Of a stretch of 64,000 nt of DNA, positions 1-64,000 are shown piece by piece; positions within the stretch are counted from its first letter, which is position 1, and each line of letters starts with the position of its first letter. The position numbers were made by a program, and so were the translations under genes. This DNA comes from Crenothrix polyspora. GTDB taxonomy: Bacteria > Pseudomonadota > Gammaproteobacteria > Methylococcales > Methylomonadaceae. Under the pieces are notes generated by a model, which did not search any database, had not been told where the DNA came from, and saw only the letters and a program-made list of their open reading frames with translations. The stretch covers positions 1 to 64,000 of the forward strand of contig NZ_FUKI01000092.1 in NCBI RefSeq assembly GCF_900163755.1, written 5' to 3'.

Positions 1-95
1 AACCGTTCGCACTGAGCTTGTCGAAGTGTGCCGTTCATGCTTCGACAAGCTCAGCACGAACGGGGCTGTAACTGTCCTAAGTTGAAAACGCTGTA
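1..95 (+). mobile_element. MITE A copy 1 (cut by window edge)
   Basis: This is the right-hand 93 bp of a MITE A element followed by TA at 94-95. Compared with the full copy at 5634-5758 it lacks the first 31 bp, which lie outside the window, and has one base deleted near position 63. It contains the palindromic core (CTTCGACAAGCTCAGCACGAACG type) and the terminal TGAAAACGCTG. It ends 7 bp from the stop codon of the secreted protein gene at 103-1767, which reads toward it. Confidence 0.85.
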
Positions 96-102
96 CGTCC
101 CA

Positions 103-1767
103 TTAATAAGGCAATGGCGCACTGATCATTTTGGCAAGCACGTTGCGTGTAACTTGCTTAATATAATGATTTTCAATAAGTTTTGGATATTTAAAGCCGG
201 TATCTAATCCCCAAACCCACTGTAGACTACCGGCCGCAAATACCGTTGAAAGCGCATTTTTGCAAGGCAACACTGAGCATGGCTTACTATAAATAGTCGC
301 ATGTGCTTTGGGATTTTTAGGATCGTAATGTTTAGATAATGGACTGTCTTGGTCAACGAAATCCTGCGACACCGGCGATGAGGCAATGATACTTAAACCT
401 GCTGGAGTATAGCCATTATCGAATACTCTGTCCGCCTCGTACCCCAAAAAGCCTTTAAAATTGCCTATCGTAGCGCCTATCGTTATGTCAGTATTAGTAT
501 AAGCCCAGTGTGACGCGGTTTTATTTTGCAAAGGATCATTTTTTGACGCGATAATATCACCATTAAGATCGCCTTTATCCTTGGGGCCAAAAGCATACAT
601 AACCCCAATTAAGGCATTTTCAGGGCGATTAGCGAACCTTGAATCTCTCCATTGCGCAGTAACTAAGTGATTATTTTTGGGGTTGGCATCAATTGCCAAA
701 GGATCTTCAGTCTCAGAAAAACCTTTGTAGGCAACAATAGTACGGTTTTGTTCGGTTGCCTGTGGTGCAATAGCATTTTCCATTCTAATTTGCCAATACG
801 CTTGGTTAGCACCAAAAAAACCAAGACCAATACCGTGTTTTTGTGCATTTTCGAAATTATCACGCATGGCTTTAGTCCAATACTCATCATGACCAACTGA
901 CAATAAAGCTTTGTGATTGAAAACACCTCCATTACCCGTATGTGTGTCTAGATCACTTTGATAGGTAACATCGTAACCTTCGCGCTCCAGAAAATACAAC
1001 ATATTGATATCCCACGTACGTAATGCCGCTAAGCCACCATCCACATCATACGGTCGATTAAAAGATACTTTACGCGCCGCCACTCTTTCAGTGGAATTGT
1101 AGCCATAAAGCGATTTACCCCCCCATGCGTTATAAGCTTGCCACGTTGTTGTGCTGGTTTGGAATAAATAATCTGATTTACGCTGAACATCTCGTACCAC
1201 AAAAGGGATGTATTGGCCTTTGTTTGTCCAACTACCAATGAGAGTGGCAACATAAATACCACTGACCCAGGTTTTAGGTATATTGAGAGTATAAGGTTTG
1301 ATCCAATTGGCTTGTACCATACCATTAGCATAAGGCTTAGGTATAATTTGCTTTATACTGGTTTGCAATACCGGCGCTACAATCTGCCTAGCACCGGAAC
1401 CTTGATACCACCCTAAACGATACACCGTTATGCTGTAAGTCGGGTCAGTTTTAGGATTAGCGTTAACATAAAATTTAATGGCTTGACCAATGTTAACAGA
1501 GTCCTTGTTTGCGTAGCCCTCCAAATTGTGCATATTATCCGTTGCCTGACTACCCAGCACATAAAAATTATGCCACGCAGGATTACCTGGCAGGGCATTT
1601 TCAATCTTGATTAAATTGGGAGTTGTCGCTGCAATACTAAAACCGGATACGCTAAAAAAAAACACATAAACAAGGCTTTTAGTCGTAAGCGCACGGGGTT
1701 GATGGGAGAAGGTGGTCGAAAAATTTTTATAGCGTAAGAGTCGACACAAAGTTATTAATTTAATCAT
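103..1767 (-). CDS. Secreted N,N-dimethylformamidase large-subunit-like protein
   Basis: This 554-residue protein resembles the C-terminal domain of the N,N-dimethylformamidase beta subunit. The family core is visible as LLSVGHDEYWT near residue 290, followed by a GFFGANQAYWQIR stretch and a preceding YDVTYQSDLD. The true dimethylformamidase is a cytoplasmic iron amidohydrolase, but here residues 30-47 (SLVYVFFFSVSGFSIA) form a signal peptide or membrane anchor, so the protein is probably exported and its substrate is unknown. AGGA lies 9 nt before the ATG. The gene is monocistronic and ends 7 bp from MITE A copy 1. Family assignment is from motif memory; activity on formamides is not implied. 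Confidence 0.75.
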   Translation of the reverse strand: MIKLITLCRLLRYKNFSTTFSHQPRALTTKSLVYVFFFSVSGFSIAATTPNLIKIENALPGNPAWHNFYVLGSQATDNMHNLEGYANKDSVNIGQAIKFYVNANPKTDPTYSITVYRLGWYQGSGARQIVAPVLQTSIKQIIPKPYANGMVQANWIKPYTLNIPKTWVSGIYVATLIGSWTNKGQYIPFVVRDVQRKSDYLFQTSTTTWQAYNAWGGKSLYGYNSTERVAARKVSFNRPYDVDGGLAALRTWDINMLYFLEREGYDVTYQSDLDTHTGNGGVFNHKALLSVGHDEYWTKAMRDNFENAQKHGIGLGFFGANQAYWQIRMENAIAPQATEQNRTIVAYKGFSETEDPLAIDANPKNNHLVTAQWRDSRFANRPENALIGVMYAFGPKDKGDLNGDIIASKNDPLQNKTASHWAYTNTDITIGATIGNFKGFLGYEADRVFDNGYTPAGLSIIASSPVSQDFVDQDSPLSKHYDPKNPKAHATIYSKPCSVLPCKNALSTVFAAGSLQWVWGLDTGFKYPKLIENHYIKQVTRNVLAKMISAPLPY

Positions 1768-2034
1768 TAGAATGTTTTCCTGGCTGCTAGTTTTTTAGAA
1801 GCACCAGTTAATATTCTTTTGAACAGGCTGTATTCAACTACCTCTCCCTATCGTCTAATCTATATTAACCGCGCAAGTGCTGAGTAATTTATTTTAGATG
1901 GGATATGGGGAAATACTAGGTACGACTCAGATTATTCACGCACTCATTAAATCTGCTATATTTTTTAAACGAAAAATCAATAGCCTGACACTGTTTTATC
2001 AGCTATTTGTCGATGATTATTTACTAAAATTGAT
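1768..2034. other. Intergenic gap, promoter region of the 103-1767 gene
   Basis: This AT-rich stretch lies between the start of the secreted protein gene and the glmS terminator. Apart from the AGGA ribosome binding site next to the ATG, I see no convincing ORF, repeat or promoter consensus. Confidence 0.4.
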
Positions 2035-2069
2035 AAAACACGGCATTACTTAAAGTAATGCCGTGTTTT
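2035..2069 (-). terminator. Terminator of the glmU-glmS operon
   Basis: A 17-bp perfect inverted repeat (AAAACACGGCATTACTT and its complement, one unpaired base between) begins 16 bp after the glmS stop codon. On the minus strand the GC-rich stem runs into a TTTT tract, a standard intrinsic terminator. The A/T ends are symmetrical, so it could also stop transcription on the plus strand. Confidence 0.85.
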
Positions 2070-2084
2070 CTGATTATTTTTAAA

Positions 2085-3914
2085 TTATTCGACAGTCACC
2101 GATTTAGCCAAATTCCTAGGCTGATCGACATCGGTGCCTCTAATAACCGCAACGTAATAAGACAATAGTTGCAACGGGATGGTATAGACAATTGGTGAAA
2201 TCTCATTTTCCACTTGCGGTACTTTTACAATTTGCACATTGCTATCGCTCACCGCATGCAAGGTCTCATCCATAAATACAATCAACTGCCCGCCCCTGGC
2301 GCTGACTTCCTGCATATTGGATTTTAATTTCTCCAGCAAACTGTTATTAGGCGCAACCGTAATCACCGGCATATCCGCATCAATCAACGCCAACGGCCCG
2401 TGTTTTAATTCGCCCGCAGGATACGCTTCTGCATGGATGTAAGAAATCTCCTTAAGCTTCAGCGCCCCTTCCATCGCTATTGGATAATGCGTGCCTCTGC
2501 CCAAAAATAACGCATGTTCTTTTTCAGCAAACTGTTTAGATAGCACTTCAATTTCACTGTCCAGCGCCAATACTTTTTCAATCTTTCCAGGTAAGCCAAA
2601 TAATTCAGAAGTGATCTTCTGCTCTAATTTTTCACTCAAGGCAAACCGTCTACCGACGGCAATCACCAATAACATTAGCGTAACTAACTGGGTAGTAAAC
2701 GCTTTTGTTGATGCCACACCAATTTCAGGCCCAGCACGGGTCATTAATACCAAATCGGATTCGCGCACCAACGAGCTTTCAGGCACGTTACAAATCGCTA
2801 ACGAATATTTAGCACCCATTTTCTTGGCTTCTTGTAACGCCGCCAAGGTATCAGCAGTTTCACCGGATTGCGAGATAGTAACGATTAACGTATCAGGCGC
2901 TAGCACTGGGTTACGGTAGCGAAACTCACTGGCCACTTCAATATGACACGGCACACGCGCCAAATCTTCAAACCAGTATTTTGCTACTAGGCCAGAATGA
3001 TAACTGGTACCACAAGCCAAAATTTGTATCGACTTGATCTTATCAAACACCTCAGCGGCGTTATGGCCAAAGGCATTTTCCAGCAAGCGACCATTAATAA
3101 AACGGCCTTCCAATGCTTGCGCTACCGCAAATGGCTGCTCGTAAATTTCTTTCAGCATGTAATGGCGGTATTCGCCTTTATCGGCTGAATCAGATGTCAG
3201 CTGACTTTCTTTAATAGACCGAGTGACAATCTTGTCATCTTTATCGTAAATCACCAGGCTATCAATGGTAATGGCGGCAATATCGCCATCTTCCAAAAAA
3301 ATAAAACGCCGGGTAACTGGCAACAACGCGGCAACATCAGAGGCAATAAAGTATTCACCAAAACCGACACCGATTACTAAAGGACTGCCTTTTCTGCATG
3401 CAATCAAAGTATCGGGTTCTTGCGTACCCATCACGCCCAACGCATAAGCACCTTCTAGTTTTTTAATGGTAGCTTTCACCGCAGCCAATAAATTATCGGC
3501 AGTTTCCAATGCCTGATGAATTTGATGCACCACCACTTCGGTATCGGTTTCTGAGGTAAACTCGTAGCCATCCTGTTTTTGCGTAGCACGTAATTGCTCA
3601 TGGTTTTCGATGATACCGTTATGTACCACCGCAATGGTATCGCGTGATACGTGCGGATGCGCGTTAGCCACACTGGGTTTGCCATGCGTTGCCCAGCGGG
3701 TGTGAGCAATGCCAACAAAACCAGGTACAGGATCGGCCTTGACCAATAATTCCAGACCTTTTACCTTGCCCAATTCACGCTTACGGAAAATATCGCCGTT
3801 ATTAATAACTGCCAAGCCCGCCGAATCATAGCCACGGTATTCCAGGCGCTTCAAGCCTTCTATTAAAATAGGTACGACATTACGCTGCGCTACTCCACCG
3901 ACAATTCCACACAT
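2085..3914 (-). CDS. glmS: Glutamine--fructose-6-phosphate aminotransferase (isomerizing)
   Basis: GlmS makes glucosamine-6-phosphate from fructose-6-phosphate and glutamine, the entry step to UDP-GlcNAc for peptidoglycan and LPS. The 609 residues match the family length. Cys2 of the amino-terminal MCGIVGG is the glutaminase nucleophile; the glutaminase domain covers about residues 1-220, and two SIS sugar-isomerase domains follow (about 290-420 and 460-590). The C-terminus LAKSVTVE is the canonical family end. It lies 1 bp downstream of glmU, so the two genes are co-transcribed. No glmS ribozyme is visible, as expected for a proteobacterium. Confidence 0.98.
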   Translation of the reverse strand: MCGIVGGVAQRNVVPILIEGLKRLEYRGYDSAGLAVINNGDIFRKRELGKVKGLELLVKADPVPGFVGIAHTRWATHGKPSVANAHPHVSRDTIAVVHNGIIENHEQLRATQKQDGYEFTSETDTEVVVHQIHQALETADNLLAAVKATIKKLEGAYALGVMGTQEPDTLIACRKGSPLVIGVGFGEYFIASDVAALLPVTRRFIFLEDGDIAAITIDSLVIYDKDDKIVTRSIKESQLTSDSADKGEYRHYMLKEIYEQPFAVAQALEGRFINGRLLENAFGHNAAEVFDKIKSIQILACGTSYHSGLVAKYWFEDLARVPCHIEVASEFRYRNPVLAPDTLIVTISQSGETADTLAALQEAKKMGAKYSLAICNVPESSLVRESDLVLMTRAGPEIGVASTKAFTTQLVTLMLLVIAVGRRFALSEKLEQKITSELFGLPGKIEKVLALDSEIEVLSKQFAEKEHALFLGRGTHYPIAMEGALKLKEISYIHAEAYPAGELKHGPLALIDADMPVITVAPNNSLLEKLKSNMQEVSARGGQLIVFMDETLHAVSDSNVQIVKVPQVENEISPIVYTIPLQLLSYYVAVIRGTDVDQPRNLAKSVTVE

Positions 3915-3915
3915 A

Positions 3916-5286
3916 TTAATTCTCCTTTTTAACGGGGCGTTGCCATCCCGTTATTGTTATTTGTTTAGTACGACTTAATGTCAGTTGATTTTCAGGGCTG
4001 TCTTTAGTGATGGTCGAGCCTGCACCAATCACTGCATTTTTACCAATGGTAACCGGTGCAATTAATTGCGTGTCCGAACCGATAAACGCGCCATCTTCGA
4101 TAACCGTTCTAAATTTATTCACCCCGTCATAGTTACAGGTAATCGTGCCCGCGCCAATATTAACGCCACTGCCCACGCTAGTATCACCAATATAACTTAA
4201 ATGATTAATTTTGCTGCCTTTAGCGACGGTTGATTTTTTAATTTCAACAAAATTACCGATATGGACGTTTTCGGCCAAGACCGCGTCTGGGCGTAATCGT
4301 GCAAACGGTCCAATGCGACTGCCGCGTCCAATGGTAGAGTTTTCTAGCACGCAATTGGCCAAGATTTCTACGCCATCTTCAATAATCATATTTTTAATCT
4401 GGGTATTGGCCCCGATTTTAACGTTGCTACCGATACTGTTTTTACCCTCGATAATGACGTTAACATCAATTTCAATATCTTGCCCCAAGTTATCAATCGT
4501 GCCACGCAAATCAAAGCGTGCAGGGTCTGCCAAGGTGACACCTTGCTCCATTAGCTTATTAGCTTGTTCAGTTTGATAAATGCGCTCAAGATAGCTCAGC
4601 TGCATGCGGTTATTAACTCCTAACACCTCGGCTTCGGTTGCCGCCTGGCTGGTAACAACAGTAACGCCATCAGCCACTGCCATCTCAATGACATCGGTTA
4701 AATAATATTCGCCCTGAGCATTGCTGTTTCCTAAGCGCGTTAGCCAATGTTTTAATTTATCGCCTTTGAGTGCCAAAATACCGGTATTGCCTTCTGTCAC
4801 CCATTTTTCATGTGGCAAAGCATCTTTTTCTTCAACAATTTTAACAACCAACCCATCAGTGTTTCTGATAATGCGGCCATAACCGGTGGGATTTTGCAGA
4901 TTAACTGTCAACAAAGCTAAGGTGTTGTCGCTGACGTTGGCTAGCAGTTCCTTAACGGTAGACAGCTTCAGTAACGGCACATCACCGTAGAGAATCAGCA
5001 CAGTATCGCCATCGGCAATTTGATCGCTGACTTGCTGCACAGCATGACCAGTACCCAGTTGCTGCTTTTGCTCAATCCAGTTTGCCTCAAAATAGCTTAG
5101 GCTATCCTTAACCAGCTCGCCGCCGTGGCCATAAACCACTTTGATACGATTGTCATCGAGTTGGCGGCTCATGTCGTAAACATGTTCAAGCAAGGCTTTG
5201 TTAGCAATTTTGTGTAGGACTTTGGGCAGTTCAGAGCGCATCCGAGTGCCTTTGCCTGCGGCCAGTATAACGGTGGTGATTGTCAT
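3916..5286 (-). CDS. glmU: Bifunctional GlmU: GlcN-1-P acetyltransferase / GlcNAc-1-P uridyltransferase
   Basis: GlmU performs the last two steps to UDP-GlcNAc: acetylation of glucosamine-1-phosphate and transfer of UMP. The N-terminal uridyltransferase domain (about residues 1-228) opens with the nucleotide-binding loop LAAGKGTRMRSELPK. The C-terminal left-handed beta-helix (about 250-440) shows many hexapeptide repeats and the catalytic-region sequence YIGDTSVGSGVNIGAGTITCNYDG (written here only to identify it; residues about 360-384). The length of 456 equals E. coli GlmU. It is the first gene of the glmU-glmS pair. Confidence 0.98.
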   Translation of the reverse strand: MTITTVILAAGKGTRMRSELPKVLHKIANKALLEHVYDMSRQLDDNRIKVVYGHGGELVKDSLSYFEANWIEQKQQLGTGHAVQQVSDQIADGDTVLILYGDVPLLKLSTVKELLANVSDNTLALLTVNLQNPTGYGRIIRNTDGLVVKIVEEKDALPHEKWVTEGNTGILALKGDKLKHWLTRLGNSNAQGEYYLTDVIEMAVADGVTVVTSQAATEAEVLGVNNRMQLSYLERIYQTEQANKLMEQGVTLADPARFDLRGTIDNLGQDIEIDVNVIIEGKNSIGSNVKIGANTQIKNMIIEDGVEILANCVLENSTIGRGSRIGPFARLRPDAVLAENVHIGNFVEIKKSTVAKGSKINHLSYIGDTSVGSGVNIGAGTITCNYDGVNKFRTVIEDGAFIGSDTQLIAPVTIGKNAVIGAGSTITKDSPENQLTLSRTKQITITGWQRPVKKEN

Positions 5287-5611
5287 AATAATTCCTTAGA
5301 CAGTGGTGGTTTGTTCATATTTGATGGGTTTGGAAGGATAGAAATGTTTAAAGGTAAATGAATTATAGTGGATAAATAATTGATATGAATTACATGAAGA
5401 TAGATACTTTTGCCATGATAATATGACAGTTGATTCAGCAACCCGCTTAAGCCAAAACAATATTACAAAAAGCTATTTGTGACAAACCTATCGAACCTTG
5501 ATCGGCTTAACTACTCACCTTTCGACAAGCTAGGGCGAACGGATAATTTTCTAAAACTCGACAGTGGCGATCCACTTAAAGCGGGACAAAAATAATAATG
5601 TTTAAGTAGGC

Positions 5612-5826
5612 TAGTACTCAGTCAATTTTGATACAGCGTTTTCACAGTTCAATAGTTACAGCGTAACCGTTCGCACTGAGCTTGTCGAAGTGTGCCGTTC
5701 ATGCTTCGACAAGCTCAGCACGAACGGTGGCTGTAACTGTCCTAAGTTGAAAACGCTGTATGTCGGGTATGTTTTTGGCCAGCGTGAGATATACGAGGTT
5801 TTAAAAACCCCACAAGTCTTTGCAAC
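5612..5826 (+). repeat. Repeat E copy 1, split by MITE A copy 2
   Basis: The left part (5612-5633, TACTCAGTCAATTTTGATA) and the right part (5761-5826, starting TGTCGGGTATGTTTTTGGCC and running through ACGAGGTTTTAAAAACC) align, when joined, with the reverse complement of 9781-9869. The two halves are separated only by MITE A and one extra TA, so this is an interrupted copy. Its function is unknown. Confidence 0.65.
5632..5760 (+). mobile_element. MITE A copy 2 with TA flanks
   Basis: The element is 125 bp (5634-5758), from CAGCGTTTTCACAG to TTGAAAACGCTG, flanked on both sides by TA (5632-5633 and 5759-5760). The terminal inverted repeats match over about 12 bp. The centre is a long imperfect hairpin with arms around TTCGCACTGAGCTTGTCGAAG and CTTCGACAAGCTCAGCACGAA. 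There is no coding capacity. Comparison with repeat E copy 2 shows that a single TA was present before insertion. Confidence 0.88.
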
Positions 5827-5842
5827 ATACGACAGAACAAAC

Positions 5843-5943
5843 TGTAGGGTGCATTCGCCGCTAGGCAATCCGCCACAATACGTCTACTGGACATTGGCAT
5901 TGAGCGTTGCTTGGCGGTTTGCTGGCGCAAAACCACCCTACAA
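5843..5943. repeat. Repeat C copy 1 (GTAGGGTG...CACCCTAC)
   Basis: This intergenic repeat is bounded by the inverted 8-mers GTAGGGTG and CACCCTAC. The interior carries ATTCGCCGCTAGGCAATCC and a complementary-like GGCGGTTTGCTGGCG. Related copies lie at 19232-19265, 39451-39596, 40326-40358 and 47967-48045. ORFs that cross it have no family resemblance and were not called. Confidence 0.65.
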
Positions 5944-6080
5944 ACTCTTTGCAACATCCAACAAAACTACATTGGCTAACGACTAGACTACCTGCTGTTT
6001 GACAATTCAGCATATTCAACGAGTGGGTCAGTTGGGTTGAGAAAAGCGTTACCCATTCTACATTTTAAAGCAGATACAAT

Positions 6081-6495
6081 TGACCCCCTCACCTAGCCAA
6101 AGCAAGGGGATTCCTTATTGCTAAGGAACGCGCACGAAATAACTTAAGCAAGTTCATGCTTCGACAGGCTCAGCACGAACGGTGGTAGCGTTTAAGTTGT
6201 TCAAGTTATTTCATGCACGTTCCTAAGGAGCAGGCGAACAGCGCTATTACCCGCTACTAACAACATTGTTGCACCGCTCACTTCACAGACTAGCCCCGTC
6301 AGCCCAACGGTTGATTTCATGATTGCTGTCACAAGGCGAGCCTAAGCATCCTCTGGTAGCAGTCTTGATTGTAGCGAATATAGCCGCACTAAACAAGAGA
6401 CTGAACCCTTTTAAGGGTTCAGTCTCTTGCCGTGCCGGTCACTTTTATCCCCGCCCTAAAGCAGCAAGATTCTTCGCTCATTTGGATAAACTGCC
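6081..6495 (-). mobile_element. Repeat D copy 1: decayed IS200/IS605-type 3' end, carrying MITE B
   Basis: On the minus strand this stretch matches 62788-63101 on the plus strand over its length, apart from the MITE B insertion at 6125-6223. Its outer end (6084-6109) is a right-end-type hairpin preceding GGATTCC on the plus strand, like the hairpin that follows tnpB in IS200/IS605 elements. Reading frames on both copies share NHEIN, ADGASL-stop and SERCNN, suggesting a common decayed coding tail. A perfect palindrome, GAACCCTTTTAAGGGTTC, lies inside. Assignment to IS200/IS605 is from memory of right-end hairpins and is tentative. Confidence 0.5.
6122..6226 (+). mobile_element. MITE B copy 1 with TAA target duplication
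   Basis: A 99-bp element (6125-6223) runs from GGAACGCGCACGAAATAACTT to the inverted counterpart AAGTTATTTCATGCACGTTCC and is flanked by TAA at 6122-6124 and 6224-6226. The uninterrupted sequence GCTAAGGAGCAGG survives in the D copy at 62788-63101 (minus strand), so this is a genuine insertion with a 3-bp duplication. It is non-coding. Its centre holds the same CTTCGACAGGCTCAGCACGAAC core as MITE A. Confidence 0.88.
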
Positions 6496-6540
6496 TATAT
6501 TTTTAGAAAAACAATAAAGGATGGCTACCCTGTACGCGAT

Positions 6541-6546
6541 TATAAT
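6541..6546 (+). promoter_or_regulatory. -10 box upstream of garR
   Basis: A perfect TATAAT lies 30 bp before the chosen garR ATG. No good -35 hexamer is visible at 17 bp spacing, so the promoter may be activator-dependent or have an extended spacer. Confidence 0.45.
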
Positions 6547-6575
6547 GAGTATTTTCAAACCCCGTGAGACCTTGC

Positions 6576-7457
6576 ATGTATACCTCTCCCACACTCGGCT
6601 TTATTGGCATTGGCTTAATGGGTCAACCTATGGTGCTGCGCTTATTGGCCACCGGTTTCCATGTCAATGTCTGGAATCGCAGCCCTGAAAAACTAACGCT
6701 TGTTGCTGAATCGGGGGCTTGTATCTACAACACGCTCAGCGAATTGATTAAAGCGTCAGATGTGATACTGCTGTGTTTAGCCGACACAGCGGCTGTCGAA
6801 AGCGTTGTCAATTCAGCTTTATTGGTACAGGGCAACCAAGACAAATTAGTCATAGATTTATCCAGCATCCATCCCACAACCACTAGACACTTAGCCGAGC
6901 AATTATACGCGCATTGTGGCATGGGCTGGGTAGATGCGCCAGTGTCTGGTGGTGTAAAAGGTGCCGAGCAAGGTAGTCTTGCCATCATGGCGGGCGGAAG
7001 TGAACAGCACATTGCTGTTGCCCGTGTCGTACTTGCACCGTTGTATCAGCAATTAACCCATATGGGTTCAGTTGGTAGTGGCCAAATGACTAAAATCTGC
7101 AATCAAATGATCGTCAGCTGCAACGTATTAGTGCTTGCTGAGATGATGGCCTTGGCACAACAAGCCGGTGTTGATGCCGAAAAAATTCCTCAAGCACTGG
7201 CTGGCGGCTTTGCAGACTCTAAACCATTACAGATAACTGGCTCTGAAATGGCAACCGCCACCTTTGAACCCATTAAATGGCGCGTTAAAACCCTGCTCAA
7301 AGATTTAAACATGGCGGTTGATATTGCCAAACAACATGGCAATAGTATTCCTATGTCTGGTTTAGCCGCGCAATTACTGCAACTGCATGGCTTAAATGGT
7401 TATTTAGAACAAGACCCTGCCACGCTGATTAATTTATACAACCGTCCAGATGCTTAA
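6576..7457 (+). CDS. garR: NAD(P)-dependent 2-hydroxy-3-oxopropionate (tartronate semialdehyde) reductase
   Basis: This 293-residue beta-hydroxyacid dehydrogenase reduces tartronate semialdehyde to D-glycerate. The Rossmann motif GFIGIGLMGQPM starts near residue 8, the family signature DAPVSGGVKGAEQGS sits near 120, and the catalytic lysine is expected in GSGQMTKICNQ near 170. I start at the ATG at 6576 because it directly precedes the family N-terminus; a GTG at 6564 in the same frame would add four residues. It overlaps hyi by 8 bp, so the two are translated as a unit that interconverts hydroxypyruvate, tartronate semialdehyde and glycerate. Confidence 0.88.
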   Translation: MYTSPTLGFIGIGLMGQPMVLRLLATGFHVNVWNRSPEKLTLVAESGACIYNTLSELIKASDVILLCLADTAAVESVVNSALLVQGNQDKLVIDLSSIHPTTTRHLAEQLYAHCGMGWVDAPVSGGVKGAEQGSLAIMAGGSEQHIAVARVVLAPLYQQLTHMGSVGSGQMTKICNQMIVSCNVLVLAEMMALAQQAGVDAEKIPQALAGGFADSKPLQITGSEMATATFEPIKWRVKTLLKDLNMAVDIAKQHGNSIPMSGLAAQLLQLHGLNGYLEQDPATLINLYNRPDA

Positions 7458-8223
7458 ATTTAGCGCCAATCTCAGCTTATTGTTTACAGAAGTGCCATTA
7501 ATCGAGCGCTTTAAACTGGCTAAACAATACGGATTTACAGCGGTAGAAATTCAATTTCCTTACTGTATCAACGCTAATTTATTACGAGATGTCATGGAAG
7601 ACAATGATTTACAACTGGTATTATTTAATGTCGATGCCGATGACTTATTGCAAGGCGGCGAAGGCTTGGCATGTGTACCTGGAAAACGCCAACAATTTCA
7701 ACGCGCGGTAGATATTGCCAGCCATTACGCTGATATTTTAAAGCCCACAGCAATTAATGTTCTGCCGGGGCGTTGTTCAGAACCGGCTCATTATCTAACT
7801 TATGTAGATACATTTAAAGACAATCTGCTATTTGCCACGCAAGCCTTTACAGTACTGGGTATTCAAACGGTATTCGAAGCCATCAACACGATTGATATGC
7901 CAGGGTTTATTATTTCTAATGGTGAGCATATGCTCAGTATACTCAATGCACTCAAACAACCCACGCTACTCATGCAATACGATATTTACCATCTGCACAA
8001 AATGGGTGAAGACGTGAACCGATTTATCAGCGCTTACGCGGATAAAATTGGCCATATTCAGTTTGCTGATTGCCCTGGTCGAGGCCAACCAGGGACGGGT
8101 AATATTAATTTTGAGGGTGTTTTTACAACGATCAGCACCTCTACTTACAAGGGCTGGGTCGGTGCAGAATATAATCCTGTGGGTACTACAGCAAAGAGTT
8201 TACACTGGCTTACACACCTGTAG
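7450..8223 (+). CDS. hyi: Hydroxypyruvate isomerase
   Basis: This 257-residue TIM-barrel protein belongs to the hydroxypyruvate isomerase family, which interconverts hydroxypyruvate and tartronate semialdehyde. The N-terminus KFSANLSLLFTEVPLIERF and the later FEAINTIDMPGF and IQFADCPGRGQPGTG are typical, including metal-ligand positions in the E-x-I-N and H-x-Q regions. The length equals E. coli Hyi. The start codon lies inside the end of garR (8-bp overlap), implying translational coupling. Glyoxylate carboligase, which usually accompanies the pair, is absent from the window, so the substrate source is not shown. Confidence 0.88.
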   Translation: MLKFSANLSLLFTEVPLIERFKLAKQYGFTAVEIQFPYCINANLLRDVMEDNDLQLVLFNVDADDLLQGGEGLACVPGKRQQFQRAVDIASHYADILKPTAINVLPGRCSEPAHYLTYVDTFKDNLLFATQAFTVLGIQTVFEAINTIDMPGFIISNGEHMLSILNALKQPTLLMQYDIYHLHKMGEDVNRFISAYADKIGHIQFADCPGRGQPGTGNINFEGVFTTISTSTYKGWVGAEYNPVGTTAKSLHWLTHL

Positions 8224-8232
8224 GCTAAATAA

Positions 8233-8966
<734 letters not shown>

Positions 8967-9115
8967 ACAATCGCCAGATTTTTAAAGTTTTGTCAGACAT
9001 GCGCTATTGTAACGCACAACCAGAAGACCTTGGCTTTAAAAGCATGACACAACTGACACTATTACATAAAATCAGCATATTATTGCATACTGATTTTATC
9101 GGTAATTGTTGGCGT

Positions 9116-9466
9116 TTAACGATACCACTCTGCAATCATTTTTTTGCATTCTTTTTGCCAATTGCAGTCATTATCGTAACAAATATTACGTATCTCAGAA
9201 CGAAAACAAGGTTGACAATTTATAGCTTTTTGAATATTTCTAATCAGTTCGACTTTATGGGTAATTTTTTCTGAATTGATAACACCAATTGATTTAGCAA
9301 GCTGATGAAGCCCCACCAGCGTTAAATAATCATCTTCTTCCGCTTGTTTCAGGTAGCGGGATATTTGTGTATTTGCATAATAGCCTTCTATACCCAGCCG
9401 GGTGTCCAGCGTATCATTGGAGTCAAAATTTTGGGTGATTGATTGAAAATTGCTTATATTTTCCAT
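9116..9466 (-). CDS. Small SAP-like protein with Cys cluster
   Basis: This 116-residue protein has a helical middle (DDYLTLVGLHQLAKSIGVINSEKITHKVELIRNIQKA) that looks like a SAP-type DNA-binding helix-extended loop-helix. It is followed by a cysteine-rich tail with CQPCF, then a third Cys, CNW and a last Cys before the C-terminus. I recall similar small proteins with a SAP-like segment and a C...C...CLW...C tail in sulfur oxidisers and methanotrophs, with no known function. It is a single gene with no operon partner. The Cys tail could bind zinc or a cluster; that is inference. Confidence 0.6.
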   Translation of the reverse strand: MENISNFQSITQNFDSNDTLDTRLGIEGYYANTQISRYLKQAEEDDYLTLVGLHQLAKSIGVINSEKITHKVELIRNIQKAINCQPCFRSEIRNICYDNDCNWQKECKKMIAEWYR

Positions 9467-9619
9467 GATAGTTAACCTTATTCAGCGGTGAACAAAAAGC
9501 GTGATCTTACGGATCGCGTATTTTAAAAGCCACGTTGTATCCTAAAGCAGTTGTTATTTGCAGTCTGTGATATATTTCACAAATTAGAGAAATGTATTTT
9601 TCTGAACTGACCGTGCAAT

Positions 9620-9748
9620 TACAGCGTTTTCAACTTAGGACAGTTACAGCCACCGTTCGTGCTGAGCTTGTCGAAGCATGAACGACACACTTCGACAAGC
9701 TCAGTGCGAACGGTTACGCTGTAATTATTGAACTGTGAAAACGCTGGA
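9620..9748 (-). mobile_element. MITE A copy 3
   Basis: This is a full 125-bp MITE A (9622-9746) in inverted orientation relative to copy 2. One flank is TA (9620-9621); the other is GA, so the expected second TA has mutated or been lost. It lies 205 bp downstream of the metalloprotease stop codon and next to repeat E copy 2. Confidence 0.87.
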
Positions 9749-9780
9749 ATAAGTATTGATTTAAACATGAGCTACTTGTG

Positions 9781-9869
9781 TGCTGCAAAAACCTGCGAAG
9801 TTTTTAAAACCTCGCAGGTTTCACGCTAATCAAAAATATATTCGACCGATCAAGATTGACTGAGTACCA
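9781..9869 (-). repeat. Repeat E copy 2 (uninterrupted)
   Basis: The reverse complement of this stretch begins GGTACTCAGTCAATCTTGAT and continues through GCGTGAAACCTGCGAGG, TTTTAAAAAC and CTTCGCAGGTTT. It contains a hairpin (9789-9821; arms AAACCTGCGA and CGCAGGTTT) that could end transcription of the upstream metalloprotease. It is the empty-site relative of the copy split by MITE A at 5612-5826. Confidence 0.65.
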
Positions 9870-9950
9870 GGTAATTATCACGGGATTTAGTGTTGCGCCA
9901 TGTGGAAAATCACACAACTTAACAAGCCAAAAACTGTATTTTAAAAATTT

Positions 9951-12299
9951 TTACAAGTTAATTTCATTACTGTAGCCAGACTTGCCTAAAGAATTAGCAG
10001 CTTTAACTTTGTAACGCACCACACCCGTTGGAGCAGTTCCGGAATACGCATTTGTTGTTACAGATGCATAACGTTTAGTGCCGTAATTGCAGGTTGTGCC
10101 GACTACTGTACAACGCCAAACTTCATAACTACTGGCATTACTGACTTTACCCCAGGTTAATGCCGTAGAGGTTGTGGTTTTACGAACACCAGACAAATTA
10201 GTAGGTGTGAGCGGAATGGCATTTTTGGTGGTGGCAGAAGCACTGGCTGATAGTGCGGTTTCATTTCCAGAAATATCGCGGGCTTTAACCTGGAAAGTAT
10301 ACGCGGTTGCCACCGCCAAACCAGAAGCGGTATATAAGTTAGATGCTTGCCAGCTACTGTTAACACAGCCTGTACCACCAGTTGTACAAACAAACATATA
10401 TTGCACCGCTGTACCAGAGTTATCGGTTGCTACTGTGGCTTTCATACTAATACTAGAGCTGCTGGCCGCTGTTGGTTTAGTAGCCCAGGTCATTGGGCTT
10501 GGTGTTGGTGCTGTAGTATCGGCGGGCACGGCTGCTGTGGTGGCCGCCGCTGTGATCGAATAGCCAGTTTCGTTACCGCTGGCATCTTTGGCTTTAACTT
10601 GATAGTTATAGGTAGTATTAGCAGCCAATCCGGGTGCTGTGTATTGATTAGAGGTTTGCCAATTGCTATTAACACAGCCTTGGCTACCTGAAACACAAGC
10701 AAACAGATATTGAACACCACCACCGCCCTCATCCGTAGCAGGCGTTGCTGTCATGCTGATGCTGTTAGTGCTGGCTCCTGCATTCGGTAACACATCCCAA
10801 GCCATAGGGTTAGGCGTGGGGGCTGTTGTATCAGGTGCTATATTCGATGGCGTTACCGAACCACTAATAAAATATTTTCCTAAACTGCCGTAATCTGAGT
10901 AAGGTGTAATGTTATTACTCACGCCGCTAACAGCCAGGTAATATTGGCCATCGCTGACAATGGTTGCAGAAATGACCGCATTGGTATCATCAAGCGGATC
11001 AATCTGCGCTATTTGTGTGCCTGCCTGGTCGTATAGTGTGGCTTGTATATCTAAATTAGCGCCTTTTTTATCAGCTCTTTGAAAGGCTGCCCAGGCAGGG
11101 CTAATGCTAATTTGTAACGCGCCTACACCGGCATTAAAGCTAAAGTAATCAACATCGGTACGACTTTCAATAATACCCTTGTTACTGGGGCTGGTATTGT
11201 GTGGATCAGTTTCGGGATTGGTTGCGCTAATTTGCCCTGTTGTAGAAAGTAATAAAGGCGTAGCATTTAATTGTGTATTGCTATGATCATCAGCTCGCGC
11301 AGTTAAATTGCTCGTAATAATGCCGATGTCATCTTGAGTTTGAGTAGCAAAAGCGTATTCGCCTTTACTCCACTGCGTAACATTATTGTAATAACCAACA
11401 CCCATGATAGGTGCCCAAGATACAAAGCCGGTACCGTTGCCCGCATAATAGCCTAGCGACGTTGTGCCATCATTGAAGCCGTCATGTGACAACCCCAGAT
11501 TGTGTCCCATCTCGTGTGAAGCCGCTTCAGCAACATACGGTGCAAAGCCGCCACCTAATGCGTTGTAATACACCAGTGCGGGTGAATAATAGCTGTAGTT
11601 GCTAGCCCCCCACACCCCCACGTAAGCCACCCCACCCGAGCCGAAAGCTGGCATCTGAACGTTATTGGCATCGACATTACTCGTAATGAGAATACGACCT
11701 ACTGTGGGGCCGAAAGCAGCCGGTAATTCTGTGGTTACGTCGACATTAAACGGTGCATAATCTTCGGCAATACGATGCCAAACTTCTGCAATTTGACCTA
11801 ATTCTGTGGCACTAAAAGCAGTGAGATTGCCGTCGGTATCAAAGGCTTTGGCATTATAACTGCTAACGGTTGAGTTCCATGCTGTTCCGGTAATCACATG
11901 ACCGTCAAAATCAAGATAAATTATTTTTGTTGCGCCGGGTTTGCTGTGTAAGGTAAACGTGTCAGTTGTACTGAATGCCATAGCTTGTTGTGGTGCGGTT
12001 GCTAAAGGTGCTGGTAAAAAAGTATCAGCATATAAAACCCCACCTTCATCATCGATTTTTATGTAGGTTAAATCATCATCGGTAAAATTGATTTTGTGTA
12101 GCCACGCTAAAGCATTTTTTTGTTTTGTTGCCGCTAATGCATTGAGCTTGGCTTTAACTGAGCCCTCAGGAAGATCGGTAATTTGAAAGGGGGTATTCTT
12201 CCCAAAATGTTTTGTTACGTGCTTGACCGCTGATAAAGTGACAGTAGGTGTACTGGCAATGGCGATTGCCAAAAATGTGGATAGTCGATGTGCTTTCAT
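9951..12299 (-). CDS. Secreted zinc metalloprotease with PPC and fibronectin type III domains
   Basis: This 782-residue protein begins with a signal peptide (about residues 1-23). The catalytic motif H262-E-x-x-H266-x-x-G269-x-x-H272 (HEMGHNLGLSH) marks a metzincin-like, reprolysin-related peptidase. A pre-peptidase C-terminal type beta domain follows at about 370-480. Two near-identical Fn3-like modules (about 490-595 and 596-695, each starting DTTAPTP) and a third Fn3 (about 700-780) complete it. It is likely an extracellular or surface protein that degrades or binds protein. TAAGG precedes the ATG. It is divergent from clpB, and a hairpin of repeat E and MITE A copy 3 follow its 3' end. 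Confidence 0.88.
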   Translation of the reverse strand: MKAHRLSTFLAIAIASTPTVTLSAVKHVTKHFGKNTPFQITDLPEGSVKAKLNALAATKQKNALAWLHKINFTDDDLTYIKIDDEGGVLYADTFLPAPLATAPQQAMAFSTTDTFTLHSKPGATKIIYLDFDGHVITGTAWNSTVSSYNAKAFDTDGNLTAFSATELGQIAEVWHRIAEDYAPFNVDVTTELPAAFGPTVGRILITSNVDANNVQMPAFGSGGVAYVGVWGASNYSYYSPALVYYNALGGGFAPYVAEAASHEMGHNLGLSHDGFNDGTTSLGYYAGNGTGFVSWAPIMGVGYYNNVTQWSKGEYAFATQTQDDIGIITSNLTARADDHSNTQLNATPLLLSTTGQISATNPETDPHNTSPSNKGIIESRTDVDYFSFNAGVGALQISISPAWAAFQRADKKGANLDIQATLYDQAGTQIAQIDPLDDTNAVISATIVSDGQYYLAVSGVSNNITPYSDYGSLGKYFISGSVTPSNIAPDTTAPTPNPMAWDVLPNAGASTNSISMTATPATDEGGGGVQYLFACVSGSQGCVNSNWQTSNQYTAPGLAANTTYNYQVKAKDASGNETGYSITAAATTAAVPADTTAPTPSPMTWATKPTAASSSSISMKATVATDNSGTAVQYMFVCTTGGTGCVNSSWQASNLYTASGLAVATAYTFQVKARDISGNETALSASASATTKNAIPLTPTNLSGVRKTTTSTALTWGKVSNASSYEVWRCTVVGTTCNYGTKRYASVTTNAYSGTAPTGVVRYKVKAANSLGKSGYSNEINL

Positions 12300-12418
12300 G
12301 GCTGACCTTAGTGATTATAAAATGGTGAAAATAAGCATACATCAGTCGTTAAATTAGGTTTGTGACGCGATTCACAAAAATGAAATTCTTCTGTTCAGGA
12401 TTGTTGCTGTAGCGCCTG

Positions 12419-12447
12419 CTTGAAAAACAGCTAATCGCACCCCATTT
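12419..12447 (+). promoter_or_regulatory. Sigma-32 heat-shock promoter of clpB
   Basis: CTTGAAA (12419-12425) and CCCCATTT (12440-12447) are separated by 14 bp. Both match the sigma-32 consensus (CTTGAAA, then 13-15 bp, then CCCCATNT) exactly, 34 bp before the clpB start codon. Confidence 0.88.
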
Positions 12448-12481
12448 CACAGTTAATTAAACATAACTTTGAGGCCACACC

Positions 12482-15058
12482 ATGCGTATGGACAAATTAA
12501 CCCACAAATTTCAAACTGCGCTGAGCGATGCCCAAAGCTTGGCATTGGGCAAAGACCATCAATTTATTGAACCGGTGCATTTATTGATTGCTTTATTGGA
12601 TCAAGAAGGCGGCAGCATCAAACCCTTATTAGCGCAATTAGGCGGTAATGTACAAATTTTGCGGGCTGAATTGACCAAGGAAATCGCCCGCATTGCTACC
12701 GTAAGTGGCTCCGGTGGCAACGTGCAAATCTCCAACGAATTGTCGCGCTTATTAAATATGACCGACAAGTTGGCGCAAAAACGTAACGATGCGTTTATTT
12801 CCAGCGAACTGTTTTTATTGGCCATCTTTGAAGAGAAAGGCTTTCTGCAAGACCTGTTCAAAAAAATTGGCCTGACTAAACAGGACATCGAAAAAGCCAT
12901 TGATGCCATGCGCGGCGGTGAGGCAGTAGGCGATGCCAATGCCGAAGACCAGCGTCAGGCACTGAAAAAATACACCATTAACCTGACCGAACGTGCCGAA
13001 CAAGGCAAGCTTGATCCGGTCATAGGTCGTGATGATGAAATACGTCGCACCATACAAGTATTGCAACGCCGAACCAAAAATAATCCGGTGTTGATTGGTG
13101 AGCCGGGCGTGGGCAAAACCGCGATTGTCGAAGGGCTGGCACAACGCATTGTGAACGGCGAAGTGCCAGAAAGCATGAAGCATAAGCAAGTATTATCACT
13201 GGATATGGCGGCGTTGATTGCCGGTGCTAAATTTCGGGGTGAATTTGAAGAGCGATTGAAAGCGGTATTGAACGATTTGGCCAAGCAAGAAGGTCAAGTG
13301 ATCTTATTTATTGATGAGCTGCACACCATGGTTGGCGCGGGTAAAGCTGAAGGCGCGATGGATGCCGGTAATATGCTAAAACCGGCATTGGCGCGGGGCG
13401 AATTGCACTGCGTAGGTGCAACTACGCTGGATGAATACCGCAAGTACGTGGAAAAAGATGCGGCCTTGGAACGGCGTTTCCAAAAGGTAATGGTTGATCA
13501 GCCATCGGTGGAAGATACCATTGCCATTTTGCGCGGTTTGAAAGAAAAATACGAAGTGCATCACGGTGTGGATATTACCGATCCAGCCATTGTTGCGGCA
13601 GCTACTTTGTCGTATCGCTATATTAGCGACCGACAACTGCCTGATAAAGCTATTGATTTAATTGATGAAGCGGCCAGTCGCATCCGTATGGAAATGGATT
13701 CCAAGCCGGAAGAAATGGACAAGCTTTACCGACGCTTGATTCAATTGAAAATTGAACAGGTCGCCTTGAAAAAAGAGGCCGATGCGGCTTCTAAAAAACG
13801 TTTGGGGATTTTGGAACAAGATATTGGCGAATTAGAGAAAGAATATTCGGATTTGGAAGAAATCTGGAAAGCAGAGAAAGCGTCTTTGCAAGGTTCAGCG
13901 GCAATTAAAGAAAAGCTGGAACACGCCCGGGGCGAACTGGAAGCTGCCAGTCGTACCAATGATTTAGCCAAGATGTCCGAGTTGCAATACGGCATTATTC
14001 CGGCTCTGGAAAAACAGTTAGACACAGTCGTTTCTTCAGAAGGCCAAAAAATGACCTTGTTACGTAACAAAGTCACTGAGGATGAAATCGCCGAAGTGGT
14101 GTCCAAATGGACAGGTATACCGGTGTCCAAAATGATGGAAGGCGAGCGCGACAAATTGTTGCGTATGGAAGAGCAACTCAATAAACGGGTGATCGGTCAG
14201 GAAGAAGCCTTGAAAGCGGTCAGTAATGCCATACGCCGCTCCAGAGCCGGTCTTTCTGACCCTAATCGCCCGAACGGTTCGTTTTTGTTTTTAGGGCCTA
14301 CCGGCGTGGGTAAAACCGAGTTGTGCAAGGCCTTGGCGGAATTCTTATTCGACACGCCGGATGCGATGGTGCGTATAGATATGTCCGAGTTTATGGAGAA
14401 GCATTCGGTGGCACGGTTAATTGGCGCACCGCCAGGGTATGTCGGCTATGAAGAAGGGGGGTATCTCACTGAATTGGTCAGACGTAAACCGTATTCGGTG
14501 ATTTTGCTGGATGAAATTGAAAAAGCCCATCCCGATGTATTCAACGTATTATTACAGGTTTTAGACGATGGCCGTTTAACAGACGGGCAAGGCAGAACGG
14601 TGGACTTTAGAAATACTGTGATTGTGATGACTTCAAACCTGGGTTCGACACGGATTCAGGAGTTGGCCGGTGAAGTCAATTACCATGCGATGAAAGAAGC
14701 GGTGATGGAGATTGTGGGACATCAGTTCAGGCCGGAATTCATTAATCGTATTGATGAAGCAGTGGTATTTCATCCCTTGGATCAGCAGCAAATACGCGCT
14801 ATTTCGTGCATACAAATTGAATTCTTGCGCAAGCGTTTGCTGGATCGTGACATTGGCTTTGAGATTGACGATAATGCCTTGGATATATTAGGCGAAGCGG
14901 GCTTTGATCCGGTCTATGGCGCAAGACCCATGAAGCGTGCGATTCAGCAGCAGCTAGAAAATCCATTGGCACAGTCAATATTGGCAGGCGAGTTTGTCGC
15001 AGGTGATACGATAGTGGTGAATGTGCTTAACGATTCATTGCACTTTAGCAAAAAATGA
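12482..15058 (+). CDS. clpB: ATP-dependent disaggregase ClpB
   Basis: ClpB is the Hsp100 disaggregase that works with DnaK to rescue aggregated proteins in the cytosol. The order is N-terminal Clp domain (about 1-145), AAA1 with Walker A GEPGVGKT near 207, coiled-coil middle domain (about 410-530, which separates ClpB from ClpA), and AAA2 with GPTGVGKT near 610. The 858 residues match E. coli ClpB (857). The start [11 protein letters not shown] aligns with the family; GAGG lies upstream. Transcription comes from the sigma-32 promoter at 12419-12447. Confidence 0.98.
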
Positions 15059-15075
15059 TTTAGTAATGACAGTCA

Positions 15076-15107
15076 GTCCTTTCAGGGTGTTAACACCCTG
15101 AAAGGAC
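15076..15107. terminator. Bidirectional hairpin between clpB and mscL
   Basis: A perfect 32-bp palindrome (two 16-bp arms; one arm is GTCCTTTCAGGGTGTT) lies 18 bp after clpB and 10 bp after mscL, which converge here. It lacks a strong T tract, so it may act as a weak bidirectional terminator or an mRNA 3'-end stabiliser. Confidence 0.65.
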
Positions 15108-15116
15108 GACTTATAT

Positions 15117-15521
15117 TTAATTCTTGTTCTTCAACAAATCTCTGATTTCTCTTAGTAAAATCTCTTCATTAGTGGGTACGGGCGCTGCTTCTGGTGCAGC
15201 CGCTTCGGCTTTTTTAAGGCTGTTAATCAACTTAACAGCCATAAAGATGGCAAACGCAACAATAGTGAAATCTACCATGGCCTGCAAAAAATTACCGTAA
15301 TTTAAAGTGACCGCAGGCACATCGCCTACCTTGTCTTTTAAGGTTACCGCCAGCTTAGAAAAGTCTACACCGCCCACCATTACGCCTATTGGCGGCATAA
15401 CAATATCGGCCACAAACGATGAAACAATTTTACCGAATGCAGCGCCAACAATGACACCGACGGCTAGGTCAATTACATTGCCTTTTATTGCAAATTCTTT
15501 AAACTCTTTTAGCATACTCAT
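15117..15521 (-). CDS. mscL: Large-conductance mechanosensitive channel
   Basis: MscL is an inner-membrane homopentamer that opens under osmotic downshock. The 134 residues, amphipathic N-terminus [24 protein letters not shown] (first transmembrane helix with the glycine/alanine-rich pore motif) and second helix near residues 75-97 ([16 protein letters not shown]) are standard. The charged C-terminal bundle ends [17 protein letters not shown] ribosome binding site precedes the ATG at 15521. It is monocistronic. Confidence 0.97.
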
Positions 15522-16085
15522 AAATAATCCCCTTTTAAATTATTTTTTCTAGTTTGGTACTTCTCCAAAGTTAATGCCAGAGAAGGGCTTTAAAAATCAA
15601 ATGTTAATAAAATACATAGCACACTTTAAGCTGAGTTAAAAATCTCGTACACATTTAGCACGTTTTATACGCTTGATAGTTTTGGTTCTTTTTGCTTCTG
15701 CCAGCCATCTAAACCTCATAATACTGCTGGGGCTTGTCTAGCGCTGTACATTACGGGCTGTATTTTATCAAGCTTAGGCAAAGCGAGCTATTATCAGAAA
15801 TTTTCTATTGTAGTGTGGAATAAATAAGCTTCCTACGCAATAAGTATAAATACTTAGCGTGAACGCAATCCATCCATTATCGGTAGATATTACTATACAA
15901 TGGCAGCTTTTAAGACACCTCTTAGCTGACAATAACACTACCCGTAAGCTTACTTGCTTAAATATACACAGATAAAGTATAGTAATTTTTAAAAAAATTA
16001 TTTAATTAATGCAAATTACTGGATAAGTGTACAAAAATTACAAAATATTATCGGTTATACGTGGATAGACGGTGCTTTTAGTAAG
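15522..16085. other. Long AT-rich intergenic gap between mscL and phoB
   Basis: About 560 bp between divergent mscL and phoB, very AT-rich from about 15940 on. I found no ORF with family resemblance, none of the repeat families seen elsewhere, and no convincing hairpin. The mscL promoter must lie at its left end. Confidence 0.4.
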
Positions 16086-16093
16086 CGCACTGG

Positions 16094-16128
16094 CTGTCAT
16101 CAAATGGAAATATTGCTATAGCTAAAAT
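16094..16128 (+). promoter_or_regulatory. Possible Pho box and -10 of phoB
   Basis: CTGTCAT (16094-16100) is a perfect Pho half-site. Four bases later a weak second repeat TGGAAAT (16105-16111) occurs, and a -10-like TAAAAT (16123-16128) follows 11 bp further. This spacing is that of PhoB-activated promoters, where the Pho box replaces the -35. Autoregulation of phoB-phoR is known in other bacteria. The second half-site is poor, so confidence is moderate. Confidence 0.4.
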
Positions 16129-16161
16129 GTAAACTTTTAAGCTTAATTATAGGGGCAACCG

Positions 16162-16881
16162 ATGTCGCAATTTAATATTCTTGTGGTTGAAGATGAAGAA
16201 GCCATTAGACAAATGTTGGTATTGGTGTTGGAACAAGCAGGTTTTGCAGTGCTAGCGGCTGACAGTGCAGCAGAGGCACAAAATGCACTGTATAAAACCC
16301 TGCCCGATCTCATAGTATTGGACTGGATGATGCCGGTGACCAGTGGTGTTGAATGGGTGCGGCGCTTAAAGAAAGATGCACTCTACCAAGAAATACCGGT
16401 TATTTTGTTAACAGCGCGTGGTGAAGAAGAAGATAAGATAAAAGGCTTGGAAGTCGGAGCCGATGATTACATGACCAAACCATTTTCGCCCAAAGAATTG
16501 ATCGCTCGTATTCGCGCAGTATTACGCCGTGCGGGCAAAATATCGGCAACTGATATAATAACCCTAGGCGATTTGCAATTAGACATAGGACAACACCGTT
16601 TTAGTATTGACCAACGCCAGGTTGAAATCAGCCCTACTGAATTTCGCATGGTACAATTTTTTATTAGTCATCCTGATAAAGTGTTTAGTCGTAGTCAATT
16701 ATTAGATCAAATCTGGGGGCGTAGTGTGTTTATAGAAGAGCGTACCATTGATGTGCATATCCGTCGCTTGCGTAAAATTCTTGATGAATACGGACGTGGC
16801 GATTTATTACAAACAGTACGCGGCTTTGGTTATAAGTTTTCTTTGACTGATGCAACTGTTGTGGCCAACACTACACATTAA
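16162..16881 (+). CDS. phoB: Phosphate regulon response regulator
   Basis: PhoB is an OmpR-family response regulator. The receiver domain (1-120) shows the acidic pair in VVEDEEA, the phosphoacceptor Asp in LDWMMP near residue 54, the switch Thr in LLTARGEE and the conserved Lys in DDYMTKPFSPKEL. The winged-helix domain contains SPTEFRMVQFFISHPDKVFSRSQLL and ends RTVRGFGYKFS. A ribosome binding site AGGGG precedes the ATG. phoR follows 9 bp later, confirming the PhoB assignment over other OmpR-family members. Confidence 0.95.
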   Translation: MSQFNILVVEDEEAIRQMLVLVLEQAGFAVLAADSAAEAQNALYKTLPDLIVLDWMMPVTSGVEWVRRLKKDALYQEIPVILLTARGEEEDKIKGLEVGADDYMTKPFSPKELIARIRAVLRRAGKISATDIITLGDLQLDIGQHRFSIDQRQVEISPTEFRMVQFFISHPDKVFSRSQLLDQIWGRSVFIEERTIDVHIRRLRKILDEYGRGDLLQTVRGFGYKFSLTDATVVANTTH

Positions 16882-16890
16882 ATAAATCTC

Positions 16891-18225
16891 ATGGGTATTT
16901 GGCAAAAGGAATTTACTTCCGTTGTTTTACTGTTTTTGTTGGTCACTGTTTTAGGCGGGCTGACCGGCTGGTTCTTGCCTTTGTTGTTGCTGTTAACATT
17001 AATATTATTGATTTACCAAATCTTTCAAATCAACCGTTTTGAAAGATGGATCAGTACCGGTGGCAGAAGCCAATATCCAAAAACCACCGGCGTGTGGGAA
17101 GAAATTTATTATCACGTTTACCGCATAAAAAAGAACGAGAAACGCCGTAAGAAAAAACTCAGCAAGGTGATTGAACAATTTCGCCAATCTACCGAAGCCT
17201 TGCCCGATGCCGCCGTGGTTCTAGGGGTTAATGATGAAATTGAATGGGCCAATAAAACCGCACGTAGCGTATTAGGCTTGCAACAGTCTGATAAGGGTCA
17301 ACGTATTCCTAACCTGATCCGGTTTCCTGAGTTTATCCGTTACCTCAAATCCGGTAATTATGACGAAGCCGTGATAATGCCTTCGCCAATTAATAGTCAG
17401 ATTACTTTGGCGGTGCGTGTGGTCAGTTACGGTGCGGGATTGCGTTTACTGCTAGCGCAAGATGTAACACAACTGAAAAAAATGGAGCGCATGCGCAAAG
17501 ATTTTGTCGCCAATGTGTCGCATGAGCTACGTACGCCACTGACAGTATTGAAAGGTTATTTGGAAACCCTGCAAGATATGGATGATGGCGAATCGTCGCT
17601 ATTAACCAATTCGGTACAGCAAATGCAGGCACAAACTGAAAGGATGCAGAATTTGGTGGATGATTTGCTGTTATTAACGCGACTTGAGACCCAGCAGCGC
17701 AAAACTCAATGCATTAATGTACCCGCTTTGTTAACGCAAATCTGCAAAGAACACAGCGTGATATTAAATAACCCTGAACGAATAGAACTTATCCTGGGTG
17801 CGCAGGTGCATATTGTTGGTGAAGAGCTAGCGTTACGCAGCGCTTTTAGTAATTTACTGAGCAATGCACTAAAATACTCACCCGATGATGCGCCGGTTAA
17901 AGTGCGTTGGTATCAAAATGCCGAAGCGGTGATTATGTCGGTGGAAGATAATGGTGAGGGCATCGCCGCCGCCGATATTCCGCGTGTGTCAGAGCGATTT
18001 TACCGTGTTGAAATTAAACGCAGTAAAAAAGTGCAAGGTATTGGCTTGGGCTTGGCGATAGTTAAACATGCCTTAATGCGCCATGATGCACGTTTGGTAA
18101 TTACCAGTGATGTGGGCAAAGGCAGTTGTTTCAGTTGTTATTTCCCGATTAGCCAAGTTTGCACACCAAAAACCAATACCGTACTTACCGAGCCGACAGC
18201 GTCGCTTTTTCTAAACGATCATTAA
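16891..18225 (+). CDS. phoR: Phosphate regulon sensor histidine kinase
   Basis: PhoR phosphorylates PhoB under phosphate limitation. This 444-residue protein has two N-terminal membrane helices (about 8-50) with almost no periplasmic loop, a basic stretch KKNEKRRKKK, a PAS domain (about 95-200), HisKA with the phosphoacceptor in NVSHELRTPL near 211, and an HATPase domain (SNALKYS, VEDNGEGI, IGLGLAIVKHAL). The tiny periplasmic part is typical, since signal comes through the Pst transporter, which is not in this window. Its 3' end overlaps convergent tsaC by 41 bp. Confidence 0.95.
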   Translation: MGIWQKEFTSVVLLFLLVTVLGGLTGWFLPLLLLLTLILLIYQIFQINRFERWISTGGRSQYPKTTGVWEEIYYHVYRIKKNEKRRKKKLSKVIEQFRQSTEALPDAAVVLGVNDEIEWANKTARSVLGLQQSDKGQRIPNLIRFPEFIRYLKSGNYDEAVIMPSPINSQITLAVRVVSYGAGLRLLLAQDVTQLKKMERMRKDFVANVSHELRTPLTVLKGYLETLQDMDDGESSLLTNSVQQMQAQTERMQNLVDDLLLLTRLETQQRKTQCINVPALLTQICKEHSVILNNPERIELILGAQVHIVGEELALRSAFSNLLSNALKYSPDDAPVKVRWYQNAEAVIMSVEDNGEGIAAADIPRVSERFYRVEIKRSKKVQGIGLGLAIVKHALMRHDARLVITSDVGKGSCFSCYFPISQVCTPKTNTVLTEPTASLFLNDH

Positions 18226-19180
18226 TCGCCGACCACTGTGCCCCAGTGGGTGGCTGTTCCACGACAATCACATCATGTTGCTGATGATCCAGCTCACGCA
18301 GTGCTGCGTATAAATACTGTGCGTAAGTTTCTGCTGTTGCAGGCATTTTTATTACATATATTTGGCTGGTTTCTGTAATGCTTGTTTGGTAGCTCATAAC
18401 CGCGATTTTTTTATTTTCCGATGTCAGTGTGTTAATCAGATTCTGCAAGTGATCACTGGGGCAAAGTAGCGCGGTGGTAAGCGGGGCATAGTGTACGGCC
18501 ATCATACCCGGTGCGCGTATTTCATCTGATGGGATCTGTTTTGCATTGCCTGGCACAATCAGTTCAGTTTGCAAGACAGCTTGAATTTGTTCGACGGTAA
18601 TATAGCCATACCGAAGTAAACGCGGTGTGTTGCCGCTTAAATCAATAATGGTGGATTCCACACCGACTTCACAAGCCCCGCCATCCAAAATTAAATCCAC
18701 GGCATCGCCCAGTTCTTCTGCAACATGCGCTGCTTGCGTGGGGCTGATGCGGCAAAAACGATTGGCAGACGGTGCTGCAATACCGCCACCAAACTCGCGT
18801 AATAATTGTAATGCCACCGGATGATTAGGCACACGCAGCCCTACGGTGTTTTGACCGCCGGTTACCGACATCGGCACACAGTCTTTTTTATTTAAAATAA
18901 TAGCGAGAGGCCCTGGCCAGAAGTGTTCAGCTAACTTGAATGCGTTATCCGGTATATTTTCTGCCCAGTCGGATAAACACGCACTGTCAGCAATATGCAC
19001 GATGAGTGGGTGATTGGCTGGCCTGCCTTTGGCTGCAAAAATACGTGCTACGGCTTCTGGGTTACTGGCATCTGCGCCCAGGCCGTAAACAGTTTCGGTG
19101 GGGAAAGCGACTAAGCAGCCTTGATGCAGTAGGTTAACGGCTTGTTTGATAACTGATTCGTTCGCTGTACACAATCTCAT
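18185..19180 (-). CDS. Threonylcarbamoyladenylate synthase, Sua5 type
   Basis: This enzyme makes threonylcarbamoyl-AMP from Thr, bicarbonate and ATP for the t6A37 modification of ANN-decoding tRNAs. The YrdC domain (about 1-200) includes FPTETVYGLGADA, KGRPANHPLIVHI and APSANRFCRISPT. The additional Sua5 C-terminal domain (about 215-331) with PGMMAVHYAPL separates it from short TsaC. I start at the ATG at 19180 (331 residues) because the in-frame upstream extension runs into repeat C copy 2 and lacks homology. It overlaps the phoR end by 41 bp. Confidence 0.92.
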   Translation of the reverse strand: MRLCTANESVIKQAVNLLHQGCLVAFPTETVYGLGADASNPEAVARIFAAKGRPANHPLIVHIADSACLSDWAENIPDNAFKLAEHFWPGPLAIILNKKDCVPMSVTGGQNTVGLRVPNHPVALQLLREFGGGIAAPSANRFCRISPTQAAHVAEELGDAVDLILDGGACEVGVESTIIDLSGNTPRLLRYGYITVEQIQAVLQTELIVPGNAKQIPSDEIRAPGMMAVHYAPLTTALLCPSDHLQNLINTLTSENKKIAVMSYQTSITETSQIYVIKMPATAETYAQYLYAALRELDHQQHDVIVVEQPPTGAQWSAINDRLEKATLSAR

Positions 19181-19231
19181 GATAGAAAATGTTCTTGAGG
19201 TATTGTCATTCTTATGGCTAAATTGAGAACG

Positions 19232-19265
19232 GTAGGGTGTATTCGCCACTAGGCAATACACCACA
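19232..19265. repeat. Repeat C copy 2 (partial)
   Basis: GTAGGGTGTATTCGCCACT followed by AGGCAATACACCAC matches the left half of repeat C copy 1 at 5843-5943. The right half is missing. It lies in the gap between tsaC and pfp. Confidence 0.5.
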
Positions 19266-19276
19266 TATGGCAAGTT

Positions 19277-19307
19277 AAAAGGCGGATTGCTTTCGCAATT
19301 CCGCCTT
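19277..19307 (-). terminator. Terminator of pfp
   Basis: Inverted repeat with arms GGCGGATTGC and GCAATTCCGCC (one bulged base) around a TTTC loop, followed on the minus strand by TTTT. It lies 26 bp downstream of the pfp stop codon. Confidence 0.75.
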
Positions 19308-19332
19308 GCTTTCCCTAAGGTAGGATCAAAAT

Positions 19333-20562
19333 TTAGTGGCTAGTTTCTACCTTAGAACCTTTGGTTTGGCCAATTTCAGCCAAGGTTTTATCAAACCACG
19401 GTGTATTAATATTAAACGGCTTGCCGCCTTTAATACGTGGGAACTCAATTGCACGCAAGATAAAGCCTTGGTCGTCATCGTGGCCAATAACACCGGATTC
19501 GCGTTTAAACGCACACTCCACTGCCAAATCCGCACACGATTTAATCAAACGAATATCTTCGACATTAGCCGCAGACGCACGAGCAAAATAACCGGATTTT
19601 TGTACCAGGGTTTTTTCTGCGCCGATCATTTGGGCAAATTGCTCGCCAAACCATTTGCCAGGGTTAACCGCATCCAGTTTAACGTGACCAAACGCATCAC
19701 GCGGCACCTCTTGGCCTTTGGCTTGCATCTCTGCAACAATCGCTTCTACGCCCGCACCTTCCGAGACAAAAATGTTAACGCAATCCACTTCATCCATTAC
19801 TTTACGCAGACGTGCCGCTTCCGCAGCCAAATCAATCGCCATTTCAGGGATAAAAACACCGTGTACTTCGTAACTGTCACGGCTTAAGCCCAACTCAGGC
19901 AGCCATTCGGCACGATCAAGCAATTTGCGGTATTCCACAGCGGTTGCCGCCGTCAGCCAGCCGCAGCTACGTCCCATCACTTCATGAACGATCAACATGC
20001 GGGGATTAGAATTGTTTTCTGCGACCACGTTCCAAAAATAGTTTGCACCTTGCTCGGCCGCCGTCCACGCGCCCAGAGATTGCTTGATTGGGAACACGTC
20101 GTTATCAACGGTTTTTGGTAAGCCGATAACGGTCAGGCCATAATTGTTAGAAGCCAGGAAAGCTGCCAAATCCGCTGCTGCGGTATTGGTATCGTCACCG
20201 CCGATGGTGTGCAGAATATCCACCCCATCTTTAACCAATTGGTCAGCAGCGACTTTTTGTGGATCTTGACCTTCTTGTACCAAGCCACGCTTGATGCAGT
20301 CTTTGACGTTAGTTAATTTAACGCGGCTGTTACCAATCACTGAACCGCCAAAACGGTGCAAAAGACCGGCTTTTTCACGGATGGCTGGTGTTACTGTGTA
20401 AAAATCACCTAGCAGCAAACCCTTGTAACCACTGCGGTAACAGATGATTTCGATACTGGGATCAATTTCGGTGTAACGTTCAATCAGGCTGCCAATGGCA
20501 GAGTTAAGACACGGCGCAAGGCCACCGGCAGTTAAAATAGCGACTTTTTTAGGTTTGTTCAT
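19333..20562 (-). CDS. pfp: Pyrophosphate--fructose 6-phosphate 1-phosphotransferase
   Basis: This 409-residue PFK-family enzyme reversibly phosphorylates fructose-6-phosphate, with PPi rather than ATP as donor. The signs of PPi use are GGDDTNTAAADL near residue 112 (an Asp where ATP enzymes have Gly) and PKTVDNDVFPIKQSLG near 140 (Lys in place of the PGTIDND Gly). The substrate motif MGRSCGWLTA is present. I start at the ATG at 20562, directly before KPKKVAILTAGGLAP; a further 60 in-frame codons upstream have no resemblance. PPi-PFK is characteristic of the RuMP-cycle methanotrophs. It is monocistronic with its own terminator. Confidence 0.93.
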   Translation of the reverse strand: MNKPKKVAILTAGGLAPCLNSAIGSLIERYTEIDPSIEIICYRSGYKGLLLGDFYTVTPAIREKAGLLHRFGGSVIGNSRVKLTNVKDCIKRGLVQEGQDPQKVAADQLVKDGVDILHTIGGDDTNTAAADLAAFLASNNYGLTVIGLPKTVDNDVFPIKQSLGAWTAAEQGANYFWNVVAENNSNPRMLIVHEVMGRSCGWLTAATAVEYRKLLDRAEWLPELGLSRDSYEVHGVFIPEMAIDLAAEAARLRKVMDEVDCVNIFVSEGAGVEAIVAEMQAKGQEVPRDAFGHVKLDAVNPGKWFGEQFAQMIGAEKTLVQKSGYFARASAANVEDIRLIKSCADLAVECAFKRESGVIGHDDDQGFILRAIEFPRIKGGKPFNINTPWFDKTLAEIGQTKGSKVETSH

Positions 20563-20803
20563 GAAAAACTCAGGCGATAGGGTTAAATAAGCAATAGCCA
20601 TGTACAACGGCCACCGTGCAAAAAGGGATAGTCCCGCGCTTTTTAGTCGCGGTATCCAACAGCCGAAAATTTTATCACATTGGTGACTAATTGCTTTTGT
20701 TTGTGGCTTTAGCGTAGTGATTATTATATAGCGCACAGCCATTGCTGGTATGTTGTAGGTATAATGAACCTCGCACCATCAGCAGAGATATTTACACGAG
20801 GAT

Positions 20804-22807
20804 ATGTCCAAGCTCAATCCACAACAAAACGCGGCGGTTAAAGCCATTGACCATCCTTTATTGGTATTAGCGGGCGCTGGCAGCGGTAAAACCCGTGTTA
20901 TTACCGAAAAAATTGCTTATTTGGTTAAACAAGGCATCGCTGCACGGCATATCGCCGCAGTAACTTTTACCAACAAAGCCGCACGAGAAATGAAACACCG
21001 TGTTGCCAAATTGCTCGATAGCACTAACAGCCGTGGCTTACGGGTATCGACGTTCCATTCTTTAGGTTTGGATATATTACGGGCAGAAAGTAAAACACTG
21101 GGCTACAAATCGGGCTTAACCTTATTTGATGAGCAGGACAAGCACACTCTGTTACGTAATTTAATTACTCACGGTGCTAAAAACTGCGATATTGACAATG
21201 TTGACAGCTACGCTGGGCAAATTGGTCAATGGAAAAATGCTTTTATTACGCCGGAACAATCTTTAAGCCTTGCAAGAGGCGACCAACTCCCCGCTGCACA
21301 ACTGTATGTAGACTATACCCGCAGCTTAAAAGCCTATAATGCGGTTGATTTTGATGATCTTATTTTGTTACCGGTTTTATTGTTTCAGCAACACCCCGCC
21401 GTGCTGGAAAAATGGCAAAATAAAATCCGTTATTTATTGGTAGATGAATACCAAGATACCAACGTTACCCAATACCAATTGGTGAAATTACTGGCCGGTA
21501 GTTTAGGACGGTTTACTGTGGTGGGTGATGACGATCAATCAATTTATGCGTGGCGTGGTGCATCACCACAAAACCTTACCCAGTTACAGCAGGATTATTC
21601 ACGTTTAGAAGTGATTAAACTGGAGCAAAATTACCGCTCCACCGGACGTATTTTAAAAGTCGCCAATCATCTGATAGCCAACAACCCACACACTATTGAA
21701 AAACGCTTGTGGAGTGAATTAGGCTACGGCGAGGCACTCAGAGTGTTAAGCCACAAAGACGAGGTGACCGAAGCGCAGCAAGTGATTTCGGAAATTATTC
21801 ACCATAAATTTAAGAGCGGCGGCAGTTACAAAGACTATGCGATTTTATACCGTGGCAATCACCAATCGCGGCTATTTGAAAAAGGTCTTAGAGAAAATAA
21901 CGTGCCCTATTTTATCAGCGGCAGCACCTCGTTTTTTGCCTATGCAGAAATCAAGGACGTTCTCGGTTATCTGCGCTTGTGTGTTAATCCCAATGACGAT
22001 GCTGCGTTCTTGCGCATTATTAACACGCCACGACGTGAGATTGGCCCAACTACGTTGGAAAAACTGGGTGCGTATGCCAATCAGCGGCAAGTGAGTTTAT
22101 TTACCGCCAGCACCGAGCTTGGCTTAACACAAAAATTATCGGAAAAATCCATACAGCGGCTAGGAAAATTTACCCATTGGGTGAGCGATACCGCAGAACG
22201 CATAGAGCGGGGCGATACCTTTAGCGTAATTGATGAAATGATCCGACAGATTGATTACCCGCAATGGCTGCGCGAAAATAGCAAAACCAAGGAATCTGCT
22301 GAGCGTAAAATGAAAAATGTCACCGAGTTGGTAGATTGGCTTAAACGCATTGCCGACAAAGATACCGACAATGAAAAATCCCTGGCCGAACTGGTGTCTA
22401 AAATGATGCTGATGGATATTTTAGAGCGTAATCAAGAAGAAGAGGTGCTAGAGCAAGTAAGTTTGATGACGCTGCACGCGGCTAAAGGCTTGGAGTTTCC
22501 CCATGTATTTTTAATTGGTATGGAAGAAAATATTTTACCGCACCAAAACAGTATAGAAACCGATAATATTGAAGAAGAGCGGCGCTTGGCTTATGTAGGC
22601 ATTACCCGTGCCCAACGTACGCTAACCTTCAGCTATTGCACACACCGTAAGCGTTACGGCGAGATAAGCGAGTGCGAACCCAGCCGGTTTTTAACAGAAT
22701 TACCGGTAGATGATCTGGAATGGGTTAACAAAAAACAGCTATCACCGGAAGTGATAAAAGAACGCGGCCGCGCTAATCTGGCTAATTTAAAAACAATGTT
22801 ATCGTAA
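20804..22807 (+). CDS. rep: ATP-dependent DNA helicase Rep
   Basis: Rep is a 3'-5' superfamily 1A helicase that helps replication forks pass roadblocks. Walker A AGAGSGKTR is near residue 25, the TFTNKAAREMK motif Ib near 57, DEYQDTN (motif II) near 218, GDDDQSIYAWRGA (motif III) near 245, QNYRS (IV), MTLHAAKGLEFPHVFLIGMEE (split motif V) near 555 and VGITRAQ (VI). The length of 667 and the Rep-like N-terminus LNPQQNAAV favour Rep over UvrD. It is followed by tRNA-Arg 33 bp later. Confidence 0.95.
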   Translation: MSKLNPQQNAAVKAIDHPLLVLAGAGSGKTRVITEKIAYLVKQGIAARHIAAVTFTNKAAREMKHRVAKLLDSTNSRGLRVSTFHSLGLDILRAESKTLGYKSGLTLFDEQDKHTLLRNLITHGAKNCDIDNVDSYAGQIGQWKNAFITPEQSLSLARGDQLPAAQLYVDYTRSLKAYNAVDFDDLILLPVLLFQQHPAVLEKWQNKIRYLLVDEYQDTNVTQYQLVKLLAGSLGRFTVVGDDDQSIYAWRGASPQNLTQLQQDYSRLEVIKLEQNYRSTGRILKVANHLIANNPHTIEKRLWSELGYGEALRVLSHKDEVTEAQQVISEIIHHKFKSGGSYKDYAILYRGNHQSRLFEKGLRENNVPYFISGSTSFFAYAEIKDVLGYLRLCVNPNDDAAFLRIINTPRREIGPTTLEKLGAYANQRQVSLFTASTELGLTQKLSEKSIQRLGKFTHWVSDTAERIERGDTFSVIDEMIRQIDYPQWLRENSKTKESAERKMKNVTELVDWLKRIADKDTDNEKSLAELVSKMMLMDILERNQEEEVLEQVSLMTLHAAKGLEFPHVFLIGMEENILPHQNSIETDNIEEERRLAYVGITRAQRTLTFSYCTHRKRYGEISECEPSRFLTELPVDDLEWVNKKQLSPEVIKERGRANLANLKTMLS

Positions 22808-22840
22808 TTACAAGTGTAATCAGTTAAAATAGCCCGTTAC

Positions 22841-22917
22841 GCGCCCGTAGCTCAGCTGGATAGAGCGCAGCCCTCCGGAGGCTGAGGTCAGAGGTTCGAA
22901 TCCGCTCGGGCGCGCCA
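22841..22917 (+). tRNA. tRNA-Arg (anticodon CCG)
   Basis: A 77-nt tRNA with encoded CCA. The acceptor arm is GCGCCCG/CGGGCGC, the D arm GCTC/GAGC, the anticodon arm CAGCC/GGCTG with loop CTCCGGA giving anticodon CCG at 22875-22877, and the T loop TTCGAAT. The discriminator is G. It closely matches E. coli tRNA-Arg(CCG). The T stem AGAGG/CCGCT has an A-G mismatch at its middle pair. A T-rich tract follows the CCA. Confidence 0.96.
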
Positions 22918-22963
22918 TTTTAGCTTTGTTTTTTGCTAACATATTCAGCGATAATTCGTTTGA

Positions 22964-24337
22964 TTACATCGACTGGCGCAATAAACTCAACATCGCAGCG
23001 GCTTTATCAAAGCACTCCTGATACTCTTCTTCCAGTACAGAATCATTAACGATACCACCACCCGCCCAAAATCGAATACTGCCGTTTGAGTGTACCAAAG
23101 TTCTAATAGCAATATTGCTGTCCATATTGCCATTAAAGCCGATGTAACCAATAGCGCCACAATACACACCGCGTCGATTTGGCTCTAGTTCTTCAATCAC
23201 TTCCATTGCACGAATTTTAGGCGCACCGGTAATAGAACCACCCGGAAAGCAGCTTTTGAGTAAATCCAATGCGTGCTGTCCATCGGCTAATACCCCAGTG
23301 ATGGTACTGACCAAATGATGCACCGTGGTATAGCTTTCTACCGCGAATAAGGTCGGTACTTTTACCGAACCTTTCTTACACGATTTACTGATGTCATTGC
23401 GTAACAAATCAACGATCATCACATTTTCGGCTTTATCTTTGGCACTGTTACTTAAATGAGTGATTTGTGCGTCATCAGCTATTACGCCTGGTTTGCGTGG
23501 CCGCGTGCCTTTAATGGGCTTGGTTTCTACCACACCGTGGCTGACTTTTAAAAAACACTCCGGCGAAGAGCTTAAAATGTGTACTTCAGGCAAGTTAAGA
23601 TAGCAACTGAAAGGCGCTGAATTAAGCGATCGTAAACGTTTATAGGCTGTCCACAAATTGCCTTGACACTGTGCAACAAAACGCTGCGATAAATTGACTT
23701 GGTAACAATCACCTTCTTTAAGATAGGCCTTGACCCGATGATAGGCAGCACTGTAAGACGCTTTGTCCATGTTTGTGGTAATGTCGCTGATCACGCTGAA
23801 GTCATCTTGCTGTGCTTGCGTGGGCAGCTGGCTGAATTGGTCAATAAGTTGCTGCCAGCGCAGACTATCAATCCCGTGCCCCACTAAATAACTGTGTTGC
23901 TGGTGATGATCCACAATCACTGCCCAGGCATAAATACCGACAGCCATTTCGGCAATATGTTCAGCATCTTCAGCAAGTGTGGGCAATTTCTCCAATCTGC
24001 GTGCCAAGTCGTAAGAAAAATAGCCAATAGCACCGCCATTAAATGGCAGATTCAGAGCCTGTTCTGGGCAGAGCGGCAATAAATACTGTTTTACTAGATC
24101 AAAAGGATTGGCGTTGGAATGTATGCTGCTATCTTGCTGGGTGATTTCAGTGATATCGCCGTGGGTTACCAGGGTGCAGATGGGGTCAGTTACCAGAATG
24201 TCATAATGCCCTTGTTGACTGTGAGGATAACCACTGTCTAAAAAAATAGACCACGGTTGCTGAGCAATAGTAGAAAACAGTTCGGCGCTGTCTGCAAAAT
24301 AAGGTAAAGCGGCAATCACTTGTTTGGCTGGGGTCAT
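22964..24337 (-). CDS. pabB: Aminodeoxychorismate synthase component I
   Basis: PabB aminates chorismate to 4-amino-4-deoxychorismate for folate synthesis, using ammonia from PabA. The 457 residues contain the chorismate-binding domain with QVNLSQRF near 215, SSSPECFL, and the diagnostic PIKGTRPR near 272; the Lys there (Ala in anthranilate synthase TrpE) marks the PabB reaction. FPGGSITGAPKIRAME near 370 is the other signature. pabA and pabC are not adjacent. The gene ends 47 bp from the tRNA, which is on the opposite strand. Confidence 0.93.
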   Translation of the reverse strand: MTPAKQVIAALPYFADSAELFSTIAQQPWSIFLDSGYPHSQQGHYDILVTDPICTLVTHGDITEITQQDSSIHSNANPFDLVKQYLLPLCPEQALNLPFNGGAIGYFSYDLARRLEKLPTLAEDAEHIAEMAVGIYAWAVIVDHHQQHSYLVGHGIDSLRWQQLIDQFSQLPTQAQQDDFSVISDITTNMDKASYSAAYHRVKAYLKEGDCYQVNLSQRFVAQCQGNLWTAYKRLRSLNSAPFSCYLNLPEVHILSSSPECFLKVSHGVVETKPIKGTRPRKPGVIADDAQITHLSNSAKDKAENVMIVDLLRNDISKSCKKGSVKVPTLFAVESYTTVHHLVSTITGVLADGQHALDLLKSCFPGGSITGAPKIRAMEVIEELEPNRRGVYCGAIGYIGFNGNMDSNIAIRTLVHSNGSIRFWAGGGIVNDSVLEEEYQECFDKAAAMLSLLRQSM

Positions 24338-24783
24338 TAAGTAGATAATTGGTTAGAGTATACGTCATGATCACATACAATATTTTTAATCAGGATGAAT
24401 TGCGATGTATCGGTGTAAACTGGGTTAGTAATAACGTAACCCACTATTTTCTCAAACCATTATATTGGGCTACAGCTAATGCCTAACCCAACCTACACTT
24501 CACCTGTTATCAATCGAGAATAAAAACGCTGTAAATACTGCATAGTTTACAGGGTTGTTACAAAAATCGCACTTAAGCAGCTTGCGCTTACTGTTTTTAG
24601 TAGGAAGGGCTGAGAGAAGAAAAAGAGCAGAAAATAGGCTACCTTTATTTTTATGCAACAATAGCGAACAGTTTAATTTTGCAAAAAAGACTTTCGGTAA
24701 CAGATTTGTAACCACAACATAAACCCTGCACCTTGATTTTCTATGTTTTTACACCGCCATCTCTTACTGACACATTACAATAT
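24338..24783. other. Intergenic gap upstream of pabB
   Basis: About 450 bp without a credible gene. Fragments such as TGGGCTACAGCTAATGCCTAACCCAACC resemble a low-copy intergenic repeat also hinted at near 24896-24926 and 6030-6058 (GGGTTGAGAAAA followed by a partly complementary stretch). A 71-codon minus-strand frame at 24500-24715 has no family resemblance. Confidence 0.35.
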
Positions 24784-24888
24784 TTAGGAACGCGCACGAA
24801 ATAACTTGAGCAAGTTCATGCTTCGACAGGCTCAGCACGAACGGTGGTGGCGTTTAAGTTGTTCAAGTTATTTCATGCACGTTCCTTA
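24784..24888 (+). mobile_element. MITE B copy 2 with TTA target duplication
   Basis: A 99-bp element (24787-24885) with the same GGAACGCGCACGAAATAACTT and inverted CGTTCC end as MITE B copy 1 and only a few base differences inside. It is flanked by TTA at 24784-24786 and 24886-24888. The TNA target agrees with copy 1 (TAA). MITE A copy 4 lies 75 bp further right. Confidence 0.87.
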
Positions 24889-24960
24889 GGTGTTGCTGGG
24901 TTGAGAAAAACACTCAACCCAACCTAACTTTTATTCAATAGCCAATAACGTCTCAGCAGT

Positions 24961-25061
24961 TACAGCGTTTTCAACTTAGGACAGTTACAGCCACCGTTCG
25001 TGCTGAGCTTGTCGAAGCACGAACGATTACGCTGTAACTATTGAACTGTGAAAACGCTGTA
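24961..25061 (-). mobile_element. MITE A copy 4 (28-bp internal deletion)
   Basis: Inverted MITE A of 97 bp (24963-25059) with TA on both sides (24961-24962, 25060-25061). Relative to copy 3 it lacks 28 bp covering one arm of the central hairpin, so the long stem cannot form. Its end is 1 bp from the stop codon of the CotH-like gene. Confidence 0.87.
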
Positions 25062-25062
25062 C

Positions 25063-26739
25063 TTATAACTTACTTATATAACTGTCCATAGCGGGCAAGC
25101 GCAGCTTAAGAAAATTACCAATATAGCGGGCAGTAGCAATTTTTGGATTACCTACACCCGCCGTATCGGGTTTTGGCCATTTTTCAGCATCTCTTAACTT
25201 AGCCCCGCCTAAGGTTAGTTGGCTCTCGTAACTAGCAAAACGCGCCAAAATTTTGGCTTCTGTAAAAGGCGCATCAACACCTTGACGAAAGCCATTCCAC
25301 TGAGACTTTAATAATGCACTAAAGCCTGTTCCTGGATTTTCAAGCAGACGGCGTATCAAATTATTAGACGAGACATCAAAATAAGATGAAGGCGCTTCCG
25401 GTTTACCGTTCCAAAGCATACCAAATGTTGCATCCCCATCCCAAGGTACAACAAAAAACTTACGATCAACGGGTGTTGGCCCTGCATTTCTGGCAATAAA
25501 AAAGTTTTTACCTATATTATCGTTGCCTTGCGACAACTGAACCAGCAGCCACCAATTCGCTAAACTTTTTAAATCAATACGCGTGCCAATTTCTTGAGTA
25601 AAGCTAACATCATCAGAATTTACCACAAAATCGATAAGATCTATCAATGGCGCATACTGAGGTGTTCCTGTGGTCTTAGGGTACACAACAGAAAAATTAC
25701 GTTCAATTTCACCAGGCGTATATGCAGCGAATAAGGTTGAAGTTGGCCCAACAAAATCAGTACCTGCATCGACGGGAAGTGAGCCATCCGGCGTATTCCA
25801 ATCCTCGTAATCTGCTTTATACAGTACGCTGAAATTTTCAGGCTTAGAAAAATCTACCGCCGCCCAATCAGGTTGACCATTGGCGGCTTTCAACACGTTA
25901 ACTTTTTTAAGATCCAGTAAAGCACGATCAACTTTCTCTTCTAAAACATAAATACCCTGATAAACACCATTTAAAATAAGTTCAATTGACTGACCTTTAA
26001 TTGATGCCGCCGCTTTTGGACGGTTTTTATCCTGATTGGCAATCGTACGATACAGATCTGCAACGACTCTATTACGTGCTTTGGTGGTGTCACGGTAAGC
26101 AGGATCTAAACGCCAATCATCTCTTGACGGCATATCAAGCAATGGGTAATTTTTTGCAACATTCCATCCAGCAGTGGATGTGCCTAATTGCACACCGTAA
26201 GGTTTTTCTTTGTAATTTTGTGATGTTTGTCCGGCGGTTTCAATACCCATCGGTAATAAGCCGGTATCTTGCTTAAACTCGGCACTCATTAAACGCAGTG
26301 TACCCTGCACCTTAGGGTTATCAACAATGGCTTTGGCAGTCCTGAGTTCTATAACGGGGAGATTGGTAAAAACTACCGTATACGTACTGTCGAGTACAGC
26401 ACCTTTATACAAACTAATGACTTGAGACGAATCGCCGTATTTTAACGGCTTAAAATGACAGATTTCACCACTTTTTACTTTGACACCACCACATTCAAAA
26501 ACATAGCCACCAATCCGGTTGTATTTCAGTACCGGATCAAAAGGCTTGGCCTTAGAAAAACCTTTATCTAAGGAAACAAATAGACGAGGCTTTGTGGTAT
26601 TACGACCATCAATACCAACACCGACATCATTCATTTGCAGATTAAAGGGGACGAGTGAGGCAGCATATGCAACCCCCGTAAGCAACAATGCTTTAGCCGT
26701 TACAGCCAGCATTAAACACAATTTTAATTTATGTCGCAT
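25063..26739 (-). CDS. Secreted CotH-like kinase family protein
   Basis: This 558-residue protein carries the CotH signatures: GIETAGQTSQNYKEKPYGVQL near residue 165, DWRLDPAYRDTTKARN near 208, a GVYQGIYVLEEKVDR segment near 262, and a late PWDGDATFG with the metal-binding DGD near 430. CotH proteins are atypical kinases that phosphorylate secreted proteins in Bacillus; bacterial exported relatives have unknown targets. A signal peptide covers about residues 1-26 (ending VAYA). AAAGG precedes the ATG. Its stop codon lies 1 bp from MITE A copy 4, and it has no operon partner. Confidence 0.85.
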   Translation of the reverse strand: MRHKLKLCLMLAVTAKALLLTGVAYAASLVPFNLQMNDVGVGIDGRNTTKPRLFVSLDKGFSKAKPFDPVLKYNRIGGYVFECGGVKVKSGEICHFKPLKYGDSSQVISLYKGAVLDSTYTVVFTNLPVIELRTAKAIVDNPKVQGTLRLMSAEFKQDTGLLPMGIETAGQTSQNYKEKPYGVQLGTSTAGWNVAKNYPLLDMPSRDDWRLDPAYRDTTKARNRVVADLYRTIANQDKNRPKAAASIKGQSIELILNGVYQGIYVLEEKVDRALLDLKKVNVLKAANGQPDWAAVDFSKPENFSVLYKADYEDWNTPDGSLPVDAGTDFVGPTSTLFAAYTPGEIERNFSVVYPKTTGTPQYAPLIDLIDFVVNSDDVSFTQEIGTRIDLKSLANWWLLVQLSQGNDNIGKNFFIARNAGPTPVDRKFFVVPWDGDATFGMLWNGKPEAPSSYFDVSSNNLIRRLLENPGTGFSALLKSQWNGFRQGVDAPFTEAKILARFASYESQLTLGGAKLRDAEKWPKPDTAGVGNPKIATARYIGNFLKLRLPAMDSYISKL

Positions 26740-27060
26740 AAAAAAACCTTTTTGGAAAACTTACAAACTTATGAACCAAAACGTTATTTTAGCAAATACA
26801 ATCTCTGCTATAAAATAAAACGCAAGGAATATGGGATTTAACTGGCACTTTTAAATTACACAAATAGAACCACTGTAAAACCATTTAAATTACGCTATCC
26901 CTTGCTGTCCTACTTTTCTATCGATTGAGCAGCTACTTAAATTTCTATTGCTTTATGAACAAAAAATATTCACAACGAAGCTTGATTTTACTTGATAAAT
27001 ATATACAGCATATAAATAAATTTTTGTTTTGTATTAAGCTAATAGCCTTATCTCACAAAG
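26740..27060. other. Intergenic gap between the CotH-like gene and rimO
   Basis: This AT-rich stretch of about 320 bp contains the CotH-like gene's ribosome binding site at its left end. I see no repeat family member, terminator stem or credible ORF. Confidence 0.4.
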
Positions 27061-28371
27061 CTATACCAAAAATCCCCACATGTCATGTTCATCGGCTTCT
27101 TCTAACTGCACATCGACAAACTCGCCCACTTTAAGATGGGTCGCGCCATCAATAAACACCAAGCCATCAATTTCCGGTGCATCGGCCATACTTCTGGCCA
27201 CGGCACCTTCTTCCACGACTTCATCGACTAATACAGTTTCAATTCTGCCGACTCTGCGCTGCAAACGCTCTGCACTGATTTCCGCCTGATGTGCCATAAA
27301 CCGCGCCAAACGTTCCTCTTTCACCTCTTCAGGGATGCTATCGGGCAAATTATTAGCCGCCGCACCTTTTACCGGTGAATAAGCAAAACAGCCAACCCTA
27401 TCCAGTTGCGCTTCGGTCATAAACTCCAACAGCTCTTCAAACTCCTGTTCGGTTTCGCCAGGAAAGCCGACAATAAACGTGCTGCGCAAGGTAATATCAG
27501 GGCAAATGCTACGCCATGCCTTAATGCGCTCCAGATTATTTTGGCTGGCCGCTGGCCGTTTCATTAGCTTTAAAATGCGCGGGCTGGCGTGTTGGAACGG
27601 AATATCCAGATACGGCAGAATTTTACCTTCCGCCATTAACGGAATCACATCATCCACATGCGGATACGGGTATACATAGTGCATACGCACCCACACGTCC
27701 AAGTCTCCCAATGCATTGGCCAGATCATAAAAACGGGTTTTAACGCGACGGCCATACCAATCACGCTCCTGGTACTTTAAATCCAGACCATAAGCACTGG
27801 TATCCTGCGATACAATCAGTAACTCTTTAACACCGGCATTGGCTAAACGTTCGGCTTCCAACAACACATCATCCACCGGCCTACTGACCAAATCGCCACG
27901 CATAGACGGAATAATGCAAAATGTGCAGCGGTGATTACAGCCTTCGGAAATTTTTAAATACGCATAATGCGCGGGGGTTAACTTTATACCCTGTGGTGGC
28001 AACAAACTGATAAACGGGTTATGCGGCGGCGGCAAATGCTCATGCACCGAATTCACCACTTCATCAATCGCGTGAGCGCCAGTAACTTTTAGTACTCGCG
28101 GATGACGAGCACGAATCTCCGCCTCACGCGCACCCAAGCAGCCGGTGACAATTACCCGACCGTTTTCTGCCAAAGCTTCACCAATGCTGTCCAGCGATTC
28201 TTCCACCGCTGCATCAATAAAGCCACAGGTGTTAACTATAACTAAATCCGCATCTTTATACGTAGGTGATATGTTATAACCCTCAGAGCGTAATTTAGTT
28301 AAAATTCTTTCGCTGTCTACTAACGCCTTGGGGCAACCCAAGCTAATAAATCCTACGTTTGGTGCGGTCAT
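27061..28371 (-). CDS. rimO: Ribosomal protein S12 methylthiotransferase
   Basis: RimO adds a methylthio group to Asp88 of ribosomal protein S12, using radical SAM chemistry. The N-terminal MTTase domain has Cys ligands in [24 protein letters not shown] and [10 protein letters not shown]. The radical-SAM motif is [13 protein letters not shown] near residue 145. A C-terminal TRAM domain follows (about 370-436). The SLGCPKA motif and length of 436 favour RimO over MiaB. Single gene; MITE A copy 5 lies upstream. Confidence 0.96.
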
Positions 28372-28537
28372 TTAATTCTCGTATGTGCTGTTCTCGACCT
28401 CAAACATGTGCTTGATGTCGTGGAATAAGAAGCTTTGGTTCTCAACCTAAAGGTTCACCACCGTTAAGTTAAATATTTTGATTCACAAAGGGTAGTGTGG
28501 GCACATATTTTTGTACCCACAATAATACGATAATAAA

Positions 28538-28666
28538 GACAGCGTTTTCACAGTTCAATAATTACAGCGTAACCGTTCGCACTGAGCTTGTCGAAGTGTG
28601 CCGTTCATGCTTCGACAAGCTCAGCACGAACGATGGCTGTAATTGTCCTAAGTTGAAAACGCTGTA
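28538..28666 (+). mobile_element. MITE A copy 5
   Basis: A full 125-bp element (28540-28664). The right flank is TA (28665-28666) but the left flank is GA (28538-28539), so one target TA has changed. It lies 64 bp downstream of the purA stop codon and about 170 bp upstream of rimO. Confidence 0.87.
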
Positions 28667-28729
28667 CAAGGTTGGCAATTACCCAATGCTAATGAAAGTG
28701 ATTATTTTGACGTATTACACCATTAATAC

Positions 28730-31263
<2,534 letters not shown>

Positions 31264-31288
31264 AGTTTTGTATGTCCACTCAAACAAA

Positions 31289-31315
31289 ACGCCCCGCGAG
31301 CGGAGCGTTTTTATG
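31289..31315. terminator. Hairpin between hflC and hisZ
   Basis: A 9-bp stem ACGCCCCGC/GCGGAGCGT (one G-T pair) with a 2-nt spacer is flanked by A and T tracts on both sides, so it can terminate in either direction. On the minus strand it would reduce read-through from hflKC into hisZ-purA. Confidence 0.72.
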
Positions 31316-31341
31316 TTTCACTAAAAGAGGGACAGTTTACT

Positions 31342-32202
31342 TTAATTTTGCTGATTTTTAAAATACTTAAAGAATTCCGAATTAGAATCCAGCACCATAA
31401 CGCCGGAATTGGCGAAAGTTTTCTTATAGGCATTTAAACTGCGGTAAAAACTGAAGAACTCAGGATTAGCGCCGTACGCCTGTGCATAAATTTCAGCGGA
31501 CTTCGCATCGCCTTCACCGCGCAGGGTTTCGGCATTTTTAAAGGCATTAGCCAAGGTAACTACGCGCTGTCTGTCGGCATTAGCACGAATTCTTTCCGCC
31601 GCTTCCGCACCTTGCGAACGGAACTCACGCGCAACCCGCTCACGTTCCGCTTCCATACGCCGATACACCGAGGTGCTGACTTCGTCCGGTAAATCAATAC
31701 GCATGACTTGTACGTCAACAATATCGACACCCAAATCGGCCGCTACCATTTTGGAGTTTTTAATCAGCAATTCACGGATGATCTGCCGATCGGTAGACAC
31801 CAGTTGTTTAATGCTGCGCTTGCTGAACTCGCCACGAAACGCATCTTTAATGATTTGATCCAGGCGTAAATTAGCTTGGTCAACATCGCCGGCGACAACG
31901 GTGTAATAGGTTTTCACATCGCCAATACGCCATTTAACAAACGAATCTACGATAACGTTTTTCTTTTCTGCCGTTAAAAAACGTTCCGGCTTGGACACCA
32001 TCGTTTGTATACGCGAATCAAAAGTTTTTACCTGATTGATCACCGGCCATTTAAAATGCAGACCACGGTCGTAATCACTTTTTACAATTTCACCCAAGCG
32101 AAATTTAATGGCTTTTTCGGTTTCTGCTACCGTAAATACGCACGACAAGCCGACAAATAGTAATACGCCAACTACGCCTGCGGCTATTTTATTTTGAGTC
32201 AT
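31342..32202 (-). CDS. hflC: Membrane protease modulator HflC
   Basis: HflC forms with HflK a large SPFH-domain cage in the inner membrane around the FtsH protease. This 286-residue protein has one N-terminal membrane helix (about 8-26, GVVGVLLFVGLSCVF) and an SPFH/band 7 domain (TEKAIKFRLGEIVKSDYDRGLHFKWPVI onward), then a helical tail rich in Arg/Glu (RRMEAERERVAREFRSQGAE). The start codon overlaps the hflK stop by one base (TAATG), so the two are translationally coupled. Confidence 0.96.
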   Translation of the reverse strand: MTQNKIAAGVVGVLLFVGLSCVFTVAETEKAIKFRLGEIVKSDYDRGLHFKWPVINQVKTFDSRIQTMVSKPERFLTAEKKNVIVDSFVKWRIGDVKTYYTVVAGDVDQANLRLDQIIKDAFRGEFSKRSIKQLVSTDRQIIRELLIKNSKMVAADLGVDIVDVQVMRIDLPDEVSTSVYRRMEAERERVAREFRSQGAEAAERIRANADRQRVVTLANAFKNAETLRGEGDAKSAEIYAQAYGANPEFFSFYRSLNAYKKTFANSGVMVLDSNSEFFKYFKNQQN

Positions 32203-33452
32203 TAACGTCCCCTCGCATCATTTTCTCTACCGCGTGACGAAACCGCTCTTTCCGCTGCGGCCGCCTCTTCTACCGCCGCTTGCGAATGGGAAGTACGCAA
32301 GTTACTGTTCGAATCAGAACTGACTACAGGATTAGAGGAGATCGATGGTTGTTGTGCTTGCTGTTGCTGCATGATTTTATCCAACGGCAAATACATCACA
32401 TTATTACCGGCTTTAACATCAATCATCACATTGCTGGTGCTGGATAATACGGTTTCCATAGATTCCAGATACAAGCGTTTTTTGGTCACTTCCGGCGCTT
32501 TGGTGTATTCACCCAGCAATTTGGTAAAACGACTGGTTTCACCTTCGGCCTGGGCAATTACCTGCTGTTTATAGCCTTCCGCTTCCTGTTCTTTTCTGGC
32601 CGCCGCGCCGCGTGCTTCTGGTACGACCGCATTGGAATAGGCTTCTGCTTCGTTAATTAAGCGCTGCTGATCTTCCCGCGCTTTAATCGCATCGGCAAAG
32701 GCATTTTGCACTTGCTCAGGTGGCTGGGCATCTTGTAAGTTAACACTGGTGACTTGCAGCCCTGATTTATAGCTGTCCAGCACATTTTGAATTTCTTTTT
32801 TAATGCGAGTCACAATTTCGCTACGGCCTTCGGTTAAGACAAAGTCCATTGTGCTGCTGCCGATAACGCTACGCTCAGCACTTTTGGTGACTTGTATCAA
32901 AGTGGCTTCAGGGTTGGCCATATTAAACATAAAGTCTTTAGCATCTTTAATTTGATACTGCACACCCAGACGTACATCGACGATGTTTTCATCTTTAGTG
33001 AGCATTAACGCATCATTAGCCACGCTTTGTTCTGCGCTACGGCTGCTAAAACCCACTTCGATAACGCGGTTCTTTTTAACGTTAACAATATCAACACGTT
33101 CAAACGGCGCAGGGATATGCCAGTTTAAACCGGACTGCGTTGTGCCAATATAGCGGCCAAAGCGAGTTTCCACACCGTGATTACCTTCATCAACAATATA
33201 AAAACCGGTTAAACCCCATAAGCCTATCGCTATCCCAGCCACATAACCGAGATTTTTTATTATATTGGCTGGGTTAAACTGGCTGGGTGCGCCGCCGTTA
33301 TTGCCGTCACCACCTCCACCGCCGCCTCCAAAAATCTTGCCTAATTTTTCCTGCAACGTGCGTATTGCTTCATCAAGATCAGGCGGACCTTTCTGGTCAC
33401 CTCGACCGCTCCACGGGTCTTTCTTATCACCGCCAGGCTCATTCCAGGACAT
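32202..33452 (-). CDS. hflK: Membrane protease modulator HflK
   Basis: HflK is the partner of HflC in the FtsH-regulating complex. The N-terminus is the characteristic MSWNEPGGDKKDPW followed by a Gly-rich stretch (FGGGGGGGDGNNGG near residue 40). One membrane helix lies near 70-88 and the SPFH domain begins at about 93 (VDEGNHGVETRFGRY). The 416-residue length and low-complexity C-terminal tail are usual. It is co-transcribed with hflC; a 163-bp gap separates it from hflX. Confidence 0.96.
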   Translation of the reverse strand: MSWNEPGGDKKDPWSGRGDQKGPPDLDEAIRTLQEKLGKIFGGGGGGGDGNNGGAPSQFNPANIIKNLGYVAGIAIGLWGLTGFYIVDEGNHGVETRFGRYIGTTQSGLNWHIPAPFERVDIVNVKKNRVIEVGFSSRSAEQSVANDALMLTKDENIVDVRLGVQYQIKDAKDFMFNMANPEATLIQVTKSAERSVIGSSTMDFVLTEGRSEIVTRIKKEIQNVLDSYKSGLQVTSVNLQDAQPPEQVQNAFADAIKAREDQQRLINEAEAYSNAVVPEARGAAARKEQEAEGYKQQVIAQAEGETSRFTKLLGEYTKAPEVTKKRLYLESMETVLSSTSNVMIDVKAGNNVMYLPLDKIMQQQQAQQPSISSNPVVSSDSNSNLRTSHSQAAVEEAAAAERAVSSRGRENDARGR

Positions 33453-33615
33453 ATTTATGCTCCATATTGGATTACTCAGTTATTATTTTTTGTTATCCCA
33501 AGGGATAGTTGATCTCATTGTGCATAAGCGCGAACTGTATTTCGTAACGGCATCTTAAGCATTCTATCGTATATATGTTTAATCTTTGCATTTGACCGGC
33601 AAATTAGCCTAAAAG

Positions 33616-34887
33616 CTAGGTGACTTCTTCAATTTCCACCGCTTTTAACAACCCCAAATGCTTAGCGTCCATTTCGATAACCAACTCGGTGACACCAGAA
33701 TCGTTAATATGCTCGGCAATTATTTTTGCGCAAGTAAATAATTTGGCTCTAACACCCCCTTGATCCGGCTGCAAAAAACACCGCCGCTTAATTTTTGTAT
33801 TGGCAAAAATCTCTGTTAAGGCTTGCAACAACAGCTCGACACCCGCACCTGTTTCAGCCGACAACCATACTCGTACTGGATTACCTTCGTCATCGCGATC
33901 AATATGCGGCACAATATCAGTCATTAAATCAATTTTATTAAACACTTCAATTTGTCTGATATCGCTAGCGTCAATATCGTCTAAAACGTGATTAACCTGA
34001 CGCATAATTTCATCACGGTCTTCGGCATGGGCATCAATCACATGCAGCAATAACTCCGCACCACTGGCCTCTTGCAAGGTCGATTTAAACGCCGCCACCA
34101 ATTCGTGCGGCAAATGCCGAATAAATCCTACCGTATCAGCCAATACAATTTCGGTATTTGTGGATAAGCGACAACTGCGTAATGTAGGGTCAAGGGTAGC
34201 AAATAACTGATCCGCTACGTAAATATCAGCACCGGTCAATCGGTTAAATAACGTCGATTTACCGGCATTGGTATAACCCACCAACGAAATAGTTGGCACT
34301 TCGGCTTTTTTGCGTTTACCACGGCCTTGGCTACGTTGCTTATCCACCTTATCTAAACGCTGCTGGATTTGTTTGATACGCACGGCTAACAGCCGTCTAT
34401 CAGTTTCCAATTGGGTTTCACCAGGGCCGCGCAAACCGATACCGCCTTTTTGGCGTTCCAGATGCGTCCAGCCGCGTACTAAACGGGTCGATAAGTGTTT
34501 AAGCTGCGCCAATTCAACTTGCAACTTGCCTTCAAAAGACTGCGCACGCTGGGCAAAAATGTCTAAAATTAAGCCATTTCTATCAACAACCCGCACCCCC
34601 AAATAAGTTTCAAGGTTTCTTTCCTGGCTAGGTGACAGCGCGTGATTGAACAACACCACATTGGCTTCATAGCTATCGACAATGGCTTTGAGTTCTTCTA
34701 GCTTGCCTTTACCGATAAAATGTTTAGAATCAGGCCGTTGCCTGGATCCCGTTAACACATACACCGTCTCCGTACCGGCGGATTTAGCCAGCTCTTTCAG
34801 TTCAGACAGCTCTTCTTGATTAGCTCGAAAAGTAATGTGTACCAAAACAGCGCGTTCACCGGCTTCTTTGCGTTCGTTTTCAAGCAT
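33616..34887 (-). CDS. hflX: Ribosome-associated GTPase HflX
   Basis: HflX splits stalled or heat-damaged ribosomes in a GTP-dependent way. The N-terminal HflX domain contains the glycine-rich KGGIGLRGPGETQLE near residue 147 and a coiled coil. The G domain starts with G1 GYTNAGKSTLFN near 208, then G3 DTVGFI and G4 NKID near 325. The 423 residues match the family. It lies between hfq and hflK, the conserved gammaproteobacterial order. Confidence 0.96.
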   Translation of the reverse strand: MLENERKEAGERAVLVHITFRANQEELSELKELAKSAGTETVYVLTGSRQRPDSKHFIGKGKLEELKAIVDSYEANVVLFNHALSPSQERNLETYLGVRVVDRNGLILDIFAQRAQSFEGKLQVELAQLKHLSTRLVRGWTHLERQKGGIGLRGPGETQLETDRRLLAVRIKQIQQRLDKVDKQRSQGRGKRKKAEVPTISLVGYTNAGKSTLFNRLTGADIYVADQLFATLDPTLRSCRLSTNTEIVLADTVGFIRHLPHELVAAFKSTLQEASGAELLLHVIDAHAEDRDEIMRQVNHVLDDIDASDIRQIEVFNKIDLMTDIVPHIDRDDEGNPVRVWLSAETGAGVELLLQALTEIFANTKIKRRCFLQPDQGGVRAKLFTCAKIIAEHINDSGVTELVIEMDAKHLGLLKAVEIEEVT

Positions 34888-34953
34888 GATTTACACACTT
34901 AACACAAAAACGTAGTGGGTATTTTTTCTGCGTTCTGAAATAATTTAACAAGA

Positions 34954-35193
34954 TTATTCTTCGCCGGTGTCGTCGTCACGCGTTAATTTAACGGTTTTGC
35001 TGGGTACAATGGTAGAGATGGCATGTTTGTATACCATTTGGCTGACGGTGTTCTTCAGCATGATGACATACTGATCAAACGAATCGACTTTACCTTGCAA
35101 TTTAATGCCATTGACAAGAAAAATTGATACCGGTGTGTGATCTTTTCTGAGTGCGTTCAGGAAGTTATCCTGTAAGTTTTGGCCTTTTGACAT
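34954..35193 (-). CDS. hfq: RNA chaperone Hfq
   Basis: Hfq is the hexameric Sm-like protein that pairs small RNAs with mRNAs. The 79 residues contain the Sm1 motif ([31 protein letters not shown], residues about 10-40) and the Sm2 motif [12 protein letters not shown] near 55. The C-terminal tail is short and acidic. It heads the hfq-hflX-hflK-hflC cluster; miaA, the usual upstream neighbour, is absent. Confidence 0.97.
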
Positions 35194-35422
35194 CCGATTT
35201 TCCTTATTCTTTTTGGATAAATAATAGTTAACAACATAAAAATCAATGTTTTCTCAAAAAATACCTTTAAATACGACAATTCCAAGGCAGAAAACACGAC
35301 AGTGCAACATGATCGTTCAGATAATATTGCACGCTTAAAGTTCAATGATAAATACTGATACACGTTAATAATACGGCGTATAGCGCATTGTGTGAACTTT
35401 ACTAATCAAACCTTCTAACCTA
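35194..35422. other. hfq upstream region
   Basis: This gap holds the hfq promoter region. An AT-rich stretch is present but no clear -35/-10 pair can be named. No gene is seen. Confidence 0.35.
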
Positions 35423-35445
35423 AAAGCCGCTGAACGATCGGCTTT
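35423..35445 (-). terminator. Terminator after the alpha/beta hydrolase gene
   Basis: Inverted 7-mers AAAGCCG and CGGCTTT around a 9-nt loop, with TTTT on the minus strand as the stem closes. It is 48 bp downstream of the hydrolase stop codon. Confidence 0.55.
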
Positions 35446-35493
35446 AATCTTACCTGTACCCAGAGTTACAATCTACACACAAGCTGAATTATT

Positions 35494-36273
35494 TTAACTT
35501 TGCTGTAAAAAATCTGTAATAACGGTTATAAAAACAGTGGGCTGTTGTACATGAAGCCAATGCCCTGCGTGTTCAATAAAGACTAAATTAGCCTGTGGAA
35601 ATAAGCGCTTAATGTCTTTTTCGCGCACAAAATCACTGTCTGCACCGGCAATAAACAAGGCTTTACCTGTAAACGGTACAACATGCTCGGTATGGGGGAA
35701 AGCAACAATAGTCGGCGCGGTGTGCGCAAAAATAGCCAGATCAACACGCCAGCCATAGTGCCCGTCTTGCAATACCAAATTTTGCAACAAAAATTGCCGA
35801 TAACTCAGTTCAGGTATGTTTTCTGCCAGCAATACTTCCGCTTGTTTGCGATTATTCACCTCTGCCAAAGGCAACGCCGTTAACGCGCCAATAATTGCAG
35901 CAAAATTATGTTGATAACTCACGGGTGCAATATCAACCACCATCAGCTTAGCAACACGCTGCGGATGGTTTAGCGCCAACCACATGGCTATCTTACCGCC
36001 CATGCTATGCCCTAGTATAGCGGCTGCGACTATTTGCCGCGCATCCATAAACTGCAACACATCGTTGGCCATAACCTCATAATCCATAACAGGGTTATGC
36101 GGCGATGCACCGTGATTACGCATATCCAGCACATACACATGAAACTTATCGGCCAGTTGCTGTGCCACGCTGCGCCAATTACGCGACGAGGCAAAAAAAC
36201 CGTGCAAAATTAACAGCGGCGGCGCGGTCGTATCGCCAAACGCTTCAAAGGCCAAATCTACCGTGTTACTCAT
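35494..36273 (-). CDS. Alpha/beta-fold hydrolase, YbfF-like
   Basis: This 259-residue hydrolase resembles YbfF, a broad short-chain acyl esterase. LLILHGFFASSRNW (oxyanion HG motif) is near residue 18, the nucleophile elbow GHSMGG near 89, a likely acidic residue in IAGADSDFV near 207 and the catalytic His in EHAGHWLH near 235. I start at the ATG at 36273; the in-frame extension upstream lies inside the DUF445 gene. The ATGA overlap with that gene's stop implies translational coupling. The substrate is unknown. Confidence 0.85.
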   Translation of the reverse strand: MSNTVDLAFEAFGDTTAPPLLILHGFFASSRNWRSVAQQLADKFHVYVLDMRNHGASPHNPVMDYEVMANDVLQFMDARQIVAAAILGHSMGGKIAMWLALNHPQRVAKLMVVDIAPVSYQHNFAAIIGALTALPLAEVNNRKQAEVLLAENIPELSYRQFLLQNLVLQDGHYGWRVDLAIFAHTAPTIVAFPHTEHVVPFTGKALFIAGADSDFVREKDIKRLFPQANLVFIEHAGHWLHVQQPTVFITVITDFLQQS

Positions 36274-36986
36274 GCAAACGCGAACAACGCCCCCATAACA
36301 CCGCCAAAAATACCGCCCCATACCACCAACCAACCCAAATGCTGGTGAATAATAGCCTCCACCATTTCTTTGACCATTTGCGGGGTGAGTTCATTCAGGC
36401 GCTTATCAATCACCGCCTCAATTTTGCTGATGATATCACCGCCAATTTTTTGCGCATTTAAACCGTGCTTCAGTGCTGTAATAAAGGCTTCTGATTGGGT
36501 CATTTCTGTTAAAGTGACACGCATTTTTTCAATAAATGGCTCTTTTAACGGCACCAAGGCTTCTTCGCCGCCCATCATCATCAACATACCACCAAATGAA
36601 GAACCCATAATCGACGATACCAAGCTCTCATAAATACGGTCGTAATCCACCGCTTTTAAAAAAGGATCAAGATTTAATAACTGACCACCTTTTTCTTCTT
36701 CGGCTTGAATAAATTGTTCAATATTACTCACGGTAAAAAATTGATTCATCATCAAGTGTTTAATCGAGCTTTTAAATTCTTCAAAACGCTCAGGAATAAC
36801 GCCAGAACCGTATAAATACGGCACTTTTTCAAACAGCATATAAATAGCCAGCCAATTGGTGATTGCACCTGACAGCGCAAAATAGCCAATGGATCTTATG
36901 AGCTGATTGCCACTCGCGTAGCCCATAACAATAATAACAACCGATAGTGCATTGGTGATAAAGCTTTTATTTAAAAATTTATTCAT
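36270..36986 (-). CDS. DUF445 family membrane protein
   Basis: This 238-residue protein has the DUF445 pattern: two N-terminal membrane helices (about 12-30 and 32-52) with the conserved GAITNWLAIYMLFEKVPYLYGSGVIP, a long soluble helical part, and a final membrane helix (GWLVVWGGIFGGVMGALFAF). The function of the family is not known. It is coupled by an ATGA overlap to the hydrolase gene, so the two probably form an operon. Confidence 0.87.
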   Translation of the reverse strand: MNKFLNKSFITNALSVVIIVMGYASGNQLIRSIGYFALSGAITNWLAIYMLFEKVPYLYGSGVIPERFEEFKSSIKHLMMNQFFTVSNIEQFIQAEEEKGGQLLNLDPFLKAVDYDRIYESLVSSIMGSSFGGMLMMMGGEEALVPLKEPFIEKMRVTLTEMTQSEAFITALKHGLNAQKIGGDIISKIEAVIDKRLNELTPQMVKEMVEAIIHQHLGWLVVWGGIFGGVMGALFAFA

Positions 36987-37016
36987 TTATGAGTAACACA
37001 AAAAATACAAAATAAT

Positions 37017-38327
37017 TTATCGCACCATTCGCGCTTGCCACTGCGCAACTTTAGTTTTTAACGCTATTACATCAATGGTGGTCAACTGGCGTTTTTTCAA
37101 GACACGCTTACCGTTTACCCACACATCCGTCACCTGTTGGCGGCTTGCCGCATAAACAATTTGCGAGATGGCATCGTACAACGGCTGGGTAGACAGACAA
37201 TCCAGATCAATGGCAATCACATCACCGGCTTTGCCAATAAGCAGCGAGCCAATGTCTTTATCTAAACCCAAGGCTTTCGCACCATTAAGCGTCGCCATCT
37301 GCAAGGCAGTCATTGCGGGTACGGCACGGGCATCATTAGCCACCGCCTTGGCCAATAAGGCAGCGGTGCGCATTTCGCCCAGCATATCCAGATCATTATT
37401 GCTGGCCGCGCCATCTGTGCCTAAAGCGACATTAATCCCTGCCTGTAAACACCGCGCCACTGGACAAAAACCACTGGCCAGTTTTAAATTGGATTCCGGA
37501 CAATGCACGATATGCGCGTTGGCGGTGGCCATCATCTCAATCTCTGCATCTGTAAGTTGCGTCATGTGAACAGCGACAAACGCCGCATTGAGCAAACCCA
37601 ATTCTTGTAAGCGTTGCAACGGGCGTTTGCCGGTATCGGCCTGGGCTTGCTCCACTTCATGCAGGGTTTCATGAACGTGCATATTAACCGACAAGCCTAA
37701 CTCATCAGCGTGCAACTTGATTTTTTGCAACGGCGCATCAGATACGGTATACGGCGCATGCGGCGCAAACGCCACGCTAATCAACGGCTCATCCTGCACT
37801 TGCTCACGTAACGCTAAGCCTTTTGTAATGTATTCCTCGCTGTTTTGCGCGTACACGGTCGGGAAATCAATCACCACCATACCTAAATTAGCACGCATGC
37901 CGATTTGAATGGCTTGCTGTGCAGTAATCTCTGGAAAAAAGTACATGTCATTAAAGCAGGTTGTACCGCTTGAAATCATTTCAGCAATGGCCAAATCGGT
38001 GCCGTCTTTCACAAATTCTTCGTTCATCCATTGCTGTTCTAACGGCCAGATATGGTTTTGCAGCCAGTCCATCAACGGCAAATCATCGGCAATGCCACGC
38101 ATTAAACTCATCGCTGCGTGGGTATGGCAATTAACAAAGCCTGGCAGCAGTGCATGTTGGTTTAAATATTCGGTGCTGATGCCTTGGTATTTTTGTTTGG
38201 CTTCGGGGCTAGGCAAAAGATCAATAATTCGGCCTTCGTTAATCACCAAACTGTGGTGATCGTAGGTTACGTTGGCGGGTTCAATCGGTATAATCCACCG
38301 AGCGTGAATAAGCGTATCAACTATCAT
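37017..38327 (-). CDS. mtaD: 5-methylthioadenosine / S-adenosylhomocysteine deaminase
   Basis: This 436-residue amidohydrolase (TRZ/ATZ type) probably deaminates methylthioadenosine or SAH. Metal ligands are in the HxH of NCHTHAAMSL near residue 68, and later His in MHVHETLHE near 220, VHMTQLTDAE and the Asp in LGTDGAASNND near 307. AAGGATG precedes the ATG. It is divergent from mtnA with only 59 bp between starts, which supports methylthioadenosine salvage as the role. Substrate choice within the family is inferred from this neighbour. Confidence 0.88.
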   Translation of the reverse strand: MIVDTLIHARWIIPIEPANVTYDHHSLVINEGRIIDLLPSPEAKQKYQGISTEYLNQHALLPGFVNCHTHAAMSLMRGIADDLPLMDWLQNHIWPLEQQWMNEEFVKDGTDLAIAEMISSGTTCFNDMYFFPEITAQQAIQIGMRANLGMVVIDFPTVYAQNSEEYITKGLALREQVQDEPLISVAFAPHAPYTVSDAPLQKIKLHADELGLSVNMHVHETLHEVEQAQADTGKRPLQRLQELGLLNAAFVAVHMTQLTDAEIEMMATANAHIVHCPESNLKLASGFCPVARCLQAGINVALGTDGAASNNDLDMLGEMRTAALLAKAVANDARAVPAMTALQMATLNGAKALGLDKDIGSLLIGKAGDVIAIDLDCLSTQPLYDAISQIVYAASRQQVTDVWVNGKRVLKKRQLTTIDVIALKTKVAQWQARMVR

Positions 38328-38386
38328 GGGTGCATCCTTTTGTGGGTCGCCTGATTATAACTTTTTACACTGGCTTGTGATAACAA

Positions 38387-39427
38387 ATGACAACAGCACA
38401 CACATTAACCGTTCAGGCATTGCACTGGACAGGCACGAGCTTACGGGTACTCGACCAGCGCCAATTACCCGATACTTTACGCTACGACGAATACACCGAT
38501 GCGGCCGGTGTCGCCGAAGCCATTACCAGTATGCGGGTACGTGGTGCGCCAGCGATTGGCATTGCCGCAGCGTATGGCGTTGTGTTATCGGCTTTACAGC
38601 ATTTTTCCAGCAATCCAGGGCATTGGCAACAAGCCATTGCTACTGATATTGAGCTACTGGCAAACTCTCGCCCGACCGCAGTGAATTTATTTTGGGCGCT
38701 GGATAAAATGCGTTCGGTGCTGGATAGGCCACAGGCCGATCCCGTTGCCGCACTGGCTGCTTGTGCCGTAAAAATCCACGCCGATGATATTAACGATAAC
38801 CACACGATGGGCGAATTGGGGGCTGATTTATTGGCGGGTGCTAAAGGCATCTTGACGCACTGCAATACCGGTTCTTTAGCGACAGGGGGTTATGGTACGG
38901 CGCTGGGGGTGATTCGTAGTGTTTATCAACGGCAAGCGGTAACTATTTACGCGGGCGAAACCCGCCCGTGGTTACAAGGTGCCCGCTTAACGGTATGGGA
39001 ATTATCGCAAGACGGCATTCCGGTTACCTTAATAGCAGATTCTGCGGCAGCTTGGTTGATGCAATCCGGGGCGATTGACTGGGTGATTGTCGGTGCGGAT
39101 CGCATTGCCAAAAATGGCGACACGGCTAATAAGATTGGCACGTATTCGTTAGCGGTGTTGGCCAAGCAGCACGGCGTTAAGGTGATGGTGGTTGCACCCA
39201 CAACAACATTGGACGGCAGTATTGCCAGCGGCAAAGACATACACATTGAGCAACGCAACCCGAATGAATTGTTGCCACCTTGCTATGTGGTGGAAGATTC
39301 ATTGGTTAGTGGCTGGAATCCGGTGTTTGATGTGACACCAGCGGGGTTGATTGATGCGATTGTGACGGAACGCGGTGTGATGCTTAATCCTGCTGAACAC
39401 GGCATTCCATTGGCATGGCTAATTTGA
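38387..39427 (+). CDS. mtnA: S-methyl-5-thioribose-1-phosphate isomerase
   Basis: MtnA converts methylthioribose-1-phosphate to methylthioribulose-1-phosphate in methionine salvage. The eIF2B-like fold shows [16 protein letters not shown] near residue 49, [17 protein letters not shown] near 158 with the catalytic Cys, and the catalytic Asp in [18 protein letters not shown] near 238. The 346 residues match the family. It is divergent from the deaminase gene; the other salvage genes are not here. Confidence 0.96.
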
Positions 39428-39450
39428 AAAGCTCGTAAGACCTATAAATC

Positions 39451-39596
39451 GTAGGATGGTTTCGCGTCAGCAAACTAGCACAACCAGCATGGCCAATGTT
39501 GAATGTTTTAGAGATTTTGCAAACAGCCTTGTTTTGTTTGGCTTTGGTGGTGTATTCAGCAGGGTGGCTTGGGCTTGTTACGCAAAACCACCCTAC
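39451..39596. repeat. Repeat C copy 3
   Basis: The stretch opens with GTAGGATGGTTTCGCGTCAG and closes with CGCAAAACCACCCTAC, the inverted ends of repeat C. Its middle is longer and diverged. It fills the gap between mtnA and the globin gene. Confidence 0.55.
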
Positions 39597-39628
39597 ATGC
39601 TAAAGATAAATTATTTTATAACTAGATC

Positions 39629-40054
39629 TTAGTATTTAGATTGCATATAGTTAATACCAGGCTGCATAGCAGTGCGCCAAAGTTGCTCAAGCTTGACATT
39701 ATATGAGGGGTCAATTTCCTTGACGGTTTTAATTAACGCATCAAGCCAGTCGAAGTACCATTCAGGTTTAATATTGCGATGATCGCGATTATGTATGGTT
39801 GAAAGTTTATCCATCGCAGCCGAATTTTGCATGCCGCCAGCTGCCATAATTACCATAATGTGCAAAGACGATTTAAGCATAATTTGTTGATAAGCAAAAT
39901 TGGTGTCTTTAAACTGCTCGGCAATTTGTGTCGACATCGCCATAAAGTTTTTGTAAAACCGATCAAGAAATTCGGCGTTGGCAAGGCAGCGTTTCAGGCT
40001 GTCCTTAACAACTTCCAATTCTTCAGCGGATAAATAATTTACGCTAGTGTTCAT
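39629..40054 (-). CDS. Globin family protein
   Basis: This 141-residue all-helical protein matches bacterial globin-domain proteins: VKDSLKRCLANAEFLDRFYKNFM (A/B helices), LKSSLHIMVIMAAGG (E helix) and LSTIHNRDHRNIKPEWYFDWLDALIKTV (proximal His in the F-helix region, then G helix). It probably binds haem and senses or buffers O2 or NO; I cannot tell which. I start at the ATG at 40054, because the upstream in-frame part is not family-like. It is divergent from the TauE remnant, 78 bp apart. Confidence 0.8.
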   Translation of the reverse strand: MNTSVNYLSAEELEVVKDSLKRCLANAEFLDRFYKNFMAMSTQIAEQFKDTNFAYQQIMLKSSLHIMVIMAAGGMQNSAAMDKLSTIHNRDHRNIKPEWYFDWLDALIKTVKEIDPSYNVKLEQLWRTAMQPGINYMQSKY

Positions 40055-40132
40055 GTGAAAAGTGTCTGTGGCAGTTGTTGGATTTAGGCCGATCAACCAT
40101 TTAAAAATCGGCGACTTGTATAGTACATAACA

Positions 40133-40325
40133 ATGAACTTTTATACGGCTAGTATATTACTAATAACGCTTATTGCACTAGCGGCTTTACTGCATTCCGC
40201 AGTAGGTCATGATGGGGCTACTGGTTATCTTGCGGCCATGTCACTGCTTGGTTTAGCGCCAGCGATTATAAAATCGACAGCCTTGGTGTCAAATATTGCT
40301 ATAGCCTTATTACGACGTATGAATC
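40133..40325 (+). pseudogene. Truncated TauE/SafE-family permease (N-terminal remnant)
   Basis: The first about 62 codons encode two or three membrane segments with LHSAVGHDGATGYLAAMSLLGLAP and STALVSNIAIALLRR, closely resembling the start of TauE/SafE-type sulfite/anion exporters (HSAVGHGGASGYLA, then the T-A-L-x-x-N motif). The normal protein is about 240-260 residues; here the frame runs directly into repeat C copy 4 and stops after 77 codons. The remaining two thirds are not found nearby. It is a gene broken at a repeat. Confidence 0.72.
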
Positions 40326-40358
40326 GTAGGGTAGTTTCACGTCAGCAAACCACCCTAC
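40326..40358. repeat. Repeat C copy 4 (short hairpin form)
   Basis: GTAGGGTAGTTTCACGTCAG followed by CAAACCACCCTAC forms a 33-bp inverted repeat, the shortest member of repeat C. It replaces the missing 3' part of the TauE/SafE gene. Confidence 0.7.
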
Positions 40359-40385
40359 TCGCTTAACCTTACCACATTTACTTTA

Positions 40386-41033
40386 CTAGGCGGCTTTAAA
40401 AAATCTAGCTTTTACTGAATGCCAAACAATAGGCAACACAGACAACAAGACAATACTCAGTACCACTTTCTCAAAATTGTGCTTTACCCATTCATTAGCG
40501 CCTAAAAAGTAACCGGCTAAGGTTAAGCTGGTTACCCACAATACCGCACCAATAACGCAAAATAGAATATATTTTGAATATTTCATACTGCCGGCACCGG
40601 CTACAAACGGCGCAATCGTGCGAATAATAGGCACAAAGCGCGCTAAAATGACCGATTTTCCGCCGTGTTTATCGTAAAATGCTTCGGTTTGGGTAATGTA
40701 TTCACGTTTAAAAAACAAGGTTTTCTCACGCGACTTAATAAGGCCACTAAAATATTTACCAACAAAGTAATTCACATTGTCACCCAGCAAAGCCGCTGCA
40801 ATCAACAGCGGAATCAACCATTCAATATTTAATTTACCCGTGCTTGAAGCCAGTAAGCCTGCGGCAAATAACAACGAATCACCGGGCAGTAACGGCATAA
40901 CAATCAAACCGGTTTCCACAAAAACAATCAACGCTATAATTACGTAGGTGAAGGTATTGTAGTGCGTTAATAAATCTTGCAACGTACCGAGCGGGTCTTT
41001 TAGCAAGCTTAAAAAAAATTGCAGCATATCCAT
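40386..41033 (-). CDS. DedA family membrane protein
   Basis: This 215-residue inner-membrane protein carries the DedA/SNARE-associated pattern: VFVETGLIVMPLLPGDSLLFAAG near residue 38, GDNVNYFVGKYFSG near 83, FARFVPIIRTIAPFVAGAGSM (conserved Arg-x3-P) near 130 and YFLGANEWVKHN near 183. Members flip undecaprenyl phosphate or affect membrane potential. It lies 50 bp downstream of pyrF in the same direction, so co-transcription is likely. Confidence 0.93.
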   Translation of the reverse strand: MDMLQFFLSLLKDPLGTLQDLLTHYNTFTYVIIALIVFVETGLIVMPLLPGDSLLFAAGLLASSTGKLNIEWLIPLLIAAALLGDNVNYFVGKYFSGLIKSREKTLFFKREYITQTEAFYDKHGGKSVILARFVPIIRTIAPFVAGAGSMKYSKYILFCVIGAVLWVTSLTLAGYFLGANEWVKHNFEKVVLSIVLLSVLPIVWHSVKARFFKAA

Positions 41034-41083
41034 ATGGGGTTCTCTCAGAAAAATAAATTGGCTAATGAATAAAGGCAGGCTAC

Positions 41084-41794
41084 CTAAATTTGCGCTAATC
41101 CTTGTTCAATTTCCTCATGAAGCTGTTTAATTGTTGCAATAGGATCAGCTGATGTTCTGATTGGCCTACCAATAACCACATGGTTTGCACCGTTAATAAT
41201 GGCTTGCTTGGCAGTAGCAATACGGCGTTGATCATCGTCACCCACAGCGGTGGAGGCAGGACGTATGCCTGGCGTTACAATGATAAAATCACTGCTGGAT
41301 TGGCTACGTATCGCGTGCGCTTCCAAGGCCGATGACACTACGCCATCACAGCCTAACTCCAGCGCTTTTTTGGCACGAATCAATACCAAATCCGCTACTG
41401 ATCCAGTCATACCCATTTGACGCATATCGGATTCATCAAAACTGGTCAGTACGCTAACAGCTAATACATTTAAATCGCCTTTGTCTTTTACCGCCGCTCT
41501 GATAATGGCATCATTACCGTGAACAGTGGTGAGCGATACACCCTTATCTTTCAGCTGTTGTACGGCTAAATGCACGGTTTCTGGGATGTCGAAAAACTTA
41601 AGATCCAGCATCACTTTATTGCCCCGATCAATGATGTACTCCACCATATCCCAACCACCGGCTAAAAACAGCTCCAGACCTACTTTAAAAAACTTCATAT
41701 CGCTGTCGAGCTTTTTAACCCAGTTTTTTGCTTCGTCAGGGTGGGCAACATCAAGTGCAAAAATGATGCGTTCGTTCAGTGGAATATTTTTCAT
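41084..41794 (-). CDS. pyrF: Orotidine 5'-phosphate decarboxylase
   Basis: PyrF decarboxylates OMP to UMP. The TIM barrel has FALDVAHPDEAKNWV near the N-terminus, the catalytic D-x-K-x-x-D in VMLDLKFFDIPETV near residue 60, and VTPGIRP near 180 for phosphate binding. I start at the ATG at 41794, giving 236 residues; a TTG four codons earlier is possible. dedA follows it. Confidence 0.96.
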   Translation of the reverse strand: MKNIPLNERIIFALDVAHPDEAKNWVKKLDSDMKFFKVGLELFLAGGWDMVEYIIDRGNKVMLDLKFFDIPETVHLAVQQLKDKGVSLTTVHGNDAIIRAAVKDKGDLNVLAVSVLTSFDESDMRQMGMTGSVADLVLIRAKKALELGCDGVVSSALEAHAIRSQSSSDFIIVTPGIRPASTAVGDDDQRRIATAKQAIINGANHVVIGRPIRTSADPIATIKQLHEEIEQGLAQI

Positions 41795-41987
41795 GTTATC
41801 TATCAAGTTCCAAATTAAATATGCGAAGATTTTAACATGGTTGCTTAACAGATGAGGTTAACTTCGTTGGTAAATTATCAGTATTACCGAGCACAGTAGT
41901 ACAGGTAAAGCCTAACAAAATAGCAAATAAGCAATGATCACCGAAAGACCAAAGCGGTAGTAAAACCTAGTCAGACTATAACGTGTA

Positions 41988-43841
41988 TTAAGGCGCTGTT
42001 TTACCGGTGTCAATGTGTAACGATATAAAAGGACTGCTAATCGCCGCAGGTTTTAAAGGCTCAGTCGGAACAAGCTCACTGATAGCCGATGGCAATGTCA
42101 GTTGCTCGGCTTGTTTACTGGTTGCCATATTGACCGGCGCATTTTTCGGTAATGGCGTAGGCTTTCCTAAAAATTTTGCGATACTGTTTAATTGGTCACG
42201 TAATTGATTGGCATTAGCGCCTGGTAATAAGAAAGTAAACGGCCCATCTTTAGTTAACTTGGGCTGAATAAAACCAGGATTAAGTCGACAAAAATGCTCA
42301 TAACTGAGACTAGCCATTTGTGCCACTGTCGTTAAATCTTTACCCGTTAAAAAACCAATATCATCTTTCTTATCCAACCTAAGCTTAACAAAATAAGGCT
42401 CATTTCTGATCGGATTAAGACTCACGCCAAAACCATGCGGATTGGCAAAAATATGCGCTACTGCCAATAAACGTGGCACGTAGTCCATAGTTTCAGCTGG
42501 CAAATTAAGCGACCAATAATCCGTACCCAAGCCCGCCGCTCTATTGGCATTAATAGCGGCATCGACTGTGCCTTGTCCACAGTTATACGCAGCCAGCGCC
42601 AATAACCAATCGCCAAAATGATTACGTAATCCTGACAAAAATCGCACTGCCGCGCGTGTCGAAGCCGTCACATCCAAACGACTATCGTAGTTGGCATTTT
42701 GCACCAAATTAAAATCACGCCCAGTACCTGGAATAAATTGCCAGATACCGGCAGCACTCATCGGTGACAAAGCTGTCGCTTGATAAGCACTTTCAATCAC
42801 CGGTAACAATGCTAAATCTAACGGCATATCGTGCTGACTTAGTTCTTCAACCACATGGTAAATATAAGGCCGCGACCGCTCAGCAATACGACTGAGATAA
42901 TCAGGGCGCTGCGCGTAACCATTCACCTGTTTCTTAAAACGCCCATAAATCGTTGCTTGCCGATGCCACAATTCTTCCTCACGGGTACGCTGTCTGTCAA
43001 TCACACTAGGCTTGGGTACATACATACCCGATGAAGGTGTCGCTGGCTGCACGCTGTCTTGGACTGTTTGCGTGGAAGACGGCACGGGCATAGTATTTAT
43101 TTTAGGCGGCGCTGTTAATGGCTTATTACCATGCACACTGATTTCAGCATGCTGACGACCCAAACTCTCACCGCCAGACGCATCACCACGGCCAATCACC
43201 TCGGAACTGATCACCGGATTACGGCCTGGAGAAGACTCACTCGGCGGCGCTAACTGAGTACGAATACGTGTGCGTGCCTTAGAGCCTGGGGTTAAATAAT
43301 TGGCGCTCGGTTGCAGCAAGTGACCATGCCGATTTTGTAGGGATTGTGCAATAGCTGCGTTAGTATCCCCTAACGCAGAACGCGAGGTGTTCAGTCGTTG
43401 CCGACCGTAACGGGTATAATTTTGCAATGGCGCACGCACAATACTCGGCTCTGCCAATCTATTACGACTTAATAACTGATGATGAACGCCCAGGCGCGTA
43501 TACTTACTTTCCAAAGCGGCATTATCTTTAGCCTCATCACTGATCTGTTCTGGCGCAAGCTGTGTGGATGTGGGGCGATCGATTGCTGAGGGCGCTGGCG
43601 AACGGTATACGCTGGTAAATGATTGCGGCGGCAGCGGTTTAGGAATTCTCATCCCATGTCGAATACGATCCCAAATATTGCCTGGATCACGCACAACAAC
43701 TTTCCCGCGTCCACGCTGATGCCTTACTTTACTATGTGCTTTATGACTATTTTTATGTTTTGAAGCCGCTAACATATCGGCGGAATAACTTAATAAAGAC
43801 GCACTAACCACAAGATTTAAGATTAAAACCAATGACCGCAT
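41988..43841 (-). CDS. Lytic murein transglycosylase, MltD-like
   Basis: This 617-residue protein starts with a signal peptide (about 1-26). The SLT domain (about 335-470) has the catalytic Glu in PVIESAYQATALSPMSAAGIWQFIPGTGRDF near residue 350 and AAYNCGQGTVDAAI near 420. It cleaves the glycan strand with 1,6-anhydro formation. Unlike usual MltD it has a 300-residue basic, Pro/Ser/Gln-rich N-terminal region, and only a weak LysM-like stretch follows SLT (FLTGKDLTTVAQMASLSYEHFCRLNPGF, about 505-535). The conserved AAGIWQFIP supports the call. It is monocistronic. Confidence 0.88.
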   Translation of the reverse strand: MRSLVLILNLVVSASLLSYSADMLAASKHKNSHKAHSKVRHQRGRGKVVVRDPGNIWDRIRHGMRIPKPLPPQSFTSVYRSPAPSAIDRPTSTQLAPEQISDEAKDNAALESKYTRLGVHHQLLSRNRLAEPSIVRAPLQNYTRYGRQRLNTSRSALGDTNAAIAQSLQNRHGHLLQPSANYLTPGSKARTRIRTQLAPPSESSPGRNPVISSEVIGRGDASGGESLGRQHAEISVHGNKPLTAPPKINTMPVPSSTQTVQDSVQPATPSSGMYVPKPSVIDRQRTREEELWHRQATIYGRFKKQVNGYAQRPDYLSRIAERSRPYIYHVVEELSQHDMPLDLALLPVIESAYQATALSPMSAAGIWQFIPGTGRDFNLVQNANYDSRLDVTASTRAAVRFLSGLRNHFGDWLLALAAYNCGQGTVDAAINANRAAGLGTDYWSLNLPAETMDYVPRLLAVAHIFANPHGFGVSLNPIRNEPYFVKLRLDKKDDIGFLTGKDLTTVAQMASLSYEHFCRLNPGFIQPKLTKDGPFTFLLPGANANQLRDQLNSIAKFLGKPTPLPKNAPVNMATSKQAEQLTLPSAISELVPTEPLKPAAISSPFISLHIDTGKTAP

Positions 43842-44055
43842 TGTATACCTTCTCGATATTGTGACGCTATTTAGGAAACTGCTGATAGGCCGTAGATAAA
43901 CAGAAATTCATCGTCAATGATAAACGTATTTTTTTGCTCATTACACTACACAAAAAAAATTATAGGAACTTATTTGATCACGCCCTGCGCGATTTATGGG
44001 TAAAATGTGGCAAATAACTTCGATTCTAAGCACTTTTTTGACTATTTTTTAAACA

Positions 44056-44373
44056 ATGATAGATGATATTCTCTTTATTAGCTTGTTGCTGTGCGCTTTT
44101 TTGTATTGGACTACCGCGCAAAAAGTAAAAGAAATTGCTTTACGTGCCACTGAAGATTATTGCTTTGCAATGGAAGTGCAGATGTTAGATGCCTACATTG
44201 CCTTAAGCAAGCTGGGATTTGAACGTGATAATCTAGGGAAAATGCAAATTCGACGCTTATTTACCTTTGAGTTTTCATCTACCGGTTACGAGCGCTACAG
44301 CGGAACAATTATTATGCTCGGTAACAAGGTTAAATCTATCGTGATGGAGCCGTATCGTTTGCGGAACGATTAA
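44056..44373 (+). CDS. DUF3301 domain protein
   Basis: A 105-residue protein with one N-terminal membrane helix (IDDILFISLLLCAFLYW) and a soluble tail (EDYCFAMEVQMLDAYIAL, RRLFTFEFSSTGYERYSGTI) typical of DUF3301. The function is unknown. It is followed 48 bp later by a small zinc-ribbon gene on the same strand, so the two may be co-transcribed. Confidence 0.8.
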   Translation: MIDDILFISLLLCAFLYWTTAQKVKEIALRATEDYCFAMEVQMLDAYIALSKLGFERDNLGKMQIRRLFTFEFSSTGYERYSGTIIMLGNKVKSIVMEPYRLRND

Positions 44374-44421
44374 TCTTCTGCACCGATTGTATATTAACAC
44401 TTAATATTTTAGAGACCTGAT

Positions 44422-44709
44422 ATGAATAAATGTCCCTCATGTGGCTGTGTGCGTACTGACGATACCGTTAAATGCACACAATGTGGTCGGTTATTTTCAA
44501 AAGTTATCGATATTATTTCGGCAGAAGCCGCCGAAGAAGAATTATTAACGTTTCGTGGCCAATGTAAGCGCATTTTGCAATCGGGCAATATTAAAGCTGA
44601 ACTGCTGGCCGAATATAAACACTTTAAAGACGGCTTAAGCCGCAAAGGTGTGTTTACGCTGTACGTGATTATCGCGTTTGTGTTTCTGTTGACCTTATCG
44701 GTACTTTAG
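44422..44709 (+). CDS. Small zinc-ribbon membrane protein
   Basis: The 95 residues begin with a zinc ribbon (CPSCGCVRTDDTVKCTQCGR; CxxC at 4-7 and 19-22 approx.), followed by a charged helical region and one C-terminal membrane helix (VFTLYVIIAFVFLLTLSVL). I do not recognise a named family. The zinc ribbon would face the cytoplasm if the tail-anchored topology holds. It converges on the TonB receptor gene with a 6-bp gap. Confidence 0.65.
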   Translation: MNKCPSCGCVRTDDTVKCTQCGRLFSKVIDIISAEAAEEELLTFRGQCKRILQSGNIKAELLAEYKHFKDGLSRKGVFTLYVIIAFVFLLTLSVL

Positions 44710-44715
44710 GCGGGC

Positions 44716-46734
44716 TTAATAATTGATACGAATCCCCAACTCCGCACTGCGCGAAGGCTCCGGCGCAAAATTACGTAAATACGATGTCGAGTTGCGGATA
44801 TTTTCATCCAGCAAATTTTTACCTTTGGCAAACAGCAATACCTCCGAGTCATGAAAGCTGGCTAAACGGTATTGAGTTTGCAGATTCAGCAATAAATAGC
44901 CAGAAGTGTTAGTGTCATGTTGGCCAGGATTGTTTTGCGCCTCGGCACGGGTAAAGCGCAAATTGCCAGAAAAATCCGCTTTTTCGTAACTCAACTGAAA
45001 GCCATAACGCAGCGGTGGCAGTCGCGGCACATCGCCACCGTTATCAAACGTGCCACGGGTGTAATCACTAAACAGGGTAAGATCAAGCGCCCCGTAGCTG
45101 TTTTCCATAAGAGGAAAAATAGCCTGTGCCTCAAAGCCTTTAAAGGTGGCCGCCCCTTGTTGAGCATTAAGTACCGGTAACCCTTCTTTAACCGCACCGC
45201 TGCGCTGCTGATAGATATAATCGCCCACCCAATTATGGAACAAGCTAATATCCGCCGTCATCCAGCTACCATTAAAACGATAACTTAAATCCAGATTGTT
45301 AGACAATTCTTTACTGAGTGAGCGATTGCCTATTTCGTAGCTGTGCGTAGCCTCGTGCCTCCCCTTGGACAGCAACTCCTGAATTTGCGGCGCACGCTCA
45401 CTGTGCGTATACGCCAACGTTAATTGATGCTGGTCGTTAATTTGCCACAATGCCGAAGCTGAACCACTGAGCGGCAAGAAGGTTAGACTGTCTTGGCCTT
45501 GCGGACGAATCGTCTGCCATTCACCGCGCAAGCCAAAATCATAACTGACTGCACCGATGTCGAAGGACTCAACCGCAAACAAACTGTAAGTATCAATGTC
45601 AGAAGGCGGCACTAACGCCTCATCACCCAAGGCAGAAAACTGGCTATTAGTAGATTGAAATCCTACCGTACCTTTAACAATACCTATTGGCTTATGCTCT
45701 AATTCCAAGCGATTTTCATAGGCGGTGTTTAAAAAAGTGGTTTCCGGTGCATCATTCACTAATTCAACGTGTTGGTAATCGGTATAGCCAAACTTCATGC
45801 GTAATTGTTCGGCAAAACTGAAAGGTTTATTCAGCTGAGCTTTAAAATCGATTTTGGTTTGGCGCATATCAACTGTCACGCGGTCGTTGTTTTTGCCATC
45901 GGGCGGAATACCGTATTTCTTTTCTAAACTGTTGATGGCCGCGCCAACCAAACCTAAATCACCGACTTTAGAAAAACCTATTGAACCGCCGCGCGAACGC
46001 GCCTGTGAGCCGTTTATTACGCCGTCAGGGTTATCCACGATGGCTGTATTGAAAAAACCAGGATCTGCTAAACGCGCGGCAGCTTCATCAATCGCCCTGC
46101 CACCAATGTGGGTATTGTTTTGGTCACGGTAAAAGCCATCGACATGATAGGCATAGCCACTCTTGCCACCTTCCAATTTAAGGGCGCTGGACGTTTCGCT
46201 GGTGGCGGAATCATAACGCTGCTCCGCCGCACCGCCTATTAACTTGCCAGGGACTTGCTCAGGAATACGATTATCAATCACGTTGACAATACCGCCGATA
46301 GCACCAGAGCCATACAACAAGGTTGATGGCCCGCGCAACACTTCCACGCGTTCAGCAATAATGGGATCGACACCGGTAGCATGGTCAGGGCTTAATGATG
46401 ATACATCGTTATTGCCCAAGCTATTTTGCATGACCTTAACTCGCGAACCGCTTTGCCCACGAATAACCGGCGTACCCACGCCCGCGCCAAACGACTGGCT
46501 GGTGATGCCAGGTTCATTTTGCAAGGTATCGCCCAACGTTTGGCCAACTTGAGTACGCAAGCTTTCGCCCGATAGAATCGTTACGGGCTTGGCGAATTGC
46601 GAGGTGGCTTGTTTTAAGCTATCGCTGGTGACGGTGACCTCTTCGAGTTCTTGGGGCGTATTGTCATCAGCGTTAACGAGAGTCATCAAAACGCTGTTAG
46701 AAAGTAAAAATGTGGCAAGTAGGTGTTTTTTCAT
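44716..46734 (-). CDS. ZnuD-like TonB-dependent outer-membrane receptor
   Basis: This 672-residue receptor has a signal peptide (about 1-21), a plug domain with the TonB box-like EEVTVTS, GVGTPVIRGQSGSRVKVMQN, SPDHATGVDPIIAERVEVLRGPSTLLYGSGAIGG, and a 22-strand barrel ending in aromatic-rich beta strands. The plug sequence closely resembles ZnuD zinc receptors. The Zur palindrome at 46775-46794 and the adjacent zur gene support zinc uptake. The His-rich loops of some ZnuD proteins are not obvious here. I start at the ATG at 46734 for a proper signal peptide. Confidence 0.88.
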   Translation of the reverse strand: MKKHLLATFLLSNSVLMTLVNADDNTPQELEEVTVTSDSLKQATSQFAKPVTILSGESLRTQVGQTLGDTLQNEPGITSQSFGAGVGTPVIRGQSGSRVKVMQNSLGNNDVSSLSPDHATGVDPIIAERVEVLRGPSTLLYGSGAIGGIVNVIDNRIPEQVPGKLIGGAAEQRYDSATSETSSALKLEGGKSGYAYHVDGFYRDQNNTHIGGRAIDEAAARLADPGFFNTAIVDNPDGVINGSQARSRGGSIGFSKVGDLGLVGAAINSLEKKYGIPPDGKNNDRVTVDMRQTKIDFKAQLNKPFSFAEQLRMKFGYTDYQHVELVNDAPETTFLNTAYENRLELEHKPIGIVKGTVGFQSTNSQFSALGDEALVPPSDIDTYSLFAVESFDIGAVSYDFGLRGEWQTIRPQGQDSLTFLPLSGSASALWQINDQHQLTLAYTHSERAPQIQELLSKGRHEATHSYEIGNRSLSKELSNNLDLSYRFNGSWMTADISLFHNWVGDYIYQQRSGAVKEGLPVLNAQQGAATFKGFEAQAIFPLMENSYGALDLTLFSDYTRGTFDNGGDVPRLPPLRYGFQLSYEKADFSGNLRFTRAEAQNNPGQHDTNTSGYLLLNLQTQYRLASFHDSEVLLFAKGKNLLDENIRNSTSYLRNFAPEPSRSAELGIRINY

Positions 46735-46774
46735 AATCTGAAATTCGAGAAATCGGAAGGCTTTATTGATCAAT

Positions 46775-46794
46775 TGATATGTTATAACATATCA
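46775..46794. promoter_or_regulatory. Zur box upstream of the TonB receptor
   Basis: TGATATGTTATAACATATCA is a perfect 20-bp palindrome, 41 bp before the receptor start codon. It keeps the ATGTTATA-type half-site of gammaproteobacterial Zur boxes (GAAATGTTATA...). With zinc, Zur would bind and block the receptor promoter. No second site is visible upstream of zur. Confidence 0.85.
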
Positions 46795-46824
46795 CTTCTT
46801 ATAGCCAGCGGCTGTCGGTGTATT

Positions 46825-47352
46825 TTAAGGCTTGTCTGCATTTAATAGTGTGCATTTTTGGCAGATGCCATGAATCTCAATGGCTTTACTGTGGACAGCA
46901 AACTGTGCCGATTTGATTTCCTGTACCAAAGCCTGCATCACCTGCTTGGCGGCACGTTCTTCAACTTCGTTGCATTGTTTGCAGATAAGCAATAATTGTT
47001 CGTGCTGTAAATCGGGGCAACTACAGCCTATAAAAGCGTTCAGGCTTTCTACGCGGTGTACCAAGCCTTGTTCGGTCAAAAAATCCAATGCCCTGTAAAT
47101 TGTCACTGGCTTGGCCGCAGCTTGCAAAGGCTTAAGGCGGTCAAGCAGATCATACGCTTTAACGGCCTTGTGGCTGTCCCAAATCAGTCTCAATATCTGC
47201 TGGCGAATGGCGGTGAGCTGTACACCGCGTTGCTGGCATAACTGCGCCGCCAGCGTCAATGCACCTTGTACACACTGGTTATGGTCGTGCGCCGCAGGTT
47301 CATCATGGGCTGAATCAAGTGGTTCTGGGACAACTGCGTTATGTTCGTTCAT
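46825..47352 (-). CDS. zur: Zinc uptake regulator Zur (Fur family)
   Basis: Zur is the zinc-responsive Fur-family repressor. The 175 residues include the DNA-binding region LTAIRQQILRLIWDSHKAVKAYDLLDRL near residue 42, YRALDFLTEQGLVHRVESLNAFIGC near 83, and the structural zinc motif CKQCNEVEE plus IHGICQKC near the C-terminus. The missing HHDH region of Fur and the adjacent ZnuD-like receptor support Zur rather than Fur. The gene ends 91 bp before the receptor start, with the Zur box in between. Confidence 0.93.
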   Translation of the reverse strand: MNEHNAVVPEPLDSAHDEPAAHDHNQCVQGALTLAAQLCQQRGVQLTAIRQQILRLIWDSHKAVKAYDLLDRLKPLQAAAKPVTIYRALDFLTEQGLVHRVESLNAFIGCSCPDLQHEQLLLICKQCNEVEERAAKQVMQALVQEIKSAQFAVHSKAIEIHGICQKCTLLNADKP

Positions 47353-47476
47353 AGTGCATAATCCTGCAAGCGCACAATTTGGCCAACACCGTGTGTTTTA
47401 CGGTGATGCATCGTTGGCGGTAATGAGTGCTGTGCCAAGTGTGTAAGGCGACAGCTTTATCGGGTCAGCACGCCAA

Positions 47477-47758
47477 TCAGGCAGCAGCTTCTTGGGTGAC
47501 ATTATGATCCAATTGATTTCGGTATAAATCGATAATAGGAAAACACAATTCATAATCTCCCCAAATCAATTCTCCATATTCAATGCGGTATTCAGCAAAC
47601 TTTTCTGGATCGAGATAACGTCGAATATCAGGATGTCGAGTATTGGTTAAAAACGCTTTAAAATCGATTGTTTGTTGTTTGTTATCGTTAAATGTGAAGT
47701 GTAGACGATAATCCTCCATTTTTTCTACCGAAATAATATTGATTATTGCATGGCTCAT
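47477..47758 (-). CDS. DUF2442 protein
   Basis: This 93-residue protein matches DUF2442: a small beta-rich fold with YRLHFTFNDNKQQTIDFKAFL near residue 18, a Leu-rich middle and GELIWGDYELCFPIIDLY near 64. Members are often encoded near toxin-antitoxin genes, but no partner is seen here. The function is unknown. It is upstream of zur on the same strand with a 124-bp gap. Confidence 0.82.
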   Translation of the reverse strand: MSHAIINIISVEKMEDYRLHFTFNDNKQQTIDFKAFLTNTRHPDIRRYLDPEKFAEYRIEYGELIWGDYELCFPIIDLYRNQLDHNVTQEAAA

Positions 47759-47966
47759 TTTAATCTCCTCGTGATACGTTCTGGTTTTACAGATTTATAC
47801 AACATGTACAAGCTCATGTTCATTTGCGTAGAACAGGATAATTAACCCAAAGCATTCATACAACTTAGGTATGATTTTTCCAAAAAATAAAATCAACCCA
47901 TATTTTACGCTTGTTGATGGAAAGTGGTTCATTTTTAGCATTCTAGTATTTAATGAGCTTTATTTT

Positions 47967-48045
47967 GTTGGGTGGATTCGCCGCCAGGCAATCCGCTACA
48001 ATACGCATTGCGCGTTGATTGGCGGCTTGCTGGTGCGTCCCCTAC
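47967..48045. repeat. Repeat C copy 5
   Basis: TTGGGTGGATTCGCCGCC and AGGCAATCCGCTACAATACG match repeat C copy 1 closely, and the right end GCGTCCCCTAC is the degenerate terminal. It lies in the gap between the DUF2442 gene and the RND operon. A 71-codon frame through it is not a gene. Confidence 0.65.
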
Positions 48046-48134
48046 AATTTTGTTCTGTCGTATTCAGTGTACGATTATTTTTGTAAGCCTATAAATTTTC
48101 CTCGTTAGCAGTCTTTTAATGGCATAATTAGCCC

Positions 48135-48548
48135 ATGTTTCTACCCTTACGCACAGTCATCCTCTTTTTCCTGGTTTTATTGCAACTCATTGCACCTTTG
48201 GTGCATGCGCATACCGGCGAACAGATTTTCAATACTGGCCTTCATATCCCAGGACTTGAGGCGTTTGATCACGCCCATAATTCCGATACCCCGTTGCTAT
48301 TACAAAGCGCATCCGCCCACAATTCCGAAGGCTTGCTAATAGGCATCAACACCGGCCTTAAAGCCAAGCACAGCACTGCGTTAGATGACAACGACAGCCC
48401 TGTTTATATTATCCCCACAGCAGCCATTGTTAAAACCACGCTGTCGCAGTTTGATAGCAATTTTTCCCCGCAGCCGCTACCGCCTGCTCTACAAACACTA
48501 ATCTCTGCTCACCCCGCACGCGCACCACCCCAACACCCCCTCGCTTAA
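48135..48548 (+). CDS. Small periplasmic His-rich protein, first gene of the RND operon
   Basis: This 137-residue protein has a signal peptide (about 1-25, ending VHAH) and several His residues (PLVHAHTGE, EAFDHAHNSD, SAHNSE) in a Pro/Ala-rich low-complexity chain. I do not recognise a named domain. Similar small exported proteins precede heavy-metal RND genes in related bacteria, where a periplasmic metal-binding role is assumed. It is followed by the TolC-type gene after 130 bp. Metal binding is inference. Confidence 0.65.
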   Translation: MFLPLRTVILFFLVLLQLIAPLVHAHTGEQIFNTGLHIPGLEAFDHAHNSDTPLLLQSASAHNSEGLLIGINTGLKAKHSTALDDNDSPVYIIPTAAIVKTTLSQFDSNFSPQPLPPALQTLISAHPARAPPQHPLA

Positions 48549-48678
48549 TCTGGACACAGCTTATGCTGTTGCCACTGTTTTTCGGTATCATGCCCAAAGT
48601 GCTGTATCGGCTACTTTTATATCACTGATACCCATCGACCTGAACCTTAATACGCGCTAACCCGCACCGAGTTCATCT

Positions 48679-49935
48679 ATGCTAGTTTTACATTTACTCA
48701 AAATAAGTTTACCGATATTTTTATTGGCAAGCTCGTTGGCGCTGGCAAAACCGCCACCGCCCATCGTCGAACATGAAGATCCCATTGAAGTGGACGACAA
48801 GTTAACCTTGTCCAAAGTGATCAGCGATGCGATGGAAAAATTTCCCGACAGCAGTTGGCTAAAATCTTTGGAAAATGAAGCCAATGCCATTGCACAGCGC
48901 GGTAAAAGCTGGACGGCGGGCGCATCGCAAGCCAGCTTACGCTTTCAAGAAGCCGCCAGCGGCACGTTACATTATGTCGATGCCGGCGTACAAGTGCCGT
49001 TATGGAATCCTGGCCAACGCAGTGCTGAACGCGCTATTGCCAGGCAAGCCGAAAGCAGCGGTGCAGCCCAGGCCGCTTCCGTTAAATTGCGGGTGGCCGG
49101 ATTAGTCCGTAGCGCCTTGTGGGATATTGCCTTACAAAAAATACGCCACGAACAAGCGGTTGCTGATCTTGATATTACCGAGCAACTGTATAACAAGGTG
49201 CAACGCCGCGTTGAGCTAGGCGATTTACCACTGGCCGATGTGTTATTGGCAGAAACCGAGCGTTTGCAAAAGCTATCCACCTTAACACTGGCCGAAGCGG
49301 AGTTAATGCACGCCCGTAAACGCTATACCAGCATCACCCAATCCACCAAACTGCCGGCTAAATACGCTGAAGAGTTGGTTGATTTAAAAGAAATTCAACA
49401 TAACCATCCGGTATTGGCCGCCATCAACAGCCAGATTGAACGCAAGCAGGCGGAAATCAAGGCCATCAAGCTGGTAGGGTCTGGTCAATCTAATATCGCG
49501 ATCGGCATTAACAGCGACCACGGCTCCAATGATTCGCGCTCCAATGAAACCGAAAGCTTTAACATTGGCGTAAATGTACCGTTTGGTGGTGAAGCGCATC
49601 TCGCACCACACATAGCCGCCGCGCAGGTGGAAATGGCCAAGCTGATATCTGAACGCGAGCAATTGTTCCGCGATTTGGAACAGGCGCACCATGAAGCCGA
49701 ACATAATTTAAAAGTGAATGCTGCTGAGTTTGATATCGCCAAGCAATTACAAGAAGTGGCAGAAGATCATTTCAAGATGATGCAGTTCAGTTTTTCTGCC
49801 GGTGAAATTGATTTGATGGATTTGCTGAAAGTGCAAGCCAGAGCCCAGTTAGCCATTTTGAGCGCCAAAGAACGTGCCATCATTATTGAGCGCGACAAAG
49901 CCCTGTACAACCAGGCCGTAGGAGTTATGCCATGA
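48679..49935 (+). CDS. TolC-family outer-membrane efflux protein (CzcC-like)
   Basis: This 418-residue protein has a signal peptide (about 1-23), a Pro-rich start (KPPPPIVEHEDPIEVDD), and two TolC-type helical repeats (Ala/Glu/Gln-rich, about 45-230 and 240-415). It forms the outer-membrane duct of the tripartite pump. Its 3' end overlaps the adaptor gene by ATGA. Best placed as CzcC/CusC-like from its position. Confidence 0.88.
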   Translation: MLVLHLLKISLPIFLLASSLALAKPPPPIVEHEDPIEVDDKLTLSKVISDAMEKFPDSSWLKSLENEANAIAQRGKSWTAGASQASLRFQEAASGTLHYVDAGVQVPLWNPGQRSAERAIARQAESSGAAQAASVKLRVAGLVRSALWDIALQKIRHEQAVADLDITEQLYNKVQRRVELGDLPLADVLLAETERLQKLSTLTLAEAELMHARKRYTSITQSTKLPAKYAEELVDLKEIQHNHPVLAAINSQIERKQAEIKAIKLVGSGQSNIAIGINSDHGSNDSRSNETESFNIGVNVPFGGEAHLAPHIAAAQVEMAKLISEREQLFRDLEQAHHEAEHNLKVNAAEFDIAKQLQEVAEDHFKMMQFSFSAGEIDLMDLLKVQARAQLAILSAKERAIIIERDKALYNQAVGVMP

Positions 49936-51065
49936 AAGCCACTTATATTCTTAACACACAAATGACCCAACGTAAAATGTTAGCGCTCACCGTCTTATTA
50001 GCAGCATTCAGCACAACAGCGATGGCTGAAAACAACACGATAGATATCAATGCCGAACAAATCAATAATCTGGGCATACAAATGGGCAAGCTGGAAGCGG
50101 TAAACCAACAGCCACTATTAACCGCACCCGCTACAGTGGTCATCCCTTCCGCGCATGAATACATTGTCAGTGCTTCACAAGCCGGATTAATTAGCCGCTT
50201 GCATAGCTCGGTAGGCGAAAACGTTAAAAAAGGCGCGTTATTGGCGCAGATTAACAGTCCTGAATTATTAGCCTTACAAGGACGCTATCTTAAAACGCTG
50301 AGTGCCCTCAATTTAGCGGTCGTGACCCATGAACGGGATAAAAAATTATTAAAAGAAGGTGTGATTGCCAGTCGCCGCGAACAAGAAACCCTCAGTTTGT
50401 ACAACGCCGCCGTGCTGGACGTGAATGAAGCCCAGCAACTGTTAGAAATTGCAGGCATGACGGCCATTGACATTAATCAGCTGAAAGCCACGCACCAGCT
50501 AAACAGTGCGCTGCGTGTTCACGCGCCTATTTCGGGCACGGTGATAGAACGCATGGCGGTGGCTGGCACGCGCGTGGATATGTTGGCACCGCTGTACCGC
50601 ATTGCTGATTTGAGCGAGTTATGGTTGGAAATCAGCATTCCACAAGAACGCCTCAGCGACATTAACATCGGTAATCAGGTCGTCATAGAAAACACCTCAC
50701 TCAACGCCAAAATCAGCTTATTAGGGCAAAGTGTTAATCCTGACAACCAAACCGTCATTGCCAGAGCCTTAATTCAAGCGGATCACACCGGCATAAGGCC
50801 AGGGCAGCGCGTTAATATCCAAATTATTCAGGACAGTGACAGCAGCCTTTTTAAAATCCCCAATACCGCCATCGCACAAAATGAAGGTAAATCATTTGTG
50901 TTTGTCCGCACACCGAAAGGCTTTAGCGTTAACGCGATAGACATCGTCGGCAAGCAAGACAGTCAATCCACGGTAACCGGTGATTTCACTGGCAACGAAG
51001 ACATCGCCACCCAAGGTGCAGTCGCCCTAAAAGCCAACTGGTTAGGCTTGGGAGGTAAAGAATAA
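49932..51065 (+). CDS. RND periplasmic adaptor (CzcB-like)
   Basis: This 377-residue membrane-fusion protein has a signal peptide (about 15-33, ending TAMA), a lipoyl-like region (ISRLHSSVGENVKKGALLAQINSPEL near residue 83), an alpha-hairpin (about 100-170), a beta-barrel domain (VHAPISGTVIERMAVAGTRV) and a membrane-proximal domain. It links the pump to the outer-membrane duct. It has no long His-rich metal-binding N-terminus. It overlaps both neighbours (4 bp and 1 bp), so the operon is tightly coupled. Confidence 0.92.
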   Translation: MKATYILNTQMTQRKMLALTVLLAAFSTTAMAENNTIDINAEQINNLGIQMGKLEAVNQQPLLTAPATVVIPSAHEYIVSASQAGLISRLHSSVGENVKKGALLAQINSPELLALQGRYLKTLSALNLAVVTHERDKKLLKEGVIASRREQETLSLYNAAVLDVNEAQQLLEIAGMTAIDINQLKATHQLNSALRVHAPISGTVIERMAVAGTRVDMLAPLYRIADLSELWLEISIPQERLSDINIGNQVVIENTSLNAKISLLGQSVNPDNQTVIARALIQADHTGIRPGQRVNIQIIQDSDSSLFKIPNTAIAQNEGKSFVFVRTPKGFSVNAIDIVGKQDSQSTVTGDFTGNEDIATQGAVALKANWLGLGGKE

Positions 51066-54000
51066 TGGCGGGTCTGATTCGTTTTGCACTCAGCCAGCGA
51101 CTGTTGATGATGATTTTCGTGTTGCTATTGGCGGGCGGTGGTTATCATGCCTTTAAACATATCCCGATTGATGCGTTTCCAGAGGTATCACCTACCCAGG
51201 TGAAAATCATCGTTAAAGCCCCGGGCATGACACCGGAAGAAGTCGAAGCCCGCATTACTGCGCCGATAGAAGTGGAGTTACTGGGCATTCCGCACCAAAC
51301 CATGTTGCGCTCGCTGGCCAAATACGCACTGACCGATATTACCGTAGACTTTGCCGAAGGTACCGATATTTACTGGGCACGCCAGCAAATTGCCGAACGT
51401 TTGAACACGCTGTGGGGTGATCTGCCTGCCGGTGTCTCTGGCGGCATAGCGCCGATGACCACGCCACTGGGCGAGATGTTCATGTTTTCCGTGGAAGGTG
51501 GCGGCTTAAGCTTAATGGAGCGCCGCGACTTGCTGGATTGGGTCATCCGTCCTGCACTGCGTACCGTGGCAGGCGTGGCGGATGTCAATTCCCTGGGCGG
51601 CCTGGTGCGTAGCTTTGAGGTCGTTCCCGACAGCATCAAGCTATCGGCACGGGGCATTAGCCTTGACACTTTGATGCACGCCCTGCAAACCAATAACCGC
51701 AACGACGGCGCAGGCCGGATGACCGACGGCGAAGAGGCGTTGATCGTCCGTGCCGAAGGCCGCATCAAGAACCTGGCCGATATTGCCCGTATCGTGGTCG
51801 ATAACAAGAACGGCATTCCGGTCACCGTCAGCGATGTCGCCGAAATTAAGATCGGCGCATTGACCCGCTACGGCGCGGTCAGCAAAAATGGCGAAGGTGA
51901 AGCGGTAACCGGCTTGGTGCTGAGTTTGCGCGGTGCCAATGCACGGCAAACCATCGTCGGTATTGAAGAAAAATTAGCAGAAATCAGCAAGGGCTTTCCT
52001 AAAGGCGTGTCCACCAAAGTGTTTTATAACCGTGGCAATCTGGTAGACAAAGCCGTAGACACCGTAACGCACGCGCTGCTGGAAGCCATCGTGTTGGTAA
52101 TCGTGTTACTGATTTTGTTTCTGGGTGATTTACGCGCCGCCGTGGTGGTGGCACTGTCATTACCGCTGGCCGCCTTGTTCACCTTTATTTTAATGAACGC
52201 AATGGGCATGTCCGCCAACCTGATGAGCTTGGGTGGCTTGGCGATTGCCATCGGCATGTTGGTGGATGGTGCTGTGGTGGTGGTGGAAAATCTTATCACC
52301 CACCTAGCGCATACCGAAAAAGCCAAACGCTTGCCGCGCTTACATGTCATCTACCGTGCGACCGCAGAAGTGGCAGGTTCCGTTACTGCCGGTATTTTAA
52401 TCATTATCATCGTGTTTTTGCCGCTGCTGACCTTGCAAGGTTTGGAAGGCAAACTGTTTACCCCAGTGGCACTGACCATCGTGTTTGCACTGGGCGGTTC
52501 GCTGGTATTGTCGCTTACCGTTATTCCGGTGATTGCTTCGTATTTGCTCAAAAATGTCTCGCATGAAGAACCGTGGTTGCCGCGCCAGCTACAGCGTCTG
52601 TACCAGCCCGCGTTAGTCTGGTGTTTGGGCAATAGCAAAAAAGTTTTTGTGTTTGCCGGTGTGTTATTGGTGGTGACGATATTTGTATTTAGTAAAATCG
52701 GCAGTACCTTTATGCCGACGATGGACGAAGGCGACATCATCGTGCAACTGGAAAAATTGCCATCAATTACTCTGGAACAATCGGTGGCGCTGGATGGCAG
52801 GGTGCAAAAAAACCTGCGTGAACACATTCCAGAAATCACCGATATTGTCGCCCGTGTCGGTACCGATGAGTTGGGGCTTGATCCTATGAGCCTGAATGAT
52901 ACTGATACTTTTCTCATCTTAAAACCCAAAGATCAATGGCGTATGCACAGCAAAGAAGCCTTAACCGAGGAGATACGCAAAGTGATGGCACACACCCCTG
53001 GCATCGCGTTTAAATTCACCCAGCCGATAGAAATGCGGGTGTCGGAAATGCTCACCGGCACACGCGGTGACGTGGCGATTAAATTGTTCGGTGCGGATTT
53101 GGCGGTGTTAAACGAAAAAGCGGGGCAAATCACCAGCGTCATCAAAGCCATCACTGGCGCGTCGGATGTATCAACCAAACAAAACGAAGGCATGCAGTTT
53201 TTGCAGTTGACCATCGATAAATCCGCAGCGGGAAGATTGGGTTTAGACAGCGACAGCATAGAAACTCTGCTACGCGCCCAGATTGAAGGCTTAAACGTTG
53301 GTATTGTGCAAGAAGGTATTAAGCGCACGCCACTTATTTTACGTGGCAGCAGCAACACTGCCAATTTTGACAATTTGCAGCTCACCTTGCCCAACGGCGG
53401 CCATGTGCCGGTGACGGCAGTGGCCAAGATTGAAAAAGTGGAAGGCGTGGTGTCGGTGGAGCGCGAGAAAGGCCAACGTTTTGTGGTGATTACCAGCAAT
53501 GTCAAAAACCGCGATTTAGTGGGCTTTGTTGATGAAGCCCGCAAAGTGGTGGCTGAGAAAGTGACATTGCCGCCCGGTTACACGGTGGAATTCGGTGGCC
53601 AGTTTGAAAACCAGCAACGTGCTGCGGCTACGCTATCATTAGTTGTGCCGATTTCGTTGGGGTTGATTTTTTTGCTGCTGTTTACCACCTTTGGCTCGGT
53701 GCGCCAAGCGGTGCTGGTGTTGTCCAATATTCCGCTGGCGATGGTCGGTGGGGTGTTTGCGCTGTGGTTGTCGGGCGAATATTTATCAGTCCCCGCGTCC
53801 GTCGGTTTTATCGCGCTATTGGGGATTGCTGTGTTAAATGGCGTGGTGATGGTGAGTTATTTTAACCAGCTTAAGGCTACGGGTATGGAGATGATGAAAG
53901 TGGTTACCTTGGGTTCGTCGCGTAGGTTACGGCCTGTACTGATGACGGCCAGCATAGCCGCGTTTGGCTTGATCCCGTTATTATTTGCCACAGGGCCAGG

Positions 54001-54127
54001 TTCTGAAATCCAGCGACCCTTAGCGATTGTGGTGATTGGCGGCTTGGTATCATCTACCTTTTTAACCTTATTTTTACTGCCTATTTTGTTTAAATTATTT
54101 GGTGTTGCCAAGGAAACTGCACAATGA
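51065..54127 (+). CDS. Heavy-metal efflux RND permease, CzcA family
   Basis: The 1020-residue permease has the RND fold: N-terminal helix (LLMMIFVLLLAGGGYHAF), two large periplasmic loops, and twelve membrane helices. TM4 (near residue 395) reads SLGGLAIAIGMLVDGAVVVVEN; it keeps VDGAVVVVEN but has Ala where CzcA has the first Asp of DFGIIVDG, so the pump differs from classic zinc CzcA. The substrate is therefore uncertain (divalent metal likely). Other signs are the SPTQVKIIVKAPGMTPEEVE and the TFMPTMDEGD region near 553. It is coupled to the adaptor (1-bp overlap) and DUF3240 (4-bp overlap). Confidence 0.93.
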   Translation: MAGLIRFALSQRLLMMIFVLLLAGGGYHAFKHIPIDAFPEVSPTQVKIIVKAPGMTPEEVEARITAPIEVELLGIPHQTMLRSLAKYALTDITVDFAEGTDIYWARQQIAERLNTLWGDLPAGVSGGIAPMTTPLGEMFMFSVEGGGLSLMERRDLLDWVIRPALRTVAGVADVNSLGGLVRSFEVVPDSIKLSARGISLDTLMHALQTNNRNDGAGRMTDGEEALIVRAEGRIKNLADIARIVVDNKNGIPVTVSDVAEIKIGALTRYGAVSKNGEGEAVTGLVLSLRGANARQTIVGIEEKLAEISKGFPKGVSTKVFYNRGNLVDKAVDTVTHALLEAIVLVIVLLILFLGDLRAAVVVALSLPLAALFTFILMNAMGMSANLMSLGGLAIAIGMLVDGAVVVVENLITHLAHTEKAKRLPRLHVIYRATAEVAGSVTAGILIIIIVFLPLLTLQGLEGKLFTPVALTIVFALGGSLVLSLTVIPVIASYLLKNVSHEEPWLPRQLQRLYQPALVWCLGNSKKVFVFAGVLLVVTIFVFSKIGSTFMPTMDEGDIIVQLEKLPSITLEQSVALDGRVQKNLREHIPEITDIVARVGTDELGLDPMSLNDTDTFLILKPKDQWRMHSKEALTEEIRKVMAHTPGIAFKFTQPIEMRVSEMLTGTRGDVAIKLFGADLAVLNEKAGQITSVIKAITGASDVSTKQNEGMQFLQLTIDKSAAGRLGLDSDSIETLLRAQIEGLNVGIVQEGIKRTPLILRGSSNTANFDNLQLTLPNGGHVPVTAVAKIEKVEGVVSVEREKGQRFVVITSNVKNRDLVGFVDEARKVVAEKVTLPPGYTVEFGGQFENQQRAAATLSLVVPISLGLIFLLLFTTFGSVRQAVLVLSNIPLAMVGGVFALWLSGEYLSVPASVGFIALLGIAVLNGVVMVSYFNQLKATGMEMMKVVTLGSSRRLRPVLMTASIAAFGLIPLLFATGPGSEIQRPLAIVVIGGLVSSTFLTLFLLPILFKLFGVAKETAQ

Positions 54128-54429
54128 AAACGCAAGAATATTTGGTTACTTTAAACGTAGCGCCGAGCTTGGAAGAGTTAGTCGTGGATTGTTTGTTACT
54201 GTTGGAATCAGAACACGGTTTCAGCAGTTTTCCGGTCAATGCCCATCATCATAACAATAAAGGCTTATCGCTGAGCGAACAGGTGAGCGGTCGACAAAAG
54301 AAAATTCGTTTCCAAATGTATGTCGCCGAACAGGGGTTAGCCACGCTGTTGGCACAATTAAAACAGGAATTTTCTGGCGCAGGAATTCAGTATTGGGTAT
54401 TGCCGGTGCTTGAAAATGGCGTGATTTAA
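54124..54429 (+). CDS. DUF3240 protein, last gene of the RND operon
   Basis: This 101-residue cytoplasmic protein matches DUF3240, small ferredoxin-like proteins often found directly after CzcA-type genes. Signs are TLNVAPSLEELVVDCLLLLE, the FSSFPVNAHHHNN motif near residue 37 and LAQLKQEFSGAGIQYWVLPVLENG at the end. From memory, structures of the family were described as PII-like. A role sensing metal or adjusting the pump is only inference. The start overlaps the permease stop (ATGA). Confidence 0.82.
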   Translation: MKTQEYLVTLNVAPSLEELVVDCLLLLESEHGFSSFPVNAHHHNNKGLSLSEQVSGRQKKIRFQMYVAEQGLATLLAQLKQEFSGAGIQYWVLPVLENGVI

Positions 54430-54609
54430 ACAGGGCTGAACCAAATGGAGTCGCTTAGATATCTTATATTGCATTATCTATGCGTTAGCCACTGCTTATA
54501 TTGTAGCGGGAACAGCGGGGTAATTGTTACAACATGCGGTCATCATGCAACAGTAATAAACAGTTTTCCAAAGCCAAATAACTTTTAATGCTCACGAGGA
54601 AGCTACGGT

Positions 54610-54645
54610 AAAATAAAAATGGTGGGCAATATCGCATTGCCCACC
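54610..54645 (-). terminator. Terminator of the OFA-family transporter gene
   Basis: Inverted repeat with arms GGTGGGCAAT and ATTGCCCACC around ATCGC, followed on the minus strand by ATTTTTATTTT. It lies 10 bp after the transporter stop codon. On the plus strand it could also end the RND operon weakly. Confidence 0.85.
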
Positions 54646-54654
54646 GTACATTTC

Positions 54655-56301
54655 TCAAGAAAAAAACTTGACAACATTGGCCAGTGTTTTGTAAATACCC
54701 CAAAGCAACGGAATGGCAATCGCCAGCCACGCCATAAAAACCACAGCAATATTACTGAATTGATTGGTTGCAGAAATTTGCGGTACGCTCTTAGTGACAG
54801 CAATTTTTTCATGAGCAAGACGTTTTTCTTCCGCCAACTCCGCATCCGTCATAAACCATTTATCGTCTACCGGACGTATCAATACATTACACACAAAGCC
54901 AATCGCCAGCATGCTGGCTAATATCAACATGGTTTGATTGTACACTTGTTCGAGAGGAATACCCTGCGCTAACTGGTATTCACGCATGTAATTAACAATC
55001 ACCGGCCCTAAAATACCCGCAGTTGACCAAGCGGTAAGCAAACGGCCATGTATCGCCCCAACCATTTGTGTGCCAAATAAATCCGCAAGATAAGCAGGAG
55101 CCGTAGAAAAACCACCACCGTACATGCTAAGAATTAAGCAAAACGCAGCCACAAATAAAGGTCGATTACCTGCGTCGGCACTGCCAGGAATACTGATATA
55201 TAACAAAGCCCCAACCACAAAAAACACGCAGTAAGTCAACTTGCGTCCCATTTTGTCAGACAAACTCGCCCAAAAAAAACGCCCGCCAATATTAAACAAA
55301 CTCAGCAAAGCAGTAAAACCAGCGGCAATACTTGCACAGGCAGCCAGCTGCGTTTTATCCAATGCAGCAAATGGCGTGTCAACACTTATTAACTGGCCGC
55401 CAAATACCTCTTGTAACATAGGAGATGACATACCGATAATACCAATACCGGCACTGACATTCATACATAACACACCCCACAGTAGCCAAAACTGCTTAAT
55501 TTTAAAAATGTTTTTAACGTGTACGTGGCCTTGGGTAATCATGGTGTTGCTACTATCTTTTTGTGGCGCTGACCAACCGTGCGGCTTCCAGCCGGCTGGG
55601 GGAATTCGATAACCTAATGCACCCGTCATCATAAACACAAAATAAATGGCCGCCATAATCACCAACGTTGCTTCAACACCGACGTTAGTGGGGGTGGCAA
55701 AATGCTTCATTAAAGTCACTGCCAGCGGCGACCCTATCATTGCACCGCCACCAAAGCCCATGATTGCCATACCGGTGGCCATACCACGCCGGTCTGGAAA
55801 CCACTTAATTAAGGTTGATACAGGTGAAATATACCCTAAACCTAAGCCTATGCCACCAATAACACCTGAACCCAGCAACAGCAACCAAAATTGATGGTAA
55901 TGCACGCCTAGCGCAGAAATTAACATCCCATTGCACCAGCATAAAGCACTGACTACGCCGGCTTTGCGTGGCCCTACATGTTCCAGCCAGCCACCCCATA
56001 ATGCTGCCGAACAACCTAAAAATACAAAAAATAACGTATAAACCCAGCCTAATGTAGCAATATTCCAATCGCATTGCGTGCTTATTAGCGCCTGAAAAAA
56101 ACCAGAGCCCGCTTCGCAAGCAATACTTTCTTTAATGCCCAGCGCTTTAGAGAGCGGCAGCCAAAATACCGAAAAACCATAAGCCATACCTATGCACAAA
56201 TGAATAGCCAGTGCGGCTGGTGGCAATAACCAGCGATTAAAATTCGCATCGGCAATAGTGCGCTCTTTATCAAAAAAACGCGGCGTAATAGGGGGCATCA
56301 A
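54655..56301 (-). CDS. OFA-family major facilitator transporter
   Basis: This 548-residue transporter belongs to the oxalate/formate antiporter (OFA) group of the MFS, resembling YhjX. The N-terminus RFNRWLLPPAALAIHLCIGMAYGFSVFWLPL type start is visible, with GVVSALCWCNGMLISALGVH, the loop FPDRRGMATGMAIMGFGGGAMIGSPLA near 170 (MFS motif), and twelve helices; a hydrophilic loop and last helix extend the C-terminus. Transport of a small monocarboxylate is likely, but the substrate is unknown. It is monocistronic. Confidence 0.9.
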   Translation of the reverse strand: MMPPITPRFFDKERTIADANFNRWLLPPAALAIHLCIGMAYGFSVFWLPLSKALGIKESIACEAGSGFFQALISTQCDWNIATLGWVYTLFFVFLGCSAALWGGWLEHVGPRKAGVVSALCWCNGMLISALGVHYHQFWLLLLGSGVIGGIGLGLGYISPVSTLIKWFPDRRGMATGMAIMGFGGGAMIGSPLAVTLMKHFATPTNVGVEATLVIMAAIYFVFMMTGALGYRIPPAGWKPHGWSAPQKDSSNTMITQGHVHVKNIFKIKQFWLLWGVLCMNVSAGIGIIGMSSPMLQEVFGGQLISVDTPFAALDKTQLAACASIAAGFTALLSLFNIGGRFFWASLSDKMGRKLTYCVFFVVGALLYISIPGSADAGNRPLFVAAFCLILSMYGGGFSTAPAYLADLFGTQMVGAIHGRLLTAWSTAGILGPVIVNYMREYQLAQGIPLEQVYNQTMLILASMLAIGFVCNVLIRPVDDKWFMTDAELAEEKRLAHEKIAVTKSVPQISATNQFSNIAVVFMAWLAIAIPLLWGIYKTLANVVKFFS

Positions 56302-56695
56302 GTCTCTCCGTCAGCCAAATTAACGCAAATTATACGCGCACAATTCTGAGATCGGTATGCGCTGTGACACTGAAAATATCAGCGTGGGATTTAATAAGTG
56401 TCTTGAAAGATAAAGCGCTAAAAACTAAGCTTATCGATTAACAAGATAGCCAAAAATTGTCACAAAGTGACATTTTTTAGTAAGCGCTGTGCGATTTTGA
56501 TAACGACACGCACCTAAAATTGAACCAACCCAGCAAAATTTATCGCATCATATTGATTTACAAAATAAAAATCATTAATTTTCTTTGTTAGATAATGACA
56601 AAATTTGGCATAAATCATGCTTGCAGTATATAAATAAAGGCTCGCATTTCCGCTTTTATTTGATTAACCATAGATTTACAGCAAAGGATCAAAAA
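56302..56695. other. Divergent intergenic gap with a short palindrome
   Basis: About 390 bp between the OFA transporter and the nidogen-domain gene. TGTCACAAAGTGACA followed by TTTTTT (56458-56478) is either a weak terminator-like hairpin or a regulator site. The start of the nidogen gene at 56696 has AAAGGA before a GTG. No gene is seen. Confidence 0.35.
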
Positions 56696-57655
56696 GTGAA
56701 GCGCACAATACTAAAAACAGCCGAGGCCTGTACATTATTATTCATATTATCCGCCAGTAGCAATGTCTATGCCGGAGCCATTCATGATCAAGACAGCTTT
56801 ACGACCCGTATTGCAGAAAATGATGACAACTCTACACTGACTGCGCTAGGCATGACTATCAATTTTTTTGGTACATCCTACAGTGACGTATACATTAACA
56901 CCAACGGCAATGTATCTTTTGATGCGGCGAATGGCAATTATCAAACAGGGCCTATTTCTAGTATAAACAAATCTATTTTGGCACCTTTTTTTGCTGATGT
57001 TGATACTCGCACAGGTAATACCATAACGTACGGTAACACAACTATTAATGGTCGCACTGTATTCGGTGTCAACTGGATAGATGTAGGGTATTACAACAGG
57101 CACACCGACAAGCTCAATAGTTTTCAGCTTATTATTACTGATCGCAACGATACTGGCCTAGGTAACTTCGATTTCGAATTTAATTATGACAAAATTCAAT
57201 GGGAAAGCGGTGATGCCAGCGGAGGTATAAAAGGCTTGGGTGGCAGTTCTGCTTTATCGGGCTGGACAAACGGTTCACAGACATACCATGAATTCGCAGG
57301 ATCAGGCATTAACAGTGCATTGCTAGATGGCAGCAATCTGGCATTAACCACGAACACCAGCAATTCAAATACACCTGGGCATTATATTTTTACAATGCGT
57401 AATAGTGTTTTGGTTGATTCTGACATAAACGGTGCATTGTTAGACAACGACAATCTGGCATTAGCGAGTAGTGCAATTGATTTTAATACACCTGTGAGCT
57501 ATATGTTTACAATGAGTAATAGTGTTTTGGTTAACCCCATCGCAGTATCAGAACCTAACACATTGATTTTAATTAGTATAGCAATGCTTGGCTGCGCTAT
57601 TAAGCGTTATAATTTACGTCCTTTAGTAGACAAGTTTTTTAGTTGCCACGCTTAA
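56696..57655 (+). CDS. Exported nidogen-like domain protein with PEP-CTERM-type tail
   Basis: I start at the GTG at 56696 (AAAGGA 7 nt upstream), giving 319 residues with signal peptide VKRTILKTAEACTLLFILS...VYA. A nidogen (NIDO) domain covers about 35-200 (NTNGNVSFD, LAPFFADVDTRTG, FGVNWIDVGYY, FELIITDR-type strands). A 39-codon segment (INSALLDGSNLAL...FTMRNSVLV) is tandemly repeated at 57308-57424 and 57425-57540. The end has SEPNTLILISIAMLGCAIKR, a PEP-CTERM-like sorting signal with Ser-Glu-Pro, but 13 residues follow the basic pair. Surface location via exosortase is inference. MITE A copy 6 follows 31 bp later. Confidence 0.75.
   Translation: MKRTILKTAEACTLLFILSASSNVYAGAIHDQDSFTTRIAENDDNSTLTALGMTINFFGTSYSDVYINTNGNVSFDAANGNYQTGPISSINKSILAPFFADVDTRTGNTITYGNTTINGRTVFGVNWIDVGYYNRHTDKLNSFQLIITDRNDTGLGNFDFEFNYDKIQWESGDASGGIKGLGGSSALSGWTNGSQTYHEFAGSGINSALLDGSNLALTTNTSNSNTPGHYIFTMRNSVLVDSDINGALLDNDNLALASSAIDFNTPVSYMFTMSNSVLVNPIAVSEPNTLILISIAMLGCAIKRYNLRPLVDKFFSCHA
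57308..57540 (+). repeat. Tandem 117-bp duplication inside the nidogen-domain gene
   Basis: Two in-frame copies of a 39-codon unit (pattern N-x-ALLD-x2-NLAL...NTP-x2-Y-x-FTM-x-NSVLV) lie head to tail. The DNA copies differ at several sites, so the duplication is not recent. Confidence 0.8.
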
Positions 57656-57686
57656 CGGCAATCAAGGTTAGCTATTTTCACTGTGT

Positions 57687-57815
57687 TACAGCGTTTTCAC
57701 AGTTCAATAGTTACAGCGTAACCGTTCGCACTGAGCTTGTCGAAGTGTGCCGTTCGTGCTTCGACAAGCTCAGCACGAACGGTGGCTGTAACTGTCCTAA
57801 GTTGAAAACGCTGTA
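57687..57815 (+). mobile_element. MITE A copy 6 with TA flanks
   Basis: A full 125-bp element (57689-57813) flanked by TA on both sides (57687-57688 and 57814-57815), the same orientation as copy 2 and nearly identical to it. It lies 31 bp after the stop codon of the nidogen-domain gene and about 260 bp before the orphan adaptor gene. Confidence 0.88.
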
Positions 57816-58074
57816 TAACAAACACAAGACACGATATTTTTAGTGTTAGCAAAATCTGTACTTAGTATCCAGCAAAATCGACCAATCAATGTCAAAACAT
57901 TATGTATTTATGGCGTATTTCTTACACTAAAAGCTTATTTAAAATATATTCTTAATGATTTTGCTTGCTGTCTTAATACAGGTAAATAAAGTCTCGTAAT
58001 CGCTGTGCAAAACTAAAATTTTCAATTAATCTATACCATTATTAGCTCTTTATACACCCTATCTTGCCCTGTAA

Positions 58075-58854
58075 ATGAAACGGACATTTGTTTTTTTAGT
58101 TATCGCCTTAACACACACTCAATTTTCTTACTCTGAATCGGAAACCACCCCATTTTCTACTGACATTCCTGATTTATCGTCTGAGGCCGATAAATCTGCC
58201 TTACTTTTACAACATGCACAAATACAAATTAAACAAGGCATTTTAATCACCAGTGAAATGCCAGGACATATTAAAAATTTCACACTAGGTAATAACGAGC
58301 ATTTTGTTGCTGGCCAAGTATTGGCCAATATCGATTGCCCTAAAGAGACATCGCACCTAAAGAAAGTTAACCTGATACTGAATGATCGAGCGAAGATTAA
58401 GCAGCAATTAGAAGCAGCACATTCTATTAACACTTTGGAAATCGACTTGGTTAATGCGGAGTACAAAATTGCCCAGGCGGATGCGCGCGTCGCAAAAGCA
58501 TGGGTGGATCGCTGCGTGGTTTATGCACCTTTTGCAGGAAAAATAGTCAAGTTACTGGCCAAATCATCTCAAGTGCTACGTACCGGCGACAATCTCATGG
58601 AAATTATGGATGACAACCAAGAAGTCGAGCTATTGATACAATCAAATCAAATGCCGTTCATTAAAGTCGGGCAGTCTTACCAAGTAAATCATAATGCAAC
58701 CGCTAAGCCGTATACCATTACATTGACCAGTTTAGGCGGCAAAGTCGATCCAGGCAGTCAAATGATCACTGTGCACGGTCGTATTACTGAAAATACCGGC
58801 AATGCGACACCAAAAACTGACAGTATTGTAGCCTTAGTGAGCCAGCCTAATTAG
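58075..58854 (+). CDS. Orphan HlyD-type membrane-fusion (adaptor) protein
   Basis: This 259-residue protein has a signal peptide (about 1-20) and a compact HlyD layout: first barrel-sandwich half EMPGHIKNFTLGNNEHFVAGQVLANIDCP near residue 62, a short helical hairpin (about 95-145), second half CVVYAPFAGKIVKLLAKSSQVLRTGDNLMEI near 148 and a beta-barrel region. It is shorter than usual adaptors (350+) and no inner-membrane transporter or TolC gene adjoins it. Its partner is unknown. It ends in its own terminator. Confidence 0.75.
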   Translation: MKRTFVFLVIALTHTQFSYSESETTPFSTDIPDLSSEADKSALLLQHAQIQIKQGILITSEMPGHIKNFTLGNNEHFVAGQVLANIDCPKETSHLKKVNLILNDRAKIKQQLEAAHSINTLEIDLVNAEYKIAQADARVAKAWVDRCVVYAPFAGKIVKLLAKSSQVLRTGDNLMEIMDDNQEVELLIQSNQMPFIKVGQSYQVNHNATAKPYTITLTSLGGKVDPGSQMITVHGRITENTGNATPKTDSIVALVSQPN

Positions 58855-58892
58855 TCTGCTCGGTGCTTTTGTTACATTAACAATATAGTTAT

Positions 58893-58926
58893 ATTAACCG
58901 TCCACTTAATCGGGCGGTTAATTTTT
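58893..58926 (+). terminator. Terminator of the orphan adaptor gene
   Basis: Stem ATTAACCGTCC / GGGCGGTTAAT (one G-T pair) around ACTTAATC, followed by TTTT. It lies 38 bp after the adaptor stop codon. Confidence 0.8.
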
Positions 58927-58992
58927 AAAATTCGCACATTTCCCCATCAAACCGTTAATATTCCTCCTCTTTTAAAAGAGATAACGTAAATC

Positions 58993-59913
58993 ATGACGCA
59001 AACCCTGTTACAAATGGCCGCGCTGATCGCCTGTGGCGCGGTTTGGCGCGCGCTACAACCTGGCAACTTATCTGCCGAACAAGTTCGGCCCGTGTTGACG
59101 ACTGTGGTGTATTATTTATTTTTACCCGCGATGGTATTAGAGGTGTTGTGGCGGTCAAATATTGGTATACAGTCGATTCAATATACCATCTTGGGTATGG
59201 CCGGTGTTTTTATGGGTCTGCTAAGCATGAGTTTACTGGGATTACTGTTTAAATTTAATCACAAAAAGCAGGGGGCCATGCTACTTGCAGCGGCTTTTTC
59301 CAATGTAACTTATTTGGGGTTACCGGTTCTGGAACAAACCTTTGGCGGATGGGCGCGATCAGTAGCCATACAAATTGATGTTTTTGCAATCGCGCCATTG
59401 GTGTTTACTTTGGGTATTGTGATAGCACGACATTTTGGTGAAGGTGCTACCGAACAGCATAAACCGGTGTTATCATTTTTAAACGCACCACCGTTTTGGG
59501 CAGCAGCAGTGGCGGTGCTACTCAACCTCAATCACGTTATTATGCCGACGGTATTGGCAGACATTTTGCAAAAATTATCCGCCGCCGTAGTGCCGTTAAT
59601 GCTATTTTCCTTAGGATTAGCTTTGAGTTGGTCAACGGTACGCTGCCGTAATCTGCCGTTTTTATTGCCGGTAGTTATCATTAAAATGCTATTGATGCCG
59701 TTGTTTTCATTATGGTTAGCGGGTTGGCTATGGTTTGATGCACCACATAAAGCAGCGGCGGTGTTGGAAATGGCAATGCCCAGCATGGTGGTCGGCATTA
59801 TTTTTTGTGATCGCTATCACTTAGACAGTGCGCTGTATGCCATGACAGTTACTGTAACAACAATACTCAGTTTCTTCACTTTGCCATTTTGGTATAGCGT
59901 ATTAACGCCTTAA
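58993..59913 (+). CDS. AEC-family transporter
   Basis: This 306-residue membrane protein has about ten helices in two five-helix halves, as in the auxin efflux carrier family. PVLTTVVYYLFLPAMVLEVLWRS near residue 35, AFSNVTYLGLPVLEQTFG near 104 (the conserved N-x-x-x-x-G-x-P motif), and FSLGLALSW near 213 mark the family. Bacterial members export small organic anions such as malate. The substrate is unknown. It is a single gene before cinA. Confidence 0.88.
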   Translation: MTQTLLQMAALIACGAVWRALQPGNLSAEQVRPVLTTVVYYLFLPAMVLEVLWRSNIGIQSIQYTILGMAGVFMGLLSMSLLGLLFKFNHKKQGAMLLAAAFSNVTYLGLPVLEQTFGGWARSVAIQIDVFAIAPLVFTLGIVIARHFGEGATEQHKPVLSFLNAPPFWAAAVAVLLNLNHVIMPTVLADILQKLSAAVVPLMLFSLGLALSWSTVRCRNLPFLLPVVIIKMLLMPLFSLWLAGWLWFDAPHKAAAVLEMAMPSMVVGIIFCDRYHLDSALYAMTVTVTTILSFFTLPFWYSVLTP

Positions 59914-59986
59914 ATCAAACGAGACACTCAGCTGCCCCGTTGAAAAATGAGGCTTCAATAATCACACTTACTATTAAGTTAACACT

Positions 59987-61231
59987 ATGAATCCATTACT
60001 GGAAATTTTTTCCCAGGGTGAAGAAATCATCCGAGGGCAAATCACCGATACCAACGCAACCTGGCTGTCGCAACATTCAGTACAACTGGGGTTTAATGTT
60101 GTTAGGCACACGGCGGTAGGGGATAAATTGGCAGACTTGGTGCTTTTGCTGCAAGAAATCGCCCAACGTGCCGACTGCTGCTTGTGTACGGGTGGCTTAG
60201 GGCCGACGACTGATGATCTAACCGCCGAAGCGGTAGCAAAAGCCTTCAACTTACCTTTATTATTTGATGACACTGCTTACGCGCAGATTAAACAATTTTT
60301 TGCGCACCGTGGCCGCGCCATGCCAGAGTCCAACAGCAAACAAGCCTGGTTACCCACGGGTGCAGAACGCTTAGATAATGACATGGGCACAGCACCTGGC
60401 TTTGCAGTTAAATTTCAGCGCTGCTGGTTTGCGTTTATGCCAGGCGTACCGTCCGAGATGCAACACATGTATTTGGCAAAAATTCTGCCAAGTTTAACGG
60501 GGCGATTTCAATTACACCCCGCACGATTAATCACCTTAAAAACTATCGGCATGGGCGAATCTGCCATACAAGAATGTATTGCCGGTGTTACGATTCCACA
60601 CGATGTGCAATTGGGCTTTCGAGCCGCAGAAGATGTGCAAGTTAAACTGTTATTTCCTTTTGCTTATTCAGAATTAATGCTGCGGCAATTAGTCGCCGAC
60701 ATTGCAGAGTGCTTGGCGGCGTGTGTGTATGCTATTGATGGATTGGGCGAGGAGTCCGGCGATTTGGTGGCGACATTGGACAAACTGATGCTCAGTGGCG
60801 GCCATCGTTTAGCCGTGTTAGAAACTGCCAGCCAAGGCCTGTTAGCGGCTAAGTGTCTGGGCATGGAGTGGTTGCTTAGCGCCAGCTATATACAGTCGTT
60901 GCCACGCGTGGCAACACAATTTTCTTTAGTGCCGATGACGGATGATATTATCGCATTTGCCAAAATCATTGCGCGGCATTTACAGCAGCAGCAAGGTGCT
61001 GATTTTGCCTTGGTACAATTATACGCGGAACAACGTGACATTTTGTGCGATAAAAATCAATCCATTATTGTACACACGGTATTATTGGCAGGGGATATGT
61101 ATCAACACGAAACTCATTCCATTGGCGGAACTTTGCAACGCAAACAAAAGCAAGCCGCGTTAATGTCGTTAGACGTGTTGCGCCGGTACTTCTTAACGCG
61201 CAAGCCAAATACATCAACCCAGTCACAGTAA
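59987..61231 (+). CDS. cinA: CinA-family protein with degenerate deamidase site
   Basis: This 414-residue protein has the N-terminal MoCF domain (COG1058, about 1-170) intact: GEEIIRGQITDTN, CTGGLGPTTDDLTAEAVA near 65, MGTAPGFAV and MPGVPSEM. The C-terminal CinA/PncC domain (about 255-410), which in other species deamidates nicotinamide mononucleotide, should contain ESCTGG near its start; here the equivalent reads ETASQGLLA, losing the Ser-Cys-Thr-Gly block, and no Y-S-N-x-x-K motif follows. I infer a catalytically dead or altered C-terminal domain. It converges on the EVE gene, 34 bp away. Confidence 0.85.
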   Translation: MNPLLEIFSQGEEIIRGQITDTNATWLSQHSVQLGFNVVRHTAVGDKLADLVLLLQEIAQRADCCLCTGGLGPTTDDLTAEAVAKAFNLPLLFDDTAYAQIKQFFAHRGRAMPESNSKQAWLPTGAERLDNDMGTAPGFAVKFQRCWFAFMPGVPSEMQHMYLAKILPSLTGRFQLHPARLITLKTIGMGESAIQECIAGVTIPHDVQLGFRAAEDVQVKLLFPFAYSELMLRQLVADIAECLAACVYAIDGLGEESGDLVATLDKLMLSGGHRLAVLETASQGLLAAKCLGMEWLLSASYIQSLPRVATQFSLVPMTDDIIAFAKIIARHLQQQQGADFALVQLYAEQRDILCDKNQSIIVHTVLLAGDMYQHETHSIGGTLQRKQKQAALMSLDVLRRYFLTRKPNTSTQSQ

Positions 61232-61265
61232 CTGTTTAGCAAAGACGTATAGCCATTAACAGCCA

Positions 61266-61739
61266 TCATTCCAAAGTAAGAATAAATTGCCATTGCTGCT
61301 GGCTAACCGGCATAATCGACAGCCGGTTACCGCGCTTTACCAAGGCCAAGCCCTCTAATTCTGGCCTGTCTTTAAGCTCTCTTAGCGTAATAGTACGCGA
61401 CAGCGTTTTAACGTATCTTACATCAACCATCATCCAACGTGGTTTAGTGTGGTCGCTTTTCGGATCAAAATGATGATCATCTGGGTCAAAGGCCGAAAAA
61501 TCAGGATAACCTTCTTTTACAACTTCCATAATGCCGACGATACCTGGTATCTCGCAATTGGAATGGTAAAAAAACACTAAATCACCACGCTTCATATCAT
61601 CGCGCATCATATTTCTGGCTTGATAATTACGCACACCATCCCAGTGTTCGGTTTGATTAGGTCGGTCACGCAAATTGTTAATACTGAAGGCATCGGGTTC
61701 AGACTTCATTAGCCAATAATTTTTTAAGGCAGCGGACAT
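61266..61739 (-). CDS. EVE domain protein
   Basis: This 157-residue protein is a single EVE (PUA-like) domain. YWLMKSEPDAFSINNL near the start, HWDGVRNYQARNMMRDDMKRGDLVFFYHSN (residues about 33-62) and PGIVGIMEVVKEGYPDFSAFDP are the family motifs. EVE domains bind modified bases in DNA or RNA; the housekeeping bacterial form has an unknown role. It is a single gene, converging on cinA. Confidence 0.93.
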   Translation of the reverse strand: MSAALKNYWLMKSEPDAFSINNLRDRPNQTEHWDGVRNYQARNMMRDDMKRGDLVFFYHSNCEIPGIVGIMEVVKEGYPDFSAFDPDDHHFDPKSDHTKPRWMMVDVRYVKTLSRTITLRELKDRPELEGLALVKRGNRLSIMPVSQQQWQFILTLE

Positions 61740-62089
61740 AGTAATTTTTAAAAAATAAAGTGTTAAGCAACGCCAATCGCTATCTTATAACACGGGCATT
61801 ACATATTGTTTTATACGGTGTGCGGTATTGATCTTGCATTTATTACTGCACTATATTCATTAAACTACCATAAAAAACAAATTGATAATAAAATATTTAC
61901 TTGCAGTTGGGTGCGCGGATTATTGCTCATGTATGCACACAATGATAATTTCGTAATGACGGCTAATTTTTATAAAAAATAGGTCATTTCATTGGGAACT
62001 TAAAATTAAGTGTACGGTCAGACTGGGCATACTTATCGGATATAAGCTTTCGTGGGCTTATTCGATATTCTCAGTTTATATGACTCCTC
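61740..62089. other. Intergenic gap upstream of the 62149 gene
   Basis: About 350 bp between the EVE gene and the next promoter. It is AT-rich with no repeat family member and no credible ORF. Confidence 0.4.
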
Positions 62090-62120
62090 TATAATCCCTC
62101 CAAAGTAGTCTCTTGGAGGG
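62090..62120 (+). promoter_or_regulatory. TATAAT and inverted repeat before the 62149 gene
   Basis: A perfect -10 TATAAT (62090-62095) is followed at once by an 8-bp inverted repeat, CCCTCCAA (62096-62103) and TTGGAGGG (62113-62120). The repeat would overlap the transcription start and could be an operator or a 5' leader hairpin. No matching repressor is identified. Confidence 0.5.
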
Positions 62121-62148
62121 TCTTTTAGCTGAACAGCAAGGATCTCCC

Positions 62149-62577
62149 GTGCGTAATATTTCTGCCATTGCCTTGCAATGCGCTCAATATGCCATTGAGG
62201 CTAATTTTTATGTATCCTTACTCATGATGTCGGTAGGTAGCCTGTTATCACTCACTGAAAATTACAGTATTTTTGAATTTAATGTCGATCTTTATGGCGA
62301 GCTGGCCAATAATCTACGATCTATTATGGCGTACTTGGCATTGACAGAAATTATGGTTTTTTTGTTTTGTTTTCTTACCAAACAATACCAACATTTTATT
62401 TTTGTAGGATTTTTTCTCATCGTCATGATCGGTTCAGTGCAATTTTATGGTGAGATAAACAGCATAGAAACAGACCCCAATCTTGATCTATGTCTTTTAT
62501 ACGCGGGTTTATCGCATATTTTATTCGGCACACTGGCTGTTTATAAAAATAAACGTATTTTAGAGTCCCCTAAATAA
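62149..62577 (+). CDS. Four-helix inner-membrane protein, unknown
   Basis: I start at the GTG at 62149 (AAGGAT 8 nt upstream), giving 142 residues with four hydrophobic helices (about 17-38, 55-78, 85-105, 112-135). The overall layout resembles the PsiE-type phosphate-starvation membrane proteins, but I cannot confirm it from motifs. A TTG 12 codons earlier is an alternative start. No operon partner is present. Confidence 0.6.
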   Translation: MRNISAIALQCAQYAIEANFYVSLLMMSVGSLLSLTENYSIFEFNVDLYGELANNLRSIMAYLALTEIMVFLFCFLTKQYQHFIFVGFFLIVMIGSVQFYGEINSIETDPNLDLCLLYAGLSHILFGTLAVYKNKRILESPK

Positions 62578-62787
62578 ATCTACCGAAGCGCTCAAGCCAA
62601 GCGGCATTTTGCCCCAGTTTAACTCAACAACCTCTAACCTGTGGTAACGTCTTTGCTTAAATTTCTGTAAGTATTCACTTCCCCATAACGTGCCCGTGAG
62701 AGTACGCTACGAAACGTAAAATCAGATAAATCCGTTAGCAATTCCTCTAAATTGTGCTTTTTTTGTCAGAATTTACTGGTTTTACAC

Positions 62788-63101
62788 AATTTATCCAAGT
62801 GAGCGAAAAACCCCGCCGCTTTAGGGCGAGGATGAAAACGACCCACACTGCAACAGACCGAACCCTTAAAAGGGTTTAGTCACTTGTTTAGTGCGGCTAT
62901 ATTCGCTACAATCAAGACTGCTGCTTAGGATCGCTACTATGACGGCAATCATGAAATCAACTGTCGGGCTGACGGAGCCAGTCTGTAAAGTGAACGATGC
63001 AACAATGCCGTTAGCAGCAGAAACCAGCAGGTAATAGCACTGTACGCCTGCTCCTTAGCAATAAGGAATCCCCTTGCTTTAGCTAGGGGAGGAAGTCGAT
63101 G
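62788..63101 (+). mobile_element. Repeat D copy 2: decayed IS200/IS605-type 3' end (no MITE B)
   Basis: This stretch matches repeat D copy 1 (6081-6495, minus strand), but without the 99-bp MITE B; the empty site reads CCTGCTCCTTAGCAATAAGG. The right end is a hairpin, GAATCCCCTTGCTTTAGC followed by TAGGGGAGGA, like IS200/IS605 right ends. A second similar hairpin lies at 62809-62834. In frame, NHEIN, ADGASL and SERCNN are shared with copy 1. There is no intact transposase or TnpB ORF. The identity is tentative. Confidence 0.5.
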
Positions 63102-63290
63102 CCATATTCTCTAAAAAATAAGCACGTTAATTTTAGGCCATTATCTGAACCATTCACTGTATTGTGCATTAGTATTGTAAGTTTTAATATTTTATAGTAT
63201 TTTGTCGATTGAGCCGAGCCGTCACCGCAATAATACGGCATCATTAAGCTCCCGTTTTTGCTATAACCTAAAATTAATGAGGAGAACTGA

Positions 63291-63497
63291 ATGGCGCAAA
63301 CATCGTGGTTATCGATAGTAAATTCTGTCATCGACTGGGTACAAAAACGCATAACCGAGCGCTCATCCTGGGATGGATTTACAATTATTGTCATCAGTAT
63401 TTTGGCGTTGATTGCATCCCCTCTCATAAAATACGCGGCGTGGATTGGCTTGGCCTACGGCGGTTGGAGTTTATGGAAAACAGAGAAAAAACTGTAA
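63291..63497 (+). CDS. Small membrane protein, unknown
   Basis: A 68-residue protein with a strong GAGGAGA ribosome binding site. The N-terminal amphipathic part (TSWLSIVNSVIDWVQKRITERSSW) is followed by one or two membrane helices (GFTIIVISILALIASPLIKYAAWIGLAY). I recognise no family. The next gene follows 73 bp later on the same strand, and both end before a terminator at 63925. Confidence 0.6.
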   Translation: MAQTSWLSIVNSVIDWVQKRITERSSWDGFTIIVISILALIASPLIKYAAWIGLAYGGWSLWKTEKKL

Positions 63498-63570
63498 AAT
63501 AATAATAATTGTTTCACGCTTATTGCTTAAACAAAAGCGTCTTTTAACCTGAGATGGAGATAACACTGCT

Positions 63571-63900
63571 ATGACGAAAGATGAAATTCAAGCTAAATTA
63601 CAAGAACATCTAACCAGCTTACAAGCTGACTTAGATGTTTTGCAAGCTAAAGCCGGTGACGCGACAGACGACCTTAAAGTAGAGCTCGATGAACAAATCG
63701 CTAACTTAAAAATTAAATTTTCAGAAGCTGAAGTTAAGTTTGATCAAATAAAAGACGCAACAGAAGAGGCTTTAAGCGGCCTTATTGCTGAAGCTGAAGG
63801 CCTATGGAACACAGTCAGCACCGAAGTAATGGAAGAAGTTGAAGAACACATAAGCAGCCCGACAGGGTTACTTGCCAAAATTAAAGCGCTATTTAGCTAA
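63571..63900 (+). CDS. Coiled-coil protein, unknown
   Basis: A 109-residue, acidic, almost entirely helical protein with heptad-like repeats (LQADLDVLQAKAGDATDDLKVELDEQIANLKIKF) and a short hydrophobic C-terminus (LLAKIKALFS). There are no Cys residues or signal peptide. GGAG precedes the ATG. It may be paired with the small membrane protein upstream. The function is unknown. Confidence 0.6.
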   Translation: MTKDEIQAKLQEHLTSLQADLDVLQAKAGDATDDLKVELDEQIANLKIKFSEAEVKFDQIKDATEEALSGLIAEAEGLWNTVSTEVMEEVEEHISSPTGLLAKIKALFS

Positions 63901-63924
63901 AGCCTGTAAAAATCAGTGATCACG

Positions 63925-63956
63925 GGTGGCGAATGCCTCTGCATTCGCTACCTTTT
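63925..63956 (+). terminator. Terminator of the 63291-63900 gene pair
   Basis: A 12-bp stem GGTGGCGAATGC / GCATTCGCTACC (one G-T pair) with a CTCT loop is followed by TTTT, 24 bp after the stop codon. Confidence 0.88.
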
Positions 63957-64000
63957 CAGAGACAGCCATTGTGCAATAACATGGTTCTGCAAGATATCAT

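Follow-up and report, generated by a model that had tools for sequence, protein, structure and literature searches.

Two short MITEs with unrelated ends, here called MITE A and MITE B, lie close together in a stretch of 64,000 nucleotides from the Crenothrix polyspora genome (contig NZ_FUKI01000092.1, positions 1 to 64,000; hereafter the window) and are built around what looks like one and the same palindromic core (Table 1), which raises the question of how a single sequence came to lie inside two transposition systems. An earlier note, made from the letters of this DNA, had described a near-identical core between termini and targets that are unrelated (CAGCGTTTTCA and TA in A, GGAACG and TNA in B), and had weighed a REP-like palindrome inserted into separate elements against an exchange of ends. 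The consensus sequences bear out this description: those of A (24 copies of 125 bp) and B (19 core-bearing copies of 99 bp) have in common GTTCATGCTTCGACA[A/G]GCTCAGCACGAACGGTGG, with 33 of 34 positions identical, each element possesses its own target duplication, and the TNA of B is either TAA or TTA. The answer that we regard as probable is that several IS-derived MITEs took up a REP-type hairpin at their dyad centre, and that different transposases then multiplied it as passive cargo.

Table 1. Positions in the window of MITEs A and B, their cores and target duplications, further copies and neighbouring repeats
Feature	Position	Strand	Remarks
MITE A	5634..5758	+	125 bp, CAGCGTTTTCA...TGAAAACGCTG; imperfect terminal inverted repeats of ~31 bp
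Target duplication of MITE A	5632-5633 / 5759-5760		TA; empty site in D copy L049:7144-7257
BIME core of MITE A	5667..5727	.	two opposed REP hairpins, CCGTTCGCACTGAGCTTGTCGAAGTG and CATGCTTCGACAAGCTCAGCACGAACGG
34-nt stretch common to A and B, in MITE A	5697..5730	+	33/34 identical
MITE B	6125..6223	+	99 bp, GGAACG...CGTTCC; ends match a 1.3-kb ISAzo13-type element of a relative
Target duplication of MITE B	6122-6124 / 6224-6226		TAA; empty paralogous site in 62761-63180
Single REP core of MITE B	6152..6185	+	copy of the shared 34-nt stretch
MITE D copy, left end, broken by MITE A	5612..5633	+	
Rest of the interrupted MITE D	5759..5842	+	unrelated core around ACGAGGTTTTAAAAACC; right end unrecognisable; from alignment with L049
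MITE A, truncated by window start	1..95	+	
MITE A copy	9622..9746	-	unequal flanks, TA and GA
MITE B copy	24787..24885	+	
MITE A copy, one REP only	24963..25059	-	97 bp, internal deletion
MITE A copy	28540..28664	+	unequal flanks, GA and TA
MITE A copy	57689..57813	+	
Diverged inverted paralogue of ~5981-6520	62761..63180	-	without MITE B (empty site)

The core takes two forms, namely a pair of REPs facing each other (a BIME) in A and in the families C and D described below, and one REP in B. Its 15-nt inner part, GCTCAGCACGAACGG, is matched 14 times in the window at up to 3 mismatches (100 shuffles give 1.08 matches on average and at most 4), and the 3.92-Mb genome contains 420 copies of the core motif CTTCGACARGCTCAG, as against 0 of the reversed pattern. 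It combines a conserved loop, TTCGACARGCTCA, with a covarying inner stem and a conserved CGAACGG, the latter forming the right outer side, which is kept even though it is often unpaired, like a head or tag. Among 141 distinct 33-mers from five source groups the three innermost pairs are paired in 124, 116 and 109, where shuffles reach at most 85, 75 and 89, pair 5 barely exceeds its shuffle maximum (107 versus 105), and pairs 4 and 6-9 stay within theirs, with 6-9 paired in about half of the 33-mers; these shuffles ignore shared descent, which may inflate the signal, and the class-wide group contains chance matches in genes. Compensatory change would appear to have preserved the hairpin form of the core, though relatedness among the sequences may inflate this impression. 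Folded as single strands, the whole of MITE A and the whole of MITE B stand well apart from shuffles (z of -10.9 and -4.6), the right REP of A does hardly better than they do (z -1.7), and the single REP of B folds no better (z -0.84) and has no self-complementarity either, so that the argument for the hairpin is one of covariation. The same covarying inner pairs and retained hairpin form are what one would expect if selection for a terminator or protein-binding hairpin had produced the same core in different MITEs; however, 33 identical positions of 34, including the loop and the head, are too many for such convergence, and the cores evolve no slower than the ends in A or B. We accordingly agree with the earlier note, which had called convergence unlikely, and find it scarcely credible. 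The GTAG or CGTC tag of known REPs was absent when the core was read for it, the head being CCGTTCG, and CGTC is seen where the stem starts with TCC. No exact match to a 27-nt core string was found in viral_contigs, and four spellings of the 15-nt string were not found in the literature searched, which mostly leaves subscription papers outside.

We examined the settings of the core in 1,303,747 bases, or 33%, of the genome, taken in two parts. The first (1,014,950 bases; 57 stretches and the window) came from contigs chosen for a known motif or a RAYT-like match, and part of it served to define end patterns that allow 1 to 5 mismatches; to the second (288,797 bases; 20 stretches), taken from other contigs, these patterns were applied unchanged. 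With 17 and 5 clusters at stretch edges set aside, the two samples contain 70 and 22 interior core clusters, of which 63 and 20, or 83 of 92 overall, lie between matching ends of one family, A, B, C or D. Two clusters, both in the first sample and none in the second, have one B and one A end; six (5 and 1) have a single recognisable end; and one, in the second sample (0 and 1), has no recognised end and is a truncated C-type core beside a B. A clean solo core was not found among these 92 clusters in the part of the genome covered. An earlier count under another rule had given 89 clusters for the first sample. A test that makes no use of the end patterns, and scores how well the two flanks match each other as inverted repeats, places 56 of 68 interior clusters beyond the 99th percentile of shuffles with a 10-base trim; an earlier version with a 17-base trim cut into short ends (beyond the 99th percentile: 41/69 in G000, 4/24 in G005, 2/34 in G003 and 1/7 in G023).

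The REP core is found in no fewer than four MITE families whose ends are unrelated, two of which the earlier note had recognised. Detection in the first sample gave 27 pairs of A ends, or 25 distinct elements once two pairs that overlap a true copy are left out, all with the core and 22 of the 25 with TA on both sides. For B there are 20 paired elements (core in 19; identical TAA or TTA flanks in 17), for C 16 (core in 9; identical 8-bp flanks in 8 and agreement at 7 of 8 positions in 4 more) and for D 13 (core in 4; TA flanks in 7); as a control, the same flank comparison placed 20 bases outward succeeds in 2/27 pairs of A, 1/20 of B, 0/16 of C and 2/13 of D. The remaining 7 C elements mostly have GTAGG(T/G)TGGG-type cores, and the remaining 9 D elements have cores resembling ACCTACGAGGTTTTAAAACCTCGTAGGT. 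Genome-wide, A ends are matched 234 times (up to 2 mismatches) and B ends 191 times (up to 3 mismatches). A and B are short, bear terminal inverted repeats and occur in many copies with target duplications and empty sites, as is characteristic of MITEs. In all four families the core sits near the centre of the element (at most 8.5 bp off, two overlapping A pairs excepted), and this would be in keeping with A, B, C and D being kin that descend from one ancestral element whose ends changed gradually, a course that the earlier note had allowed for. Such descent is nonetheless very improbable: the ends, the target sites and the duplication lengths (2, 3, 8 and 2, respectively) differ, intermediate ends were not seen in the 1.3 Mb, an ISAzo13-type element of a relative has the ends of B, and B, C and D ends also surround unrelated cores.

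Empty sites reveal how these elements move. For MITE B, the paralogue at 62761-63180 reads CTTATTGCTAAGGAGC where the occupied site reads CTTATTGC-TAA-(B)-TAA-GGAGC; for MITE A, the D copy of locus L049 reads TTGATATGTCGGG where the window has TTTTGA-TA-(A)-TA-TGTCGGG. These paralogous empty sites show that A and B have each transposed as a whole unit together with the core. At locus L052 an A contains, in its right end, an inserted B that has TAA on each side. The comparison of core with end divergence that the earlier note had proposed gave, in full-length copies, 24 differences in 1,488 core positions versus 21 in 1,512 end positions for A (p 0.65) and 8 in 646 versus 24 in 1,235 for B (p 0.35); core and ends have thus diverged equally within each family, which indicates that they were amplified together.

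As for the enzymes that might drive this, an element of 1,327 bp in the relative G011 (L225:1501-2827) has B ends and encodes a 404-residue PF07592 (ISAzo13-type) transposase (E 5e-105). MITE B, which shares its ends and its TAA/TTA duplications with ISAzo13-type elements but differs from them in having no gene, is on this match probably an ISAzo13 derivative. The only PF07592 match in the Crenothrix polyspora genome is a piece of 84 bp that lies where a 3.6-kb contig ends and is cut short by a stop downstream, and an intact copy may therefore have been lost in assembly. The TA target of MITEs A and D presumably reflects an IS630/Tc1-type transposase, and the 8-bp duplication of MITE C one that we take to be of the IS1595 type. 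Family searches recovered no parent transposon for A, C or D in this genome: those for DDE_3 and IS1595 gave two matches each, the fetched loci having no flanking pair of the right ends, and at one IS1595 locus (L166) A and B MITEs are close by, with no C pair. Long-range pairing of ends at loose settings mostly returned chance matches and was excluded from the conclusions.

A RAYT, the HUH tyrosine transposase for which the earlier note had suggested a search, might still be inserting the REP into MITE centres. Matches to the RAYT family NF047646 are present in 90 of 101 genomes of the order, and the Crenothrix polyspora genome, with a RAYT at C36:5961-6395, has them in three places, one of which spans almost the whole profile; moreover, RAYT and IS200-type enzymes work on single strands according to the available portions of PMC3733652 and PMC4853749, which would suit entry at a hairpin tip. 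Against this, the core motif (up to 1 mismatch) is near just 1 of 54 RAYT loci checked among the better-scoring matches (30 and 24, each taken with at most 1.5 kb of flanking DNA per side), at a distance of about 1.2 kb, and we rejected the link. The motif is likewise absent from four PF01797 loci of the Crenothrix polyspora genome. Many of the first 30 RAYT loci are by eye flanked by GTAGG-type palindromes instead, a crude pattern for which matches 7 of the 54 loci and 21 of 500 random pieces. Together with the lack of a clean solo copy among the 92 interior clusters and the equal divergence of core and ends within A and B, this leaves ongoing RAYT-mediated insertion quite improbable.

The related genomes separate the ends from the core. 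The B-end pattern (3 mismatches) is found in 40 of 151 genomes and in 21 of 47 genera, and the A-end pattern (2 mismatches) in 3 of the 151, namely that of Crenothrix polyspora, G087 and G035. B ends enclose the REP in G001 and G005, and a variety of other contents elsewhere: G004, G008 and G018 have 25, 28 and 11 B-end matches and entirely lack an exact TTCGACARGCTCA; B ends surround a GTAGGTGCGG core in G002, GGAGTGCAAGC and CTCCCTCTCC cores in G016 (the GGAGTGCAAGC type also in G122), and CATGAAGGACATGAAG in G042, with a similar core, by eye, in G018; and further B-enclosed cores include one in both G008 and G056 and others in G046 and G055. Several fetched loci of relatives have one B end only and were left unclassed. 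A-like ends in G087 surround sequences without the REP. When 28 elements picked by hand are grouped by similarity, their cores fall into 12 groups, of which the REP group has members from all four families, and B is represented there and in five other groups; 19 of the 28 cores are self-complementary at p<=0.05 and nine, including the single-REP cores of B, are not.

Conversely, relatives and plasmids also have the core outside larger elements. In sampled stretches 22 of 27 core clusters of G003 and 19 of 23 of G005 have no detectable TIRs by the 10-base-trim test (5/27 and 4/23 pass), counts that include misses, since the test also fails for 12 of 68 clusters in G000, where ends recognised by motif flank 63 of 70. 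Some of the G003 and G005 copies occupy two more MITE-like frames, with GGGAACCTCTAAAAATT and CCTAAAAACCGCAGTTGAG ends. Plasmids of Moraxella osloensis and Comamonas antarctica have intergenic REP pairs that are about 80% identical to the A core and lack A ends. Exact core matches are present in 131 of the 369 genomes of the class, and number more than 20 in 12 of them. The solo cores that the earlier note had sought are therefore matched in relatives and plasmids by copies with no detectable ends, though in the 92 clusters of the present genome there is no clean case. Of the two courses which that note had proposed, the entry of a REP-like palindrome into separate elements agrees best with the unrelated ends, with the other cores enclosed by B, C and D ends, and with cores elsewhere that have no detectable ends. 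G003 also contains REP arrays (a tandem one from L123:12634, and one from L124:4948) of up to 18 regularly spaced units (2 mismatches), in which MITE ends are unrecognised.

We also scanned genome_contigs (84,980 species genomes) for nearly empty chassis, defined by two B-type inner ends at most 20 bases apart, and obtained six records. One, L308, which is the L210 element of G056 in a record titled Methylococcaceae, is 54 bp long and consists of two 27-bp ends placed back to back, its flanks TGA and AAA forming no clean duplication. L310, from a MAG titled Lachnospiraceae, is 55 bp long with TTA at both flanks, and L305, from a Desulfocapsa MAG, is 69 bp long with the ends separated by 15 bases. 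L306, also from a Desulfocapsa MAG, has similar inner ends 13 bases apart but a different terminus, GGGGTCGG, and the B terminus is absent from L307 and L309. Bare B-type chassis hence exist but are rare. L310, L305 and L306 are, in their own right, very short ISAzo13-like elements with nearly abutted ends from outside Methylomonadaceae. A 53-bp B-like pair in L209 was rejected as belonging to a larger element of the G008 type.

The clusters with mixed ends bear on the other course, by which recombination or gene conversion through the palindromic core would have moved it between A and B and joined different ends. Two interior B/A hybrids, C29:33487 (L153) and C32:17917 (L155), and an A/D hybrid at a contig edge (C5:23) speak for it, although each interior hybrid is a single case and the draft assembly has frequent breaks within A and N gaps in REPs, which bears on the hybrid calls themselves. 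L153 is flanked on either side by TAA, whether as a duplication or by chance, and L155 by TTA and TAT; with patterns that differ in this way, the flanks leave it undecided whether the hybrids have moved. The shared 34 nt reaches a few bases past the hairpin, a point in favour of an exchange of ends; however, older B copies and G001 differ after CGAACGG (GAGTGG, AAATGG), which makes the shared TGG short and probably late. Furthermore, G001, of the same genus (88% complete), already has the REP in its one B locus (L247) and 0 A-end matches, so that A need not be the source of the REP in B, and A has a REP pair where B has one REP. Taken together, the hybrids suggest that recombination through the shared core occurs, apparently rarely; the exchange of ends envisaged by the earlier note thus seems to take place, in 2 of the 92 clusters as B/A hybrids, but it is not what best fits the shared core, and we consider it unlikely as its source.

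Capture of a REP-type hairpin by separate MITEs, the explanation that we prefer, would proceed as follows. The chassis would consist of two IS ends, at whose dyad a hairpin repeat enters; the ends are of the ISAzo13 type with a TNA target in B, of a type with a TA target in A and D, and of one with an 8-bp duplication in C. REP hairpins, single or as an inverted pair, would have been captured independently from a common pool of repeats, with entry at the hairpin tip, possibly through single-strand-specific insertion or through template switching in the replication of the palindrome. After capture, ends and core would be amplified as one unit by the chassis transposase acting in trans, the REP multiplying as passive cargo with no transposase of its own, and recombination via the shared core would at times join an A end to a B end. 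No two closely related loci showed the capture step itself. More tentatively, and with somewhat less than even confidence, we suggest that MITEs of this family might be modular carriers, in which a bare palindrome made of two abutting IS ends takes in unrelated hairpins at its tip again and again, such that RAYT-less REPs ride on any available DDE transposase and cores cross from one transposition system to another.

Some parts of this arrangement have precedents. REPs and BIMEs are described in the available portion of PMC3733652 as imperfect palindromes of 20-40 nt in high copy number, often in inverted pairs and with an unpaired motif at one end, and the core resembles the GTAG and CGTC superfamilies in palindromic form, high copy number, inverted pairing and the unpaired conserved end; it differs from them in its CCGTTCG head, its longer loop and in having a RAYT beside only one of the checked loci. 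REP dimers inside longer palindromes are already known in two species: the same portion of that paper (2013) reports that many GTAG-15 dimers of A. variabilis and all CGTC-1 dimers of H. neapolitanus lie in longer palindromes, that the outer palindromes were never found apart from the REPs, and that the CGTC repeats may be mobilised by a broad spectrum of transposases. In contrast to those cases as far as they are presented there, one REP here occupies four MITE families with target duplications (and empty sites for A and B), and a single MITE chassis carries several unrelated cores. Like the bacterial MITEs in the available text of PMC10969869, A and B are short and gene-free, with terminal inverted repeats, a target duplication and a transposase supplied in trans; their interior, unlike that of such MITEs, is an interchangeable and mostly palindromic sequence common to several families.

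REPs are also reportedly targets of IS that insert inside them, which is likewise an association of a REP with a transposable element, but in the present case it is the element that contains the REP and takes it along. An example of a GTAG REP as an IS1111 target, in QMITE2 of Coxiella, is given in the available text of PMC10969869, the main text of which has no words beginning with nested, mosaic or chimer. Our literature search, which mostly leaves subscription papers outside, found no description of one REP common to several MITE families among the matches listed, and queries on RAYT or REPIN in MITEs, nested or composite MITEs, ISAzo13 MITEs and Methylobacter miniature repeats likewise returned no report of such an arrangement among the matches listed. 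How REPs that have no associated transposase spread is an open question, and riding on MITEs suggests one way. With one REP amplified in four MITE families, and one chassis with many cores across relatives, the idea can be tested with a mini-transposon assay. REP counts can, moreover, reflect bursts of MITEs instead of REP transposition. If MITEs indeed act as modular carriers, they would offer a general route for RAYT-less REPs, a matter left open in the available portion of PMC3733652.

Several further observations concern the window and its assembly. An Rfam scan of 5400-6520 gave only matches below the gathering scores of the families; one of these, to Yfr11 at 6390-6504 on the minus strand (32.8 bits against a gathering score of 44, E 0.0047), lies in the duplicated segment and is probably due to chance. 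This segment belongs to a diverged inverted duplication of about 400 bp, relating 5981-6520 to 62761-63180, from which the empty site of MITE B derives. Assembly breaks seem to have been caused by the repeat, as position 1 of the window and the contigs C5, C7, C16, C18, C24 and C32 begin in or just before a MITE A core, and N gaps fall within REPs (L138, L151). Beside the nest of D and A, at 5480-5590, there is an apparent decayed C-type MITE with a degraded REP at about 5521 and a C end at about 5566-5590. Finally, 114-nt repeats form a tandem pair, 75% alike, at 57302-57532, immediately ahead of a MITE A.
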